A stretch of DNA of 64,000 nucleotides from Bacillota bacterium. GTDB lineage: Bacteria > Bacillota > Clostridia > Peptostreptococcales > Anaerovoracaceae. The DNA is taken from positions 62,001 to 126,000 of the forward strand of contig JAQXQE010000011.1 of the NCBI GenBank assembly GCA_029101005.1, given 5' to 3'. Positions 1-64,000 of the stretch are shown piece after piece (positions within the stretch are counted from its first letter, which is position 1; each line of letters starts with the position of its first letter). Below the pieces are notes generated by a model. It was not told where the DNA came from and did no database searches. It was given only the letters and a program-made list of their open reading frames with translations. Made by a program: the position numbers and the translations under genes.

Positions 1-464
1 TTGCCATCGATCATAGCTGCTCCCATGAAGTCTGTCTCTTCTCTTACGGTGAAAACCATCTCGAGCGCTGGATGCTCAAGTTCGTTGTTCTCGAGAATTC
101 TCATACAGGTCGCAACGCCTATCGCGTTATCCGCTCCGATGGATGTTCCAACTGCGGAATCTACCCAGTCCCCTTCGCACTTGAGAATAATAGGATCAGT
201 GTTGAAATTATGAGTGCTGTCAGGCATCTTCTCACAGACCATATCCATATGTGCCTGGAGCATTACAGATGGAGAATTCTCATATCCAGCAGTAGCCGGC
301 TTGCGGATTATCAGGTTGCTCATATCGTCCTGATATACCTCCAGAGACAGGTTCTCAGCCCAGGCTTTGATGTAGTCACTTACAGCCTTCTCCTTCTCCG
401 AATTACGAGGAATCATGTTAATTTCCTGGAAAATATCCAGCGTTCTATTACCAAATTGTTTCAT
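1..464 (-). CDS. pepD: Aminoacyl-histidine dipeptidase (PepD-like, M20 family), C-terminus beyond window
   Basis: Cytosolic zinc dipeptidase that hydrolyses Xaa-His and related dipeptides. Only the first 154 codons are in the window; family members are about 480 residues, so about two thirds lies to the left of position 1. The start at 464 follows an AAAGGA site and gives MKQFGNRTLDIFQEI. Visible metal-site motifs are LQAHMDMV (H-x-D), SIGADNAIG (bridging Asp) and VREETDFMGA (Glu-Glu: general base plus metal ligand), in the order expected for PepD. It is divergent from the IclR gene, 84 bp apart. Peptide breakdown fits the amino-acid fermentation genes next door. Assignment to PepD rather than PepT or PepV rests on the LQAHMDMV and GADN signatures. 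Confidence 0.85.
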   Translation of the reverse strand, partial: MKQFGNRTLDIFQEINMIPRNSEKEKAVSDYIKAWAENLSLEVYQDDMSNLIIRKPATAGYENSPSVMLQAHMDMVCEKMPDSTHNFNTDPIILKCEGDWVDSAVGTSIGADNAIGVATCMRILENNELEHPALEMVFTVREETDFMGAAMIDG

Positions 465-548
465 TGTCAATAAATCCTTTCAAAGCCTTGTATCTATTGG
501 AAAATATCGGTATTCTTGTATTAATAAACTACCAAAAGGGGAATTTCT

Positions 549-1346
549 ATGAGCGCTCAGAATAAAGCTGATTCATCGAAGTCAGTCATCATCAACTCGG
601 TTGATCGAAGCATCAATGTGCTGGAGTATCTCTACAAAGCTGGAGGCGAGACCTCCGTATCTCAGATCAGCAAAGATCTCGATATCTACAAGAGCACAGT
701 CTTCAGAACACTTGCTACTCTCGAGAACCGAGGTTACGTAGTTCAGAACAAGCTTACCGAGCTTTACTCAATCGGACCTAAGCTTTATGCATATAGTGCG
801 GTTAATCACAACCACATCATTGCAGAAAGTATCAGACCATATCTTAAGAAGCTCAGCGACCAGTACCGCGAGACCGTTACGTACGGAATACTCACTACTG
901 ATTTCGACGGCATCTATTCAATCGAGAACATCCTCGCAATACAGTCACGCCACAACCTCGGAATCATCAGCGGTGGCGGTGCCAACCAGCGCGAGTGCTA
1001 CTGCGCTTCACTTGGTAAGTGTCTCCTCGCCTTCGGCGAAGACCTCAACTTAAGCGTATACAAAAGATCTAAGATGGTCAAGTTCACCGAGAACACAATC
1101 ACAAACTATACATCCTTCATGAAGGAACTCGACATCGTTCGCGAGCAGGGATATGCTGTCGACGACGAGGAGAGAGAGATTGGTCTCTTCTGCCTCGGAG
1201 TTCCGATTCTCAACAGCCGTGGCCACGCCGTTGCTGCAATGAGTATGTCCGGTCCAATCGACCGTATTCACGACGACAACTTCGAAGAGAAAATCGAATT
1301 CATGAAGGCTCTCAGTAAGGAGATTAGCGAGAACGTATATCTCTAA
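549..1346 (+). CDS. IclR family transcriptional regulator
   Basis: DNA-binding regulator of 265 residues, the usual IclR length. Residues 18-65 form the N-terminal winged helix-turn-helix (SINVLEYLYKAGGETSV, then KSTVFRTLATLENRGYV). The rest is the IclR effector-binding domain, including the typical late motif AVAAMSMSGP. The start follows AAAAGGGGAA. The gene sits between pepD and the 2-oxoacid oxidoreductase operon, whose 3' end faces it. IclR proteins commonly bind GGAAC/GTTCC inverted repeats, and such repeats occur at the promoters of the oxidoreductase, the antiporter and butyrate kinase. This protein is therefore the leading candidate for their regulator; that link is inference. The effector is unknown. 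Confidence 0.9.
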   Translation: MSAQNKADSSKSVIINSVDRSINVLEYLYKAGGETSVSQISKDLDIYKSTVFRTLATLENRGYVVQNKLTELYSIGPKLYAYSAVNHNHIIAESIRPYLKKLSDQYRETVTYGILTTDFDGIYSIENILAIQSRHNLGIISGGGANQRECYCASLGKCLLAFGEDLNLSVYKRSKMVKFTENTITNYTSFMKELDIVREQGYAVDDEEREIGLFCLGVPILNSRGHAVAAMSMSGPIDRIHDDNFEEKIEFMKALSKEISENVYL

Positions 1347-1376
1347 GCTTCGCTTCTATTATTAATAAGTAAAAGA

Positions 1377-1405
1377 GAAGGAATGCAGATGCTCTGCATT
1401 CCTTC
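1377..1405. terminator. Bidirectional intrinsic terminator between convergent genes
   Basis: GAAGGAATGCAGA and TCTGCATTCCTTC form a 13-bp perfect stem with a TGC loop. On the minus strand it is followed by CTTTTACTT, a usable U-rich tract for the oxidoreductase operon. On the plus strand it lies 30 bp after the IclR stop. Confidence 0.75.
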
Positions 1406-1423
1406 TGTGTTTCTAATAGCTGA

Positions 1424-1978
1424 TTATGCGTCACGTCCAGCTGCGAGCATCTTTACGTTGCCCTCGTTGAACTTACCCTTGCCGTGTGACTCGAAGTACT
1501 TGCACATTGAAGCCTCGAACTCCTCGTATGTGAAGAGATCTGACATTGATGCAAGCTTTCCGAGGAGAACAAGGTTAGCATTGCTTCCTCTGCCGAGCTC
1601 TGTTGCGATATCAGTTGCTGCAACCTCAACAACCTGGATGTCTGATCTGTGTTCCTTGTCCTGATCAAGTGCATTCTTGTTTGTTAGAAGAATAGCACCC
1701 TCTGGCATAGCAGCCTCATATCTCTCGATTGAAGCATCTACAACAGGTCCGTCGTTCTTCATCAGGAATACTACGTCTGGATGATCAGCGTATGGAGAAG
1801 CGATCTTCTCGTCACTGATGATTACATTACACTCTGAATATCCTCCACGCATCTCGTTACCATACTTACATGTCCAAGTGCACTCGAGGTTCTTATCTAC
1901 AGCAGCCTCCATGAGCAGCTTACCGACTGTGAGGACACCCTGTCCACCAAGTCCTACGCAAATAATACGTTTTACCAT
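1424..1978 (-). CDS. 2-oxoacid:ferredoxin oxidoreductase, gamma subunit
   Basis: Gamma (CoA-domain) subunit of a thiamine-dependent 2-oxoacid:ferredoxin oxidoreductase, which oxidises a 2-oxoacid to acyl-CoA + CO2 with reduction of ferredoxin in the cytosol. The 184 residues start with VGLGGQGVLTVGKLL (residues 8-22), the glycine-rich signature of the POR/KOR gamma fold, and contain the conserved YGNEMRGGYSECNVI segment. It is the last gene of the four-gene operon (delta, alpha, beta, gamma), 16 bp after the beta gene, and ends before a terminator. Substrate class (branched-chain, 2-ketoglutarate or aromatic) cannot be read from this subunit alone. Confidence 0.9.
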   Translation of the reverse strand: MVKRIICVGLGGQGVLTVGKLLMEAAVDKNLECTWTCKYGNEMRGGYSECNVIISDEKIASPYADHPDVVFLMKNDGPVVDASIERYEAAMPEGAILLTNKNALDQDKEHRSDIQVVEVAATDIATELGRGSNANLVLLGKLASMSDLFTYEEFEASMCKYFESHGKGKFNEGNVKMLAAGRDA

Positions 1979-1994
1979 TGTTGTCTATCCTCCA

Positions 1995-2720
1995 CTATCT
2001 ATCGATTACTTCACCGAGCTCGTAAATCTTTGAAACTACCTCATCAATGTACTCCATTGACTTTGGAGCTGTCATATGCCAGTTTGTTGGGCAAGGTACG
2101 AGAACCTCTACGAGTGAGAATCCCTTTCCTTCCATCTGCTTCTCGATAGCTTTTCTAACAGCCTTCTTTGTCTTGTTGATGTTAGCAGGGCTAGTTACAG
2201 ATGTTCTTGCGAGGTATGCGATATCCATTCCCTTCATAAGCTTGAATACATCTGTGTTCTGTCCGTTATCCTCGAAGTTTCTTCCTGCAGGTGTTGAAGC
2301 AGTCTTCTGTCCCATCATTGTTGTAGGAGCAAGCTGTCCACCTGTCATTCCGAATACTGTGTTGTTCATTACGAACATGCATACATTTTCATTTCTGAGA
2401 GCTGCAGATGTTGTCTCACCGATACCGATAGCGTAAGCACCACCGTCTCCTGCGATTGTGATGATGTTCTTGTCAGGACGTACACGCTTCATAGCTGTGA
2501 GCGCTGCACCCATCTTGCCGTGTGGAGGAACGATAGCGTCAACGTTCATCCAGAACTGGAACTGGTGGTTGCATCCGATATCTGAGCAGATGATTGTATC
2601 CTCTACGATACCCATCTCCTCAAGTACTTCTGCGAGGATTCTGTTGAAGATACCATGACCGCATCCACCACAGAATCTGCTCTCATCGTAAAATAATTCA
2701 GGGGCTTTCTTAGCAACCAT
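1995..2720 (-). CDS. 2-oxoacid:ferredoxin oxidoreductase, beta (TPP-binding) subunit
   Basis: Thiamine-pyrophosphate-binding subunit, 241 residues. Early cysteines in FCGGCGHG (17-23) and SDIGC are typical of the beta chain. The TPP motif runs from GDGG (91-94) to NNTVFGMTGGQ (119-129). The gene overlaps the alpha gene by one base (stop/start TAATG arrangement), consistent with coupled translation in fixed stoichiometry. The delta-alpha-beta-gamma order and sizes resemble enzymes annotated as 3-methyl-2-oxobutanoate (branched-chain) dehydrogenase VorDBAC. 2-Oxoglutarate oxidoreductase KorABCD is the main alternative; sequence alone does not fully separate them. Confidence 0.9.
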   Translation of the reverse strand: MVAKKAPELFYDESRFCGGCGHGIFNRILAEVLEEMGIVEDTIICSDIGCNHQFQFWMNVDAIVPPHGKMGAALTAMKRVRPDKNIITIAGDGGAYAIGIGETTSAALRNENVCMFVMNNTVFGMTGGQLAPTTMMGQKTASTPAGRNFEDNGQNTDVFKLMKGMDIAYLARTSVTSPANINKTKKAVRKAIEKQMEGKGFSLVEVLVPCPTNWHMTAPKSMEYIDEVVSKIYELGEVIDR

Positions 2721-3796
2721 TAGTATACCTCCTCTTCATCCATGCCAGCAGCAACAGCCTTGGCAAATTCGATAACTTCGTCTACTGTATGAATTCTTGG
2801 CTCGTCAACTGTCATAGCATATGTGTTGAACTTGCCCTTTGTGTGGATGATTACATCCTCTCTCATCTGTCCCATCATGTTAACCTCGACTGTTACGAGA
2901 CCCTTACATGTCTCAGGAACCTCATCGAATGCCTTTGATGGCCATGGCCACAGTGTGATAGGTCTGATAAGGCCAAGCTTGAAGCCCTCAGCTCTAGCTC
3001 TCTGTACAGCCTCCTGAGCAACTCTTGATGAGATACCGTATGCTACGAGTACTACGTCAGCATCAGCAACTTCGAAGCTCTCCCATCTCTGCTCCTCCTG
3101 GCTGATCTTTCTCATCTTAGCGAGGTACTTGTGGTTCCACTCCTGAACTGGCTCGAAGTATGTTACATCAGTAGCAACCTTGTGGTCGTCACCCTTCTTG
3201 CATCCGCTGATAGTCCAGTCAAGATCGTCCTTGTCGTACTCCTTCATCTCTGGAAGAACTACAGGCTCCATCATCTGTCCGATAGTTCCGTCTGAGAGCA
3301 GGCATACAGGGTGTCTGTACTTCTCAGCGAGCTCGAATGCCTCATAAGCCATATCGCAACACTCCTGAACTGAGTTAGGAGCAAGTACGATGAGGTGGTA
3401 GTCTCCGTTTCCACCGCACTTTACAGCCTGCCAGTAGTTATCCTGTCCAGCTGAAATGAATCCGTCACCGATACCGAATCTCTGAACGCAAGCAACTACG
3501 CAAGGAATCTCAGCTGATACCCAGTATGCGATTCCCTCCTGATAAAGTGAGAAACCAGGGCCTGATGTTGATGTGAATGCACGTGCACCGAGGCAACGAG
3601 CAGCGAAAGTCATATTAACACTCTCGATCTCTGAAGCTCCCTGGATGAATACTCCGCCAACTTCCTTCTGTCTCCATGACATCCACTGAAGAATCTCTGA
3701 CTGTGGAGTGATAGGATATCCAGCGTAGAAACGACAACCGCCTCTTACAGCACCCTCGGCCATAGCCTCGTTGCCCTTCATAATTCTCTTTTCCAT
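2720..3796 (-). CDS. vorB: 2-oxoacid:ferredoxin oxidoreductase, alpha subunit (VorB/KorA type)
   Basis: Alpha subunit of 358 residues carrying the pyrimidine-binding half of the TPP site. GNEAMAEGAVRGG (8-20) and FYAGYPITPQSEI (23-35) are the defining N-terminal signatures; the central FTSTSGPGFSLYQEG stretch is the conserved substrate/TPP contact region. Length and the absence of a fused gamma domain match the VorB/KorA branch, not the 1,100-residue pyruvate enzyme. It is second in the operon after the ferredoxin-like delta gene, preceded by AGGAGG. With the nearby aminotransferase and butyrate kinase this supports oxidation of amino-acid-derived 2-oxoacids; that role is inferred from context. 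Confidence 0.88.
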   Translation of the reverse strand: MEKRIMKGNEAMAEGAVRGGCRFYAGYPITPQSEILQWMSWRQKEVGGVFIQGASEIESVNMTFAARCLGARAFTSTSGPGFSLYQEGIAYWVSAEIPCVVACVQRFGIGDGFISAGQDNYWQAVKCGGNGDYHLIVLAPNSVQECCDMAYEAFELAEKYRHPVCLLSDGTIGQMMEPVVLPEMKEYDKDDLDWTISGCKKGDDHKVATDVTYFEPVQEWNHKYLAKMRKISQEEQRWESFEVADADVVLVAYGISSRVAQEAVQRARAEGFKLGLIRPITLWPWPSKAFDEVPETCKGLVTVEVNMMGQMREDVIIHTKGKFNTYAMTVDEPRIHTVDEVIEFAKAVAAGMDEEEVY

Positions 3797-3817
3797 AATC
3801 TGAATCCTCCTTACAGA

Positions 3818-4015
3818 CTAAAATACTTCAAATACAAGATCAGGGCACATTGTGTAGCAGCAACCACACTGAACGCACTTATCCTGATCTACCTGAGGTA
3901 CAAGGTAACCCTTAGCATTAACCTCATTTGAAACGCTCAGAGCGCCCGGCTTACAATTAGCAACGCAGAGGTAGCAACCTTTGCAGTGTTCAACACTTAA
4001 CTTGATTTTTTCCAT
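3818..4015 (-). CDS. 2-oxoacid:ferredoxin oxidoreductase, delta subunit (2[4Fe-4S] ferredoxin)
   Basis: Small 65-residue electron-transfer subunit with two CxxCxxCxxxC clusters: Cys11/14/17/21 and Cys47/50/53/57, each ligating a [4Fe-4S] centre. An extra Cys52 lies inside the second motif (QCGCC). It passes electrons from the TPP subunit to soluble ferredoxin. It is the first gene of the operon, with a leader of about 70 nt containing the proposed operators, and sits 21 bp ahead of the alpha gene. The ribosome site is GAGGAAAG. Confidence 0.9.
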   Translation of the reverse strand: MEKIKLSVEHCKGCYLCVANCKPGALSVSNEVNAKGYLVPQVDQDKCVQCGCCYTMCPDLVFEVF

Positions 4016-4062
4016 AATCAGCCTACTTTCCTCTCATATATAAAATAAGTTTGTGTTATATT

Positions 4063-4087
4063 GTTCTACTCCATAGAACGTTGTTCT
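4063..4087. promoter_or_regulatory. Proposed IclR-type operator at the oxidoreductase promoter
   Basis: Two overlapping inverted repeats: GTTC-N9-GAAC (4063-4079) and AGAACGTTGTTCT (4075-4087). They lie from about the transcription start to +25 of the minus-strand promoter at 4094-4122, a repressor-like position. The same arrangement recurs upstream of butyrate kinase (10044-10068). Binding by the IclR protein at 549-1346 is inference. Confidence 0.55.
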
Positions 4088-4093
4088 GCTATA

Positions 4094-4122
4094 ATTGTAA
4101 CAAACTAGTATATGCCAGTCAA
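4094..4122 (-). promoter_or_regulatory. Sigma-A promoter of the 2-oxoacid oxidoreductase operon
   Basis: Minus strand: -35 TTGACT (4117-4122), 17-bp spacer, -10 TACAAT (4094-4099). The predicted start is near 4087, about 70 nt before the delta-subunit start codon. The rest of the 329-bp divergent region to 4345 holds the operators and AT-rich DNA. Confidence 0.75.
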
Positions 4123-4275
4123 TAGATTTAGACCTTTCTTAGCTTTATTTTCTGCTTTCTTTCGATACATTTTGATAAGTTCGATTCCTTTTTTGTGTGA
4201 TTTTACAAAACTACGGCTATAGGTGTACTAATTCCGTGATTTATGTTATATATATAAACGTAATCTAATTTTATC

Positions 4276-4288
4276 GGAACATTGTTCC
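4276..4288. promoter_or_regulatory. Palindromic operator upstream of the NhaC antiporter
   Basis: GGAACATTGTTCC is a perfect inverted repeat (5-bp arms, 3-bp centre), followed 7 bp later by a half-site AGAAC. It sits between AT-rich promoter-like DNA (TATATATA near 4247-4256) and the ATG at 4345. It matches the centre of the oxidoreductase operator, suggesting one regulator for both. No convincing -35 was found for nhaC. Confidence 0.5.
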
Positions 4289-4344
4289 AGAGGTTAGAAC
4301 ACGGTATGTGTATATAAATTTAAATAAGAAAAGAGGCTAAACAA

Positions 4345-5772
4345 ATGAAAGAAAACACTAAGGCCGAGACAGTTCAGAAGAAACCGGGACTGTTATTATC
4401 ACTGATTCCTATTGTATCAGTGTTCATTTTCCTTTATTTGTCACTGACTCGATGGGGACTGGATATTCACATTCCACTGATCTTCGCAGCAATCATCGCA
4501 GCATTCATCGCTGTTGTATGTCTCAAGTGCAAGTGGTCTGATATCGAGAAAGGCATCATCGAATCAATCTGCAGCGCAATGCAGGCTATTCTCATCGCCT
4601 GCCTCATCGGACTGATTGTAGGTTCATGGATTGCCGGCGGAATCGTTCCAAGTCTTGTATACTACGGACTTAAGATTCTCTCTCCTAAGTTCTTCCTCGT
4701 AACATGTCTGCTCGTTTGCTCAATCGTATCAGTTACAACGGGAAGTTCTTGGACAACAGCTGGAACACTCGGTGTTGCTATGCTGGGAATCGGAACAAGT
4801 ATGGGTATCCCACCTGCTATCACTGCTGGTTGCGTAGTATCTGCAGCTTACTTCGGAGACAAGATGTCACCATTCTCAGATACAACTAACCTCGCTCCTG
4901 CTGTAGCTGGAACAACACTCTTCGCTCACATCAGACATATGATGTACACAGCTGGAACAAGTTATGTTATCGCAATCATCGGATTCATGTTCATCAATAT
5001 GAAGTACTCTGGAAGTGCTGAGCAGGTTACACAGATTACAGAAGTATCTGCTGCACTCAGAGAAGAGTTCATAGTATCACCATGGCTGATGCTTCCACTC
5101 GTAATTCTTCTCCTGCTGATCTACTTCAAGATTCCAGCAATCCCAGGTCTTGTGGCAAGTATGCTCATCGGAGTAATCTGCGCAGTAACAGTTCAGGGCA
5201 ATGATATTGCAACAATCGGAAAAGTACTCAGCTACGGATATGAGTGCAACAGCTCAAACGAGATGCTCGCAGAGCTCTTCTCAAAGGGCGGACTGCAGAA
5301 TATGATGTGGACAGTATCACTGATTCTCTGCTCACTGACATTCGGTGGAGTAATGCACAAGTCAGGAATGCTTGAGACAATCGCAGCAAGTCTCCTGAAG
5401 CTCGCAAAGGGCACAGCAGGACTCATCACATGCACAGGCCTCACAGCGGTACTCGTTAACCTGATCTGCGGAGAGCAGTACCTCTCAATCCTGATCACAG
5501 GTAAGATGTACAAAGAGGAGTTCGAGAAGAGAGATCTCGCTCCACAGAATCTCTCAAGAACACTTGAGGACTTCGGTACAATCACTTCACCGCTCATCCC
5601 TTGGACAACATGTGCGGTAGCGATGTCAACATACCTCGGTGTATCAACACTCGAGTACCTGCCATACTGCATCCTCAATATCGCTAACCCAATTGTAGCT
5701 ATAATCTTCGCGATTACAGGTTTCACAATCAGAAAGCGTAGCCAGGTTCCTGCAGAAGACATCGTAGAGTAG
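4345..5772 (+). CDS. nhaC: Na+/H+ antiporter, NhaC family
   Basis: Polytopic inner-membrane antiporter of 475 residues. It has about a dozen hydrophobic segments and the NhaC signature region GSSWTTAGTLGVA followed by YFGDKMSPFSDTTNLAP. The family exchanges Na+ for H+ or related ions or substrates (for example malate/lactate in MleN). The gene is monocistronic: ribosome site AAAAGAGG before the ATG and a strong terminator 20 bp after the stop. It is divergent from the oxidoreductase operon and shares its proposed operator, so it may handle ion balance or end-product exchange during amino acid fermentation. The exact transported ions cannot be told. Confidence 0.85.
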   Translation: MKENTKAETVQKKPGLLLSLIPIVSVFIFLYLSLTRWGLDIHIPLIFAAIIAAFIAVVCLKCKWSDIEKGIIESICSAMQAILIACLIGLIVGSWIAGGIVPSLVYYGLKILSPKFFLVTCLLVCSIVSVTTGSSWTTAGTLGVAMLGIGTSMGIPPAITAGCVVSAAYFGDKMSPFSDTTNLAPAVAGTTLFAHIRHMMYTAGTSYVIAIIGFMFINMKYSGSAEQVTQITEVSAALREEFIVSPWLMLPLVILLLLIYFKIPAIPGLVASMLIGVICAVTVQGNDIATIGKVLSYGYECNSSNEMLAELFSKGGLQNMMWTVSLILCSLTFGGVMHKSGMLETIAASLLKLAKGTAGLITCTGLTAVLVNLICGEQYLSILITGKMYKEEFEKRDLAPQNLSRTLEDFGTITSPLIPWTTCAVAMSTYLGVSTLEYLPYCILNIANPIVAIIFAITGFTIRKRSQVPAEDIVE

Positions 5773-5792
5773 TAATATAACGCACACTAAGA

Positions 5793-5817
5793 GGGGCTAC
5801 ATATGTAGCCCCTTTTA
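5793..5817 (+). terminator. Intrinsic terminator of nhaC
   Basis: GGGGCTACATATGTAGCCCC is a perfect 20-bp palindrome (5793-5812), giving an 8-bp stem with a small loop, followed by TTTTA. Confidence 0.85.
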
Positions 5818-5830
5818 TCGCGCGCTTATA

Positions 5831-6292
5831 CTACGCTTCTGCTCTGCGGATGAATCTTTCTGCAGCGAATGAGATCACGCTCACTGGCAGCCATGCAAGA
5901 CGATATGCGCTGAGTGGCATGATGTTATACGCGTCAGTAATCCAACTCATATTCAGTTCAAAGAGTGTATTCTATCTAGAGAGCAGTTCGAGAATGCTCA
6001 TTAGGAAAGCCGCAATTGTCGCCCACTTCGCAGCTCTGAGGTTTGCTTTGTTATCGCAATCCTTGCACATGCAGTAGTAGAGTGCGATTACGATTCCCGC
6101 TGGATAGCACGCGTCGAGCACAGGTCCTACGAAGAGTACGATTGTGTCGAGGTCCATGAGTGAGATTATCATGTTGTCGCAATACCGCTGAACAAGCCTA
6201 TATTCCGTTCTCTCGGCATTGCATACAGGAGTCGGGTAATATGCCACCTGCGACGAAAGCCCTGCTAAAGAGCATATACGCGATGCTGCCAA
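5831..6292 (-). pseudogene. brnQ: Decayed C-terminal piece of a branched-chain amino acid carrier (BrnQ/LivCS family)
   Basis: The minus-strand frame reads ISLMDLDTIVLFVGPVLDA followed by CYPAGIVIALYY, the last part of LivCS carriers (Leu-Asp-x-Ile-Val ... Pro-x-Leu ... Tyr-Pro). After an in-frame TAG at 5972-5974 the same frame continues, with NIMPLSAYRLAWLPVSVISF resembling the family's extreme C-terminus, to a second TAG at 5831. The N-terminal three quarters is missing: upstream is the terminator of the MFS gene. No start or ribosome site is visible and residues before the DLDTIV part do not align with the family. This explains most of the 590-bp gap. Family assignment is from motif memory and would need a profile search. 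Confidence 0.6.
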
Positions 6293-6311
6293 CTGTATAA
6301 TTACGCAAAAG

Positions 6312-6335
6312 AAAACCCGCCTTTCGGCGGGTTTT
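6312..6335 (-). terminator. Intrinsic terminator of the buk-aminotransferase-MFS operon
   Basis: AAAACCCGCC and GGCGGGTTTT pair around a four-base loop. The minus-strand transcript continues with TTTTCTTTTG. Confidence 0.85.
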
Positions 6336-6362
6336 TAGCTTGTGATTAAGTAGTCCGATAGA

Positions 6363-7688
6363 TTACTTTCCGTAGTACTCTACTTCCTTACCCTCAGCTA
6401 CTCTCTGGTCATTTCTCTTCTTGAGTCTGATGATCATAATAGCGTCAACGAGTCCGATGATTACTACAACCAGCTGGAACCAGAACATTCTGTCGTATGC
6501 CTGCTGTGCTGGGAGTGTATCGAGCCAGTTACTGAAGAGTGTGAACTGGAAGATATCAGGTGAGAATCCGAGGATAGCAGCAGCTCCTGTTGTTGTAGCT
6601 GTTACTGATGCTGGAATTCCGCACTCCTCGATTGTAGCATAGTAGTTTCTTCCTGCGTAGCAAGCGAATGAGAGGCCAACCACGATGAAGATTACGAATC
6701 CTACTGATGAGTTCTCGTTAGCACCGAAGAGCATGTAGAGAAGTCCTGCGATAGCAAGAACATATACGAGTATGAGGTTCTTAGCAGGGGATGTTCTTGT
6801 AGCGATCTCGCCTCCGATAGGAGCTCCGATCATCTGGCAACCATACTGTCTGAAGATAGCAGCCCAACCAGCGATTACGATTGGAACTCCGAGTACATCA
6901 GAGAAGTAAGGTGTGAAGTATGTGAGTGTTGTCATAAATGAGTATACACCGAAGATACAGAATGCGAACATCCATGTCTCCTTGTGCTTAAGTACTGACC
7001 ATACCTCAGCAACAACATTCTTGTCCTTCTTGTCTGCTGACTTAGCAACAGCCTCAGCTCTTGCAGCAGCGAGCATCTCCTTTGTTGGGTTTGGAATTAC
7101 GAACCAAACGCCAGCAGCGATTACGATTGACATTGCAATGTTAGCGATAACTGTAGCCTTGATACCAGCCTCTCCGCCTCCAACTGTCTGGAATGCGATC
7201 ATCATAAGTGATGACTCAACGAGGTTGAAGATTCCGATGCATGTCTCGTTCCATCCGAACGCTCTTCCCTGAGCATTCTCAGGCCACATCATTCTTACGA
7301 TCTTGATCTGTGTAGGGAAGTTGAACATCAGTGATGCAATAGCGAATCCAATCCACATCAGGATGCACCATACGTATGAGTGTGGGTTCAGAAGGAATCC
7401 AACTGCGAATACTACATTCAGAATGATTGAGATGAAGTAGATTGTCTTGTAGTTGAATCTGTCAGCAACCCATCCACCGATAGGTGCGAGGAAGATGTTA
7501 CCAAGTCCGTAGATAGAGAGCAGGAAGCTCATCTTTGTTCCTGATGTTCCCAGGAAATCACGGAATGGCTCATACCATGTGTACTGAAGATAAGGTACGA
7601 GGTATACGATAGCCCAACCTGCACCCATGATAAGCATAGCGAGAACGAGTCTGATCTTGCTCATCTTAATGTAGTTTACATTTTCCAT
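6363..7688 (-). CDS. MFS transporter
   Basis: Major facilitator permease of 441 residues with 12 predicted membrane segments. The N-terminal half has the loop-2/3 motif region GGWVADRFNYKTIYF (the G-x-x-x-D-R-x-x-x MFS signature); a charged cytoplasmic loop rich in Ala/Lys/Asp links the two halves. The ribosome site is AAGGAGAAAAA. It is the last gene of the operon with butyrate kinase and an aminotransferase, 58 bp after the latter, and ends at a terminator. From that position it may import the fermented amino acid or export the acid product, but nothing in the sequence identifies the substrate. General similarity is to the nitrate/oxalate-formate-type MFS groups. Confidence 0.85.
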   Translation of the reverse strand: MENVNYIKMSKIRLVLAMLIMGAGWAIVYLVPYLQYTWYEPFRDFLGTSGTKMSFLLSIYGLGNIFLAPIGGWVADRFNYKTIYFISIILNVVFAVGFLLNPHSYVWCILMWIGFAIASLMFNFPTQIKIVRMMWPENAQGRAFGWNETCIGIFNLVESSLMMIAFQTVGGGEAGIKATVIANIAMSIVIAAGVWFVIPNPTKEMLAAARAEAVAKSADKKDKNVVAEVWSVLKHKETWMFAFCIFGVYSFMTTLTYFTPYFSDVLGVPIVIAGWAAIFRQYGCQMIGAPIGGEIATRTSPAKNLILVYVLAIAGLLYMLFGANENSSVGFVIFIVVGLSFACYAGRNYYATIEECGIPASVTATTTGAAAILGFSPDIFQFTLFSNWLDTLPAQQAYDRMFWFQLVVVIIGLVDAIMIIRLKKRNDQRVAEGKEVEYYGK

Positions 7689-7746
7689 ACTTTTTCTCCT
7701 TGCATTTCTACATACAAACGTCTAGCAATAACTTTTTACTTTTTTA

Positions 7747-8928
7747 TTAAATGTACTTCTTAAACACCTCACCAAGTACTTTAATACCTTCACGAATCTG
7801 CTCATCCTTAACCATTGTGAAGTTCATTCTGATTGTGTTCTTAACACCCTCGAATGAGAAGAATGACTCACCTGGAATGTAAGCAATACCTGCTGCAACA
7901 GCATCATCAAGGATCTTGTCTGTATCGAGTCCTTCTGGAAGCTCGAGCCAGAGGAACATTCCACCTTCTGGATCTGTGTACTTGATCTCTGGTGGGAAGT
8001 ACTCCTTAATCATCTCTACCATGAGCTCGCAACGCTGCTTGTATACAACCTGGATCTCTCTGATATGCTCCTCAAGATCAAACATGCTGAGGTAGTAGTA
8101 TGTGAGCATCTGTGTGAGCTCTGGGCTCTGCAGGTCATTAGTCTCCTTGAGTTCCTCGATTGCCTTAGCAACCTCTGGTGAAGCGCAAGCCCATGCTACT
8201 CTCATACCAGGGCTCAGGATCTTTGAGAATGAACCGAGGTACATTACCTGGCCCTTCTTATCAAGAGCTCTGAGGTGTGGAAGCTGCTCTCCCTTGAATC
8301 TCAGATCGCCGTAAGGGTTGTCCTCAACAACTACTACATCGTACTTTGATACAACCTCCATGAACTTCTCTCTTCTCTCAAGGCTCCATGCCTTACCTGT
8401 AGGGTTCTGGAAGTTAGGAATTACGTAGATCAGCTTAGCCTTAGGTGTCTCAGCGAGTACTCTCTCGAGATCCTCGATTACGATACCCTCGTCATCTGTG
8501 TCAACACCCTTGAACTCAGCACCGTATGGTCTGAATGCGTTGATAGCTCCAAGGTAACTTGGGTTCTCTGTGATTACTACATCGCCCTCGTCGATGAACA
8601 TCATAGCAGCGAGTCCGAGACCCTGCTGTGAACCTGAGAGTACGCAGATATTATCCTTTGTACACTCAACGCCCTCTCTGTTGTTCATTCTGTCTGTGAG
8701 GAAGTCGAGCAGTGGACCATAACCCTTTGTCAGACCGTAAGCAAATGCCTTAGGGCCTTCCTTCTCGAGCATTGCGTCAGCTGCTTTTCTGAGGTCCTCA
8801 AGTGGATATAGTTCAGGATCAGGAAGTCCTGCTGCGAAAGAAATCATGTTTGGCTTACCAGCGATTCTCTTCTGTACAGCTCTGATACCTGAAGCCTTAA
8901 TGCGGCTCATTCTTACTGAAAATGCCAT
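7747..8928 (-). CDS. PLP-dependent aminotransferase, class I (2-aminoadipate/aromatic type)
   Basis: Fold-type I aminotransferase of 393 residues converting an amino acid to its 2-oxoacid, probably with 2-oxoglutarate as acceptor. Visible elements are NFQNPTG (Asn175, ring-side contact), VEDNPYGDLRF (Asp203, pyridine nitrogen), GSFSKILSPGMRVAW (Lys236, Schiff base) and a late RMNFT (substrate carboxylate Arg). The NPYGDLRF and SFSKIL-PG-R motifs belong to the MocR/LysN/ARO8-like subgroup that acts on aromatic, branched and 2-aminoadipate substrates. It is the middle gene of the buk operon, 12 bp after buk. Context suggests it feeds the 2-oxoacid oxidoreductase; the true substrate is unknown. 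Confidence 0.9.
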   Translation of the reverse strand: MAFSVRMSRIKASGIRAVQKRIAGKPNMISFAAGLPDPELYPLEDLRKAADAMLEKEGPKAFAYGLTKGYGPLLDFLTDRMNNREGVECTKDNICVLSGSQQGLGLAAMMFIDEGDVVITENPSYLGAINAFRPYGAEFKGVDTDDEGIVIEDLERVLAETPKAKLIYVIPNFQNPTGKAWSLERREKFMEVVSKYDVVVVEDNPYGDLRFKGEQLPHLRALDKKGQVMYLGSFSKILSPGMRVAWACASPEVAKAIEELKETNDLQSPELTQMLTYYYLSMFDLEEHIREIQVVYKQRCELMVEMIKEYFPPEIKYTDPEGGMFLWLELPEGLDTDKILDDAVAAGIAYIPGESFFSFEGVKNTIRMNFTMVKDEQIREGIKVLGEVFKKYI

Positions 8929-8940
8929 TATATGCCTCCT

Positions 8941-10002
8941 TTATTTGTATTCCTTCGCTGGCTCTTCTCCATTCATAACACGGAGTGAACCCTTAGCGAG
9001 TGCTACCATCTCATACTCACCTGCAACAACCTCTGTTGGTGCAACACATGCTGTGAGTCTAGCAATCTCATCTGTTACATACTTTGAATGTGCGATTCCT
9101 CCTGTAACGATGATTCTGTCAACTGGTCCCTCAAGTGAAGGAACGTATGAGCAGATCTCCTTAGCTGTGTGGTAGATGAATGCGTCATATATGAGCTTAG
9201 CCTTCTCATCTCCCTCAGCGATTCTCTTCTCAACTTCTCTTGAATCCTTTGTTCCGAGGTAGTCATACATACCAGCGAACTTACTGATCTTGTTAACCAT
9301 CTCTGACTCAGTGTACTTACCTGAGTAGCAGAGCTGAACGAGTGGATATGTTGGAAGTGATCCGCAACGCTCAGGTGAGAAAGGTCCGTTTGTTCTTCCG
9401 CCTGAACCGTCTACCATCTTACCATTCTTGTGTGCGCAGATTGAGATTCCTGAACCGAGGTGAGCAACGATGAAGTTGCACTCCTCATACTTCTTGCCAA
9501 TCTTCTCTGCGATTGATCTTGCAACAGCCTTGTGGTTGAGTGCGTGGAACCAAGCTGGTCTCTCGAGTTCTGAGATTCCTGTGATTCTTGCCTTGTCAAT
9601 CATCTCGTCTACAGCAACTGGGTCAACGATGAATGATGGAACACCAATCTCATCTCCGATTGCCTTAGCGATTACTGCTCCAAGGTTTGAAGCATGCTCT
9701 CCACATACTGCGTTTCTGAAGTCCTCGATTAGAAGATCATTAACTGCGTATGTTCCTCCCTCAACAGGTCTGCAGAGTCCGCCCCTTCCTGCTACGCATC
9801 CGAATTCCTTGATCTCATAGCCAGCCTTCTCAACTGTATCAATAATCAGATTCTTTCTGTATTCGAACTCGTCAAAAACGTGTGGGAATGGCTTCAGTTC
9901 CTCAGCTGTATGGTCAATAGACGCCTTGAAAACTTCCTGCTCATCCTCGAACACAGCAATCTTGGTGCTTGTTCCACCTGGATTAATGATCAGAATTTTC
10001 AT
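8941..10002 (-). CDS. buk: Butyrate kinase (acyl-phosphate kinase)
   Basis: ASKHA-fold kinase of 353 residues, the normal length for Buk, catalysing acyl phosphate + ADP to acid + ATP. The N-terminal phosphate-binding loop is INPGGTSTKIAVF; IVAHLGSGISICAHKNGKMVDGSG holds the central phosphate and catalytic motifs in two blocks, and VTGGIA is the adenosine motif. The start at 10002 follows GGGAGG. It is first in its operon under a consensus promoter. In amino acid fermenters this enzyme class also uses isobutyryl-, isovaleryl- or 2-methylbutyryl-phosphate, which fits the neighbouring oxidoreductase. No phosphotransbutyrylase is present in the window. Confidence 0.93.
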   Translation of the reverse strand: MKILIINPGGTSTKIAVFEDEQEVFKASIDHTAEELKPFPHVFDEFEYRKNLIIDTVEKAGYEIKEFGCVAGRGGLCRPVEGGTYAVNDLLIEDFRNAVCGEHASNLGAVIAKAIGDEIGVPSFIVDPVAVDEMIDKARITGISELERPAWFHALNHKAVARSIAEKIGKKYEECNFIVAHLGSGISICAHKNGKMVDGSGGRTNGPFSPERCGSLPTYPLVQLCYSGKYTESEMVNKISKFAGMYDYLGTKDSREVEKRIAEGDEKAKLIYDAFIYHTAKEICSYVPSLEGPVDRIIVTGGIAHSKYVTDEIARLTACVAPTEVVAGEYEMVALAKGSLRVMNGEEPAKEYK

Positions 10003-10043
10003 TTACTTTCCTCCCTTAAATAGAGCTTGTCATTTCGCATAGT

Positions 10044-10068
10044 GTTCTATTCTGCGGAACGCTATTCT
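10044..10068. promoter_or_regulatory. Proposed operator upstream of buk
   Basis: GTTC-N9-GAAC (10044-10060) followed by GGAACGCTATTCT (10056-10068), the same two-part layout as at 4063-4087. It starts a few bases after the predicted transcription start of the buk promoter. Confidence 0.5.
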
Positions 10069-10079
10069 ATTATGGTTAA

Positions 10080-10108
10080 ATTATATTGCGGTACCCCACT
10101 AATGTCAA
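10080..10108 (-). promoter_or_regulatory. Consensus sigma-A promoter of the buk operon
   Basis: Minus strand: -35 TTGACA (10103-10108), 17-bp spacer, -10 TATAAT (10080-10085), both perfect. The start is near 10073. A promoter this strong would normally need a repressor, consistent with the operator just downstream. Confidence 0.85.
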
Positions 10109-10148
10109 CTATTGACTTCACATAATCTCCATATTTTCGATAAAAAAA

Positions 10149-10178
10149 ACAGAGCGCAGACAAGAGTCTGCACTCTGT
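10149..10178 (-). terminator. Intrinsic terminator of the hrcA-grpE-dnaK-dnaJ operon
   Basis: Minus-strand stem ACAGAGTGCAGAC / GTCTGCGCTCTGT followed by a run of eight T, 20 bp after the dnaJ stop. Confidence 0.9.
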
Positions 10179-10196
10179 TCTTTTATCTAATACAAC

Positions 10197-11321
10197 CTAG
10201 AACTTCAGCTTGCCGAAAGCTTCTTTCTTAGGCAGCGATTCCTCGCTCATAGCTGCCGCCATGGTCTTAATCGCTTTCTTCTCCTTTGAGGAGAGCTTAG
10301 TTGGAATCTCTACGAACACTTTAACATAGAGGTCGCCCTTGCGGCCCGTTCTTGGGTCTGCTACACCCTTACCTCTGAGTCTGAACTCAGAGCCCGACTG
10401 TGTTCCAGCAGGGATTGTGTAGCTGTAGCTCTCACCGAAGCCAGGAACCTTAAGCTTATCGCCGAGCACCGCCTGATCGTACGAGATAGGCATGTCGAGA
10501 TAGAGGTTATTACCTTTTCTCTTATATGTGCTGTGCGGTCTTACATTACAGATTATGTAGAGATCACCCTCTGGACCTCCATTAACACCTGGCTCACCCT
10601 GTCCGCGAAGTGTGATGATGCTGTCTGTATCTACTCCAGCTGGAATATCTACTTTAATCTTCACAGACTTGCGTGTTGAGCCTGCGCCACCGCAGTCAGG
10701 ACATGGTGTATCGATTGTGTAACCAGTACCCTGGCACTTTGGACAGGTTGTGACATTCTGGAATCTTCCGAATGGAGTGTTGCTCACCTGAGATACCTGA
10801 CCGCTTCCTCCACACTGCGAGCATGTACTCTTGCTTGTGCCTGGAGCTGTACCCTCACCATTACAGGTCTTACATCTCACGTTCTTGTTGAGCTCAATCT
10901 CCTTAGTGCATCCGAAGATAGCTTCTGTGAAGTCGAGTGTAACAGTCTTCTGCAGGTCACGACCCTTCTGAGGGCCATTTCTTCTGCGTCTTCCGCCACC
11001 GAATGCTCCACCGAACATATCGAAGATATCCTCGAAGCCGCCCATTCCACCGAAGCCACCGAAGCCGCCGCCTCCGAAACCACCAGCGTTAGGATCTACA
11101 CCTGCATGTCCGAATCGGTCATACATATCCTTCTTCTGAGGGTCAGAGAGTACCTCGTATGCCTCGTTAACTTCTTTGAACTTCTCCTCGGCTTCTTTAT
11201 TGTCAGGGTTCCTGTCAGGATGGTACTTCATCGCCATCTTGCGGTACGCCTTCTTGATTTCATCATCCGAGGCGCCCTTATGAATACCGAGCACCTCGTA
11301 AAAATCTCTCTTATCAGCCAT
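10197..11321 (-). CDS. dnaJ: Chaperone DnaJ
   Basis: Hsp40 co-chaperone of 374 residues that delivers unfolded protein to DnaK and stimulates its ATPase. The J domain spans residues 1-70 with HPD at 34-36. A Gly/Phe-rich linker follows ([17 protein letters not shown], then GRRRR). The zinc domain has four CxxCxGxG repeats ([32 protein letters not shown]), followed by two C-terminal beta domains. Type I DnaJ, full length. Its ATG overlaps the dnaK stop by one base (TAATG), so translation is coupled. Last gene of the CIRCE-controlled operon. Confidence 0.98.
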
Positions 11322-13198
11322 TACTTATCCTCGTCAACTACCTCATAGTCTGCCTCAAAAGTACTGCCCTGTGGACCAGCCTGTGCACCAGCATCAGCTC
11401 CCATTCCACCGAAGCCTGACATATCAGGACCAGCCTGTCCGTCAGCAGCCTGCTGTGCAGCCTGAGCCTCCTGGTAGATTCTTGCTGAGATTGGGTAGAA
11501 TGCGTTTGTCAGAGCCTCGATCTTAGCCTTCATGCCCTCAACATCGTTAGCGTCTACAGCAGCCTGAAGGTCTGCTCTTGCAGCCTCAACAGCAGCCTTC
11601 TCATCTGCAGTTGCCTTGTCCTCGAGATCCTTCATCTGCTTCTCTGTCTCGAAGAGCATTGTCTCAGCCTGGTTCTTTGTTTCAACCTCTTCCTTACGCT
11701 TCTTGTCCTCCTCAGCGTACATCTCAGCTTCCTTGATCTTAGCGTTGATCTCGTCCTCTGTGAGCTTTGTTGATGAAGTGATTGTGATCTTCTGCTCCTT
11801 ACCTGTTCCGAGGTCCTTAGCACTTACGTTAACGATACCGTTAGCATCGATATCGAAGCTTACCTCGATCTGTGGAATTCCACGAGGAGCTGGAGCGATT
11901 CCTGTGAGCTGGAATCTTCCGAGTGTGATATTGCCAGTTGCCATCTCTCTCTCACCCTGCATTACGTGGATATCTACTGTTGTCTGATTATCAGCAGCAG
12001 TTGAGAAGATCTGGCTCTTCTTTGTAGGGATTGTTGTGTTTCTCTCGATGAGCTTAGTAGCTACTCCACCAAGTGTCTCGATTGAGAGTGACAGTGGTGT
12101 TACGTCGAGAAGGAGTACGTCGTTAACCTCTCCTGTGAGTACTCCAGCCTGGATAGCAGCTCCAACAGCTACACACTCATCAGGGTTGATTCCCTTGAAT
12201 GGCTCCTTACCTGTTACTCTCTGAACTGCAGCCTGTACTGCAGGGATTCTTGTTGAACCACCTACGAGGATAACCTTTGCGAGATCAGCGCTTGTTACGC
12301 CAGCATCCTTCATAGCCTTGTTCATTGGCTCGATTGATCTCTCAACGAGGTTAGCTGTGAGCTGATCGAATCTAGCTCTTGTGAGATCCATATCCATGTG
12401 GAGAGGACCCTCAGCTGTTACTGTGATGAATGGGAGGTTGATCTTTGTTGTCTGTGCGCTTGAGAGCTCCTTCTTAGCCTTCTCAGCAGCCTCCTTCAGT
12501 CTCTGAAGAGCCATGTTGTCAGCTCTGAGGTCTACGCCGTGCTCCTTCTGGAAGCTGTCAGCGAGGAAGTTCATGATAGCGTTGTCGAAGTCATCTCCTC
12601 CGAGCATTGTGTCTCCGTTAGTAGCGAGTACCTCAAATACTCCGTCTCCGAGCTCAAGTACTGATACATCGAATGTACCACCACCCAGGTCGTATACGAG
12701 GATCTTCTGTGATGAGTCACCCTTATCGAGTCCGTATGCGAGCGAAGCAGCTGTTGGCTCGTTGATGATTCTCTTAACATCGAGACCAGCGATCTTACCA
12801 GCATCCTTTGTTGCCTGCTTCTGAGCATCTGAGAAGTAAGCAGGTACTGTGATTACAGCCTCTGTTACCTTCTCTCCGAGGTATGCCTCAGCGTCAGCCT
12901 TGAGCTTGCCGAGAATCATTGCTGAGATATCCTGTGGTGTGTAGTTCTTACCGTCGATTGATACAGTATAGTTCTCACCCATGTGTCTCTTGATTGAAGA
13001 GATTGTTCTGTCAGGGTTTGTGATAGCCTGTCTCTTAGCTGTCTCTCCTACGAGTCTCTCGCCGTTCTTTGTGAAAGCTACAACTGACGGTGTAGTTCTC
13101 ATTCCCTCTGCGTTAGCGATTACTACTGGCTCACCACCCTCGAGTACTGAAACGCAGCTGTTAGTTGTTCCAAGGTCAATTCCAATAATCTTTGCCAT
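11321..13198 (-). CDS. dnaK: Chaperone DnaK (Hsp70)
   Basis: Hsp70 of 625 residues. The ATPase domain starts [17 protein letters not shown] and contains [14 protein letters not shown]-like and [15 protein letters not shown] phosphate motifs. The substrate domain begins after [17 protein letters not shown], and the C-terminal lid ends in a low-complexity Ala/Gln/Gly tail with acidic EVVDEDK. The 24-residue gap after the first ATPase lobe typical of Gram-positive DnaK is consistent with the short length. It is third in the hrcA-grpE-dnaK-dnaJ operon, 47 bp after grpE, with AGGAGG before the ATG. Confidence 0.98.
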
Positions 13199-13245
13199 TT
13201 GTCTATATCCTCCTAGTATCTATATCAATGGATTAATTAACTATA

Positions 13246-13818
13246 TTATTCGGCAACCGCAACCATTGATGGTCTGATTACCTTCTTGTTAAGTGAGTAT
13301 CCCTTCTGAAGCACTGTGCAAACCTTGCCTGACTCATGCTCTGTTGAAGCCTGTGTCATAACTGCGTTGTGCTTAGTTGGATCGAACTCTTCTCCGAGAG
13401 CCTCAACCTCTGCAAGGCCAGCCTTCTCAAGAGCTGTTCTCATCTGATCGAAGATCAGCTTCATACCCTTAGCATATGACTCAGGGTCTGCCGCCGAATC
13501 TGCCTCAAGCGCTCTCTCGAAATTGTCGAGAACCGGCAGAAGGTCTGCAACAATCTTCTCATTCGCATATGCGTGGATGTCGCTCTTCTCCTTAGCTGTG
13601 CGCTTCTTGAAGTTCTGGAACTCTGCCATCAGTCTCATATAGCGCTCACTCTCCTGCTCTTCTGCACTTGGAGCGTCTGCCTCAGCAGCTTCCGCAGTAG
13701 CCTCTTCAGCTGTATCTTCAGATTCCTCTGTCTCAGGCGCCTCGACCTTCTCTTCAGGATTAGCTGTCTCTTCCTTGAGCTCTTCCTCGAAGATCTCTGT
13801 CTTCATCTCTTCTGTCAT
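13246..13818 (-). CDS. grpE: Nucleotide exchange factor GrpE
   Basis: GrpE homodimer exchanges ADP for ATP on DnaK. The 190-residue protein has a long acidic disordered N-terminus (about residues 1-55, mostly Glu/Ala), then the dimerising helix (RYMRLMAEFQNFKKRTAKEK) and the C-terminal beta-wing (GEEFDPTKHNAVM ... VLQKGYSLNKKVIRPSMV), all canonical. Its ATG is 3 bases after the hrcA stop, with AAAGGATG overlapping the end of hrcA. Confidence 0.97.
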   Translation of the reverse strand: MTEEMKTEIFEEELKEETANPEEKVEAPETEESEDTAEEATAEAAEADAPSAEEQESERYMRLMAEFQNFKKRTAKEKSDIHAYANEKIVADLLPVLDNFERALEADSAADPESYAKGMKLIFDQMRTALEKAGLAEVEALGEEFDPTKHNAVMTQASTEHESGKVCTVLQKGYSLNKKVIRPSMVAVAE

Positions 13819-13821
13819 TAA

Positions 13822-14862
13822 TTATTCATCCTTTCCATCACCCAGCTTGAAAGATTCGCTGAGATTATTTGTGAGATATTCCATTATCGATGTAACTTCA
13901 TCGTACTTCATTCTCGTAGGTCCGATAACTCCTACCTTACCAACGAGCTTGCCGTCTACGTGATATGACGCTGTAATCAGCGAACAATCCTTCATTGAAT
14001 CCGACATATTCTCCTCACCGATAGTTACGATTATGCCATCACCTCTGCTCAGCATATTCCTTGTGAACTCCTCCTTCTTGCTGAAGAGTTCCAGGAAGTC
14101 TCTCGCCTTATCGATGCTTGAATACTCTGGAATGTTGAAGATGTTCATCAATCCCTCTGTGTACAGGTTGACATTCAGCATATCCTCGAGTGTCTTCATG
14201 AAGCTTGGCATTACGTTGCCGGAGAACAGGTTCATCGCCTCGATGTCTGTTCCAATGTCCTCGATGATATTAGCCTTGAGAGCCTCATCGATTGTAGTGC
14301 CCTTATAATGAACTGTCATCGTCTTACTCAGAATCTCAAGTGTCTCTGCTGTGTAAGGAACGTTGACTCTCATCGTTGTATTTGTAATGCTGCCACTGTC
14401 TGCGACAATCATCATGACTATTGTTCTCTCATCAACTGGCAGGAGCTTGATGAAATTCAGTGTGTCCTGATTGTTGACTGGTGTCATCGCGAAGGATGCC
14501 AGATGAGTAATTTCAGAGAGAAGCTCCGCTGCATGTCTAATCGTTGCGTTGAATTCCGCTCTGTCAGCATGAAGCTTATCTCTGATGGCTCTCTTCTCTC
14601 TTGTGGTCAGATTCCTCTTCTGCATCAGATTATTAACATATAATCTGTAAGCCTTGTCAGAAGGTATTCTTCCCGCAGATGTGTGAGGATGTGTGAGGTA
14701 ACCCATCTCCTCAAGGTCTGCCATCTCATTACGGATAGTCGCAGGACTTACGCCGAGATTGTACTTCTTCGAAATAGATCTTGAACCTACAGGCTCAGCA
14801 TTCTGAACGTAGTCGCTGATAACCGCCTGAAGAATCTGCAATTGTCTTTCGGTTAAATCCAT
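13822..14862 (-). CDS. hrcA: Heat-inducible transcription repressor HrcA
   Basis: Repressor of class I heat-shock genes, binding CIRCE and folding with GroEL help. I chose ATG at 14862 (MDLTERQLQILQAV, 346 residues) because it follows AAGGAGGTGG; the GTG at 14895 would lie inside the CIRCE element. The N-terminal winged helix contains SRSISKKYNLGVSPATIRNEMADLEEMGYL; the GAF-like centre and C-terminal dimerisation region follow (GVIGPTRMKYDEVTSIM). First gene of its operon, therefore autoregulated. Confidence 0.96.
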   Translation of the reverse strand: MDLTERQLQILQAVISDYVQNAEPVGSRSISKKYNLGVSPATIRNEMADLEEMGYLTHPHTSAGRIPSDKAYRLYVNNLMQKRNLTTREKRAIRDKLHADRAEFNATIRHAAELLSEITHLASFAMTPVNNQDTLNFIKLLPVDERTIVMMIVADSGSITNTTMRVNVPYTAETLEILSKTMTVHYKGTTIDEALKANIIEDIGTDIEAMNLFSGNVMPSFMKTLEDMLNVNLYTEGLMNIFNIPEYSSIDKARDFLELFSKKEEFTRNMLSRGDGIIVTIGEENMSDSMKDCSLITASYHVDGKLVGKVGVIGPTRMKYDEVTSIMEYLTNNLSESFKLGDGKDE

Positions 14863-14884
14863 GGCCACCTCCTTTCTTGTTTTG

Positions 14885-14911
14885 TTAGCACTCACTCAGT
14901 TGGAGTGCTAA
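14885..14911. promoter_or_regulatory. CIRCE operator
   Basis: TTAGCACTC-N9-GAGTGCTAA, an exact match to the CIRCE consensus. It begins about 4 bp downstream of the predicted transcription start and 23 bp upstream of the hrcA ATG, so HrcA bound here blocks the whole operon. Confidence 0.97.
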
Positions 14912-14922
14912 TTACAATTCAC

Positions 14923-14951
14923 AATATACTCTTAATATGCGATATAGTCAA
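14923..14951 (-). promoter_or_regulatory. Sigma-A promoter of the heat-shock operon
   Basis: Minus strand: TTGACT (14946-14951), 17-bp spacer, TATATT (14923-14928), just upstream of CIRCE. Confidence 0.85.
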
Positions 14952-14995
14952 CAGTTGTGAATGTGTTTTTTGAGTGAATTATGATTTTTGTCCAT

Positions 14996-15023
14996 CATAA
15001 AAGGAACAGCCTCAGCTGTTCCT
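14996..15023 (-). terminator. Intrinsic terminator after potD and the PIN remnant
   Basis: Minus-strand stem AGGAACAGC / GCTGTTCCT with a TGAG loop, followed by TTTAT. The T-tract is short. Confidence 0.65.
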
Positions 15024-15029
15024 CTCTAA

Positions 15030-15125
15030 CTACAGGTCATAATGATTAAGTAGTTCTGAAGGACCGTACACCGGAATAGCACTTTCGGCATGTCCCTTCT
15101 TATCTCTAGTTACTATGCAATCCGC
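15030..15125 (-). pseudogene. Remnant of a PIN-domain (VapC-like) protein, C-terminal 31 codons
   Basis: Immediately after the potD stop, the minus strand reads ADCIVTRDKKGHAESAIPVY and then GPSELLNHYDL before a TAG. This matches the end of PIN nucleases: Ala-Asp-x-Ile-Val-Thr-x-Asp (an acidic active-site block) and the closing Pro-x-Glu-Leu-Leu. There is no start codon or upstream PIN sequence; the frame begins 3 bases after potD. The usual explanation is deletion of a VapBC-type toxin-antitoxin pair, leaving the tail and its terminator attached to the polyamine operon. Too short to be functional. Confidence 0.55.
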
Positions 15126-15128
15126 TCC

Positions 15129-16190
15129 TTAGTTAGCCTTTACCTTCTTCCAGTAGTTGCTGTAGAGCTCCATTACGTCTGTGCTCATGCTCTTGAGTGA
15201 GTGACATTTTCTGAGAGCATCCTGGCTTGGGAAGATTGCAGGATTATTGAGAGCATCCTGGTCGATGAGTGACAGGCAGGCCTTATTTGGTGTTGTGTAG
15301 TAGAGATAATCGAAGTTTGTTGCAGCAACCTCCTTCTTGCAGAGGAAGTTGATCCAAGCCTCAGCATTATCCTTGTTCTCAGCTGATGCTGGGATTGCCC
15401 ATGAATCGATGAAGAACTCTGTTCCTTCCTTAGGGATGATTACATCTACGTCCTCATTGAGGTCTGTGATGTATGAGTACTCTCCATTCCATACTACTCC
15501 GATTGCAGCTGAGCCATCAGCGAGCAGTTCTCTAGCATCGTCGTTAGCGTACTTGTATACGAGCGGCTTCTGTGCGATGAGGTCCTTGCTTGCCTCTGCA
15601 ATCTCTGCCTCATTTGTGGTGTTCATATCGTAGCCTCTTCTGAGGAGAGCAATCATGAATGCATCTCTAACGCTGTTAGGCATTACGATATTCTCCTTGA
15701 ACTGTGGATCCCAGAGGTCGTCCCATGAATCGATAACTGTATCTCCTACCATCTTCTTGTTGTATGCGAGTCCTGCATAACCAACCTGGTAAGGAACACT
15801 GTACTTATTACCTGGATCGAAGATCGCTGACTTCTCCATATACAGATCGTCAATATTTACAATCTCAGGTACGTTGTCGTAGTTAATCTCTGCAAGAAGA
15901 TCCTCAGAGATCATCTTCTCAATCATATAATCCGATGTGCAGATTACGTCATATGAAACCGCGCCGTTAGCGAGCATTGTGTAGAGCTCCTCAGCTGTAT
16001 CGTATGTATCCTGAACAACAGAGATACCAGTCTCCGCCTCGAACTCAGCTACGATCTCTGGATCATAGTAGTCACCATAGCAGATAAGGTTGAGCTCACC
16101 ATTTGAGCCACCACCACATGAAGTAAATGTAAATGCTACTGTAAGCATAAGAGCGCCCACGAGCACAAGGCTAATAAGTCTTCTTCTCAC
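15129..16190 (-). CDS. potD: Spermidine/putrescine ABC transporter, substrate-binding lipoprotein
   Basis: Extracellular polyamine-binding protein of 353 residues. The signal peptide is basic MRRR plus a hydrophobic stretch ending TFTSC, with Cys25 the probable lipidated residue (Phe at -3 is a weak lipobox). The mature part has the PotD/PotF pattern: LNLICYGDYYDPEIVAEFE, DVICTSDYMIEKM and a late AWINFLCKKEVA. It follows potC by 2 bp and is the last intact gene of the operon. The polyamine is inferred from the family; spermidine versus putrescine is not decided. Confidence 0.92.
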   Translation of the reverse strand: MRRRLISLVLVGALMLTVAFTFTSCGGGSNGELNLICYGDYYDPEIVAEFEAETGISVVQDTYDTAEELYTMLANGAVSYDVICTSDYMIEKMISEDLLAEINYDNVPEIVNIDDLYMEKSAIFDPGNKYSVPYQVGYAGLAYNKKMVGDTVIDSWDDLWDPQFKENIVMPNSVRDAFMIALLRRGYDMNTTNEAEIAEASKDLIAQKPLVYKYANDDARELLADGSAAIGVVWNGEYSYITDLNEDVDVIIPKEGTEFFIDSWAIPASAENKDNAEAWINFLCKKEVAATNFDYLYYTTPNKACLSLIDQDALNNPAIFPSQDALRKCHSLKSMSTDVMELYSNYWKKVKAN

Positions 16191-16192
16191 GT

Positions 16193-16969
16193 CTATGCAA
16201 CCTCCTCTTCTTTATTACTCTTGAAATTAACAACCAGAAGAGCCACGAAGGCAATCACGAAGATCAGAGTAGACAGCGCGAAGAGCGACGGTCTGATTCC
16301 AACCTTAACCTGGCTGTATATGATTGTCGAAATTGTGTTGATACCAGCACCTCTTGTGAAGTAGGTGATGATGAAGTCGTCTACTGACATTGTGAATGAC
16401 AGCAGGAAGCCCGAGAGAATTCCTGGCATTAGCTCTGGAATTACAATCTTGCGGAAAGCATATCTCTTGCTTGCTCCAAGATCCATTGCAGCTTCGTACA
16501 GTCTGTCAGTCTTTCTGTTCATTCTCGGTCTTACCGAGAGCACTACGTAAGGGATTGAGAATGTTACGTGTGCGAACAGGATTGTTCCGTAGCCCTGCGG
16601 AATGTGGAGCAACAGGAAGAAAAGCATAAGCGAGATTCCCGTTACGATGTCCGCATTGAGCATAGGGATATTATTGAAGCCCAGAACTACATTCTGTGAC
16701 TTTGGTCTCATTGCACTGAGTCCAATTACCGCAGTTGTTCCAATGATAGTCGCAATCAGCGATGCAAGAATCGCGATTGAGAATGTGTTACCAACTGCGC
16801 TCATCAGCAGTCTGTTGTGGAAGAGTTCCTGATACCACTGGAGGGAGAATCCCGTCCATACAGACATTGACTTAGCCTCATTGAACGAAAGAACAATGAG
16901 AGCGAAGATAGGCAGGTAGAGGAAAAGCATTACCAGCCCAACATATATGTAACTGATTGTCTTCTTCAT
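16193..16969 (-). CDS. potC: Spermidine/putrescine ABC transporter permease PotC
   Basis: Inner-membrane permease of 258 residues with six hydrophobic segments. The EAA loop that docks on PotA is EAAMDLGASKRYAFRKIVIP followed by ELMPGI. The start codon overlaps the potB stop by one base. It pairs with PotB to form the translocation channel. Confidence 0.95.
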   Translation of the reverse strand: MKKTISYIYVGLVMLFLYLPIFALIVLSFNEAKSMSVWTGFSLQWYQELFHNRLLMSAVGNTFSIAILASLIATIIGTTAVIGLSAMRPKSQNVVLGFNNIPMLNADIVTGISLMLFFLLLHIPQGYGTILFAHVTFSIPYVVLSVRPRMNRKTDRLYEAAMDLGASKRYAFRKIVIPELMPGILSGFLLSFTMSVDDFIITYFTRGAGINTISTIIYSQVKVGIRPSLFALSTLIFVIAFVALLVVNFKSNKEEEVA

Positions 16970-17787
16970 TAGAGTAAGCTTGCCCCTCCTGTCTTATCGA
17001 ATTTGTTCAGCAGCAGCATGCTAGCTATGATGAATACCATCATTACAAGTGACATACCCGATCCGAGGTACCAGTTAGTATTAACTGTAAACTCCTGCTC
17101 GATGATGTTACCGATGAGGTTAATCTTACCTCCACCCAGCATGTTCGAGATTGCGAATGTTGTGAGCGCAGGAATGAATACCATTGTGATTCCACTTACA
17201 ATTCCCGGAACCGTTAGTGGGAGTACTACCTTTGTGTATACCTTGAGCTTACCTGCTCCGAGGTCGCGAGCAGCCTCAACGAGGTGCTTGTCGATCTTAA
17301 CTACCGCATTATATATTGGAAGAATCATAAATGGCAGGAAGTCGTATACCATACCAAGAACTACCGCTCCCGGTGTATTCATAAGCTCCTGCCTTGGAAG
17401 GCCAAATGTTGTGAGAAGAGCGTTGATTACACCATTTCTCTCAAGCAGAACCTGCCATGCCATTGTTCTGAGCAGGAAGTTCATCCACATTGGCAGGATG
17501 AATACGAAGATCAGGAAGCCCTGCTTGCCGTACTTGCTGTTAGCAAGAATCATTGCCATTGGGAATGCGATAATCAGGCAGATGAGTGTACTCAGAACAG
17601 AAAGTCCGAGCGACAGACCAAGAGCCTGAAGATTATCGTGCTCCAGAATAGCTGTAATATTCTGGAAGGTCAGACCTCCGGTTCTTGATGTGAGACCGTA
17701 GTACACAATTGAAAGCAGCGGAATGATGGTTCCAATTGCTATCCACACAAGAAACGGAATCGACCAGCGTCTGTTTGCTATTGTCAT
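16969..17787 (-). CDS. potB: Spermidine/putrescine ABC transporter permease PotB
   Basis: Permease of 272 residues with six membrane segments and the EAA loop [20 protein letters not shown] followed by LTVPGI. It overlaps potA by 4 bases (ATGA) and potC by 1, showing tightly coupled translation of the transporter core. Confidence 0.95.
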
Positions 17788-18869
17788 ATGTCGAGTTCCA
17801 TCGCTTTCTCATCATCATATTCAGGCTTCTTCATGATCTGAATATTCTCAGGTCTAACGTACATGCCGATTTTGCTGCCCACGCTGTGCTCATCGTAGTT
17901 CTGCAGGAGCCACTCGAATCCGCTTGGCTCACCCTTAACGAGCATCTCGTAGTGCACGCCTATGAAGATCTTGCTTACAATCTCACCATTGAAGAGTCCC
18001 TCTCCGTATGGTCTGATCTCAATATCTTCAGGTCTGATTACAACATCGACAGGCTGTCCTGGCATGAATCCATCCTTAGCACCATCGATGCAAGGGAACT
18101 CTGTACCCTTGATTTCAACAACATTATCTCTTACCATTCTTCCGCTTACGATATTGCTGTCTCCGATGAAGTCAGCTACGAAAGCGTTCTCAGGCTCGTT
18201 GTAGATCTGCTCTGGTGTTCCCTCCTGCTGGATGTATCCGTTATTCATTACTACGACCTTATCTGACATTGTCAGAGCCTCTTCCTGATCGTGAGTAACA
18301 TAGATGAATGTGATACCCAGTTCCTTCTTAAGTCTAACGAGCTCGTACTGCATCTCCTGTCTCAGCTTGAGATCGAGTGCGCCGAGTGGCTCGTCAAGAA
18401 GCAGAACTCTTGGCTCATTAACGATAGCTCTTGCCATGGCAATTCTCTGCTGCTGTCCACCAGAAAGCTCAGTGATTAATCTCTTCTCGAAGCCCTTGAG
18501 GTTAACGAGATTGAGAGCATACTTAACCTTATCCTTGATATACTGATCAGATTTGCCACTTACCTTGAGTCCGAATGCAATGTTCTCTCCTACATTCATA
18601 TGAGGGAAGAGAGCATAGTTCTGGAAAACAGTGTTGAGGTGTCTCTGGTTAGGAGGGAGCGCTGTGATGTCGTTACCCTCAAAGAACACCTGACCCACAT
18701 CCGGCTTCTCAAAGCCTCCGATGATTCTCAGTGTAGTTGTCTTACCACAGCCTGAAGGTCCGAGCAGTGTTACGAACTCATTCTCATTAACAGTGAGATT
18801 GAGCTCATCAAGAACCAGGTTGTCACCAAAGCTCTTGCTGATATTCTCGAGTCTGATAAGTTCTGCCAT
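17784..18869 (-). CDS. potA: Spermidine/putrescine ABC transporter ATP-binding protein PotA
   Basis: ABC ATPase of 361 residues. Walker A is GPSGCGKTT (about 38-46), the signature is [15 protein letters not shown], Walker B is [12 protein letters not shown], and the switch His is in [12 protein letters not shown]-terminal TOBE-type regulatory domain follows ([13 protein letters not shown] ... [10 protein letters not shown]). It drives the PotBC channel. 25 bp separate it from the regulator gene upstream. Confidence 0.96.
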
Positions 18870-18894
18870 TGATATCTCCTTCTTATCTTATTTC

Positions 18895-19428
18895 TTAGAA
18901 GCTTGGAGGTGAGCTAACCCAGATAATCTGAGCACCTCTGTCCGAGCTTATGTAGTGAGTCTTATCTGGATAGATGTAGAAAGTCTCACCCTTCTTTACC
19001 GTATACTTGTCATTGCCGATGTGCACTGTAATCTTACCTGTGATTACATAGCCGAACTCCTCTCCTTCATGAGGATTATCTGGCATTGTGCTACCACCAG
19101 CGACGAGTGTAAGCCTGATTGGCTCCATCTCGTTCTTCTGAGCGTTCGCCACAATCCACTCGATTGTGTATCCACCCTCTTCATCCTTCTTCTCATAATA
19201 ATCTTCCTCGGTAAAAACGAGCTGTGCTCGTGGTTCTTCCGAGAAGAATGTGCTGAAGTCCGTTCCGAGTGCGAGTATTATATCTTCAAGCGTCGCTATC
19301 GACGGTGAAGTCAGGTTTCTTTCGACCTGTGATATGAATCCCTTTGACAGTTCTGCTCTGTCTCCGAGTTCCTCCTGCGTGAGTCCGCGCTCTACTCTCA
19401 GTTCTCTAATTCTCTCACCAATGTCCAT
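18895..19428 (-). CDS. XRE-family regulator with C-terminal cupin domain
   Basis: Transcription factor of 177 residues: an N-terminal helix-turn-helix (IGERIRELRVERGLTQEELG, then GFISQVERNLTSPSIATLE, residues 3-55) and a C-terminal cupin (about 105-175: HEGEEFGYVITGKITVHIG). This architecture matches PuuR-like regulators that sense polyamines. It heads the pot operon, so it probably controls its own synthesis and polyamine import; two matching operators flank the promoter. The ligand is inferred from context. Confidence 0.9.
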   Translation of the reverse strand: MDIGERIRELRVERGLTQEELGDRAELSKGFISQVERNLTSPSIATLEDIILALGTDFSTFFSEEPRAQLVFTEEDYYEKKDEEGGYTIEWIVANAQKNEMEPIRLTLVAGGSTMPDNPHEGEEFGYVITGKITVHIGNDKYTVKKGETFYIYPDKTHYISSDRGAQIIWVSSPPSF

Positions 19429-19483
19429 GAATTTGTCCCTTTTCTAAGCTCATTGCGATGAGCAAACACTTCTAAATTTCCAG

Positions 19484-19498
19484 TTTAGTATTTCTAAA
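19484..19498. promoter_or_regulatory. Operator 1 of the polyamine operon
   Basis: TTTAGTATTTCTAAA, a 5-bp inverted repeat with 5-bp centre, 17 bp downstream of the -10 element, in the leader of the XRE-cupin gene. Confidence 0.55.
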
Positions 19499-19514
19499 CG
19501 TTATAGCCCAAATA

Positions 19515-19542
19515 ATTATACAGTTCATATTTATTAAGTCAA
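19515..19542 (-). promoter_or_regulatory. Promoter of the regulator-potABCD operon
   Basis: Minus strand: TTGACT (19537-19542), 16-bp spacer, TATAAT (19515-19520). It lies between two copies of the TTTAG-N5-CTAAA operator. Confidence 0.75.
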
Positions 19543-19545
19543 CAG

Positions 19546-19560
19546 TTTTGTATTACTAAA
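19546..19560. promoter_or_regulatory. Operator 2 of the polyamine operon
   Basis: TTTTGTATTACTAAA, two mismatches from operator 1, placed directly upstream of the -35. Centre-to-centre distance to operator 1 is 62 bp, about six helical turns, so looping or paired binding is possible. Confidence 0.5.
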
Positions 19561-19600
19561 CTCGCAAAACAAGCAAAATCTTTCTCGATGCACTCCACGC

Positions 19601-19630
19601 AAAAGAAAAAGCAGCGCATTCGCGCTGCTT
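19601..19630 (-). terminator. Intrinsic terminator after the Mrp gene
   Basis: Minus-strand stem AAGCAGCGC / GCGCTGCTT followed by TTTTCTTTTG, 16 bp after the stop codon. Confidence 0.85.
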
Positions 19631-19645
19631 TTCGCACGTATTATT

Positions 19646-20482
19646 CTACTTCTCGAGGCCGAGCTCTGCGAGAACGTCGAGGACTGACTCCATCTCTGTT
19701 CCGAAGTTGAACTCGATCTTACCAGCGTCTCCCTGCGCTGCAAGCTCTGGATTGATTGGGAGCTTCTCGATGAGCTTGATGCCGTACTCCTCTGCAACCT
19801 GCTCTGCCTTTGAAGCGCCGAAAATCTCAATCTTCTTGCCACAGTCTGGGCACTCATAGTAGCTCATGTTCTCAACGAGACCGAGCACCGGAATGTTCAT
19901 GAGCTTAGCCATATTAACAGCCTTAGCTACGATCATTGATACGAGCTCCTGTGGTGAAGTAACTACGATGATTCCGTCAATTGGAAGTGACTGGAAAACA
20001 GTCAGTGGAACATCGCCTGTTCCTGGTGGCATATCGATGAAGAGAACATCGAGGTCTCCCCATGCAACATCTGTCCAGAACTGCTGAACAATGCCGCCGA
20101 TAACTGGACCTCTCCAGATAACTGGATCAGTCTCATTCTCTGTGAGAAGGTTGATTGACATCAACTTCATTCCTGATGCTGTCTCCGCTGGAACGAGACC
20201 CATCTCGTTAGCAGCAGCCTTCTCGTGGACACCGAACATCTTAGGGATTGATGGACCAGTGATATCCGCATCCATAATACCTGTGCTGAAGCCATTTCTG
20301 TTAGCAGCAACCGCTGAGAGAGCTGTAACCATTGACTTACCAACGCCTCCCTTACCACTCACAACAGCGATAACCTTCTTAACGCTACTGAAAGCGTTCA
20401 GCTGTGCCATCTGAATTCCGTTGTCTCTTGAAGAGCAGTCTGCGCTGCAAGATGAACAATCGTGTGTGCAATTCTCTGCCAT
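19646..20482 (-). CDS. Mrp/NBP35-family ATPase, iron-sulfur cluster carrier
   Basis: P-loop ATPase of 278 residues that carries and transfers Fe-S clusters. It has an N-terminal cysteine cluster (Cys5, 9, 12, 16), a deviant Walker A GKGGVGKSMV (about 42-51), DADITGPSIP, the DMPPGTGD switch, and a C-terminal ECPDCGKK CxxC that holds the bridging cluster. The extra N-terminal cysteines are the NBP35-like variant. It lies 27 bp after the lipoprotein gene in the sel transcription unit. The link to selenium is only positional; Fe-S supply to anaerobic enzymes is the likely role. Confidence 0.9.
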   Translation of the reverse strand: MAENCTHDCSSCSADCSSRDNGIQMAQLNAFSSVKKVIAVVSGKGGVGKSMVTALSAVAANRNGFSTGIMDADITGPSIPKMFGVHEKAAANEMGLVPAETASGMKLMSINLLTENETDPVIWRGPVIGGIVQQFWTDVAWGDLDVLFIDMPPGTGDVPLTVFQSLPIDGIIVVTSPQELVSMIVAKAVNMAKLMNIPVLGLVENMSYYECPDCGKKIEIFGASKAEQVAEEYGIKLIEKLPINPELAAQGDAGKIEFNFGTEMESVLDVLAELGLEK

Positions 20483-20509
20483 TTCTAATCCTCCTGCTTA
20501 TATATACGC

Positions 20510-21058
20510 TTACATATTCGCAAGCTGTTTAACAATACCTATCATGCCTCCGAAGATAGCATCCATGAACTCCGCATTAGTTGCAAGGTCAGTCTCCCAC
20601 TCGCCATCATCATTAAGCTTGCAGTTGACAATCACCTCGCTGATGTAATCAGTGTCCTCGAGGGCTGTCATCTTCTCGAAGAATATGCGGTAAAAGTCAT
20701 CTTCTTCTGCCACAGCTTCCTTGCTCTCGAGAATCTCATCCCACGCGTCAAGGTAAGCAGTTCCGAAATCATATGACTCCACAACAAGCTTAACTGTAGC
20801 TGTCTTGCCATCTTCTGCAATCTCCTCCTCTGCGATTGTGTAGTCGAAACCACTCAGCATTGAGAGGAAAGTCTTGTAGCTCTCCTTGTTCTCACCCGAG
20901 AGCTCACTCTCGTCAACAAAGCTAGTTGCAATATTGCCATCTTTGAGTTCCTTAATATCGCTCTTGAGCTTGTCGGACGGACCCTTATCTCCGCAAGCTG
21001 TCATTGCAAGCAGCATCACCGCAGCAAGCATACACGCGAGCATTTTTCTCATTCTCAT
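20510..21058 (-). CDS. Putative lipoprotein of unknown function
   Basis: 182 residues. A basic start (MRMRK), hydrophobic stretch and AMTAC at 18-22 indicate a lipoprotein signal with Cys22 as the anchor. The mature part is Lys/Asp/Glu-rich and I recognise no catalytic motif; it vaguely resembles small Firmicute lipoproteins with a DUF4878/DUF5105-like alpha+beta fold, but this is not established. It is 12 bp after selB and 27 bp before the Mrp gene, so co-transcribed. Why an exported lipoprotein sits between selenocysteine and Fe-S genes is unclear. Confidence 0.7.
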   Translation of the reverse strand: MRMRKMLACMLAAVMLLAMTACGDKGPSDKLKSDIKELKDGNIATSFVDESELSGENKESYKTFLSMLSGFDYTIAEEEIAEDGKTATVKLVVESYDFGTAYLDAWDEILESKEAVAEEDDFYRIFFEKMTALEDTDYISEVIVNCKLNDDGEWETDLATNAEFMDAIFGGMIGIVKQLANM

Positions 21059-21070
21059 TGATATCCCCCA

Positions 21071-22969
21071 TTATCTGGCGATAAGCGCAGTTCTTGTCTT
21101 ACCGTTGAATCTTGTAATACCAGCTCTATCGAGAGCGGCGAGTAGAATCTCAGCATACTTACGTGTTGTTCCGAGCTTATCTCTGAACTCAGCCAGAGTG
21201 AAGTCAGCACCGAATGATGTTACAGCATTGAGTGCCTGATTCCATCCCTCTGCAGAGATGTAATATGCAGAATCCATCTTTCTTATTATACCCTCTTCTG
21301 CAAGTTCCACAAGCATTGCTGCTACTGTGTTCTTATCTGCAAGAGAATATACCTCATCGTTCTTGATTACCTCGATGCCTGCAGCTCGGTACTTCTCTGT
21401 CAGTTCCTTCTTGAGTGCTTCGTGCTCCTCAGTGTGCTGAACCTCGAAGCCAGCGCGAGCGATTGTCTTGCCCTGATCGCTGATAACCTTAATCTCGATT
21501 AGATAGTTAACAAGCGCAGCCAGCAGCTTCTCGTCCTCGATGTGATAGCTTGCCATAAGCTTGCTAAGAAGTTCCTGCTTAGGAATACCATCCGACAGTG
21601 GATTCTCCTCGTGGTAAGCATTGATCATATACTCGATATTGCTCTTGAGTCTCTCGAGCTTACTTGTGCTGAGAATAGATCCCTCACTGAGCATTACGAG
21701 CTTACCGGCAGCAACCTCCTCCTTAACGAGTTCAGCCGCCTGAGTGCGAAGAATTCCAAGCTCAAGTGCGAGCTCGTCATTTTTAGGGAATCTGCGCTGT
21801 GAACATTTCTGCTCCATAATATCTGCCAGTGATCCCGTCTCGAGAATCTCGAGAGACTTGAGAATGTCCGGCTTGTTTCTCTTATGCTTATCTGGTACAG
21901 AGTCAAGTATCAGGCCGCCTCCGATTGTGATGATTGGCGAGTAGAATCTGATGATGAATCTGTCACCTCTGTTGAGAGCCATAGGCTCCTCGAGTCTAAG
22001 CTGTGCATAGCAGGTCTCGCCCGCACCGAGTGCATCTCTATCGAGAAGGATGACCTTACAGAGAGCCTCCTTACTTCCAGCATAGAGGTGAACTCTGCTG
22101 TTGTTGAGTACAGTCTTATCACTTGAACTGAAAACTCTAAGTGCAACGTCGATCATATTAGTAGCCGCAACAGCTCCAGGTGCAGCGAGCACATCTCCTC
22201 TATCGACATCTTCCTTCTTCACACCGCTCAGGTTGATTGCAGTACGCTGACCAGCGATTGCTGAGTCAGTCTCCTTGCCGTAAGTCTGAATACCTCTAAC
22301 CTTGGCTTTGACACCCTTAGGCTCAATTACCACCTCATCGCCAACATTACATGTTCCCTCGATGAGTGTTCCTGTCACGACAGTTCCGAAGCCCTGCATA
22401 GTAAAAACTCTGTCGACTGGAAGTCGGAAGAGCTCCTTATCCTCGCGGCGCTTGTTCTCTCTGTCGCATTTCTTGATAATCTCCGCCTTCAGCACATCGA
22501 TATTGTCACCATTCTTGGCGCTGACAGGAATGATAGGCTTGCCCTCAAGGAATGAACCAGCGAAGTAGCCCTCAACCTCCTCGAGCAGCATCTCGAGCCA
22601 CTCCTCATCTACCATATCTGTCTTTGTGACTGCGATGATACCATCGTTGATTCCCAGTGACTGCAGAATCTCGAAATGCTCTCTTGTCTGAGGCATGATT
22701 CCCTCATCCGCTGCAACTACAAATACAACGAAGTCGATTCCGCCGATTCCAGCGAGCATATTCTTGATGAATTTCTCATGGCCCGGCACGTCGATTACAC
22801 CGATATTGTATCCGTCGTCATTAGGAATGTGCGCAAAACCGAGCTCAATTGTAATTCCTCTCTTCTTCTCCTCAGACAGTCTGTCTGTATCGATGCCAGA
22901 AAGGGCCTTGATGAGCAGGGTCTTACCGTGGTCAACATGGCCAGCCGTTCCGATAATAATATTCTTCAT
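21071..22969 (-). CDS. selB: Selenocysteine-specific elongation factor SelB
   Basis: Delivers Sec-tRNA(Sec) to the ribosome at UGA codons marked by a SECIS hairpin. 632 residues. The GTPase domain starts [17 protein letters not shown] (G1), with DVPGHEKF (G3) and [10 protein letters not shown] (G4). EF-Tu-like beta domains follow, with [15 protein letters not shown]. The C-terminal part (about 380-632) is the run of winged-helix domains that bind SECIS RNA; the last one is [20 protein letters not shown]. 13 bp after selA. Confidence 0.96.
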
Positions 22970-22982
22970 ATTCTATATCCTT

Positions 22983-24386
22983 CTATCTGAGAGCCTTCGC
23001 TACATGCTCAAGTTCGTCATCCATAATTGTTCTCACGCAGAGCAGAAGCTGATCGTGCTGAATACGAGCGACAACAGGAAGCTCATATCGTCTCAGTCTT
23101 CTCTCAAGGCTCTTAGTTGTTCCCTCGTCAGATGTGATTGCAACTGCATAGCCAGGCAGTCTTACAGAAGGCGCAGAACCTCCGCCTATCTGATCGAGAA
23201 CCTCAACGATCTCAATATTGAAAGCCTCATCCTTGCACTCAGCCGCAACGAGCTCAGCCAGCTTCTCAGCCTTAGCCTTGAGCTTCTCCTCGCTTGCACT
23301 GATCATACTGAGAACCGGAATATCTCTAAGAGCAACAGACTCGTCTCTGTACTTCTTAAGAGTCTCCTCCATCGCTGCGAAAGTCATCTTGTCTACACGG
23401 ATGGCTCTTGCGAGAGGATGCTTCTTCATCTTCTTGATATACTCATCGCGACCTACGATGATTCCACCCTGTGGGCCACCGAGCAGCTTGTCTCCGCTGA
23501 AGAGCATTACGTCGATTCCAGTTGCTAGTGATGCTGGAACGTTAGGCTCGTCACATCCATATGCTGACATATCTACCATGAGCCCGTTACCCATATCGTA
23601 GATTACTGGCAGGTCGTATTTCTTGCCCAGCTCTACGAGCTGCTCAAGTGTAGCTTCCTCGGTAAAACCGACGATGTCGTAATTACTCTTGTGCACTTTC
23701 ATCAGTGCGCCAGTGTTCTCGTTAATCGCATTCTCGTAGTCGCTGATCTTTGTCTTGTTAGTTGTTCCAACCTCACGAAGTGTAGCCCCACTCTGCTCCA
23801 TAATGTCTGGAATTCTGAATGCTCCGCCAATCTCAACGAGCTCACCTCTTGATACGATGCACTCCTTGCCGGCTGCCATTGCTGACAGAACGATCATTGT
23901 AGCTGAAGCATTGTTGTTAACGAGCATTGCATCGTCAGCTCCTGTGAGCTCAACGAGAATCTCGCTAACGATATCGTGTCTTGATCCGCGCTTACCAGCC
24001 TTCACATCATACTCGAGGTTTGAATAGCTTCTCGAAACTTTCATTACATTCTCAACAGCCTCCTTGCAGAGCGGTGCTCTGCCGAGGTTAGTGTGGAGAA
24101 TAGTACCTGTGGCATTGATAGCAGGAATCAGGTTATTCTTATCCTCTTCATCGATGAGTTCAATTACAGCCGCTGCAACTCTTGAATGGGTGAGTCTCTC
24201 AACATCGAAGTTCTCAGCTGTCTCATCTGTAAGTGCCAGAATCTCCTGGCGAAGTGAATCGATTACAGATCTAGCAGCATCTGTCACAAAGCTTGCGCCT
24301 TTTGCCTCAAAAAAATCAAAAAGAGGCTGTTGCTGTAACACCTCATCAATCTTAGGAATTCTTCTCAGAATATCTTTCTTATTCAT
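22983..24386 (-). CDS. selA: L-seryl-tRNA(Sec) selenium transferase SelA
   Basis: PLP enzyme that converts Ser-tRNA(Sec) to Sec-tRNA(Sec) with selenophosphate, working as a decamer. 467 residues, normal length. Key motifs: [17 protein letters not shown] (about 90-106), [19 protein letters not shown], the PLP lysine in [13 protein letters not shown] (Lys300), and a C-terminal [20 protein letters not shown]. It starts 27 bp downstream of the tRNA-Sec gene on the same strand. Confidence 0.97.
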
Positions 24387-24412
24387 ATTGTCCTCCCATA
24401 CAACTAAAGAAA

Positions 24413-24509
24413 TGGCGGGAGTATGTGAGAATCGAACTCACCCGAGAAGGTTTCAGCTCCTCAAATCGGTTTTGAAGACCGTTAGGCACACCAGCACCTA
24501 TCTACTCCC
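24413..24509 (-). tRNA. selC: tRNA-Sec (anticodon UCA)
   Basis: 97 nt including an encoded 3' CCA. Minus strand begins GGGAGTAG and ends TACTCCCGCCA. The 8-bp-type acceptor arm has 7 clear pairs plus a G-A at the last position. The D stem is 6 bp (AGGTGC/GTGCCT with two wobbles), a hallmark of tRNA-Sec. The anticodon loop is CTTCAAA. A long variable arm follows (GAGGAG/CTTCTC) and the T arm is GTGAG/CTCAC. It lies directly upstream of selA, so the tRNA may be cut from the selA-selB transcript. Confidence 0.97.
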
Positions 24510-24524
24510 AAGTCGTACTGACCC

Positions 24525-24554
24525 ATAATATCACATGAACACTAGCATTTGCAA
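24525..24554 (-). promoter_or_regulatory. Promoter of tRNA-Sec and the selA-selB unit
   Basis: Minus strand: TTGCAA (24549-24554), 18-bp spacer, TATTAT (24525-24530). The start would be about 8 nt before the mature tRNA 5' end. Confidence 0.55.
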
Positions 24555-24595
24555 GCATTCTGTTACATTTTGAACGATTGCACGCGCATAAAGAC

Positions 24596-24619
24596 AGCGC
24601 CCGCTGCGGGCGCCTTTTT
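24596..24619. terminator. GC-rich hairpin downstream of the FTR-like gene
   Basis: GCGCCCGC and GCGGGCGC form an 8-bp GC stem right after the stop of the minus-strand gene at 24624. The T5 tract is on the plus-strand side; the minus-strand side has only CTGTCTTTATG. Terminator function for the minus-strand gene is plausible but weak. Confidence 0.5.
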
Positions 24620-24623
24620 GCTC

Positions 24624-24821
24624 TTACTTCTCCTTATAATAAAGTCTGCAGTGGCAGAAGCCTTCGAACTCTGGATCTGCAATCTGATCTCTGAACTGCT
24701 TACACATGCACATTGTGTCCTCTGACTGCTCGAGAACGCATGGGCAGTGGCCGTCCTTCTTCTTGAGCCCCTCTCTGATTACGTCAACAATCTTCTTATC
24801 TTCATTGAAATATATTCTCAT
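24624..24821 (-). CDS. Ferredoxin-thioredoxin reductase catalytic-domain-like small protein
   Basis: 65 residues starting at ATG 24821 behind AGGAGGAAGC (MRIYFNEDKKIVDVIREGL). It contains CPC (residues 26-28), CMC and CHC, i.e. the three C-x-C pairs of the ferredoxin-thioredoxin reductase beta subunit, which bind a [4Fe-4S] cluster next to a redox-active disulfide. The spacing between pairs (9 and 15 residues) differs from the plant enzyme (16 and 8). It is divergent from selD with 103 bp between. A role in thiol or selenium redox chemistry is plausible but only inferred; standalone copies of this domain occur in clostridia. Confidence 0.8.
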   Translation of the reverse strand: MRIYFNEDKKIVDVIREGLKKKDGHCPCVLEQSEDTMCMCKQFRDQIADPEFEGFCHCRLYYKEK

Positions 24822-24888
24822 GTGCTTCCTCCTATTATATAATGCCTCGTGCGTATCGTGTGTGATATAATGATTTGTACTGATATTA

Positions 24889-24912
24889 TACATTACAGAA
24901 TACATTACAGAA
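24889..24912. repeat. Perfect tandem repeat of 12 bp upstream of selD
   Basis: TACATTACAGAA occurs twice back to back. It lies over and upstream of divergent -10-like hexamers (minus ATTATA at 24885-24890; plus TGA-TATTAT at 24881-24889) and ends 12 bp before the selD start. It could be a regulator site for both genes. Confidence 0.6.
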
Positions 24913-24924
24913 AGTGAATTAAGT

Positions 24925-26010
24925 ATGACTGATACAAATAAGCAATCCTGCTCCATCCCTAAGGTTATGGACCTCAAGGATGTGAAGCTCACAACAATGA
25001 CAAAAGCAGGCGGATGAGGAGCTAAGATAGGGCCGGGCGTCCTAAGCGACATTCTCTCGAACCTTCCTAAGATTAAGGACCCAGATATCCTTGTCGGTTT
25101 CGAGAGCAGCGACGATGCGTGCGTATACAGAATCAATGACGACGTCGCTATGATCAACTCAATCGACTTCTTCCCGCCAATCGTAGACGATCCATATATG
25201 TTTGGACAGATTGCAGCTGCGAACTCACTCAGCGATATTTTTGCCATGGGTGGTACCCCTAAGCTTGCTATGAACCTGCTCTGCTTCCCTAACTGCCTGC
25301 CACTCGCAGCAGTCGAGGCAATCCTCGCAGGTGGTAATGACAAGGTTAACGAGGCAGGTGCAGTAATCGTCGGCGGACACAGCATCGAGGACAATGAGCC
25401 TAAGTACGGACTCAGCGTAACTGGTTTCGCAAAGCCAGCTGACATCCTCGCTAACACTGGTAAGGAAGGCGACCTTCTTGTAATCACCAAGAAGATTGGA
25501 ACAGGTATCCTCTCAACTGGTGACAAGGCTGACCTCCTGACTCCAGAAGAGTCCGCAGCAATGATTAAGACTATGGCCGAACTCAACAAGTACGCCTTTG
25601 ATGCTACTGAAGGTGTTAAGGCCAACGGCTGTACAGACATCACTGGCTTCGGCCTCCTCGGACACGCAGCCGAGATGGCAAAGACAGGCAACCTGACTCT
25701 GTCAATCTTCGCTAGTGCAGTACCAGTCTTCGACAAGGCTCTTGAGCTTGCCAATATGGGAATCATTCCTGCAGGCGCGTACAGAAATAGAAGCTACCTC
25801 GAGGACGACGTAATCAATCTCGCGAAGAACACAGCTCGTAACCGCATCGACTGCCTCTACGATCCACAGACATCAGGCGGACTCCTGTTCTCTGTACCAG
25901 AGCAGCATCTCGAGAGACTGCAGTACCAGCTCGGCGAGAAGGGCTGCGAATCAGCAGTAATCGGCTACTTCAAGCAGAAAGGCAGCCACTACATCGAGAT
26001 TAACGACTAA
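24925..26010 (+). CDS. selD: Selenide, water dikinase SelD, itself a selenoprotein (UGA at codon 31)
   Basis: Makes selenophosphate from selenide and ATP for SelA. The reading frame from ATG 24925 to TAA 26010 has 361 residues with one in-frame TGA at 25015-25017, in TKAGG-U-GAKIGPGVL, exactly where SelD has its active-site Cys or Sec. A SECIS-like hairpin follows 11 nt later. Without recoding the protein would lose its catalytic residue. Downstream motifs are normal: DDVAMINSIDFFPPIVDDPY, FGQIAAANSLSDIFAMGG, VGGHSIEDNEPKYGLSV and DPQTSGGLL. The ribosome site (AAAGTGA) is weak. Divergent from the FTR-like gene; followed by its own terminator. Confidence 0.96.
25028..25044 (+). promoter_or_regulatory. 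SECIS-like hairpin of selD
   Basis: TAGGGC / GTCCTA pair (one G-U) around the loop CGGGC, beginning 11 nt after the UGA and placing a G-rich loop 17-21 nt downstream, within the window used by bacterial SelB. Confidence 0.6.
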
Positions 26011-26015
26011 TAATT

Positions 26016-26039
26016 CCCCGCGGCAAAACGCGGGGTTTT
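26016..26039 (+). terminator. Intrinsic terminator of selD
   Basis: CCCCGCG / CGCGGGG with GCAAAA loop, then TTTT; 5 bp after the stop. Confidence 0.85.
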
Positions 26040-26043
26040 CCTT

Positions 26044-26069
26044 AAAAAAAGCGGTCATTGATTGACCGC
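26044..26069 (-). terminator. Intrinsic terminator of the lysR gene
   Basis: Minus-strand stem GCGGTCA / TGACCGC followed by seven T. It stands back to back with the selD terminator. Confidence 0.85.
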
Positions 26070-26082
26070 CTTTTGATAGCTA

Positions 26083-26970
26083 TTATTTCTCCGCCCTCTC
26101 CTTAACGAAGTTCTTGAAAGTCTCCGCAAGTGGTGAGAGTGACACATTCTTCAGGTTGACCATGTAGAAGTCTCTGTTAACCTTGAACTCCTTAATCTCT
26201 GAAATTGTCATCTTGTCTGTTACAACAGAATCAGCGACCTTCTTCGATACTACAGATACTCCAAGTCCGCACTCAACGCTCTTAACGATTGATACGAGGT
26301 CATCGAAGAGTCCCGCCACCTTGAGTTCTGATCTGTCGTAGCCACAGTCCGCAACAGTCTCCTCGAAGGACTTTCTTGTTGCAGATCCATTCTCTCTCCA
26401 GATAAAAGGCATCTCTTTTATCTCCGCAAGGGTTACCGTTGGTCCGAGATTGAACGCCTTAGGCGCTATGAGTACCACCTTGTCTGAGAAGACCTTCGTG
26501 CACTCGAAACCGTTTGATGTTGGCTTGCTTCCGATGAATCCGAGCTCACCTCTTCTGTCTGCGAGGTTCTCTATTACAGACTGAGTATCAGAGAGTGTCA
26601 CATAGTACTGAACATCCCCAATCTCCTTGCTGAACTCCGAGAGCACCTCTGGAAGGAAGGCCACTCCAGGAATAGATGAAGTCTGCAGTTCAAGAGTTCC
26701 GCCCACCTTGTGGGAAGCACCCTCCATCGCCTCAATGGCACGCTCTCTTGCGTTTACCATATCTACGGCGAACTTATAGAAAACCATACCTTGCGGTGTC
26801 AGCTCAATCTTACGACCTTTTCGATCAAGCAGCTTCTCACCAAGCTCTGTCTCCAGATTGCTTACGTGAGTACTGATAGTTGGCTGTGTGAAGAACATCG
26901 CATCAGCCGCCTTGCTGAAACTCTTATACTTTACTACGTTAACGAATGCCTCAATCTGCTTGAAATCCAT
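26083..26970 (-). CDS. LysR-family regulator, selenium-metabolism type
   Basis: 295-residue LysR regulator. The N-terminal helix-turn-helix is MDFKQIEAFVNVVKYKSFSK followed by AADAMFFTQPTISTHVSNLE; the effector domain follows from about 90. The N-terminus closely resembles the clostridial LysR group found beside selD and other selenium genes, and here it faces selD convergently. Its own upstream region holds a CTATA-N9-TATAG box. Target genes are not shown by the sequence; sel genes or selenoproteins are the natural guess. Confidence 0.85.
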   Translation of the reverse strand: MDFKQIEAFVNVVKYKSFSKAADAMFFTQPTISTHVSNLETELGEKLLDRKGRKIELTPQGMVFYKFAVDMVNARERAIEAMEGASHKVGGTLELQTSSIPGVAFLPEVLSEFSKEIGDVQYYVTLSDTQSVIENLADRRGELGFIGSKPTSNGFECTKVFSDKVVLIAPKAFNLGPTVTLAEIKEMPFIWRENGSATRKSFEETVADCGYDRSELKVAGLFDDLVSIVKSVECGLGVSVVSKKVADSVVTDKMTISEIKEFKVNRDFYMVNLKNVSLSPLAETFKNFVKERAEK

Positions 26971-27046
26971 TTGGCTCCCCTGACTAGCTTTGATTCGAGC
27001 GATGTAATTTGCGCTGACAAAGTTGCAAGCGGAAAGAACAAGCTCT

Positions 27047-27067
27047 ACTATAGAATACTTCTATAGT
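27047..27067. promoter_or_regulatory. Candidate LysR box
   Basis: ACTATAGAA-TAC-TTCTATAGT, a perfect 9-bp inverted repeat containing CTATA-N9-TATAG. It is 77 bp upstream of the lysR start and directly after the stop of the ACT-domain gene, so it could also act as a weak hairpin for that transcript. Confidence 0.5.
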
Positions 27068-27070
27068 ATA

Positions 27071-27508
27071 TCAGTCAATACCCAATAATTGAACCCTGGA
27101 GAGCCCTCTCAATTTTTCCAATTCGGAAAGCATCTCGTCGAGATCGTCGGATTCGTCGCCAAGATCGAGTGTTATTACCACATTCGCCTTGCCGTCTACT
27201 GGCGGATTCTGATTAATCGTCCAGACACTATAGCTGTAATTTGAAATAACCCTGAGCACGGCATAGAGCACGCCGACCTCGTGAGTCATCATCATGGAAA
27301 TCATCGCATGTCTGTTATATGCAACTGAACTCATCTCTTTGACGAAATTGCGATATTTGTAATAGGTACTTCTGGATATTCCTACGATGCGCACTGCCTC
27401 GCTGATATCCTTCGCTGTTCCATCATCAAGCATCCTTCTCGCCTCTGCTACCTTCTCACAGTAAGCTGGAAGAATGCACTTGTCTACAACAAGATATTTA
27501 CCGCTCAT
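27071..27508 (-). CDS. ACT-domain protein, PheB/UPF0735 family
   Basis: 145 residues. The N-terminal third contains a helix-turn-helix-like part (DISEAVRIVGISRSTYYKYR, about 38-57) and the C-terminal half is an ACT domain (about 68-140: ISMMMTHEVGVLYAVLRVIS), which binds amino acids. This layout is typical of the UPF0735 proteins next to hom/thr genes in Firmicutes and suggests an amino-acid-sensing regulator. It follows thrC by 9 bp, in the same operon. Direct evidence of DNA binding is lacking for the family as far as I know. Confidence 0.85.
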   Translation of the reverse strand: MSGKYLVVDKCILPAYCEKVAEARRMLDDGTAKDISEAVRIVGISRSTYYKYRNFVKEMSSVAYNRHAMISMMMTHEVGVLYAVLRVISNYSYSVWTINQNPPVDGKANVVITLDLGDESDDLDEMLSELEKLRGLSRVQLLGID

Positions 27509-27517
27509 CGCTACTCC

Positions 27518-28990
27518 TTACTTTGATGCTTTGCCGATAACGTATGCCTTCATATCAGCACACTCGATGACATCCTTGTGGCAAATCTCCTTGCTGAAGA
27601 TATCTGCGAGTGGTCCTGTTACAGGAACGCCAGTAACTGCCTCGAGCTTCTTCATGTTATCCTCATCTGCTACTTCCTCTGTCTCACCGAGAGCATCGAT
27701 TACGGCTCTTGTGAACTTATATGGTGAAGCTGTTGAGAGTGTTACATTTGGAAGTCCTGCAGCTGGGTCGTCTGATGCTCTGAACTCCTCGAATGCGCAC
27801 CAAGCGATTGCTGTGTGTGTGTCCATCAGATACTTGTCCTCGGCGTAGACCTTACCTATTGCCTCAGCACCCTTCTCGTCATCGCAGGCAACTCCTACGA
27901 ATACTTCCTGGATTGCCGCCAGCTCCTCAGCGCTGATCTGGTACTCACCGCACTCAGCAAGAGCCTTCATATACTTCTTGTTATTCTCAAGTCCGCATAC
28001 GTAGTACAGCAGTCTCTCGAGGTTTGAAGAAACGAGAATATCCATTGATGGAGAAGTAGTCTTGAAGAAAGTTCTTCTCTTATCATAGTGTCCAGTCGCG
28101 AGGAACTCTGTGAGTACATCGTTCTTGTTTGAAGCGCAGATCAGCTTCTCAATAGGAAGACCCATCTTGAGAGCAAAATATCCAGCCATAATGTCTCCGA
28201 AGTTACCTGTTGGAACTGTGAAGTTAACCTTGTCACCCAGCTCAATCTCGCCGCTCTCGAGCAAAGCCTTATAAGCAGCGAAGTAGTATACAATCTGTGG
28301 AACAAGTCTTCCGATATTAATAGAATTAGCACTTGAGAGTGATACGCCCTCTGCAGGCTGCGGAATCTCTGTGAAAAGCTTCTTGACGCCGCTCTGCGCG
28401 TCATCGAAGTTACCCTTAACCGCACATACGCAGGTGTTCTTGCCGCTCTGTGTTACCATCTGGAGCTTCTGTGTCTCAGATACTCCGCCGTCAGGATAGA
28501 AAACGATGATGCTTGTGCCAGGTACGTCTGAGAATCCGTGAAGCGCAGCAGAACCTGTATCTCCGCTTGTCGCTGTCAGAATGAGAATCTCATCTGTGAA
28601 ACCTGTCATATCTCTAGCAACTGTCATCAGGTTAGGAAGAGCGGAGAGTGCAACATCCTTGAACGCGCATGTAGGTCCGTGATAGAGCTCCATAACGAAT
28701 CCATCTGCTACCTTAGCCACTGGTGTGATCTCAGGTGCAGTGAACTTGTTCTCATAACTTCTCTCTACGATAGCATCGATTCTCTCCTCACCGTAGTCAG
28801 GGAAGAACTTGTTGAATATCATCTTAGCCATTCCTCTGTAATCCTTAGCGATTACTTCCTTATAATCGAGCTTTAAAGCCTCGAGGTCTTCTGGTACGTA
28901 AAGACCGCCATCAGCAGCGAGTCCGTTGAGGACAGCCTCTGCTGAACTTATTCTGATTGAATCATCTCTTGTGCTAATGTAATTTATCAT
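27518..28990 (-). CDS. thrC: Threonine synthase
   Basis: PLP enzyme converting O-phosphohomoserine to threonine. I use ATG 28990 (MINYISTRDDSIRISSAEAV, 490 residues), because family members begin with NYxSTR; an upstream ATG at 29023 would add 11 unrelated residues, and the Shine-Dalgarno is weak for both. The PLP lysine is in HGPTCAFKDVALS; the phosphate loop is SGDTGSAALHGF. Length fits the longer (class with extended N-domain) enzymes. Operon with the ACT-domain gene; divergent from hom. Confidence 0.95.
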   Translation of the reverse strand: MINYISTRDDSIRISSAEAVLNGLAADGGLYVPEDLEALKLDYKEVIAKDYRGMAKMIFNKFFPDYGEERIDAIVERSYENKFTAPEITPVAKVADGFVMELYHGPTCAFKDVALSALPNLMTVARDMTGFTDEILILTATSGDTGSAALHGFSDVPGTSIIVFYPDGGVSETQKLQMVTQSGKNTCVCAVKGNFDDAQSGVKKLFTEIPQPAEGVSLSSANSINIGRLVPQIVYYFAAYKALLESGEIELGDKVNFTVPTGNFGDIMAGYFALKMGLPIEKLICASNKNDVLTEFLATGHYDKRRTFFKTTSPSMDILVSSNLERLLYYVCGLENNKKYMKALAECGEYQISAEELAAIQEVFVGVACDDEKGAEAIGKVYAEDKYLMDTHTAIAWCAFEEFRASDDPAAGLPNVTLSTASPYKFTRAVIDALGETEEVADEDNMKKLEAVTGVPVTGPLADIFSKEICHKDVIECADMKAYVIGKASK

Positions 28991-29036
28991 CTGAACACCA
29001 TTTTTAACCTTTTTATATTGCATATTTTGTGTTTAT

Positions 29037-29065
29037 ATGATACATTATTCATACAGTAAACACAA
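29037..29065 (-). promoter_or_regulatory. Promoter of thrC
   Basis: Minus strand: TTGTGT (29060-29065), 17-bp spacer, TATCAT (29037-29042). The -35 lies inside the inverted repeat AAACACAAGTGTTT (29058-29071), a possible operator shared with the divergent hom gene. Confidence 0.45.
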
Positions 29066-29143
29066 GTGTTTTTATTTCAAAGACATAAACGCGAGTGCAT
29101 CTCTGCCTCGCAGATTTTATTTTTTAACTTATTGGAGGATAGC

Positions 29144-30301
29144 ATGAAGATAGCAATTATGGGATTCGGCGTCGTTGGAAGCGGTGCATACGAAGTTGCC
29201 AAGCTGGCAGGAGGTATCGAAGTAAAGAGAATCCTCGACCTCAAGGTTCGCCCTGGTTACGAGGATGTAGCAGAGAAGTTCACCACCGAGCTCAGCGATA
29301 TCACCGGCGATACCGAGATCGAACTTGTTATCGAGGCTATGGGAGGCATCGACACACCAAGAGAGTTCGTTCTTGCCTGCCTCAACGCCGGCAAGCATGT
29401 AGTAACTCCTAACAAGAACCTCATCAGCGCTTGCTACAAGGAACTCACAGAGTGCGCAGCAGCTAACGATGTATCCCTCAGATATACACCATCAGCTGGA
29501 GGAGCTATTCCTTGGCTCTTCAACCTCGCAAGAACTAAGCGCTGTGACAATATTACTGAGATCAGAGGAATCGTTAACGGAACAGCGAACTTCATCCTCG
29601 ACGCTATGCACGACAAGGGTGCAGACTTCGCTGAAGTACTCAAGGAAGCTCAGGAGCTCGGATATGCGGAGAGAAATCCATCTGCAGATATCGAGGGAAC
29701 AGATACACTGAGAAAGACAGTAATCTCATCAAACATCGCATACGATGCAGCCATCACTGAGGATCAGGTTCCTTGCTACGGCATCGACACAATCAAGGCC
29801 TGCGACATCGACTGGTTCAAGGCGAACGGCTACACATGCAAGCTGATGATGAAGTCAAAGCGTAACGACGACAGGCTTGCTGTATGCGTAGAGCCTACAC
29901 TTTTCGCTCAGGACAAGCTCGAGGCTAACGTTAAGGCTAATTACAATCTTATCACTCTCGTTGCGGACAATGCTGGCCCTCTCGCCTTCTATGGTCAGGG
30001 AGCAGGAAGCCGTCCAACAGGTCAGTCAGTTATCTCCGACGTTGTAGATATTCGCGATGCAGTTGAGATGAAGGCTCCTTCAAAGGCTGGCGACATCACC
30101 GTAGACAATAGCGAGCTTCGCAAGTACTACATCAGACATGACAGAATGTGCGAGCACATCGAGCCAATGATCGAGAGCTTCGAAGAGAAGGACGGAATCT
30201 TCTTCTGCATCTCCAAGCCAATCGCAGTAAGCGAAATGCACGCTATGGCTCAGCACCGCAAGGAGAAAGGCAGAGAGATGTTCTTCGCCAGCATAGAATA
30301 A
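29144..30301 (+). CDS. hom: Homoserine dehydrogenase
   Basis: Reduces aspartate semialdehyde to homoserine with NAD(P)H. I chose ATG 29144 (behind TTGGAGGAT), which puts the Rossmann motif MKIAIMGFGVVGSGAYEV at the very N-terminus; 385 residues. Catalytic-domain motifs are PSAGGAIPW, GIVNGTANFIL and the block SADIEGTDTLRKTVI. The C-terminus from about 300 is shorter than in enzymes with an ACT domain, so threonine feedback may be absent or act elsewhere. First gene of hom-lysC-asd. Confidence 0.95.
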   Translation: MKIAIMGFGVVGSGAYEVAKLAGGIEVKRILDLKVRPGYEDVAEKFTTELSDITGDTEIELVIEAMGGIDTPREFVLACLNAGKHVVTPNKNLISACYKELTECAAANDVSLRYTPSAGGAIPWLFNLARTKRCDNITEIRGIVNGTANFILDAMHDKGADFAEVLKEAQELGYAERNPSADIEGTDTLRKTVISSNIAYDAAITEDQVPCYGIDTIKACDIDWFKANGYTCKLMMKSKRNDDRLAVCVEPTLFAQDKLEANVKANYNLITLVADNAGPLAFYGQGAGSRPTGQSVISDVVDIRDAVEMKAPSKAGDITVDNSELRKYYIRHDRMCEHIEPMIESFEEKDGIFFCISKPIAVSEMHAMAQHRKEKGREMFFASIE

Positions 30302-30325
30302 GGGAATATAAAGAGGTATTTAGAG

Positions 30326-31648
30326 ATGTTAAAAGTATGTAAGTTTGGCGGTTCTTCCCTCAGTGACGGAAGTCAGTTCGCCAAGGTAAAGGAAATTGTC
30401 GAGGCTGATGCCGACAGAAGAATGGTCATCGTATCCGCTCCCGGCAGACGATTCAGCAAGGACACAAAGGTAACTGACCTGCTCTACCTCTGTCACGCTC
30501 ACCTCAAGTACGACGTTCCCTTCGATAACGTTGTGGATATGATCAAGGAGAGATATCAGGCAATCGTAGATGAGTGCCAGCTCTCAATTGACCTCGATGC
30601 TGAGTTTGAGGATATCTTTGGTGATGTTCGAAAGGGAACAAGACCTGACTATCTCGCTTCAAGAGGTGAATATCTCAACGCGAAGCTCATGGCTGAGTAT
30701 CTCGGCTTCAAGTTCGTTGACGCTACAGAGTGGATGTTCTTCAAGCACGATGGCACTGTCGACTACGAGAAGACAGAAGTGGCTCTGAAGGAGCTCTTCG
30801 ATGTATACGGCAAGGTAGTATCTCCTGGATTCTACGGAATCGCTCCGGGAGATAAGATCAAGGTTTTCTCAAGAGGTGGCTCAGATATCACTGGCGCTAT
30901 CGCCGCTGCTTCACTCGATGCTGACATCTACGAGAACTGGACTGACGTAAGCGGAATCCTGATGGTAGACCCACGCATCGTTGAGAACCCAAGCCCTATC
31001 GCAAGAGTAACTTACGCAGAGCTGAGAGAGCTCTCCTACATGGGAGCAAGCGTACTGCATGAAGATACAGTTTTCCCTGTTCGTAAGAAGGACATTCCTG
31101 TTAACATCAGAAACACTAACGCCCCTTCTGATCCGGGAACAATCATCAGAGAACATTTCGATGAGGAGAGCGCTGAGGAGAACGCACGCTTTATCACTGG
31201 TATCACTGGTAAGAAAGACTTCTCCATCATCACTATTCATAAGGCCAATATGATCAGCAAGGTAAGCATGCTGCGTAAGGTCTTCAATATCTGCGAGAGC
31301 TTCAAGGTTGAAGTTGAGACTATCTCCAACGGTGTTGACTGCTTCTCTCTCGTAGTGCCAAGCGAGTCAATCAACGGCAAGCAGTTCGAGTTCATCTCAC
31401 AGATCAAGGAAGACTGCAAGCTCGAGGATGTAAGCCTCACTGAGGGAATCAGCCTCATCGCCATCGTTGGTAGACAGATGGCTTATAGAACTGGTATCTC
31501 TGGTAAGATCTTTGCGACTCTTGGCGCTAATCACATCAATATCAGAACAATCGAGCAGGGCTCAGATGAGATCTGCATTATGGTCGGCGTATATACAGAG
31601 GATTTCGAGAAAGGAATCCAGGTTCTGTATGACAGTTTCGCCAGATAA
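30326..31648 (+). CDS. lysC: Aspartate kinase
   Basis: First enzyme of the aspartate pathway. 440 residues, monofunctional. The kinase domain opens with VCKFGGSSLSDGSQFAKV and has FSRGGSDITGAIAA; the C-terminal third holds two ACT domains (ITIHKANMISKVSMLRKVF and LIAIVGRQMAYRTGISGKIF) for feedback by an amino acid. It is 24 bp after hom. An extended -10 promoter for the next gene lies at its 3' end. Confidence 0.95.
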   Translation: MLKVCKFGGSSLSDGSQFAKVKEIVEADADRRMVIVSAPGRRFSKDTKVTDLLYLCHAHLKYDVPFDNVVDMIKERYQAIVDECQLSIDLDAEFEDIFGDVRKGTRPDYLASRGEYLNAKLMAEYLGFKFVDATEWMFFKHDGTVDYEKTEVALKELFDVYGKVVSPGFYGIAPGDKIKVFSRGGSDITGAIAAASLDADIYENWTDVSGILMVDPRIVENPSPIARVTYAELRELSYMGASVLHEDTVFPVRKKDIPVNIRNTNAPSDPGTIIREHFDEESAEENARFITGITGKKDFSIITIHKANMISKVSMLRKVFNICESFKVEVETISNGVDCFSLVVPSESINGKQFEFISQIKEDCKLEDVSLTEGISLIAIVGRQMAYRTGISGKIFATLGANHINIRTIEQGSDEICIMVGVYTEDFEKGIQVLYDSFAR

Positions 31649-31650
31649 TC

Positions 31651-31699
31651 TGTTATAATGGAAGGACGGTCCCTATCGACTATTCGATGGTGGCCGTCC
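31651..31699 (+). promoter_or_regulatory. Internal promoter and 5' hairpin upstream of asd
   Basis: Extended -10 TGT-TATAAT (31651-31659) right after the lysC stop. About 5 nt beyond the -10 begins a 36-nt hairpin: GGACGG ... CCGTCC outer stem, ATCGA-CTAT-TCGAT inner stem, middle positions mostly pairing with G-U. The hairpin would be at or near the 5' end of the asd transcript, where such stems stabilise mRNA. No U-tract follows, so it is not a terminator. Confidence 0.5.
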
Positions 31700-31724
31700 A
31701 TAGAAGTATATGAGGAGACTAGAT

Positions 31725-32732
31725 ATGAAGAAATTCAACGTAGGTATTATCGGCGCAACAGGTGCTGTAGGTCAGGAAATGATCAAGATTCTCTCCGAGA
31801 GAGACTTCCCTATCGAGGAGCTCAGACTGCTCGCAAGCGCAAGAAGTGAGGGCAAGGTTCTCAATACTCCTTTTGGCGACATCACAGTTCACGAGACTAA
31901 GGAAGATTCATTCGAGGGACTCGACATCGTGCTCGGAGCTGCTGAGAACGACACAGCTAAGAAGTTCGCTCCAGCTATCACAGCTGCCGGCGCTGTTTTC
32001 GTAGACAACTCAAGTGCTTTCAGACTTGAGGAGAATGTTCCTCTCGTAGTACCTGAGATTAACCCAGAGGATGCTTACAAGCACCAGGGAATCATCGCAA
32101 ACCCGAACTGCTCAACAATCATCACTCTCGTAGCAATCAATGCAATCAACAAGCTGTCAAAGATTGAGTCACTTACTGCTTCAACATATCAGGCAACAAG
32201 TGGTGCAGGTGCAGGCGGCCCTAAGGAGATGTTCGAGCAGTCAAAGCTCATCCTCGAGGGACGCAAGAACGAGATTGAAGCTAAGGTCTTCCAGCACCAG
32301 ATTGCATTCAATCTCATCCCACAGATTGGTGGCTTCGATGAGGTAGGATACTCAAGCGAGGAGATGAAACTTCAGAACGAGGGACGTAAGATTATGCACC
32401 TCCCAGACCTCAAAGTTTCATGCACATGCGTAAGAGTTCCTGTTGAGCGTTCACACGCTATCAGCGCAGTAGTAGTAACAGAGGATTACCTCGATCTCGA
32501 CGATGTTCGCAAGGCAATCGCTGAGGCTCCTGGTGCTAAGCTCTACGATGACCGCGATAACAAGGTATATCCAATGCCAAGTGTAACAAGCGATCAGGAC
32601 ATCGTATTCGTAGGAAGAATCAGAAGAGACCTCGTTCACGAGAACGGCATCAATCTCTGGTGCTGCGGTGACCAGGTGCGCAAGGGCGCAGCTACTAACG
32701 CAATCCAGATTGCTGAGCTTCTGATCAAGTAA
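31725..32732 (+). CDS. asd: Aspartate-semialdehyde dehydrogenase
   Basis: Reduces aspartyl phosphate to the semialdehyde. Start ATG 31725 (MKKFNVGIIGATGAVGQEMI) is preceded by GAGGAG at good spacing; an ATG 15 bp earlier overlaps that site. 335 residues. The NADP loop is GATGAVGQ; the catalytic Cys129 is in IANPNCSTI; the active-site His is in RVPVERSHA. With hom and lysC it supplies threonine, lysine/DAP and methionine precursors. Confidence 0.96.
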   Translation: MKKFNVGIIGATGAVGQEMIKILSERDFPIEELRLLASARSEGKVLNTPFGDITVHETKEDSFEGLDIVLGAAENDTAKKFAPAITAAGAVFVDNSSAFRLEENVPLVVPEINPEDAYKHQGIIANPNCSTIITLVAINAINKLSKIESLTASTYQATSGAGAGGPKEMFEQSKLILEGRKNEIEAKVFQHQIAFNLIPQIGGFDEVGYSSEEMKLQNEGRKIMHLPDLKVSCTCVRVPVERSHAISAVVVTEDYLDLDDVRKAIAEAPGAKLYDDRDNKVYPMPSVTSDQDIVFVGRIRRDLVHENGINLWCCGDQVRKGAATNAIQIAELLIK

Positions 32733-32754
32733 TAATAATCACGAGGTGATTGCA

Positions 32755-33618
32755 ATGGACAGATTTATGAGTGTCACCGATATCAGCATAGATATCGAAT
32801 ACGCCTCGCTATCGACTATTGATGCCACAGCCAAGTATCTCAGAGATCGTGGTATCACAGAGCCAGAGGTCGGTATCGTGCTCGGTTCTGGTCTGAACAG
32901 CTACGCTGACAGACTCAAGAACGCAATCAGAATCAACTATTCAGAGATTCCGGGCTTCATCAGTCCTACAGTCGCTGGTCACTACGGAGAGATCATCTAC
33001 GGAGACCTCGACGGGATAAAAGTCATTGTTCTCGCGGGACGCTTCCACTACTACGAGGGACATAGTATAACACGAGTGGTTTTCCCTTACCGCGTCCTCA
33101 TAAGACTCGGCATCAAGCGTATGATCATCACTAACGCTTCGGGCTGCATCAACCGCAATTTCGAAGCAGGCTCACTGATGCTCATCAGCGATCACATCAA
33201 TCTCACCGGACGCAATCCGCTGATTGGTGCGAACATCCCTGAGCTTGGTCCGCGCTTCCCGGATATGACAGATACATATAACAAGTCTCTCCGCGAGGCA
33301 GTAAAGGCTGAGGCAGCTGCAATCGGCATCGAACTCCACGAAGGAGTCTACGCCGGGCTTACAGGTCCATGCTTCGAGACTCCTGCTGAGATCAGATTCC
33401 TCGCCACAATTGGCGCTGATGCAGTCGGAATGTCGACTGTTCCAGAGGCTATCGTAACTAATCATGCGGGACTTGAAGTAATTGGAATCTCCTGCCTTTC
33501 TAATATGGCAGCAGGAATCATTGAAGACAAAGAGATAACTACAGACGAGGTTGACCAGACTGGCGCAGATGTCGCTGAGACTTTTGCCAAGGTGGTCGAT
33601 ATCGCTGTTAGAATTTAG
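32755..33618 (+). CDS. Purine nucleoside phosphorylase
   Basis: Trimeric-type PNP (PunA/DeoD2 class), cleaving inosine and guanosine with phosphate. ATG 32755 is preferred (GAGGTG six bases before it) over the GTG at 32746; 287 residues. Motifs: GIVLGSGLNSYAD (phosphate loop), GRFHYYEGHS, ITNASGCINR, GPCFETPAEIR and AVGMSTVPEAIV. It follows asd by 22 bp, beginning a nucleotide-salvage stretch that leads to a uracil/xanthine permease. Confidence 0.93.
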   Translation: MDRFMSVTDISIDIEYASLSTIDATAKYLRDRGITEPEVGIVLGSGLNSYADRLKNAIRINYSEIPGFISPTVAGHYGEIIYGDLDGIKVIVLAGRFHYYEGHSITRVVFPYRVLIRLGIKRMIITNASGCINRNFEAGSLMLISDHINLTGRNPLIGANIPELGPRFPDMTDTYNKSLREAVKAEAAAIGIELHEGVYAGLTGPCFETPAEIRFLATIGADAVGMSTVPEAIVTNHAGLEVIGISCLSNMAAGIIEDKEITTDEVDQTGADVAETFAKVVDIAVRI

Positions 33619-33636
33619 AATGGAGATTTACAGAAT

Positions 33637-34212
33637 ATGAGCGACAGAATTACACGTGAGCAGGCTTGGGAGCTTCTCAACAAATACGTCAAGGGTGAGA
33701 ACTACATCCTTCACAGCCTGCAGGTTGAGGCAATTATGAAGGGCCTCGCCAAGAGACTTGCACCAGACGAGGTTGAGTACTGGGGATGCATCGGACTTCT
33801 CCACGATCTCGACGAAGAGACCTGCCCATGGAGAGAGGACCTCTCAACACATGGCCCTACTTCAGCTAGAATCCTCAAGGATGAAGGCTGGGATGACGAG
33901 GTGCTGGCAAATGCCATCATGTCTCACAATCCTATCTGCGGTAAGAGCCCAGAAACTACAGTAGAGTATGCTATTATCGCAGCTGACCCAATGTCAGGTT
34001 TCATCAAGGCAATCGCACAGATCTACCCTGACAAGAAGGTTGCAAGCGTTAAGCACAAGTCAGTTACAAAGCGCTTCAAGGAGGCGAGATTTGCAGCTGG
34101 TGCTAACAGACAGTATATGTCTGAGATTGAGAAGACTGGACTCAGCTTCGACGAGTTCATCGATATCGCTCTTGAGTCGATGTGCGAGGTTGCTGAAGCC
34201 ACAGGACTTTAA
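33637..34212 (+). CDS. HD-domain protein (predicted phosphohydrolase)
   Basis: 191 residues with the HD superfamily metal motif: His26 (YILHSLQVE), His56-Asp57 (GLLHDLDEET) and a distal His/Asp in LANAIMSHNP ... IIAADPMSGF. Close to the uncharacterised HDIG-type hydrolases that often sit with nucleotide genes. Substrate unknown. 18 bp after pnp, 16 bp before the TSCPD gene, so likely one transcript. Confidence 0.85.
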   Translation: MSDRITREQAWELLNKYVKGENYILHSLQVEAIMKGLAKRLAPDEVEYWGCIGLLHDLDEETCPWREDLSTHGPTSARILKDEGWDDEVLANAIMSHNPICGKSPETTVEYAIIAADPMSGFIKAIAQIYPDKKVASVKHKSVTKRFKEARFAAGANRQYMSEIEKTGLSFDEFIDIALESMCEVAEATGL

Positions 34213-34228
34213 GAGGAGGAAATAATAG

Positions 34229-34474
34229 ATGCAGTTCAAACCACAGGGTGTTTGCTCACAGCTCATCGACCTTGAGCTCGACGGCGACACAATCAAGTCA
34301 GTTGCATTCTACGGTGGTTGCAATGGTAACCTCCAGGGAATTGCAGCTCTCGTTCAGGGAATGAAAGCCGAGGATGCTATCAGCAGAATCGAGGGAATCA
34401 AGTGCGGATTCAAGGACACATCATGCCCTGATCAGCTCGCGAAGGCACTCAGAGCAGCGCTCGCAGAGCAGTAA
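34229..34474 (+). CDS. TSCPD-domain protein
   Basis: 81 residues, TIGR03905-like. It contains the name-giving TSCPD at 64-68 and three more cysteines (9, 31, 59), in the same positions as the C-terminal TSCPD module of vitamin B12-dependent ribonucleotide reductase. Standalone copies are common in clostridia and of unknown function; the Cys pattern suggests metal binding or a redox role. AAGAGGAGG precedes the ATG. Last gene before a terminator. Confidence 0.88.
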   Translation: MQFKPQGVCSQLIDLELDGDTIKSVAFYGGCNGNLQGIAALVQGMKAEDAISRIEGIKCGFKDTSCPDQLAKALRAALAEQ

Positions 34475-34493
34475 GAAGTACGACCTCAAAAAA

Positions 34494-34516
34494 GGCGGTA
34501 GCAATACCGTCTTTTA
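34494..34516 (+). terminator. Terminator after the TSCPD gene
   Basis: GGCGGTA / TACCGTC (one G-U) with GCAA loop, then TTTTAT. Confidence 0.7.
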
Positions 34517-34518
34517 TC

Positions 34519-34546
34519 TTGCAATAGATTCTGCAAATCGTATAAT
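34519..34546 (+). promoter_or_regulatory. Promoter of the uracil/xanthine permease
   Basis: TTGCAA (34519-34524), 16-bp spacer, TATAAT (34541-34546); start about 30 bp before the ATG. Confidence 0.65.
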
Positions 34547-34586
34547 TGGTACAGAAATAATTAAATAGACACGGAAGGAGTCAATC

Positions 34587-35921
34587 ATGAGTCAGTCACG
34601 ACGCATTATTCAGGTTGAAGAGAAAGTGCCACTTCGCATGGGCATTCCGCTTTCTATTCAGCACACATTCGCTATGTTCAGTGCTTCTGTTCTGGTACCT
34701 TACATCTTCGGTATCAGCCCAGCTATCGCTCTTCTGATGAACGGTATCGGAACACTGATTTTCATCGCTATCACAAAGGGTAAGGCACCTGCGTACCTCG
34801 GTTCCAGCTTTGCTTTCATCTCCCCTGCACTGCTGCTGATTACTGATCCGAACTACGGATATCAGTACGCACTGGGAGGCTTCGTTGTCACCGGCTGCAT
34901 ATTCATGCTGATTGCCGTCCTTATCAAATTCGTAGGCACAAAGTGGATCGACATAGTTCTTCCACCTGCTGCTATGGGTCCTGTAGTTGCCCTCATCGGT
35001 CTTGAGCTCGCTTCAAATGCTGCTCAGAATGGAGGAATCGTACTTACAGATTCTTACACCGCAATCGATCCTAAGTTCGTAACAGTTTTCCTGATCACAC
35101 TGCTCGTTGCAGTATTCGGTCAGGTTGTATTCAGAGGTTTCGCTTCTGCAATCGCTATACTCATCTCAATCATCGTAGGATACATCGCAGCACTCGCACT
35201 CGGACTGGTTGATTTCTCACAGGTTCAGGAAGCTTCATGGCTTGCTCTTCCTAACTTCCTTGCACCTAAGTTCGACCTCAACGCTATTCTGATTGTTATC
35301 CCTGCAACTCTGGTAATCGTATCCGAGCACATCGGACACCAGGTTGTTACTTCGGAGATCATCGGAACAAACCTCCTCGAGGATCCAGGCCTCCACAGAT
35401 CAATCTTCGCTGACGGTCTCTCAACTGCTCTCTCAGGTATGTGCGGATCAGTTCCAACTACTACATACGGCGAGAACATCGGAGTTATGGCTATCACAAG
35501 AGTATATAGCGTATGGGTTATCGGCGGCGCTGCAATCTTCTCAATCCTGCTCTCATTCGTAGGTAAGGCTTCTGGTCTCATCCAGACAATTCCTGGCCCT
35601 GTAATGGGCGGAGTAAGCTTCCTGCTCTACGGTATGATCGGAGCTTCTGGAATCAGACTGATGGTTGATTCCAAGGTTGACTACTCAAAGCCTCGTAACC
35701 TCGCACTCACTTCAGTAGTATTCGTTACAGGTCTCTCAGGCGCTGGTGTATCAATCGGTTCATCACAGCTCACAGGTATGAGCCTTGCTGCTGTAGTTGC
35801 AATGCTCCTCGGATTCGTATTCTATGTACTTGATAAGCTCAAGCTCACTAACGACTACGAGAACGTTCCACCAGGAGTAATCGAAGCAGAGTCAAAGAAA
35901 GAGCACAAGCCTGCTGAATAA
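34587..35921 (+). CDS. Uracil-xanthine permease (NCS2 family)
   Basis: Membrane symporter of 444 residues with about 14 hydrophobic segments. VSEHIGHQVVTSEI and the block DPGLHRSIFADGLSTALSG / TTTYGENIGVMAITRVYS are diagnostic of the UraA/PyrP/RutG branch of NCS2; PyrR-type regulation signals are not visible. Substrate probably uracil, xanthine possible. Monocistronic: own promoter, GGAAGGAG site and terminator. Confidence 0.92.
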   Translation: MSQSRRIIQVEEKVPLRMGIPLSIQHTFAMFSASVLVPYIFGISPAIALLMNGIGTLIFIAITKGKAPAYLGSSFAFISPALLLITDPNYGYQYALGGFVVTGCIFMLIAVLIKFVGTKWIDIVLPPAAMGPVVALIGLELASNAAQNGGIVLTDSYTAIDPKFVTVFLITLLVAVFGQVVFRGFASAIAILISIIVGYIAALALGLVDFSQVQEASWLALPNFLAPKFDLNAILIVIPATLVIVSEHIGHQVVTSEIIGTNLLEDPGLHRSIFADGLSTALSGMCGSVPTTTYGENIGVMAITRVYSVWVIGGAAIFSILLSFVGKASGLIQTIPGPVMGGVSFLLYGMIGASGIRLMVDSKVDYSKPRNLALTSVVFVTGLSGAGVSIGSSQLTGMSLAAVVAMLLGFVFYVLDKLKLTNDYENVPPGVIEAESKKEHKPAE

Positions 35922-35933
35922 TATCGCACAACA

Positions 35934-35959
35934 AATCCCGACCTTCCGGTCGGGATTTT
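35934..35959 (+). terminator. Terminator of the uracil/xanthine permease
   Basis: AATCCCGACC / GGTCGGGATT with a TTCC loop, then TT. Confidence 0.85.
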
Positions 35960-36207
35960 CTATTGTCCAAATTCTCTATGTTATTTGTCGAAATTGTTCT
36001 CGCATTGAACGACACGACTGCCAGCCACGGAAGAATGCTAATCCATCCAGTCCAGGTCATCACAGTGCTGACTCCGCTTGCCGCAATCGACCAATTCCCC
36101 CAAGCAACACCATCTCTCCAAATCAACCTTCCCTGCGGCGAAGCCGTCTACTCAAAGGAACGATTTGTACACATCTCCAACCCACATCGGCATCCGATAG
36201 CACAGAG
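35960..36207. other. Gene-less stretch between permease and fhs
   Basis: No frame here has a convincing start with ribosome site plus recognisable protein. The minus strand can be read as a Trp-rich hydrophobic peptide (GVSTVMTWTGWISILPWLAV) that runs on into the permease terminator, possibly the relic of a membrane protein. Nothing else identified. Confidence 0.4.
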
Positions 36208-36306
36208 AAATCGCGCAGGACGCGAAAAAGGGATAATATAGGAGCGGAGCGTACTTCTTGTACGTGAGCACCTATATTATCCCTTTGACAAAGTCATGCG
36301 CGATTT
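36208..36306. repeat. 99-nt nested palindrome next to fhs
   Basis: Three nested stems share one axis: outer AAATCGCGCA / TGCGCGATTT (36208-36217 and 36297-36306), middle AAAGGGATAATATAGG / CCTATATTATCCCTTT (16 bp, perfect), inner GTAC-TTCTT-GTAC. It begins 20 bp after the fhs stop. On the minus strand the middle stem is followed by TT, so it may terminate fhs, but its size and outer stem are far beyond a normal terminator. Confidence 0.85.
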
Positions 36307-36325
36307 ATCAAGCCGCCATCAGCTA

Positions 36326-37996
36326 TTATGACAGGCCGATAATTGTTCCATCCTCAAGGATATCCATTCCGCATGCTGCTGGAACCTTAGGAAGTCCTGG
36401 CATTGTCATGATTGATCCTGTGAGGGCTACGATGAAGCCAGCGCCGGCACTGATCTTTACTTCTCTTACTGTGATTCTAAAGTCTGATGGTGCACCGAGG
36501 AGCTTTGCGTCATCGGAGAATGAGTACTGAGTCTTAGCCATGCAGATTGGACCCTTGTCGAGTCCGAGCTTCTCGAGATCTGCAATCTGCTTGAGAGCGT
36601 CTGCTGTGAAATCTACGCCATCTGCTCTGTAGATCTCCTTAGCGATCTTCTCAATCTTCTCTGGGATTGATGCCTCAGCATCGTAGAGTGGAGCGAAGTT
36701 TGACTCCTTCTGCTCTGTGATCTCGATTACCTTCTTAGCGAGCTCAACTCCGCCGTCTCCGCCCTTAGCGAATACCTCGGAGAGAACTACATCTGCGCCC
36801 TTAGCCTTGCAGAGCTTGTCGAGGAGAGCGAGCTCCGCCTCTGTATCTGTAGGGAATCTGTTAATAGCAACTACTGTTGGTACGCCGAACTTAGCAACAT
36901 TGTCGATGTGCTGGAGGAGGTTAGCGCATCCTGCCTCGAGTGCCTCAAGGTTCTCAGGTCCAAGCTCCTTCTTGTCAACGCCACCGTGCATCTTGAGAGC
37001 ACGAACTGTTGCTACGATAACTGTTACAGCTGGCTTGAGTCCTGCTGCTCTGCACTTGATGTCGAAGAACTTCTCAGCTCCGAGGTCAGCACCGAATCCA
37101 GCCTCTGTTACTACGTAATCGCCGAGCTTGAGGGCAACCTTTGTAGCCATTACTGAGTTGCATCCGTGAGCGATGTTAGCGAAAGGTCCGCCGTGGATGA
37201 TTGCTGGTGTGTTCTCGAGAGTCTGAACAAGGTTAGGATTGATAGCATCCTTGAGGAGGAGTGCCATAGCACCTGTAGCTCCGATGTCATCAGCAGTTAC
37301 AGCCTCGCCCTTTGAGTTGTAAGCAACTACCATGCGGCCGAGTCTCTCCTTGAGGTTCTCTCTGCTTGTTGAGAGGCAGAGGATAGCCATAATCTCAGAA
37401 GCAACTGTGATGTCGAAACCTGACTCTCTCATAACGCCATCACCCTTCTTACCGAGGCCGATAACGATATTTCTGAGAGCTCTGTCGTTCATATCAACAA
37501 CTCTTCTCCATACAACTCTCTTTGTAACGATGTCGAGAGGGTTGCCCTGGTGAATGCTGTTGTCAACCATAGCAGCAAGCAGGTTGTGAGCTGAAGTGAT
37601 TGCGTGGAAGTCACCTGTAAAATGCAGGTTGATGTCATCCATAGGAACTACCTGTGCGTATCCGCCACCAGCAGCTCCGCCCTTAACACCGAAGCAAGGT
37701 CCGAGTGAAGGCTCTCTGAGAGTTGTTACAGTCTTGTAACCGAGCTTGTTGAGTGCCATAGAAAGACCAACGTTAGTAGTAGTCTTGCCCTCTCCAGCAG
37801 GTGTTGGGTTGATAGCTGTCACAAGAATCAGCTTTCCATCTGGCTTGTCCTGAAGTCTGTTCAGGATATTGATATCAATCTTCGCCTTGTACTTACCGTA
37901 CTGCTCGATCTCATCATCAGTAATGTCGAGCTTCGCAGCGATCTCTGTGATAGGAAGCATCTTCGCTTCCTGTGCAATCTGTACATCAGTTTTCAT
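36326..37996 (-). CDS. fhs: Formate--tetrahydrofolate ligase
   Basis: ATP-dependent synthesis of 10-formyl-THF from formate. 556 residues, normal for the family. P-loop [14 protein letters not shown] (about 65-78), followed by [22 protein letters not shown] (K+ and THF site) given here in part, [17 protein letters not shown], and a C-terminal [14 protein letters not shown]. It lies downstream of the purine operon with its own promoter; its product feeds PurN and the AICAR transformylase and, in acetogenic or one-carbon pathways, serine/glycine metabolism. Confidence 0.97.
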
Positions 37997-38063
37997 TAAT
38001 AGATTCTCCTTATTTCACATAAGCATATTAAAGAAAGAGTGTCCTCTCGACACGCTTGTGATA

Positions 38064-38072
38064 ATTATAACA
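38064..38072 (-). promoter_or_regulatory. Extended -10 promoter of fhs
   Basis: Minus strand TGT-TATAAT about 67 bp before the fhs ATG. No good -35, as usual for extended -10 promoters. Confidence 0.5.
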
Positions 38073-38105
38073 CTTATCTACGTCTTTGGATATAGTTAAA
38101 GCATC

Positions 38106-38133
38106 AATAATCGCTAAAAAATTTGCGATTATT
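38106..38133. terminator. AT-rich hairpin between purL and fhs
   Basis: AATAATCGC / GCGATTATT stem around a ten-base AT loop, symmetrical enough to fold on either strand; together with the hairpin at 38197 it separates the purine operon from fhs. Confidence 0.45.
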
Positions 38134-38196
38134 TTGTGTGCAAAAACAATTTGCGTGAAGTTCGTTATGAGCGATAGTTTTTTTCATATGACGAGA

Positions 38197-38225
38197 ACAA
38201 GCACCCGCCGAAGCAGGTGCTTGTT
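38197..38225 (-). terminator. Hairpin 14 bp after purL
   Basis: Minus-strand stem AACAAGCACCTGC / GCGGGTGCTTGTT with small loop; the T-tract after it is poor (CTCGTC), so read-through towards fhs is possible. Confidence 0.55.
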
Positions 38226-38239
38226 TACATATCTTAATC

Positions 38240-41200
38240 TTACTTGAAGTAGCGAACAGCGCTCTCGAACATCTTGATGAAATACTCACCAGGAACGTTC
38301 TTGTAGAGACCGTTGCCAACACGCTCGGCGTGAGCCATTTTACCGAAGACTCTTCCGTCTGGAGAAGTGATACCCTCGATAGCGTATGCTGAGTTGTTAG
38401 GGTTGAAGTGAACCATTGTAGTTGCATCACCGTTCATATCAACATACTGAGTTGCAATCTGGCCGCTTACTGCGAGCTGCTGGATGAGCTCGTCGCTTGC
38501 GAGGAATCTTCCCTCACCGTGTGAGATAGGTGCTGAGTAGATGTCGCCTACCTGTGTATTTCTGAGCCATGGTGACTTGTTTGAAGCTACTCTTACATTA
38601 ACAATTCTTGACTGGTGGCAAGCGATTGTATTGAATGTCAGAGTTGGGCAGTTCTCATCTGTGTCGATGATCTTGCCGTAAGGAACAAGTCCGAGCTTGA
38701 TGAGCGCCTGGAAACCGTTACAGATTCCGCACATAAGTCCATCTCTGTTGTCGAGGAGTGAAGTTACCTGCTCCTTAACAGCGTCATTTCTGAAGAATGC
38801 TGTGATGAACTTAGCTGATCCGTCTGGCTCATCTCCGCCTGAGAATCCACCTGGGATGAAGATCATCTGAGCGTCCTTAACGCTGTCTGCGAACTGCTCA
38901 ACTGAACGCTTGATATCGTCACTTGTGCGGTTCTTGATTACGATGATCTCAGGCTCTGCTCCAGCCTCTCTTACAGCTCTTGCTGAGTCGTACTCACAGT
39001 TAGTTCCTGGGAATGCAGGGATGATTACCTTAGGCTTAGCCGACTTGTAGTTTGCTACAGGCCATGTCTTAGCTCTGTACTCGAAGTTCTTAACTGGTCC
39101 CTTCTCGTCAGGAATATTGCATGTGTATACGCTCTCAAGCTTATTCTCGTATGCGCCGATGAGGAGTCTCATCTCTACTGAATCCTCACCTCTTGTCATC
39201 TCCTTACCGTCTGTTACAGTTCCGAGCTCGTATGCCTTCATAGCTGAATCAGCAGCTACTGAAGCGAGGTCAAAGTCATCGCTTGCCTCGAATACGAATG
39301 AACCATACTTATATCCGAAGATGTCCTGATCTGTGATATCTGCATTGTATGCGAAAGCGAGTCCGTTACCGATTGCCATCTTGAGAACAGCCTCAGCGAT
39401 ACCACCGATGACTGGTGTGTAGCAAGCGAGAACCTTGCCAGCTCTCATAAGCTCAGTCATCTTGTCGTATACTGTGAGCTGTGACTCTGCAACTGGAAGT
39501 CCCTCTGCATCTGTCTGTGGCTCGATTACGAACACCTTGTGTCCAGCCTCCTTGAACTCAGGTGTTACAACATCTGGAACTGTATCTGTTGTAACAGCGA
39601 ATGAGATCAGTGTAGGTGGAACGTCTATGTTCTCGAATGATCCGGACATTGAGTCCTTACCACCGATTGAACCTACGCCAAGTCCAAGCTGCGCCTCGAA
39701 TGCACCGAGGAGTGCTGCGAATGGCTTACCCCATCTCTTAGGATCCTTACGAGGTGACTCGAAGAACTCCTGGAACGAGAGGTATGTATCCTTGAAGCTT
39801 GCACCTGTTGCGATGAGCTTTGATACTGACTCTACTACTGCGAGATAAGCTCCGTGGTATGGGCTCTTCTCTGAGATGAATGGGTTGTAACCCCATGACA
39901 TGAATGAGCAGTCGTCTGTGTGGCCCTTCTCGAGTGGAATCTTGTGAACCATTGCCTGGATTGGTGTGAGCTGGTTCTTACCACCGAATGGCATAAGTAC
40001 TGATCCTGCACCGATTGTTGAGTCGAAACGCTCGCTGAGTCCTCTCTTTGAGCAGATGTTCAGGTCATCAGCCTCCTTGATGTAGTTCTCAGCGAAACCG
40101 CCGCTTACTGTCTTCTTCCACTCCTTTGGAGCCTCTGGCGCGATTGTGATGTGCTTGTCTGCACCGTTTGAATCAAGGAACTCTCTTGAAATGTCTACGA
40201 TTGTCTTGCCGTTCCATCTCATTGTGAGGTATGGTCTCTCAGTTACTACAGCAACTGGTACGCACTGGAGGTTCTCATTAGCTGCGAGCTCCATGAACTT
40301 CTCAACGTCTCTCTCAGCTACTACGCAAGCCATTCTCTCCTGTGACTCAGCGATAGCGAGCTCTGTTCCGTCGAGTCCCTCGTACTTCTTAGGAACTGCG
40401 TTGAGGTCGATATCCAGTCCGTCTGCAAGCTCTCCGATAGCTACTGATACTCCGCCTGCTCCGAAGTCGTTACACTTCTTGATCATGCGAGTAGCATCGC
40501 CGTTTCTGAAGAGTCTCTGGATCTTTCTCTCTTCTGGAGCGTTACCCTTCTGTACCTCAGCTCCACAAGTCTCTACTGACTTAACGTCATGAGCCTTTGA
40601 TGATCCTGTAGCTCCGCCGATTCCGTCTCTTCCTGTGCTTCCACCAAGGAGGAGGATAACATCAGTTGGAGCAGGTCTCTCACGACGAACATTTACTGCT
40701 GGAGCTGCCGCGATAACTGCGCCAACCTCCATTCTTTTTGCTACGTAACCTGGGTGATATATCTCATCTACCATACCTGTTGCGAGGCCGATCTGGTTAC
40801 CGTATGATGAGTAACCTGCAGCAGCTGTCTGGCAGATTGTTCTCTGTGGGAGCTTACCCTCGAGAGTCTCGTTAACTGGCTGGAGTGGGTTGCCAGCTCC
40901 TGTGAGTCTCATTGCTGCGTATACGTATGAACGGCCTGAGAGTGGGTCTCTGATACATCCACCTACGCAAGTTGCAGCGCCACCGAATGGCTCGATCTCT
41001 GTTGGGTGGTTGTGTGTCTCGTTCTTGAAGAGGAGCAGCCATGGCTGACGCTCTCCGTCTACAGTTACAGTAATCTTAACTGTGCAAGCGTTGATCTCCT
41101 CTGACTCGTCAAGCTTGTCGAGCTTGCCCTGTGTCTTAAGGTACTTAACAGAAAGTGTTGCGAGGTCCATCATGCAGATTGGCTTTGTTCTTCCAAGCTC

Positions 41201-41971
41201 CTTACGTACTGCAAGGTAGTCATTGTAAGCCTTCTCGAGGAGCTCATCTTCGAATGTAACCTCGTCGATTACTGTACCGAATGTTGTGTGTCTGCAGTGA
41301 TCTGACCAGTATGTGTCGATCATTCTTACTTCTGTGATAGTAGGATTTCTCTGCTCGCTTACGAAGTAATCCTGGCAAACCTTGAGGTCTGCTGTATCCA
41401 TTGCGAGACCGTAATCCTTGATGAACTGTGCTCTTGCATCATCGTCCATATCGATGAAGCCCTCGATGATAGCTACATCCTGTGGAACCTCGTACTCCAT
41501 CTCGAGAGTCTCAGGCATGCTGAGTTCAGCCTCTCTTGTCTCTACTGGGTTGATGATGTATGACTTAACAGCCTCAACATCCTCTGGGAGGATATCTCCG
41601 TAGAGTGCGTATACTTTAGCACATCTTACGAGTGGCTTATCGCCCTGTGAGATGATCTGGATGCACTGTGCAGCTGAATCAGCTCTCTGGTCGAACTGTC
41701 CAGGAAGTGACTCTACAGCGAATACTGACTTGTATCCTCTGCAGTTGAGCCCTTCAAGAGTCTCTGCTGCATTATCAAGCTGTGGCTCTGAGAAAACTGT
41801 GCCAACACAGTAGTCAAAGAGATCCTTCTCAATGTTATCTACATCATATCTGTTGATGATGCGAACATCTGTCACTCTCTCGATTCCGAGCAGAGTTCTG
41901 ATGTCGCTCAGAAGTCCCTTAGCCTCGTTGGCAAGCTCTTTCTTCTTCTCTACATAGATTCTGTAAACCAT
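38240..41971 (-). CDS. purL: Phosphoribosylformylglycinamidine synthase, single-chain PurL
   Basis: Converts FGAR to FGAM with ATP and glutamine. 1,243 residues: N-terminal PurS-like part, two AIR-synthase-type ATP domains (HNHPTEIEPFGGAATCVGG and ATGSSKAHDV), and a C-terminal class I glutaminase with nucleophile Cys in LMCGICNGFQALIKLG and His in ISHGEGRF. So purS and purQ are fused and no separate copies are needed. Last gene of the purine operon, 12 bp after purD. The large form is common in clostridia and proteobacteria, while Bacillus uses three subunits. Confidence 0.96.
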   Translation of the reverse strand: MVYRIYVEKKKELANEAKGLLSDIRTLLGIERVTDVRIINRYDVDNIEKDLFDYCVGTVFSEPQLDNAAETLEGLNCRGYKSVFAVESLPGQFDQRADSAAQCIQIISQGDKPLVRCAKVYALYGDILPEDVEAVKSYIINPVETREAELSMPETLEMEYEVPQDVAIIEGFIDMDDDARAQFIKDYGLAMDTADLKVCQDYFVSEQRNPTITEVRMIDTYWSDHCRHTTFGTVIDEVTFEDELLEKAYNDYLAVRKELGRTKPICMMDLATLSVKYLKTQGKLDKLDESEEINACTVKITVTVDGERQPWLLLFKNETHNHPTEIEPFGGAATCVGGCIRDPLSGRSYVYAAMRLTGAGNPLQPVNETLEGKLPQRTICQTAAAGYSSYGNQIGLATGMVDEIYHPGYVAKRMEVGAVIAAAPAVNVRRERPAPTDVILLLGGSTGRDGIGGATGSSKAHDVKSVETCGAEVQKGNAPEERKIQRLFRNGDATRMIKKCNDFGAGGVSVAIGELADGLDIDLNAVPKKYEGLDGTELAIAESQERMACVVAERDVEKFMELAANENLQCVPVAVVTERPYLTMRWNGKTIVDISREFLDSNGADKHITIAPEAPKEWKKTVSGGFAENYIKEADDLNICSKRGLSERFDSTIGAGSVLMPFGGKNQLTPIQAMVHKIPLEKGHTDDCSFMSWGYNPFISEKSPYHGAYLAVVESVSKLIATGASFKDTYLSFQEFFESPRKDPKRWGKPFAALLGAFEAQLGLGVGSIGGKDSMSGSFENIDVPPTLISFAVTTDTVPDVVTPEFKEAGHKVFVIEPQTDAEGLPVAESQLTVYDKMTELMRAGKVLACYTPVIGGIAEAVLKMAIGNGLAFAYNADITDQDIFGYKYGSFVFEASDDFDLASVAADSAMKAYELGTVTDGKEMTRGEDSVEMRLLIGAYENKLESVYTCNIPDEKGPVKNFEYRAKTWPVANYKSAKPKVIIPAFPGTNCEYDSARAVREAGAEPEIIVIKNRTSDDIKRSVEQFADSVKDAQMIFIPGGFSGGDEPDGSAKFITAFFRNDAVKEQVTSLLDNRDGLMCGICNGFQALIKLGLVPYGKIIDTDENCPTLTFNTIACHQSRIVNVRVASNKSPWLRNTQVGDIYSAPISHGEGRFLASDELIQQLAVSGQIATQYVDMNGDATTMVHFNPNNSAYAIEGITSPDGRVFGKMAHAERVGNGLYKNVPGEYFIKMFESAVRYFK

Positions 41972-41983
41972 TCGTTTCTCCTT

Positions 41984-43252
41984 CTATTTCTCAAGAGCCT
42001 TGAGCGCTCTTGCACCAATGTCACTTCTTGTATACTTGTTATCGAACTCGATTCTGCCAATCATCTCGTAAGCCTTCTCAACTGCCTCAGCAAGTGTTGG
42101 CTCTACTGCTGTAACACCGAGAACTCTTCCGCCTGATGTTACGAGTTTGCCCTCATGGCTCTTCGCTCCAGCGATATATGTATTGTTCCAAAGGTCCTCA
42201 GGAATGCTGATCTCGAAACCCTTCTCGTATGATACAGGGTATCCATTTGAAGCTCCGATTACGCAGCATGCTGATGCATCGAGCCACTCAACCTCAACCT
42301 CTGAAAGAGTGCCTGCAGTAACAGCCTGCATAATCTCGAAGAGATCAGTCTTAAGAAGTGGCAGAACAACCTGTGTCTCAGGATCACCGAAACGGCAGTT
42401 GTACTCGATAACCTTAGGGCCATCAGCTGTAATCATGAGACCGAAGTAGAGGCAGCCCTTGAAAGTTCTTCCCTCTGCATTCATAGCCTCCATTGTTGGC
42501 ACGAATATCTCCTTCATGCAACGCTCAGCAACCTCTGCAGTGTAGTATGGGTTAGGTGCAACAGTTCCCATTCCGCCGGTGTTGAGACCAGTGTCTCCAT
42601 CTCCAACTCTCTTGTGGTCCATTGAAGAGATCATAGGAACGATTGTCTTACCATCTGTGAATGAGAGAACTGATACCTCAGGTCCCTCGAGGAACTCCTC
42701 GATTACGATATTGTCTCCGCTCTTACCGAACTTCTTGTCCTCCATCATTGAGCGAACCGCATCAACAGCCTCTTCTCTTGTCATAGCGATGATTACACCC
42801 TTACCGAGCGCAAGACCATCAGCCTTGATAACTGTTGGAATCGGAGCTGTCTCAAGGTACTCAAGAGCCTTCTCCATATCGTTGAAAGTCTCATATGCAG
42901 CAGTAGGGATTCCGTACTTCTTCATGAGATCCTTAGAGAAAACCTTGCTTCCCTCGATAATAGCCGCTTTCGCGTCCGGACCGAAGCAAGGGATTCCTAT
43001 CTCGTTAAGTGCATCTACGCAGCCGAGAACCAGTGGATCGTCAGGTGCTACGATTGCGTAATCAATATCGTTGTCCTTAGCGAAGTTAACAATTGCAGGA
43101 ATGTCTGTAGCAGCAATTGAAACTGTTACAGCGTCTCTTGCGATTCCGCTGTTGCCCGGAAGAACATATACCATATCAACCTTAGGGCTTCCGATGATCT
43201 TCTTGACGATTGCGTGCTCTCTGCCGCCTCCGCCAACTACCATTACTTTCAT
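41984..43252 (-). CDS. purD: Phosphoribosylamine--glycine ligase
   Basis: ATP-grasp enzyme joining glycine to phosphoribosylamine. 422 residues. N-terminal MKVMVVGGGGREHAIVKKI, ATP-grasp loop VIKADGLALGKGVIIA, GGMGTVAPNPYYT, and metal-binding EYNCRFGDPETQ are all present. 20 bp after the AICAR transformylase gene, with AAGGAGAAC before its ATG. Confidence 0.97.
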   Translation of the reverse strand: MKVMVVGGGGREHAIVKKIIGSPKVDMVYVLPGNSGIARDAVTVSIAATDIPAIVNFAKDNDIDYAIVAPDDPLVLGCVDALNEIGIPCFGPDAKAAIIEGSKVFSKDLMKKYGIPTAAYETFNDMEKALEYLETAPIPTVIKADGLALGKGVIIAMTREEAVDAVRSMMEDKKFGKSGDNIVIEEFLEGPEVSVLSFTDGKTIVPMISSMDHKRVGDGDTGLNTGGMGTVAPNPYYTAEVAERCMKEIFVPTMEAMNAEGRTFKGCLYFGLMITADGPKVIEYNCRFGDPETQVVLPLLKTDLFEIMQAVTAGTLSEVEVEWLDASACCVIGASNGYPVSYEKGFEISIPEDLWNNTYIAGAKSHEGKLVTSGGRVLGVTAVEPTLAEAVEKAYEMIGRIEFDNKYTRSDIGARALKALEK

Positions 43253-43272
43253 ATCTTGTTCTCCTTATGCGA

Positions 43273-44457
43273 TTAGTGGTGGAAAAGTCTCATGCCTGTG
43301 AATGCCATCGCAATTCCAAGCTCGTTGCAGCAGTCGATAACAGCGTCATCTCTGATTGAACCACCTGGCTGAACGATGTACTTAACTCCACTCTTATATG
43401 CTCTCTGTACGTTGTCGTAGAATGGGAAGAACGCATCTGAGCCACATACAACGTCTGTTACTGTATCGAGGTATGCTCTCTGCTCCTCATCAGTGAAACG
43501 CTCTGGCTTCTCTGTGAAGTACTTCTCCCAGATTCCATCTGCACAGCAGTCTTCCTCATTCTTGTTGATGTAAGCATCGATAACATTGTCTCTGTCCGGA
43601 CGCTTCATCTCCGGCTTGAATGGGAGGTTCAGAACCTTCTCGTGCTGTCTGAGGAACCATGTATCAGCCTTGTCACCCGCAAGCCTTGTGCAGTGCACTC
43701 TTGACTGCTGACCAGCTCCAACTCCGATTGCCTGACCGTCAACAGCGTAGCAAACTGAGTTTGACTGTGTGTACTTGAGTGTGATCAGAGCAACGATCAT
43801 ATCTCTGATTGCTGTCTCTGGAATATCCTTGATGTCTGTTACTACATCCTTGAGGAGATCTCTGTTGATCTCGAAGTTGTTTCTTCCCTGCTCGAATGTG
43901 ATTCCGAACACCTGCTTGTGCTCCTGAGCTGCTGGAACGTAGTTCTCATCAATCTTGATGACATTATACTTGCCACCCTTCTTAGCCTTGAGAATCTCGA
44001 GTGCCTCATCGCTGTATCCAGGAGCGATTACTCCGTCAGATACCTCTCTCTTGATGAGAAGAGCTGTAGTCTTGTCGCACTCGTCAGAAAGAGCAATCCA
44101 GTCTCCGAATGAGCACATTCTATCTGTTCCTCTAGCTCTAGCGTATGCACATGCGAGTGGGCTCTCATCAAGTCCCTCGATATCATCTACGAAGCATGCC
44201 TTCTTGAGCTTCTCAGGAAGAACTGTACCAACTGCTGCAGATGTAGGGCTTACGTGCTTGAATGAAGCTGCTGCTGGCATGCCGAGAGCCTCCTTGAGCT
44301 CCTTAACCAGCTGCCATGAGTTCAGCGCATCGAGGAAATTGATGTAGCCAGGGCGGCCGTTCATAATCTCGATTGGAAGTTCTGATCCGTCGTGCATGTA
44401 GATCTTCGCAGGCTTCTGATTAGGATTGCATCCGTACTTCAGTTCGAATTCTTTCAT
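43273..44457 (-). CDS. purH: AICAR transformylase, stand-alone (PurH C-terminal-type)
   Basis: Formylates AICAR with 10-formyl-THF. 394 residues, matching only the transformylase half of bifunctional PurH: LKYGCNPNQKPAKIYM, ASFKHVSPTSAAVG (Lys-His catalytic pair), LKYTQSNSVCYA and GAGQQSRVHCTRLA. The usual N-terminal IMP cyclohydrolase (MGS-like) domain is absent, and the cyclohydrolase step is provided by the PurO-type gene 3 bp upstream. The split arrangement is coherent and not a truncation. Confidence 0.92.
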   Translation of the reverse strand: MKEFELKYGCNPNQKPAKIYMHDGSELPIEIMNGRPGYINFLDALNSWQLVKELKEALGMPAAASFKHVSPTSAAVGTVLPEKLKKACFVDDIEGLDESPLACAYARARGTDRMCSFGDWIALSDECDKTTALLIKREVSDGVIAPGYSDEALEILKAKKGGKYNVIKIDENYVPAAQEHKQVFGITFEQGRNNFEINRDLLKDVVTDIKDIPETAIRDMIVALITLKYTQSNSVCYAVDGQAIGVGAGQQSRVHCTRLAGDKADTWFLRQHEKVLNLPFKPEMKRPDRDNVIDAYINKNEEDCCADGIWEKYFTEKPERFTDEEQRAYLDTVTDVVCGSDAFFPFYDNVQRAYKSGVKYIVQPGGSIRDDAVIDCCNELGIAMAFTGMRLFHH

Positions 44458-44460
44458 GCT

Positions 44461-45189
44461 TTATGCCTCCTCGTTCTTGTTAATCATTCTTGTTGTCTTC
44501 TTGCCGGTAGCAAGCTCTGTGTATCTTACGTAGAGTGAGATCTTGTTCTCAGGATTGAGCGCGTTCCAGATCTCCTCTGTAAATGCGTCGATATCGCCAG
44601 GGATCTCGATTCTTCTAGGCTCACCCTGGAATGTTGGCAATGGATTGCCATCTGTCTCATAAGTGTGGATGAAGTGTCCAACACCGTTGAGTGGTGTGTA
44701 CTCATAGAAGTATCTGTTGCAAGCAGTTCCCTCAGCATCAGCACTCTTGAGAATGCTCATTGTGTAAGTGAAATCGTTAACTCCGTCGAAAGTAACAACT
44801 GAACTGATTCTTGGTGTGAGGTTTGGAGCATCTGGCTCGAACTGTCTCTTGAGGAGAGCGTCGTGCTCTGTCTCGTCGTGAAGCAGTCCCTCGTAGATTG
44901 TGTCCGTCTGGTTACCGTTAGTAACGATCAGCTTGTGGTCGTACTCGCGTACTGCTGCATAGATGATGAGGCTTGGATCCTCAACCTTTGATGGATCAAA
45001 TGGCTCAGTGAAAATTGCGCCATCTCTCTCCTTGAAAACTCTGTTACGGCTGTTAGCACTTCTTCCCATGATGAAGTAGGCATTTACTGCATATGCGCCG
45101 TCAGGTGTCTCTCCAACAATGATTCCGCGTCCTGGATATGAATTACCAGCAACGACTTCTGCAAATGGTCTAGTTGTGTATACGCTCAT
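44461..45189 (-). CDS. purO: IMP cyclohydrolase, PurO-like
   Basis: Closes FAICAR to IMP. 242 residues from ATG 45189 (MSVYTTRPFAEVVAGNSYPG), chosen because GAAAGGA lies 7 bases upstream; a TTG 15 bp further up overlaps that site. NSYPGRGIIVGETPDG and AVNAYFIMGRSANSRNRVF match the Ntn-like PurO family first known from archaea. It overlaps the end of purN by 20 bp and precedes the AICAR transformylase. Confidence 0.88.
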   Translation of the reverse strand: MSVYTTRPFAEVVAGNSYPGRGIIVGETPDGAYAVNAYFIMGRSANSRNRVFKERDGAIFTEPFDPSKVEDPSLIIYAAVREYDHKLIVTNGNQTDTIYEGLLHDETEHDALLKRQFEPDAPNLTPRISSVVTFDGVNDFTYTMSILKSADAEGTACNRYFYEYTPLNGVGHFIHTYETDGNPLPTFQGEPRRIEIPGDIDAFTEEIWNALNPENKISLYVRYTELATGKKTTRMINKNEEA

Positions 45190-45811
45190 AGCAAATCCTT
45201 TCAATTGATTGTGGCAGAATTATCCATTCAGCCTCTTCCATTACTCTTCTCTGTAAAACTTCCGGTGTGTCTCCTTCCTCGACACACACGGCTTTCTGTG
45301 CGATAATGCGTCCTCCATCCGGAATTTCGTTCACATAATGCACAGTCGCTCCCGTTACCTTAACGCCTTTCTCGAGAGCCGCCTCATGGACCTTCAGTCC
45401 GTAGAAGCCCTCTCCGCAGAATGACGGAATCAGGCTCGGATGAACATTGATTATCATATCCTCATAGTGCTTGATGAAGTCCTCACTCAGGATGCACATG
45501 AATCCTGCAAGCACGATGAGGTCAATATCTCTTTCGTCGATGGCTTTGATTATCTCTGTCTCGAAGTTCTCTTTGCTGCACTCAATTACCGGAACATCGT
45601 ACTCCGACACAGCACCCTTCTTACGAGTGATAACCATGGCCTCTACGCCCGAGTCCTTAGCTCTCTGAAGACCATAGGCACTCGCCTTGTTGCTGATTAC
45701 CAGGCTGACTTCACCACTGCTGATTATTCCCGCCTTCTGGGCATCCAGAATAGCCTGCAGATTGGTTCCTCCCCCTGATACCAGAACTGCAATTCTTGCC
45801 TTACCTTCCAT
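45170..45811 (-). CDS. purN: Phosphoribosylglycinamide formyltransferase
   Basis: Transfers formyl from 10-formyl-THF to GAR. 213 residues, Rossmann-like. ARIAVLVSGGGTNLQAILDA (phosphate loop), DLIVLAGFMCILSE and the catalytic block INVHPSLIPSF, GVKVTGATVHYVNEIPDGG (His and Asp). Overlaps the PurO gene by 20 bp. Confidence 0.95.
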   Translation of the reverse strand: MEGKARIAVLVSGGGTNLQAILDAQKAGIISSGEVSLVISNKASAYGLQRAKDSGVEAMVITRKKGAVSEYDVPVIECSKENFETEIIKAIDERDIDLIVLAGFMCILSEDFIKHYEDMIINVHPSLIPSFCGEGFYGLKVHEAALEKGVKVTGATVHYVNEIPDGGRIIAQKAVCVEEGDTPEVLQRRVMEEAEWIILPQSIERICYERIHN

Positions 45812-45868
45812 AGTTGAATATCTCCTGGGTTAATTTATCGGATTTAACCGCCTAATTTAATAGCCCCA

Positions 45869-45895
45869 ATGAGCCTGCGCTGTGCGCAGGCTCAT
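45869..45895. repeat. Perfect 12-bp hairpin between purM and purN
   Basis: ATGAGCCTGCGC-TGT-GCGCAGGCTCAT inside the 106-bp gap of the purine operon. No U-tract follows on the minus strand (TGGGGCTATT), so it is not a standard terminator; it could stabilise or divide the mRNA. Confidence 0.8.
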
Positions 45896-45917
45896 CCGAT
45901 GACCATATTTGATTAAT

Positions 45918-46961
45918 CTAGACAATTACAACCTTGTCCTCTGACTCGATGATCTCGCCCATTACATAAGCGTCCTCACCGTTAGCCTTGAGAATCTCGA
46001 TTGCCTTATCAGCATCCTCTGGTGCTACAACGATGCTCATTCCAACTCCCATGTTGAATGTGTTGAACATGTCGTGCTCGCTGATATTACCTGTCTCAGC
46101 GATGAGTTCGAAGATAGGTAGAACCTTCACCTTATCTCTCTCGATTCTTGCACCGAGTCCCTCAGGAATGCTTCTTGGAATGTTCTCATAGAAGCCGCCT
46201 CCTGTAATGTGTGAGATTCCCTTAGCCTTAACCTCCTTGAGCATTGCAAGTACAGGCTTAACATATATCTTTGTAGGTGTGAGGAGTGCCTCGCCGAGTG
46301 ACTTGCCACCGAGCTTCTCGATAGGTGTCTTAAGGTCAGCATTCTCGATATCGAATACCTTTCTTACAAGTGAGAATCCGTTTGAGTGAACTCCACTTGA
46401 TGGAATTGCAATAACTACATCTCCAGCAGCCATTGTGCTGTTGTCGATGATTGCATCCTTATCTACAACTCCAGTTGTATATCCTGCGAGATCATACTCG
46501 TCTACTGAGTAGAATCCTGGCATCTCCGCTGTCTCTCCACCGATGAGTGCGCAGTCAGACTGTACACAGCCCTCGCATACACCCTTAACGATAGCCTCGA
46601 TGCGCTCAGGAACGTTCTTGCCGCAAGCGATGTAGTCGAGGAAGAAGAGAGGCTTAGCTCCTACGCAGAGTACGTCATTAACGCACATAGCAACGCAGTC
46701 GATACCGATTGTGTCATGCTTGTCCATGAGGAAAGCAAGCTTGAGCTTTGTTCCTACTCCGTCTGTTCCGCTGCAAAGTACAGGCTTGTTGATACCTGTG
46801 AGATCAAGCTCGAAGAGTCCTCCGAAGCCGCCTACTGCACCCATTACTCCTGGAGTAACAGTTCTTGCGATGTGCTGCTTCATGAGCTCAACGGCTCTGT
46901 AACCTGCAGTAATATCTACTCCTGCAGCAGCGTAGCTGTCAGATCTGGATTTGTTGTTCAT
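45918..46961 (-). CDS. purM: Phosphoribosylformylglycinamidine cyclo-ligase
   Basis: Forms AIR from FGAM with ATP. 347 residues from ATG 46961 ([20 protein letters not shown]), about 8 bases after AAAGGATGG; the ATG at 46973 sits inside that site. Signatures: [28 protein letters not shown]-like [14 protein letters not shown], and [17 protein letters not shown]. Confidence 0.96.
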
Positions 46962-47012
46962 ATTTGATACCATCCTTTGTAATCTTGGTGTGATTATTCT
47001 ATTAATTATACC

Positions 47013-48440
47013 TTATTCCTTACCGTCCCAACAATATGTACAGAGCTTGCATGGGTCGATTCCGATAGCTTCCTTGATACCCTCGAGTGACTGGAACTCA
47101 AGTGAGTCGAAGTGGAACTTGTCGCAGATAGCCTTTCTCATAGCCTTACCACGCTCTGTTGATCCATCGCTGTACTCATCAATGTGGTTCAGTCCCTCTT
47201 CACCTTCGAGCTCTACGATAGTTCTTCTTGTGATAAGATCCATCTCACTCTTTGATGATGAGAAGTTGATATACTTGCATCCATACATCAGCGGAGGACA
47301 AGCAGATCTCATGTGAACTTCCTTTGCGCCATTCTCATAGAGGAATTCTACTGTCTCTCTGAGCTGTGTTCCTCTTACGATTGAGTCGTCTACGAAGAGG
47401 AGATTCTTGCCCTTGATGAGCTCAAGTACTGGAATCTGCTTCATCTTAGCAACCTTGTTTCTCTCGCTCTGGTTGCTTGGCATGAAGCTTCTTGCCCATG
47501 TTGGTGTGTACTTGATGAAAGCTCTTGTGAACGCCTTCTGACTAGCGTTTGAATATCCAATAGCGTGTGGGGTACCTGAATCAGGAACGCCTCCGATATA
47601 GTCTACAGAATCGAGGTCGAAACCATTCTCGATGTCGTTTCTTGCCATGATTCTTCCGTTCTCGTAACGCATCATCTCTACGTTAACACCTTCGTATGAT
47701 GTTGTTGGGTATCCGTAGTAGCTCCAGAGGAATGAACAGATCTTCATCTCCTCACCAGGAGCAACGAGCTGCTTAACCTCGTCAGGAGTGATCTCAACAA
47801 TCTCTCCAGGTCCGAGTTCTGTAATCTCCTCAAGACCAAGCTTGAAGAGTGAGAATGACTCTGATGCGACACCCTTGCAGTGTTTGCCGTGTCCAATCTC
47901 GATTGGAAGTCTTCCGAGTCTGTCTCTTGCAGCAATCAGCTTGCCGCCCTCCATCATGATGAGGATGTTGCAAGTTCCCTCGATTACAGCCTGTGCATAC
48001 TTGATACCATCTACGATGTTCTCCTGCTGGCTGATCAGAGCTGCAACAAGCTCAGTCTGATTGATTCTGCCTGATGTCATTGCATCGAAGTGACCGCCTC
48101 TTAAGTCAAGTGTCTTGTCGATCAGCTCATCGAGGTTGTTAATCTTACCGATGATTGTGATTGCATATATTCCGTGGAGTGAACGAATGAGGAGTGGCTG
48201 TGGATCTGTATCGCTGATACATCCGATAGCAACCTTACCCTTCATCTGTGCTGTGATGTTCTCGAACTTTGTACGGAATGGTGAGTTCTCGATGTTGTGA
48301 ATCTCTCTCTGCATTCCTATACTCTCGTCCCATGCTGCCATTCCACCTCTCTTAGTTCCTAGATGTGAATGGTAATCAGTTCCGAAGAACACGTCCAGTA
48401 CGCAGTCTCTGTTTGATGTTATACCGTAAAATCCGCCCAT
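47013..48440 (-). CDS. purF: Amidophosphoribosyltransferase-like PurF lacking the Cys nucleophile
   Basis: First committed step of purine synthesis (PRPP to phosphoribosylamine). 475 residues. The PRTase domain is intact, with the PRPP loop LLFVDDSIVRGTQLRE. The N-terminal Ntn glutaminase domain is recognisable (YHSHLGTKRGGMAAWDE, SPFRTKFEN), but it starts MGGFYGITS where active enzymes start MCGIxG: the terminal Cys nucleophile is replaced by Gly. The ATG has a good AAGGAG site and no upstream in-frame Cys start. The enzyme may therefore use free ammonia or a partner glutaminase. Position between purE and purM is normal. Confidence 0.9.
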   Translation of the reverse strand: MGGFYGITSNRDCVLDVFFGTDYHSHLGTKRGGMAAWDESIGMQREIHNIENSPFRTKFENITAQMKGKVAIGCISDTDPQPLLIRSLHGIYAITIIGKINNLDELIDKTLDLRGGHFDAMTSGRINQTELVAALISQQENIVDGIKYAQAVIEGTCNILIMMEGGKLIAARDRLGRLPIEIGHGKHCKGVASESFSLFKLGLEEITELGPGEIVEITPDEVKQLVAPGEEMKICSFLWSYYGYPTTSYEGVNVEMMRYENGRIMARNDIENGFDLDSVDYIGGVPDSGTPHAIGYSNASQKAFTRAFIKYTPTWARSFMPSNQSERNKVAKMKQIPVLELIKGKNLLFVDDSIVRGTQLRETVEFLYENGAKEVHMRSACPPLMYGCKYINFSSSKSEMDLITRRTIVELEGEEGLNHIDEYSDGSTERGKAMRKAICDKFHFDSLEFQSLEGIKEAIGIDPCKLCTYCWDGKE

Positions 48441-48481
48441 ATCTTTCTCCTTACGTTCTAGTCCCTTATGTAAGTGTTAAT

Positions 48482-48970
48482 TTAAATTCTCTCAAGAATG
48501 CCCTCATCCTTCTTAAGTACAGCCTCTGCATCAGAAACACGCTTTCTGTCGAGTGCTGCTGCGAGCTCATCATCGCTTGCTGCGAGAATCTCTGCAGCGA
48601 GGAGAGCTGCATTCTTACCTCCGTCAATACCAACTGTTGCAACAGGAATTCCCGGTGGCATCATTACTGTTGAAAGCAGCGCATCCATTCCATCAAGAAC
48701 AGAAGACTTGCATGGGATTCCGATTACCGGCAGAGTTGTGTTCGCCGCAATCGCACCTGCAAGATGAGCTGCCATACCAGCTGCCGCAATGATTACTCCG
48801 AAGCCGTTAGCTCTTGCGTTCATTGAGAAATCTCTTGCCTGCTCTGGTGTTCTGTGAGCTGAGTAGACATGCACCTCAAATGGGATCTCAAACTCCTTAA
48901 GTACATCTGTCGCTTTCTTAATTACAGGCAGATCACTGTCACTGCCCATCACGATACCAACTTTCTTCAT
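48482..48970 (-). CDS. purE: 5-(carboxyamino)imidazole ribonucleotide mutase
   Basis: 162 residues from ATG 48970 with AAGGAGG 5 bases upstream ([20 protein letters not shown]). SDS loop at 10-12, SAHRTPEQA (His catalytic) and [20 protein letters not shown] are canonical. No purK or purC is in the window, so whether it acts as class I mutase (with PurK) or class II carboxylase cannot be decided here; sequence length suits class I. First gene of the purine operon. Confidence 0.95.
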
Positions 48971-49004
48971 GTCGGCCTCCTTATTGAACAAATTTTGACA
49001 ACTA

Positions 49005-49033
49005 ATTATACTCCAAAACCCTTATATTTCGCA
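49005..49033 (-). promoter_or_regulatory. Promoter of the purine operon
   Basis: Minus strand -10 TATAAT (49005-49010) with a weak -35 TGCGAA 17 bp upstream (49028-49033). The 230-bp upstream region carries PurBox-like sites, suggesting activation or repression. Confidence 0.5.
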
Positions 49034-49119
49034 CCTTCTAAGGCATAATTCTATTCGTAATAATGCACTAATGTGACATTGTTCGTACCTCTACGTGTGT
49101 TTCGTAACTAATCGTAATA

Positions 49120-49132
49120 ATTGTTCGGTAAT
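49120..49132 (-). promoter_or_regulatory. PurBox-like site 1
   Basis: Minus strand ATTACCGAACAAT fits the Firmicute PurR box AWWWCCGAACWWT at every position. A related copy with one core change (TACGAACAAT) is at 49078-49087. Confidence 0.5.
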
Positions 49133-49182
49133 TTGACATTTTTTGCAATTACGCAAGCTGTCACATAGCGATTCTTGGTCTC

Positions 49183-49195
49183 AATTCCGAACAAT
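49183..49195 (+). promoter_or_regulatory. PurBox-like site 2
   Basis: Plus strand AATTCCGAACAAT also fits the PurR box fully, in the opposite orientation to site 1, with 58 bp between the CCGAAC cores, wider than the 16-17 bp known from Bacillus. Confidence 0.45.
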
Positions 49196-49205
49196 AACGC
49201 ACGAT

Positions 49206-49232
49206 AAAACGCGTGCATTACGCACGCGTTTT
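49206..49232 (-). terminator. Terminator of the fumC-malic enzyme operon
   Basis: AAAACGCGTGC / GCACGCGTTTT with a five-base loop, 18 bp after the malic enzyme stop. Minus strand continues ATCGTGCG, so the T-run is the stem's own TTTT. Confidence 0.75.
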
Positions 49233-49249
49233 CGCTGTATCGATATATA

Positions 49250-50422
49250 CTAGATTCTCGCTACGCCACTCTTTCTCGCAGCCTCTGCTGTAGCTGATGC
49301 AACAGCATCCTTAAGGCGTGGATCGAATGGCTTTGGCAGGATGTAATCTGCACAGAGCTCCTCATCGCTGATGAGCTCAGCAATTGCATTTGCAGCTGCA
49401 ATCTTCATCTCATCATTGATCTCGCTCGCTCTTACATCGAGTGTTCCTCTGAAGATTCCAGGGAATACCATTACGTTGTTAACCTGGTTAGGGAAGTCAC
49501 TTCTTCCTGTTGAAACTACTGCAGCGCCAGCTTCCTTTGCCTCATCTGGGAAAATCTCTGGTGTTGGGTTAGCGCAGGCGAAGATGATTGGATCCTTAGC
49601 CATTGAACGAACCATATCCTGAGTTACGAGGCCTGGAGCTGATACTCCGATGAATGCGTCAGCACCCTTGATAACCTCCTCAAGGGTTCCTGCAACTTTA
49701 TCCTTGTTTGTGATAGCTGCAATCTCCTTCTTAGCGTCATTGAGTCCCTCTCTACCCGCGTAGATAGCACCCTTACGGTCACACATAATAACGTTCTTGA
49801 GACCCATGCTGATGAGGAGCTTAACAATAGCTGTACCAGCAGCCCCAGCTCCTGAAGTTACAATCTTGATGTCCTCAATCTTCTTGTTAACAACCTTGAG
49901 AGCGTTGATAAGCGCAGCGAGTGTGATAACTGCTGTACCGTGCTGGTCATCGTGGAAGATAGGAATGTCACATCTCTCCTTGAGCTTTCTTTCGATCTCG
50001 AAGCAACGTGGTGCTGAGATATCCTCGAGGTTGATTCCACCGAATGAGCCTGAGATGAGAGCTACTGTATTAACGATGTCGTCAACGTCCTTACTTGCAA
50101 CGCAGAGAGGGAATGCATCAACATCTCCGAACTCCTTGAAGAGAACGCACTTACCCTCCATTACAGGCATTCCAGCCTCTGGGCCTATATCTCCAAGTCC
50201 GAGCACTGCAGAACCGTCAGTTACTACAGCAACGAGGTTCCATCTGCGTGTGAGCTCATAGCTCTTGCTGATGTCCTTCTGAATCTCAAGGCAAGGCTGA
50301 GCAACTCCTGGTGTATAAGCCAGCGAAAGAGCCCCATCATCCTTAACTGGTGTTCTTGAAACGACCTCAATCTTACCGTTCAGCTGCTCGTGCAGCTTCA
50401 GTGATTCCTTTGCATAATCCAT
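49250..50422 (-). CDS. Malic enzyme (NAD(P)-dependent)
   Basis: Decarboxylates malate to pyruvate. 390 residues, the short bacterial form without a C-terminal phosphotransacetylase domain. LSLAYTPGVAQPCLEI, GLGDIGPEAGMPVMEGK, the metal-binding IFHDDQHGTAVIT, and the nucleotide loop VTSGAGAAGTAIVKLL are clear. Second gene after fumC (23 bp), so malate from fumarase can go to pyruvate, or the reverse. Confidence 0.95.
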   Translation of the reverse strand: MDYAKESLKLHEQLNGKIEVVSRTPVKDDGALSLAYTPGVAQPCLEIQKDISKSYELTRRWNLVAVVTDGSAVLGLGDIGPEAGMPVMEGKCVLFKEFGDVDAFPLCVASKDVDDIVNTVALISGSFGGINLEDISAPRCFEIERKLKERCDIPIFHDDQHGTAVITLAALINALKVVNKKIEDIKIVTSGAGAAGTAIVKLLISMGLKNVIMCDRKGAIYAGREGLNDAKKEIAAITNKDKVAGTLEEVIKGADAFIGVSAPGLVTQDMVRSMAKDPIIFACANPTPEIFPDEAKEAGAAVVSTGRSDFPNQVNNVMVFPGIFRGTLDVRASEINDEMKIAAANAIAELISDEELCADYILPKPFDPRLKDAVASATAEAARKSGVARI

Positions 50423-50445
50423 TATCCTTAATCCCCTTTTCTTCT

Positions 50446-51810
50446 CTATACCATCTTAGCAGGGTCAACTGCCAGATCGAATTCTTCCTCTGTCATAAGC
50501 TCGAGCTTGAGAACAGCCTCCTTGAGAAGCAGTCCCTCCTCGTGAGCAAGTCTTGCTGCCTTAGCCGCATTCTCGTATCCAATTGATGGGCTGAGGCATG
50601 TAACGAGCATGAGTGAACGGTCAAGAATGCTTGCCATTGCCTCACGGTTCGCCTTGATGCCAGATACGCATCTCTTATTGAATGATCTCAGTGAATCAGC
50701 GAGGATTCTTACTGAGTGCAGATAATTGTTTATCATTACAGGCATGAACACGTTGAGCTCGAAATTGCCCTGTGATGCAGCAATTCCGATAGTCGCGTCG
50801 TTACCCATAACCTGAACAGCAACCATTGTCGCTGACTCGCACTGTGTTGGGTTAACCTTACCAGGCATGATTGATGAGCCAGGCTCATTCTCCGGAATTG
50901 TGATCTCACCGATTCCACATCTTGGGCCGCTTGCCAGCCATCTGATGTCATTAGCCATCTTCATGTAATCAGCAGCGAGAGCCTTGATAGCTCCGTGTGA
51001 GTACACGAGTGCATCCTTCGATGTGAGTGAGTGGAACTTGTTAGGATCAGTGATAAAAGGCTTACCAGTAAGCTCCGCTATTACGGACGCTACCTTCTCG
51101 TCGAAGCCCTCTGGTGCGTTGAGGCCTGTCCCAACTGCTGTTCCTCCGAGAGCGAGCTCGTAGAGTCCTGATAGTGACTGTCTGATGAACTCGAGTGAAT
51201 GCTCCATGCTGCTTCTCCATCCTGAGATCTCCTGTGAGAATCTAACAGGTGTAGCATCCTGGAGGTGAGTTCTACCAATCTTGATGATGTCAGTATTCTC
51301 TTCCTCAAGCTTCTTGAGTGTCTCAATCATCTCCTCGATTGCTGGAATGAGGTTATCTGTTACAGCTGTGACTGCAGCAATGTGCATAGCTGTAGGGAAT
51401 GTGTCGTTAGAGCTCTGTGACATGTTCACATGGTCATTTGGATGAAGTATCTCTGTCTTAACCAGTGCATTTGCAACACCAGATACAACCTCGTTCATAT
51501 TCATGTTTGACTGAGTACCGCTTCCTGTCTGCCATACTGACAGTGGGAACTCCTGATCAAACTTGCCCTCTCCTACTGCATCGCAAACGAGACTGATAAG
51601 CTTGCATCTCTCATCGTCAAGCTTGCCGAAGCTGTTGTTTGTGATTGCCGCTGCCTTCTTAAGTACAGCGAAAGCTCTGATAATCTCAATCGGCATCTTA
51701 TCATCGCCAATTGGGAAATTCTCAAGGCTTCTCTGTGTCTGTGCTCCCCAGTATCTGTCGGCAGGAACGAGCATCTCTCCAAGTGAATCGTGCGCCTTAC
51801 GATATTCCAT
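50446..51810 (-). CDS. fumC: Class II fumarase
   Basis: Reversible hydration of fumarate to malate. 454 residues, no Fe-S cluster. KMPIEIIRAFAVLKKAAAI, SQSSNDTFPTAMHIAA, GRTHLQDATPVRFSQEISGW (catalytic His) and the signature GSSIMPGKVNPTQCE (catalytic Ser) are present. Starts under its own promoter and is followed by malic enzyme. Confidence 0.97.
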   Translation of the reverse strand: MEYRKAHDSLGEMLVPADRYWGAQTQRSLENFPIGDDKMPIEIIRAFAVLKKAAAITNNSFGKLDDERCKLISLVCDAVGEGKFDQEFPLSVWQTGSGTQSNMNMNEVVSGVANALVKTEILHPNDHVNMSQSSNDTFPTAMHIAAVTAVTDNLIPAIEEMIETLKKLEEENTDIIKIGRTHLQDATPVRFSQEISGWRSSMEHSLEFIRQSLSGLYELALGGTAVGTGLNAPEGFDEKVASVIAELTGKPFITDPNKFHSLTSKDALVYSHGAIKALAADYMKMANDIRWLASGPRCGIGEITIPENEPGSSIMPGKVNPTQCESATMVAVQVMGNDATIGIAASQGNFELNVFMPVMINNYLHSVRILADSLRSFNKRCVSGIKANREAMASILDRSLMLVTCLSPSIGYENAAKAARLAHEEGLLLKEAVLKLELMTEEEFDLAVDPAKMV

Positions 51811-51870
51811 TGTCCTTCTCCAATCTACTTATATTTGTAAATACTTGCGTAATATATGCTCAACTTAGTA

Positions 51871-51899
51871 ATTATATATAGATTTGTCGCAAAGTGCAA
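51871..51899 (-). promoter_or_regulatory. Promoter of fumC
   Basis: Minus strand: TTGCAC (51894-51899), 17-bp spacer, TATAAT (51871-51876). Confidence 0.6.
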
Positions 51900-51905
51900 A
51901 GATAT

Positions 51906-51928
51906 AGCCGCCTTTTCGGCGGCTTTTT
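51906..51928. terminator. Hairpin between the XRE gene and fumC
   Basis: AGCCGCC / GGCGGCT with TTTTC loop. The T-run (TTTT) is on the plus side; on the minus strand, where the XRE gene ends at 51947, the tract is TATATCTTTG. Likely ends the XRE transcript but is not ideal. Confidence 0.55.
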
Positions 51929-51946
51929 GCAAAAATATTTGTTTTT

Positions 51947-52267
51947 TTATTCAATCATGGCGTTAATTACGCGCATTATCTCTTCTTTCTTCTGCGAAGA
52001 GCAATCACTGAGCATAGATACGAAGGATTCTTCGCTGTAAGACTCATATACATCCCGCTTTACAAGTATGCAGTCTGGTGTAATCTCCAGCGCCCCGCAT
52101 ATCTTCTGAAGCGTCTGCACTCCCATATTCGTGGATCCTCTTTCGATATTTGAATACGCCCTCAGTGTAATTCCAGCGAGTTCAGCGAGCTGCGCCTGCG
52201 TCAGCCTCCGCACCTCCCTCTGCTCACGAAGTGCATTTCCGATATCCTGCAGATCAGAAACAAGCAT
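51947..52267 (-). CDS. Small XRE-family transcriptional regulator
   Basis: 106 residues. Helix-turn-helix in residues 8-65 (ALREQREVRRLTQAQLAELA, then GITLRAYSNIERGSTNMGVQ), followed by a short C-terminal extension without a known ligand domain. AGGAGGAAGAG precedes the ATG. It is divergent from the candidate small RNA at 52353, and two TAGGAA-N6-TTCYTA operators lie between them, so it probably represses itself and the RNA. Similar small XRE proteins serve as phage-type or element repressors, but no element is visible here. Confidence 0.85.
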   Translation of the reverse strand: MLVSDLQDIGNALREQREVRRLTQAQLAELAGITLRAYSNIERGSTNMGVQTLQKICGALEITPDCILVKRDVYESYSEESFVSMLSDCSSQKKEEIMRVINAMIE

Positions 52268-52292
52268 TACTCTTCCTCCTTAGTTATACTAT

Positions 52293-52311
52293 ATAGGAAT
52301 CATAATTCTTA
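52293..52311. promoter_or_regulatory. Operator 2 of the XRE/sRNA intergenic region
   Basis: ATAGGAATCATAATTCTTA: TAGGAA-N6-TTCTTA, one mismatch from symmetry, located 25-45 bp before the XRE start over its presumed promoter. Confidence 0.5.
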
Positions 52312-52317
52312 AACGTA

Positions 52318-52346
52318 TTGACATATAGCCCACTGAAGTTCATAAT
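52318..52346 (+). promoter_or_regulatory. Plus-strand promoter of the candidate small RNA
   Basis: TTGACA (52318-52323, perfect), 17-bp spacer, CATAAT (52341-52346, one mismatch). It points away from the XRE gene into a region with no protein gene. Confidence 0.75.
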
Positions 52347-52347
52347 T

Positions 52348-52367
52348 ATAGGAACTACAGTTCCTAT
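52348..52367. promoter_or_regulatory. Operator 1 at the small-RNA start site
   Basis: ATAGGAACTACAGTTCCTAT, a perfect 9-bp inverted repeat with AC centre. It spans the predicted transcription start, where a bound repressor would block initiation. Confidence 0.6.
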
Positions 52368-52462
52368 TAATATGTAGTAATATACAAGCTGAAGAACCCT
52401 ATGCAAAAATATCACCACCCATCTTCAGCTCGTTAGAGCTTGCTTCGTCAAGCTCTTTTTTT
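52353..52462 (+). ncRNA. Candidate small RNA of about 110 nt
   Basis: The transcript begins after a near-consensus promoter and ends at a strong intrinsic terminator. It contains stem AGCTGAAGA (52387-52395) / TCTTCAGCT (52422-52430) enclosing a 26-nt loop with CACCACCC (52413-52420), complementary to G-rich ribosome sites. Only an 11-codon reading frame (ATG 52401, no ribosome site) is possible. No plus-strand gene lies downstream, since tsf is convergent, so this is not a leader. It does not match an RNA family I recognise. Confidence 0.6.
52435..52462 (+). terminator. Intrinsic terminator of the candidate small RNA
   Basis: AGAGCTTG / CAAGCTCT stem, loop CTTCGT, then seven T. Confidence 0.85.
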
Positions 52463-52482
52463 GCGTTATCAATACCGTGCCG

Positions 52483-52515
52483 AAAAAAAGAAGCACGCAT
52501 ATAGATGCGTGCTTC
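52483..52515 (-). terminator. Terminator of rpsB-tsf
   Basis: Minus-strand GAAGCACGCAT / ATGCGTGCTTC with four-base loop, then seven T; 33 bp after the tsf stop. Confidence 0.9.
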
Positions 52516-52548
52516 CGGGTATTTGTCGTGTTATGTACAGCTTACGAC

Positions 52549-53643
52549 TTACTTGTTGATCTGAGCTGCTACCTCAGCTGCGAAGTCTTCCTGCTTCTTC
52601 TCGATTCCCTCGCCTACCTCGAAACGAACAACCTGAGTAAGCTTGAGATCCTTGCTAACTGACTCGATGTACTTAGCAACAGTCTGCTTTCCATCCTCAG
52701 CTCTTACATATACCTGATCCATCAGGCAGATGTCCTTGAGCTCCTTTGAGATTCTTCCCTCAACGAGACCTGTGAAGATCTTGTTTGAAGTGATGTTCTC
52801 CTTGTCAGCAACTGCGAGTGCAGCAAGCTGAGCCTTACCCTCTTCTGAGATGAAGTTAGGGAGATAGTTGAAGTTGAAGCCCTTCTCAGCTCTCTTCTCA
52901 GCGAGAACATTTACATCAGCCTCACCCCATACTCCGTCAACTGCCTTGTCGAGAAGGCTGTTGAGGATTGGCTTAGGAAGTGTGAATGGATCGTTGAGAG
53001 CGCTTCCGATTGTGTTAACCTTGATTGACTCCATCTCCTCAGCTGAGATCTCATCTCTGCTTACGAACTGTGGGTTCATAGCAGCTACCTGCATAGCAAT
53101 GTTTGTTAATGCAGTCTTAACCTCATCTGTAGCCTCACCAGTACCTACAACGATAGTACCGATTCTTCCGCCACCGTGGATGTATGAGGTAACAACATCT
53201 CCTGATGCCTTAGCGATTCTTCTTACAGACATGTTCTCACCGATCTTAGCGATCTTGGCTGTGAGAACATCCTGAACTGTGCCCTCTCCAAGGCTCATAG
53301 CCTTGAATGCCTCGATATCATCGCTCTCAGCTGTAACAGCGAGCTCAGCGAGATCTGTAACGAATGTTACGAACTCCTCGTTCTTTGATACGAAGTCTGT
53401 CTCTGAGTTAACCTCAACGATTGCAGCAGTCTTTCCATCCTCTGAGAATGCAACCTTTACAAGACCCTCAGCGGCAATTCTGCCAGCCTTCTTAGCAGCC
53501 TTAGCAAGACCTTTCTCCTTGAGGTAGTCTACTGCAGCCTTGATGTCTCCATCAGTCTCTACGAGTGCCTTCTTGCAATCCATCATACCTGAACCTGTAA
53601 GCTCACGAAGCTCTTTAACAAGAGCAGCTGTAATATTTGCCAT
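52549..53643 (-). CDS. tsf: Elongation factor Ts (with an internal insertion)
   Basis: Guanine nucleotide exchange factor for EF-Tu. 364 residues, against about 290-300 in Bacillus. The N-terminal UBA-like module (ALVKELRELTGSGMMDCKKA) and core (VEVNSETDFVSKNEEF) are standard, and so is the end (VEGRISKELKDICLMDQVYV). Between ISAEEMESIK (about 207) and the VEGRI motif (about 294) there are roughly 60 extra residues, where most EF-Ts have about 25. Follows rpsB by 48 bp. Confidence 0.95.
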   Translation of the reverse strand: MANITAALVKELRELTGSGMMDCKKALVETDGDIKAAVDYLKEKGLAKAAKKAGRIAAEGLVKVAFSEDGKTAAIVEVNSETDFVSKNEEFVTFVTDLAELAVTAESDDIEAFKAMSLGEGTVQDVLTAKIAKIGENMSVRRIAKASGDVVTSYIHGGGRIGTIVVGTGEATDEVKTALTNIAMQVAAMNPQFVSRDEISAEEMESIKVNTIGSALNDPFTLPKPILNSLLDKAVDGVWGEADVNVLAEKRAEKGFNFNYLPNFISEEGKAQLAALAVADKENITSNKIFTGLVEGRISKELKDICLMDQVYVRAEDGKQTVAKYIESVSKDLKLTQVVRFEVGEGIEKKQEDFAAEVAAQINK

Positions 53644-53691
53644 TATTGTGCCTCCTATTTACTTAACTGTTGTTACGATTCGGAGCAGATA

Positions 53692-54429
53692 TTACTCTGC
53701 ATCCTCCTCAGCTTCTACCTCAGCCTCTACAGCGTCCTGGAAGCTCTCTCCCTGCTTAGCCTCGATGATAGCGTCTGCCATGCATCCAGCGATCAGCTTA
53801 ACGGCTCTGATAGCATCGTCGTTAGCTGGGATTACATAATCAACATCATCTGGGTCGCAGTTTGTATCTACGATACCTACTACAGGAATTCCGAGAATCT
53901 TAGCCTCCTTGATAGCAATCTTCTCCTTCTTAGGATCAACAACGAAGATAGCTCCTGGCATACCCTTCATATCCTTGATTCCGCCGAGATACTTCTCAAG
54001 CTTCTCAGCCTCTGCAAGCATCTTGAGGGCTTCCTTCTTAGCGTACTTGTTGATTGTTCCGTCTTCCTGCATAGCTCTGATCTCTGCAAGTCTCTGGATT
54101 CTCTTGCTGATTGTCTTGTGGTTTGTGAGCATTCCACCGAGCCATCTCTCGTTAACGAAGTACATTCCGCAACGTGTAGCCTCGTCCTTAATAGCGTTCT
54201 GAGCCTGCTTCTTTGTTCCTACGAAAAGAACAGGAGCTCCGCTCTCACCAACCTGACGCATGAAGTTATATGCATCGTCGATCAGTGTGATTGTCTGCTG
54301 AAGGTCGATGATATAAATTCCGTTTCTCTCTGTGAAGATGTATGGAGCCATCTTAGGGTTCCATCTTCTTGTCTGGTGTCCGAAATGAACACCTGCTTCG
54401 AGAAGCTGTTTCATTGATACTACTGACAT
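53692..54429 (-). CDS. rpsB: 30S ribosomal protein S2
   Basis: 245 residues. [52 protein letters not shown] and the C-terminal [20 protein letters not shown] are all standard S2; the tail is acidic ([11 protein letters not shown]). First gene of rpsB-tsf, with CCGGAGG before the ATG and a structured leader of about 140 nt. Confidence 0.98.
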
Positions 54430-54484
54430 TTCTAATACCTCCGGTTAATTACTTCCACCGTGACTAATCGCCTTAAACCACATA

Positions 54485-54571
54485 GGGCACCGCGGCATAT
54501 CACAGTGTGACAAGTTATAAAATACTCGCCATTTTGAGCGCACAAAAAATTCGTCGCCTATAGCGGCACCC
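54485..54571 (-). promoter_or_regulatory. Structured leader of rpsB
   Basis: The 5' end of the transcript (GGGTGCCGC, 54563-54571) can pair over 9 bp (two G-U) with GCGGTGCCC (54485-54493), closing an 87-nt domain that contains the short hairpin TCACA-C-TGTGA. This is the pattern of an autoregulatory ribosomal-protein leader; S2 binding is inference. Confidence 0.5.
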
Positions 54572-54575
54572 ATAT

Positions 54576-54604
54576 ATTATATTGGAAGGCGCAGCTAAAT
54601 GCAA
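54576..54604 (-). promoter_or_regulatory. Promoter of rpsB-tsf
   Basis: Minus strand: TTGCAT (54599-54604), 17-bp spacer, TATAAT (54576-54581). Confidence 0.65.
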
Positions 54605-54688
54605 CGATTTTCGCGAGAAATTCGCGCCCGAAATCGCACTTTTTACACAAAAAAGTGCATAAATTCGGGTTTTCATTCATATTTACTG

Positions 54689-54717
54689 TTGAACATATTA
54701 TAAGCACTCAATATAAT
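54689..54717 (+). promoter_or_regulatory. Promoter of the purine permease
   Basis: TTGAAC (54689-54694), 17-bp spacer, TATAAT (54712-54717). Between it and the rpsB promoter, 54605-54665 contains nested inverted repeats (CGCGA/TCGCG inside CGATTT/AAATCG, and GCACTTTTT/AAAAAGTGC). No gene in this 350-bp divergent region. Confidence 0.6.
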
Positions 54718-54779
54718 AACTGTATATTTTCGTTTTTGCAAATAATCTAAGCACAATCAAGAAAAGGAGTCTTACTACA

Positions 54780-56123
54780 ATGAAGAATTTCTTTAAGCTG
54801 GATGAGCTTGGCACAGATGTGAGAACCGAGGTCATTGCCGGTTGTACTACATTCCTGTCAATGGTTTACATCCTCGCAGTAAACCCATCCATCCTTTCCG
54901 CTTCTGGAATGGACAGCGCATCAATCTTCACAGCAACAGCTATCTCTGCAGGTTTCGCAACACTGCTGATGGCATTCCTCGCTAACTACCCTGTAGCTCT
55001 TGCTTCAGGAATGGGACTGAACGCTTATTTCGCATTCACAGTATGTCCAATGGTAGGCACAGATCACCCATGGGAGGTTGCTCTCGCAGCTATTCTCGTT
55101 GAAGGTATCATCTTCATCCTGCTCTCATTCACTAACTTCAGAGAGTCACTCGTTAATGATATCCCAATGAACCTCAAGGCAGCTATCTCTGTTGGTATCG
55201 GTCTCTTCATCGCAATCATCGGACTGAAGAACTCAGCAGCAGTAGTAGTTTCAACAGAGGGCGGAATCGCAATGGGTAACCTTGCAGACGCAGGTGTTGC
55301 ACTTTCACTCATCGGTGTTCTCATCATCGCATTCCTCGCACACAAGGGAGCTAAGGGTGCTATCTTCTACGGAATCCTCATCACATGGGTTCTCGGAATG
55401 ATCGCTCAGGCTATCGGTTGGTACCAGGTTGATGTTGAGGCTGGAGTATACAGCGTATATCCTACATTCGCTATGTCAGGAGTTCAGCTCGACCACTTCT
55501 TCTCATTCGACTTCAAGTGGGTTGCTGAGAACGCACTTCAGTTCTGCGTAATCGTATTCTCATTCTTGTATGTAGATATCTTCGATACAGTTGGAACACT
55601 CATCGGAGTTGCTGCTAAGGCTGACCTCCTCGACGAGGAAGGCAAGCTCCCAAGAGCTAAGCAGGCTCTCCTCTGCGACGCTATCGGAACATGCGCAGGT
55701 GCATGCCTCGGTACTTCAACTGTAACATCATACGTAGAGTCTTCAGCAGGTGCTGCTGCAGGTGGTAAAACAGGTCTCACATCAGTTACAACTGGTGTGC
55801 TCTTCATCATCTCACTGCTCTTCGCACCACTCTTCCTCTCAGTACCAAGCTTCGCTACAACACCAGCTCTGGTATACGTAGGATACCTGATGATGACACA
55901 GATTAAGAACGTTAAGTTTGAGGATGCTCCAATGAGCGACATCATCGCTGCATTCCTTGCAATCATCATGATGCCATTCACATCATCAATCGCTAACGGA
56001 ATCATGTTCGGTATCGTATCATGGATCGTTCTCAGAGTATGTGAGGGCAAGATCAAGGAGATCAAGCCAGTAATGTGGATCTCAGGAATTCTCTTCATAA
56101 TCTACCTCTTCGTTTCACTCTAA
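54780..56123 (+). CDS. NCS2-type purine permease (guanine/hypoxanthine, AzgA/PbuG group)
   Basis: 447-residue symporter with about 13 membrane segments. EVIAGCTTFLSMVYILAVNP, NAYFAFTVCPMVG, DIFDTVGTLIGVAAKADLLD and GTSTVTSYVESSAGAAAGGK are signatures of the AzgA/PbuG branch, which carries hypoxanthine, guanine or adenine. No purine riboswitch or PurBox was found upstream. AAAAGGAG precedes the ATG. Confidence 0.92.
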   Translation: MKNFFKLDELGTDVRTEVIAGCTTFLSMVYILAVNPSILSASGMDSASIFTATAISAGFATLLMAFLANYPVALASGMGLNAYFAFTVCPMVGTDHPWEVALAAILVEGIIFILLSFTNFRESLVNDIPMNLKAAISVGIGLFIAIIGLKNSAAVVVSTEGGIAMGNLADAGVALSLIGVLIIAFLAHKGAKGAIFYGILITWVLGMIAQAIGWYQVDVEAGVYSVYPTFAMSGVQLDHFFSFDFKWVAENALQFCVIVFSFLYVDIFDTVGTLIGVAAKADLLDEEGKLPRAKQALLCDAIGTCAGACLGTSTVTSYVESSAGAAAGGKTGLTSVTTGVLFIISLLFAPLFLSVPSFATTPALVYVGYLMMTQIKNVKFEDAPMSDIIAAFLAIIMMPFTSSIANGIMFGIVSWIVLRVCEGKIKEIKPVMWISGILFIIYLFVSL

Positions 56124-56156
56124 ACCTTGCGGTAGACAATCGAGAAGTATAGAATC

Positions 56157-56186
56157 AAAGGGTCGGGTGACATACCCGACCCTTTT
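56157..56186 (+). terminator. Terminator of the purine permease
   Basis: AAAGGGTCGGGT / ACCCGACCCTTT, five-base loop, then T. The DMT gene starts 24 bp later. Confidence 0.85.
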
Positions 56187-56209
56187 GACGCTTACAACAG
56201 GGGAACATT

Positions 56210-57073
56210 ATGAGTACAACGGCTAAGAGATTATTCTATTCATCAATAACAATTCTTCTATGGGCAACAGCCTTCGTCTTCACCAAGCTCGTCGCTCTGG
56301 ATCCATGCACCATAGGTGCGCTGAGATGCCTCTTCGCAGCCATCTTTCTGCTGGCGCTGTCCGGCTTCACTAAGAACAGTATCGCTGCACCACCACGTGC
56401 TACGCTGAGAATGATGCTCACCGGCGTCTTCGGCTTCGGTCTATATATGATTGTTTTCAATATAGGACTAATGAGCATTACAGCTTCAACTTCAAGCGTA
56501 ATACTCGCTCTCACGCCAGCCACAACTGCATTCGCTGCGAGCTTCATATATAAGGAGAAGCTCAAGCCACTCGGCTATATCTGCATCATCACAGCTTTCA
56601 TCGGCGTAGCAATACTCATGCTCTGGAATGGCGTCCTATCTATCAACAGAGGCATCATCTGGACACTCGGCGGCGTTGTCTTCTTCGTAACATACAACCT
56701 GATGGCTCGCGGACTTCAGATGGATGGCTATAACTCGATACAGATTGTAACCTGGGCAATGATAGCGGGTTTCATCGTGCAGATACCTACCGCTCCTCAT
56801 ATGCTCGGAGAACTGCTCGCAACAAACAGACTCTCTCAGGTAGTAATCGTCTACCTCGGAGTCTTCTGCAGTGGAATCTCGTACGTCACCTGGAACAAAG
56901 CCTTCTCATATGCTGAGAAGACGACAGAAGTAACTAACTTTATGTTCCTCACCCCATTCATATGCACGCTGATAGGCTTCGCGGTTCTCGGCGAAGCACC
57001 TGATGTGGCAACTTTCGTCGGAGGAGGAATCATCATCGCAAGCGTAATCCTCTTCGGACTCAAGGGCAAATAA
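56210..57073 (+). CDS. DMT-superfamily (EamA) transporter
   Basis: 287 residues with ten hydrophobic segments arranged as two EamA repeats (first ending about 135, second with LGGVVFFVTYNLMAR and FLTPFICTLIGFAVLGE). Probable metabolite exporter or importer, substrate unknown. ACAGGGGA before the ATG is a moderate ribosome site. No promoter is seen between the preceding terminator and the gene, so some read-through is likely. Confidence 0.85.
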   Translation: MSTTAKRLFYSSITILLWATAFVFTKLVALDPCTIGALRCLFAAIFLLALSGFTKNSIAAPPRATLRMMLTGVFGFGLYMIVFNIGLMSITASTSSVILALTPATTAFAASFIYKEKLKPLGYICIITAFIGVAILMLWNGVLSINRGIIWTLGGVVFFVTYNLMARGLQMDGYNSIQIVTWAMIAGFIVQIPTAPHMLGELLATNRLSQVVIVYLGVFCSGISYVTWNKAFSYAEKTTEVTNFMFLTPFICTLIGFAVLGEAPDVATFVGGGIIIASVILFGLKGK

Positions 57074-57085
57074 CGCATAAGATAA

Positions 57086-57115
57086 AAGTCGCACACTTGC
57101 GTGTGCGACTTTTTT
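57086..57115 (+). terminator. Terminator of the DMT transporter
   Basis: AAGTCGCACAC / GTGTGCGACTT with TTGC loop, then TTTT. Confidence 0.9.
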
Positions 57116-57129
57116 AGCTTGTCGTTACT

Positions 57130-58818
57130 TTATTCAGCTTCGATGAAGTCGAGCAGCGCCTCTGCAGCGATGCCGATATCGTCACCATCCGGATTGAGTC
57201 CGAGGTGTGTATATACCTCACCGATGAATGTTCCGTTCTCCTCGAGCTTTGAGAATACCTCGTCGATGATAGGTCCGCAGAGATCCTGCTTCTGCATTGG
57301 TCCGAACGGATTAGCGAAGTATGTCTCTGAGAGTCCAACTTCCTGAGTTGTTCCCTTAGCCATTCTTCTTCCTCTGATGAATACGTCCTTTGCGTCCTCA
57401 ATTGTCTCGAAGCGGTTGAGGCCTGTCTTATCGTCGTAGTTGTTAGCATATGCGAAGAGGTCAACGGGGCTGTTCTTAACGATTACCTGGTAAGGAGCAG
57501 CTGGTGTGATTACTCTAGCGTTGTGCTTATCAGGGTTGAAGAAGATTGAACGGTTCATATCTCTATATGGTGCACCTGGATCGAGATCATCGAGTCTTAC
57601 GAAAGCTCCTGTCTCTGTTCCCTGTGCGTATACTACGCCATCCTCGATGTGGAAAGTTCCCATATCGTCGAATACGATCTCCATCTTGCGGATCTTATCC
57701 TTACCGAGAGCCTTGAGAGCCTCGATAGTCTCTGACTTACCAGCGCCTGAGTCTCCCATGAGGCAGATTCCCTTCTTAACACCGTTCTTCATTGTGATGT
57801 TGATGAATGCACCGTGGATTGGCAGCCATCCTCTTTGCATCATGATTGCATTGTGGATTGTGAGAACCATCTTCTTCATGTATCCAAAGTACTCGATCTT
57901 CTCGCTTGAAGATACGCTTCCTACCCATACCTCCTCATCGCGGTCGTGGTAGAATGTGCACTTGCCCTCGCCATCCGGATTACCGAAGATTACGATTCCG
58001 TCTGGCTTAGCTGCAGCCTCCTCACGAGTTGCGATCTCGAAGAGGTTAGCGCAAGGTACTCCGCTTGAGATGTAGTCCTTGTGGAAGCAGATGAAAATCA
58101 TGAGGCTTCCAACCTTAGCTGGATAGCAGAAGTAATCCTCTGGGTCTCCTGCAAATGTATAAGCTGGGTTCTTAACTACCTCCTCGAACATTCCCTCTCT
58201 CTTGTTTGACTTAGGATGGAGAATCATTGGAGTTCTCATCATAATTGAGTCGATGAACATTACATTCTCTAGGAAGGCATATCTATCACTGAGGCCTGTC
58301 TCTCCGTGCTGGTATACAGCAATCGCACCATTAGTTCCTGATGGCTGCTGTCTGAAAACCTGAGTTCTTCTTCCCATAAGTCTCTGCTCGAGTGTACGGA
58401 AAGTGTTACGAACCAGATGGTTGAATGTTGAATCCTGGTTAACGAATGATGTTGACTCTGTCTCGCCTGTTACGGTTGTCACTGAGTATCTCTGATGGTC
58501 CTTCCAGAAGTCGAAGAACTCCTCAACGAACTCGAGGAACATCTCAGCATCGTCGAGATATGGATTCTCAATCTCATCCAGTGTGAATACAATTGCCATA
58601 CGAGCGACATCTACGATATCCTTGACTGCCTGTTTCTTATCCTTGCCTCGAACTGCCCAGTCATAGAGGTCCGGATTGTTCTCGTTCAGGAATCCAAGGA
58701 ACTGCATTGCGATATCCGCAAAGCCGTCAGACTTGAGAAGACCGGACTTTGTCTCCTCCCATGCCAGATCAAAGTTGATGATGGCAATGTCATCTGTGAA
58801 ATAGTACTTCTCTTTCAT
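57130..58818 (-). CDS. PEPCK/HprK-fold P-loop protein, annotated in relatives as phosphoenolpyruvate carboxykinase
   Basis: 562 residues. A P-loop MGDSGAGKSETIEAL (355-363 core) followed 20 residues later by FDDMG (384-386) is the HPr-kinase/PEPCK fold; the GDSGxGKSE form is closer to HPr kinase than to the GLSGTGKTT of classical ATP-PEPCK. The N-terminal 340 residues (FRQQPSGTNGAIAVY, FGYMKKMVLTIHNAIMMQRG, PIHGAF) belong to a clostridial family usually labelled PEPCK. Classical PEPCK motifs for PEP/oxaloacetate were not found by eye, so kinase or carboxykinase activity is open. Monocistronic, divergent from the hydrolase. Confidence 0.75.
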   Translation of the reverse strand: MKEKYYFTDDIAIINFDLAWEETKSGLLKSDGFADIAMQFLGFLNENNPDLYDWAVRGKDKKQAVKDIVDVARMAIVFTLDEIENPYLDDAEMFLEFVEEFFDFWKDHQRYSVTTVTGETESTSFVNQDSTFNHLVRNTFRTLEQRLMGRRTQVFRQQPSGTNGAIAVYQHGETGLSDRYAFLENVMFIDSIMMRTPMILHPKSNKREGMFEEVVKNPAYTFAGDPEDYFCYPAKVGSLMIFICFHKDYISSGVPCANLFEIATREEAAAKPDGIVIFGNPDGEGKCTFYHDRDEEVWVGSVSSSEKIEYFGYMKKMVLTIHNAIMMQRGWLPIHGAFINITMKNGVKKGICLMGDSGAGKSETIEALKALGKDKIRKMEIVFDDMGTFHIEDGVVYAQGTETGAFVRLDDLDPGAPYRDMNRSIFFNPDKHNARVITPAAPYQVIVKNSPVDLFAYANNYDDKTGLNRFETIEDAKDVFIRGRRMAKGTTQEVGLSETYFANPFGPMQKQDLCGPIIDEVFSKLEENGTFIGEVYTHLGLNPDGDDIGIAAEALLDFIEAE

Positions 58819-58894
58819 CTGTATAATCTCCTATCTATACCAACGGTGATTGCTCACCACATTACCTGCAATATATATGCGTATACAAGTAGAC

Positions 58895-58927
58895 ATTATA
58901 CCAAAAAAGTCCCTCGTTTGCTATAAT
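58895..58927. promoter_or_regulatory. Overlapping divergent promoters
   Basis: Minus strand: TAGCAA (58918-58923), 17-bp spacer, TATAAT (58895-58900), for the PEPCK-like gene. Plus strand: extended -10 TGC-TATAAT (58919-58927) for the hydrolase. The minus -35 overlaps the plus -10, so the two compete for polymerase. Confidence 0.5.
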
Positions 58928-58973
58928 GGTACTGTATTACTATGTTTCTTATTTGTGTAAGGAGGAAGCGTTA

Positions 58974-59903
58974 ATGTTACACGAAATTAGTTTCAAGTCA
59001 TTCAATGAGAGGGATGATGTGCAGGCATGGATCTACGTTCCAGCATGTCAGCCACGCGGCATCGTGCAGCTGGTTCACGGATTCGGCGAGCACTCAAGAA
59101 GATACTTTCACATGATCGTTGCATTTATGGATGCAGGCTTCATCGTAGCTGCTGACGACCACGTAGGACACGGTAGAACAGCTGTTGTTAACGATGAATG
59201 GAGCGACTGGGGTGACAAGGGCTGGCACACAATGATGGAGGACGAGCACACCCTCACAGGCATTGTTAAGGATATGTATCCAGACCTGCCATACTTTATG
59301 TTCGGACACAGCATGGGATCATTCATCACAAGAGACTACATAGCAACATACGGCGACGAACTCGACGGTGCAACACTTTGTGGAACAGCTGGAGTATTCA
59401 AGGGCGTAGCTGAGGGAGCTGAGATTCTCAAGAAGGCCTGCGACGAAGGCAAGGGAATGGAAAGAGATCCAGAGATGGCTGGCATGCTCCTCGGATGGAT
59501 GTGCGAGAGATGCGACGAGGACATCGAGTTCGGCAACGAGTGGATTTGCGAAGACTACGAGGTTCAGTACGACCACGCTAACGACCCACTCGACGCATTC
59601 ACAAAGCCAACAACTAACAGATCACTCTATGATTTCACCCAGATGATGCTCGGTATCACTGGCACAGACTGGGCTGAGAAGGTTCCAACAGACCTTCCAA
59701 TCTACAATATCGCTGGTGACTGCGACCCAGTAGGCAACTACGGCGAGGGCGTATATCAGGTAAGCAACTGGCTCATCGAGACAGGCCACAGCGTAACAAC
59801 AGAGCTCTACACAGGATACAGACACGAGATCCACAACTATGACGACATCAAGTTCGACGTAGAGGATGGCATCATCGAGTTCATGGAGTTCGTACTTGCA
59901 TAA
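58974..59903 (+). CDS. Alpha/beta hydrolase (monoacylglycerol lipase / lysophospholipase type)
   Basis: 309 residues from ATG 58974 behind AAGGAGGAAG. Oxyanion region VQLVHGFGEHSRRY (33-44), nucleophile elbow GHSMGS (Ser113), Asp in AGDCDPVGNYG and His in YTGYRHEIHNY. It matches the Hydrolase_4/PldB-like group that cleaves lyso- or monoacylglycerols. No signal peptide, so cytosolic. Monocistronic with its own terminator. Confidence 0.88.
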   Translation: MLHEISFKSFNERDDVQAWIYVPACQPRGIVQLVHGFGEHSRRYFHMIVAFMDAGFIVAADDHVGHGRTAVVNDEWSDWGDKGWHTMMEDEHTLTGIVKDMYPDLPYFMFGHSMGSFITRDYIATYGDELDGATLCGTAGVFKGVAEGAEILKKACDEGKGMERDPEMAGMLLGWMCERCDEDIEFGNEWICEDYEVQYDHANDPLDAFTKPTTNRSLYDFTQMMLGITGTDWAEKVPTDLPIYNIAGDCDPVGNYGEGVYQVSNWLIETGHSVTTELYTGYRHEIHNYDDIKFDVEDGIIEFMEFVLA

Positions 59904-59920
59904 TAATAACAAATAAGTAA

Positions 59921-59951
59921 AGAGCGTGATGAAACCATTTCATCACGCTCT
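59921..59951. terminator. Terminator between convergent hydrolase and flavodoxin genes
   Basis: AGAGCGTGATGAAA / TTTCATCACGCTCT with CCA loop. The plus strand continues CTCTTG and the minus strand TTTACTTATTTG, so it may serve both; 14 bp perfect stem. Confidence 0.8.
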
Positions 59952-60021
59952 CTCTTGCATCATAGAATTTCCTAAACCCTAAAATACTTTGTTGACCCTC
60001 TTTGTGTCGTCGAGCTTCCCG

Positions 60022-60570
60022 CTACGCGAGGAATTTCTTCGCTTCCTTGACGAGTGCGTTGATATTCTCTCTCTTAACGAGGTCAACGCCATTCTCGATT
60101 CTATCTCTCATTGTTCTCGCCTCAGCACTTGCATCGGCTGTGCTTCCACTAATGAGAACCTTCTTCATAACTGCCATCAGCATCTTATCCATTCCATCAA
60201 TCTTATCAGGATCATAAGCTCCAGACAGAATGTATAGAGTCGGATTCTTGCCACCGTCTCTTGATATCTTCTTATAGTTGATATCATATACCTGCTGGTA
60301 ATTGCCAACTGACTCGTTGGCGATTCCAACACCGAAGACAATCATCTTGTCAAGGATGTCTCTTGTGAGGCGCTTCTTGAATACATCGAAGTTAACGATT
60401 CCACTTCCTCTAATCCATCCACCGTAGATTACGAGATCGTACTGTCGAAGGTCCATCTTCTTGGACTCTTCGAAAGTGACAATATCACTACCGAGCTCCT
60501 CTGCAATCCACTCTGCGTACTGCTTAGTGCTGCCTCTTCTTGAAGTGTATATTACAAGGCTTCTTTTCAT
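60022..60570 (-). CDS. Flavodoxin-domain protein
   Basis: 182 residues. SLVIYTSRRGSTKQYAEWIA (residues 4-23) is the FMN phosphate loop, and DLVIYGGWIRGSGIVNF is the second FMN loop of the flavodoxin/HemG-type fold. The C-terminal 80 residues (YDPDKIDGMDKMLMAVMKK) are helical and common to clostridial flavodoxin-domain proteins. Probably an electron carrier or quinone/protoporphyrin-type reductase; the partner is unknown. 22 bp after dnaE on the same strand, so possibly co-transcribed. Confidence 0.85.
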   Translation of the reverse strand: MKRSLVIYTSRRGSTKQYAEWIAEELGSDIVTFEESKKMDLRQYDLVIYGGWIRGSGIVNFDVFKKRLTRDILDKMIVFGVGIANESVGNYQQVYDINYKKISRDGGKNPTLYILSGAYDPDKIDGMDKMLMAVMKKVLISGSTADASAEARTMRDRIENGVDLVKRENINALVKEAKKFLA

Positions 60571-60592
60571 CTATATTTCTCCTGTCTTCGTC

Positions 60593-63500
60593 CTACGATT
60601 TGACATTATCGCTTCCGAGAAGCTTGTCGAGCTTCCTTCTGAGTTCGTCAGTCATCTCAACGCGGTGAGCATCATCGCCTTTGAGCATCTTACCATTAGG
60701 CAGATATACCAGCACCTTTCTGTCACCCGGATAGAGCGAAACCATATCGTTAATATGATACAGGATACCGTTGATATCTGTATGCTCCTTGACTACATCC
60801 TCACTTACGCGCAGCTTGACATAGTTCTCATTCTTCGGCTTATCATCCTGCTGTGACTGAGCTGCAGGCTGTGAATATCTGGAATTCTGATACTGCGGTC
60901 TGTTGTACTGTCGGTCTCTAGCATTGACAAGCTCCGCAATCCTGTTAATCTCGACTACTGTATCTATCATGAGTTCTGGCTCAGATTCGTCCTTGAAACT
61001 CAGCTTCGCCTTTACAGCCACGATTGCATCGTTGTGAATTGCATATCTGTACTTCTCAAAAACCTTAGGAAATACAATTGCCCTAATTACACCTTCGAAA
61101 TCCTCGAGCTGAAGACGTACCATCTCCTGAGCCTTCTTCGTAATCATAGTCTTAACATCGGTAAGCATTCCCGCCATGATTACTGTATCGCCATCTTTGA
61201 ACTTACTGTTTGCTACATAGTACTTATCTTCGCTTCCGTCATCGAGATCGAATTCGCTGTCTGGCATCAGATCTCCAACTGTCGCACTTGTGTGCTTCTT
61301 AATCAGTTCTCTGTGCTCATCGAGCGGATGGCCTGTCAGATATACGCCAAGCATCTCCTTCTCAAGTGCAAGAAGCTGTTCCTTGCTGAAGTTCTGAATC
61401 TTAGGAAGCTCCGGACTCGATGCGATATCATCCATAATATCCGAAAGATCATCGAGCTGGAAGAGTGACATCTGATTACTTCCAGCCTTTCTCGCCTTCT
61501 TCTGCGCTGTCTGCACCGCTTCATCACAGGCTGCCATCATAGCCGCTCTGTTGTCGTGAAGATCATCGAATGCACCAGCCTTAATCAGCGACTCAATTGC
61601 CTTGCGATTGAGTTCCTTAGGATTAATAGAATTGATAAGTTCGAACATATCTGCAGGCTCACCGTTCTGTTCTCTAGACTCGAGAATCGCATCTATAATG
61701 CCTACTCCAACATTCTTAATGCTGAGAAGTCCGAATCTAATCTTGCCTTCTTCAACGGTGAAATTCCTTCCGCTCTTAACTACTGATGGCGGAAGTGTCT
61801 CTATGCCCATCTCGCGGCAGTTTCTTACATATAATGCTGTGTGCTGTGCCTGTCCAGCTACGCTTGTCATAAGCGCCGCCATGAACTCTACAGGATAGTG
61901 GCACTTGAGCCAACCTGTCTCATAGGCAACAACAGCGTATGCGGCCGCGTGCGACTTATTGAAAGCATACTCGGCGAAGCTAACCATGTCTTCGAAAATA
62001 GCCTCAGCAGCCTTCTCAGGTATGCCGTTAGCTACGCAACCCGCGATTTCTACTGAGCCGTCCTCGGCTTTTTTGCCATGAATAAAGTACTCTTTCTCCT
62101 CGAGCATTACCGACATCTTCTTCTTACTCATCGCACGGCGAACGAGGTCGGAACGTCCGTATGAGTATCCGCCGAGATCTCTTACAATCTGCATAACCTG
62201 CTCCTGGTATACCAGACAGCCGTAAGTTACGCCGAGAATCGGCTCAAGGTGTGGATCAATATACTTGATATTGTCAGGATGCTTCTTATTATCTATGTAC
62301 TTTGGAATCGAATCCATAGGACCCGGTCTGTAGAGCGAGATTCCCGCAACAACATCCTCGAAGCATGTAGGCTTGAGGTTCTTCATGAAGTCCGTCATTC
62401 CCACGCTCTCCAGCTGGAAAATTCCCTTGGTATTGCCCTCGGATATCATCTTATATACGGCAGGATCATCGTAGCCCATTGTCGAGAAATCTACTGTAAC
62501 TCCGTGATTCTCTTCGATAAGTCTAATCGCATCACGAATTACCGTGAGGTTTCGAAGACCGAGGAAGTCCATCTTCAGAAGACCAAGCTCCTCAATTGTG
62601 GTCATATTGAACTGTGTTGCGAGGCCCTTCTCAGTTGAGATCAGTGGCACATACTCATCGAGTGGAAGCTTACTGATTACAACTCCAGCTGCATGAGTTG
62701 ACGAGTGGCGAGGCATACCCTCGACAGCCATAGACATATCGAGGATGCTCTTAACGAGCGGCTCACTCTCATAACGTCTCTTAAGCTCAGGATTAATCTC
62801 AAGTGCCTTCTCAATTGTGATGCCGAGATCATTCGGAATCGCCTTTGCAATCTCATCGCCCTCCGCATATGTCGCATTGAGAGCTCGCGCTACGTCTCTA
62901 ACCGCAGCCTTAGCCTTAAGCGTTCCGAAGGTGATAATCTGGCTAACCTTGTCCTGACCATATTTCTCTACAACGTAATCGATAACCTCCTGACGCCTCT
63001 CGATGCAGAAGTCAACGTCGATATCAGGCATGCTGACTCTCTCAGGATTGAGGAATCGCTCAAAAATCAAACTATACTTAATCGGATCAATCGTTGTAAT
63101 ATCCAGGCTGTACGCAACAATCGAACCAGCCGCAGAACCTCTTCCCGGTCCAACAGCAATTCCATTATTCTTCGCATAGTGGATGAAATCCCATACGATG
63201 AGGAAGTACTCCACATAGCCCATGCCCTCGATTACACCGAGCTCCATCTCGAGTCTCTCGCGGTACTCACTGCCCTCCTCAAGAGCCTCCTTGCCATAAC
63301 GGCGCTCAAGACCCTCGTAGCAAAGCTTGCGCAAATACTCACTGCAGCTAAGTCCCTCAGGCGGAATATACTCTGGGATGTGATACTCACCGAACGTGAA
63401 CTCTACATTACATCTATCTGCAATGACCTGTGTCATATCGCAGGCCTCAGGAATATCCGCAAAAAGCTCTCGCATCTCCGCTTCACTCTTCAGATAGAAC

Positions 63501-64000
63501 TCATCGTTCGCAAATCTCATTCTGTTCTCATCATCGACATTTGTCGCAGTCTGAATGCAGAGCAGAATATCGTGCGCCTTTGCGTCGCTTTTTCTCAGAT
63601 AGTGTGCGTCGTTAGTCGCAACCAGCGGCACATCAATATCCTTCGAGAGACGCTTCAGACCCTCGATAACCTTCGCGTCCTCCGGCAGGTGGTGGTTCTG
63701 TATCTCCAGGTAAAAATCGGCTTCGCCAAAGATATCCTGAAGCGCCAGTGCCTCTGCCTTAGCACCCTCGTAGTCGTCGTGCATCAGCATTCTCTGCACA
63801 TTACCCGCAAGGCATGCACTGAGGCATATGATGCCCTCACTGTGCTCCCTGAGAACTTCTTTGTCTATTCTAGGCTTGAAGTAGAAACCTTCTGTATAGC
63901 CCTTTGATACAATCTTGGATAGATTGGTGTATCCAGTCATATTCTCGGCAAGAAGAATCAGATGGCCCTGGTATCTGTCTTTATCAGGCTCCTTATCCTG
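60593..64000 (-). CDS. dnaE: DNA polymerase III subunit alpha (DnaE), 5' end beyond window
   Basis: Replicative polymerase catalytic subunit. The frame is open to position 64000 (reading from [17 protein letters not shown]), so the true start and the first part of the PHP domain lie to the right; 1,135 codons plus stop are visible. PHP remainder ([17 protein letters not shown]), catalytic Asp pair in [30 protein letters not shown] (nucleotide site), [14 protein letters not shown], a beta-clamp motif QMSLF (61460-61474), and an OB-fold ([18 protein letters not shown]) before the C-terminal SEDVV module. DnaE1-type, not PolC. Confidence 0.96.

Follow-up and report, generated by a model that had tools for sequence, protein, structure and literature searches.

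The locus analysed here stands an even chance, in our judgement, of being a small switch under its own control, with a terminator-ended RNA of approximately 110 nt, most likely a base-pairing sRNA, as the output. At the level of sequence prediction and comparison, a pair of operators, a divergent promoter, a stable RNA fold, the absence of an open reading frame (ORF) from the transcript, and the absence of other intergenic operators are all established. In the proposed mechanism, a dimer of the XRE protein would bind both operators, which lie 55 bp apart, and from the position of these operators the bound protein is expected to shut its own gene as well as the divergent promoter. Loss of XRE upon a signal would release the divergent promoter, the RNA of about 110 nt would then be made, and its open 26-nt loop may pair with one or a few mRNAs, an interaction that is suggested because the loop is open. 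The main rival is an orphaned promoter with a functionless transcript.

XRE gene, control region, and predicted RNA

The window, which is the whole stretch of 64,000 nucleotides that was analysed, belongs to genome G000 (1.6 Mb), and the locus is situated on contig 11 of this genome. The gene order is rpsB and tsf (minus strand), the RNA unit (plus strand), the XRE gene (minus strand), and fumC (minus strand). With the exception of XRE, the neighbour names rpsB, tsf, fumC, and malic enzyme are what we take the translations to represent. The features of the locus are as follows.

51906 to 51924, minus strand: terminator-like hairpin 3' of the XRE gene, before fumC (terminator scan)
51947 to 52267, minus strand: XRE (Cro/C1-type HTH) repressor gene, 106 aa, judged monocistronic by its own terminator
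52292 to 52311, no strand: predicted operator 2, dyad TATAGGAATCATAATTCTTA, ahead of the XRE gene (from the sequence)
52318 to 52346, plus strand: divergent promoter TTGACA-17-CATAAT (promoter scan; identical hexamers and spacing in G259)
52348 to 52367, no strand: predicted operator 1, perfect 20-bp dyad ATAGGAACT-AC-AGTTCCTAT on the predicted RNA start (from the sequence)
52353 to 52462, plus strand: predicted noncoding RNA of about 110 nt, its start placed from the -10 element
52387 to 52430, plus strand: 9-bp stem AGCTGAAGA/TCTTCAGCT closing a 26-nt loop in which ACCC and CACCACCC occur (fold prediction)
52435 to 52462, plus strand: intrinsic terminator of the RNA, a hairpin at 52435-52456 followed by T (terminator scan)

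The TTGACA promoter, both dyads, the 9-bp stem, the C-rich loop, and the terminator had been described in a sequence-only reading of this DNA, and each was found where that reading had placed it. The 106-aa XRE protein contains an HTH_3 domain (46.4 bits, E 3.9e-12, cut-off 23). The promoter scan returned no promoter for the XRE gene itself, so the description of operator 2 as lying over the XRE promoter is a statement of position. The divergent promoter has its -35 element TTGACA at 52318-52323 and its -10 element CATAAT at 52341-52346, separated by a 17-nt spacer, and matches the consensus at 11 of 12 positions. Operator 2 is a direct copy of operator 1 (75% identical) located 55 bp away toward the XRE gene. 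Single operator-like sites scoring at least 10 of 12 are not rare, with 2.55 expected per shuffled window; the pair with its 55-bp spacing, at the score seen in the window, was obtained in 0 of 2000 shuffles. Both general scans were at most slightly above chance, with 4 against a shuffle mean of 3.3 for promoters and 3 against 1.5 for terminators.

The predicted RNA folds with a z score of -5.20 (0 of 200 shuffles as good) and, when the terminator is removed, with a z score of -4.22 (1 of 200 shuffles as good). A perfect 9-bp stem appeared in 26 of 5000 dinucleotide shuffles, a figure that applies to a stem picked after being seen. The C-rich CACCACCC is unpaired in the predicted loop. With its divergent promoter, its intrinsic terminator, and no convincing ORF, the locus has the layout of a regulator/divergent-sRNA pair. 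No Rfam family matched the RNA at its gathering score (the best overlapping match was tsr26, with 18.5 bits against a gathering score of 141), and a search of Rfam with five relatives gave no match above gathering. A separate intergenic terminator-like element in the same genome, at G000:C15:106672-106697 (L286), consists of the perfect hairpin GGGTGGTGCAAGATATTGCACCACCC followed by TTTTCTT and has CACCACCC in common with the RNA loop.

Conservation of the control block

An operator pair with a spacing of exactly 55 bp was present at the same position beside the XRE gene in five of the six members of the XRE subfamily (the window, G259, G373, G336, and G340), which bears out the earlier description of two operators next to this gene; the sixth member, G200, was without such a pair. 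Since G336 and G340 are of one genus, the five members represent at most four independent lineages. Counted from the XRE start, their operator-like sites begin at distances of 23-26 nt and 78-81 nt. The paired scores, each of a possible 12, were 11+12 in the window, 11+11 in G259, 11+9 in G373, 9+9 in G336, and 8+9 in G340, and pairs of equal score were seen 0, 0, 0, 0, and 2 times, respectively, per 2000 shuffles.

The window and G259, with XRE proteins that are 39% identical, have identical promoter hexamers and spacer (11/12), and 49 of the 77 bp of the control block are the same in both. At the homologous place, the promoter is poor in G373 (3/12), G336 (7/12), and G340 (7/12). The region 3' of the operators is noncoding in the window and G259; G373 has a PNPOx-like gene there, and in G336 and G340 a converging gene has its terminator at this place. 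Beside XRE genes, a noncoding promoter-to-terminator layout is rare, being found in at least 4 of 102 upstream regions, two of them within ORFs; this count is a lower bound because the survey missed the terminator of G259, whose stem enters the U tract.

In G259, the stretch of 191 nt that starts at the putatively operator-controlled promoter is noncoding and folds with a z score of -7.28. It is closed off by a terminator-like hairpin, parts of which recur elsewhere. No likeness to the RNA of the window was visible, and in 49 genomes of its genus the G259 RNA was not kept, terminator-like bits excepted. The gene that follows on the same strand was reached via a neighbouring contig that has a 141-base overlap with the contig end; reading by eye places a separate promoter-like sequence, TTGAAA-17-TATACT, ahead of it. 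The product of this gene (L389, end of G259 contig 4, reverse strand) joins a Cro/C1-type HTH to an AMP-binding domain, both assigned with Pfam on the start of the protein.

Distribution of the XRE subfamily and of the unit

At E 1e-3, a direct search with the XRE protein picked up generic XRE proteins in 80 of 99 relatives and revealed no close relative within the genus (best E 1.5e-10). Across the family, 11 of 349 genomes passed E 1e-10, and a profile built from five members set six genomes apart: all six scored E 1e-48 or lower, and the next match 2.9e-18. The subfamily is rare and patchy (6/349). At E 1e-22, a draw from the order yielded 2 of 393 genomes (the window and G259) and a draw from the phylum 1 of 398 (the window). 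The members occupy differing gene neighbourhoods. In the scan of genome contigs, which took in 80 of 242 XRE matches and so may have missed close relatives, the top ones among these 80 were 38-42% identical across most of the domain. No close relative of XRE was among the viral-contig matches listed or in the phages and plasmids searched. The operator-pair pattern occurred in 7 viral stretches, none with a subfamily XRE adjoining, and the stem pattern had no match in viral contigs.

The sister species G036 has tsf and fumC proteins that are 96% and 94% identical, respectively, to those of the window, and between the two genes it carries approximately 6.4 kb of other genes and nothing resembling the XRE/RNA unit. 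Compared with window positions 51811-52548, the corresponding sister locus (L255) holds, in this 6.4 kb, several genes absent here from the window, presumably rubrerythrin-, Fur-, amidohydrolase-, and cation-efflux-like. No homologue of the RNA was detected in the 148 genomes searched, and neither its sequence nor its structure was found conserved in these genomes, in G036, or in the genus of G259.

Search for a regulon and for RNA targets

The motif TAGGAA-N6-TTCCTA, with at most one mismatch, occurs at 8 places in the genome of the window and its reversed control at 9. Two of the 8 are at the locus, and since the other six lie inside ORFs the RNA looks like the only output of the repressor besides itself, a reading that covers sites with at most one mismatch and that weaker sites could escape. 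A regulon defined by GGAACTNNAGTTCC was considered and rejected: this word recurs across the genus, and in the six loci checked (L054-L057, L059, and L063) it lies in a ribosomal-protein gene, which we take to be rpsE. Two other exact copies of GGAACTNNAGTTCC in the genome of the window are also within reading frames. In the loci from the genus, the exact operator-like word falls on conserved ribosomal-protein codons (GTTVP), which makes it a trap for motif-based regulon calls.

The sequence-only reading had proposed that the C-rich loop controls the translation of many mRNAs, and this proposal found no support. The exact complement, GGGTGGTG, occurs at 31 places in the genome of the window against 15 for its reversed control, and at none of the 30 of these places examined does it coincide with a convincing ribosome site. 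One of the 30 is the RNA gene itself, and the one flagged near a start is an 80-aa frame that has no ribosome site and lies opposite a 591-aa frame, and was taken as an artefact. When the loop was scanned for duplexes with 99 translation starts, drawn from the window and 27 loci (about a tenth of the genome), no excess of pairing emerged, with 82 of 100 shuffled loops pairing equally well or better on average. Pairing of the RNA with the XRE leader, the XRE ORF, the end of tsf, and the start of fumC was no better than expected, as 145, 101, 41, and 168 of 200 shuffles, respectively, were as good.

Alternative explanations

The alternative that deserves most weight, and that we regard as a serious though somewhat doubtful possibility, is that the XRE gene regulates itself in the ordinary way and the divergent promoter is an orphan: whatever gene this promoter formerly drove would have been lost or swapped, the terminator would only prevent an antisense run into tsf, and the RNA would be functionless. 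The patchy occurrence of the unit (6 of 349 family genomes), the differing regions behind the operators, the G200 member without operators, the unrelated RNA bodies, and the sister species without the unit are all as this explanation would have it. It accounts less well for a promoter and operator that are at consensus quality in both the window and G259, and for two predicted transcripts that fold far beyond their shuffles and each end in a terminator of their own, whereas a mere stop would not require a stem plus loop. The earlier suggestion of a regulator plus small RNA unit is supported as far as the XRE gene, the two operators, and a predicted divergent transcript that ends at a terminator and carries no protein gene are concerned, and finds no support as regards control of many mRNAs or a role in antitoxin or immunity functions.

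That last role, in which the transcript would be the antitoxin or immunity RNA of a module (type I/III-like or P4/P1-immunity-like), is very unlikely. An XRE gene and a structured RNA on a patchy unit would fit it, yet no toxin, effector, or other partner gene adjoins; the neighbours are presumably tsf/rpsB and fumC/malic enzyme, fumC and tsf had no match in the defence library, and the XRE protein gave only generic HTH matches there. Nor was a close XRE relative present among the viral-contig matches listed, in phages, or in plasmids. Slightly less probable again is that the transcript serves a downstream gene as its leader (attenuator). This is conceivable for the XRE-AMP-ligase gene of G259, which lies beyond the terminator on the same strand; in the window, however, tsf comes next and lies on the opposite strand, and the next gene in G259 has a promoter-like sequence of its own. 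We attach the least probability to a short peptide encoded by the RNA. Its sole ATG frame longer than a single codon, which begins at 52401 in the loop region and spans 11 codons (MQKYHHPSSAR), has no ribosome site ahead, and the product is neither hydrophobic nor signal-like and had no counterpart found in relatives.

Comparison with known systems and implications

In OxyR/OxyS, GcvA/GcvB, and SgrR/SgrS, the gene of a transcription factor and that of an sRNA have a common divergent control region, and the regulators OxyR, GcvA, and SgrR are non-XRE proteins, mostly activators. The divergent control region is alike here, whereas the regulator is a small Cro/C1-type repressor with two predicted operators. 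In the openly accessible literature searched, no title or opening of an abstract described a divergent sRNA beside an XRE repressor. A regulator gene with a divergent sRNA is a known arrangement, and an XRE repressor whose sole output is apparently a noncoding divergent transcript is a new candidate case.

Autoregulation through palindromes is standard for XRE proteins, and XRE/ImmR/DdrO-type repressors are described as acting on such sites upstream of their own gene (PMC12565409), whereas here the other site of the pair is on the promoter of a predicted noncoding transcript. The C-rich Firmicute sRNAs IsrR and FsrA have a C-rich stretch in a single-stranded loop, which serves for pairing, and an intrinsic terminator, and IsrR is Fur-controlled, conserved in staphylococci, and has targets that were shown (PMC9410917). 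The C-rich loop and intrinsic terminator of the present RNA resemble these features, whereas the RNA is unconserved and ribosome-site targets are unsupported.

If the proposed switch is real, the locus would be a clean circuit of two parts, with a noncoding RNA as apparently the sole output of a Cro/C1-type repressor and an operator layout open to testing in relatives; with an inert RNA, it would be an ordinary autoregulated XRE gene. A broader and improbable proposal is that a small XRE gene and a fixed 77-bp control block, in which two operators 55 bp apart flank a strong divergent promoter, form a mobile regulatory 'socket', the output slot of which would take different structured noncoding RNAs across genomes, so that the XRE/RNA pair would be inherited as a unit while the RNA quickly evolved or was exchanged to suit new targets. 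Exchange of the RNA slot while the repressor block stays, if it occurs, would show how new sRNAs acquire ready-made control.
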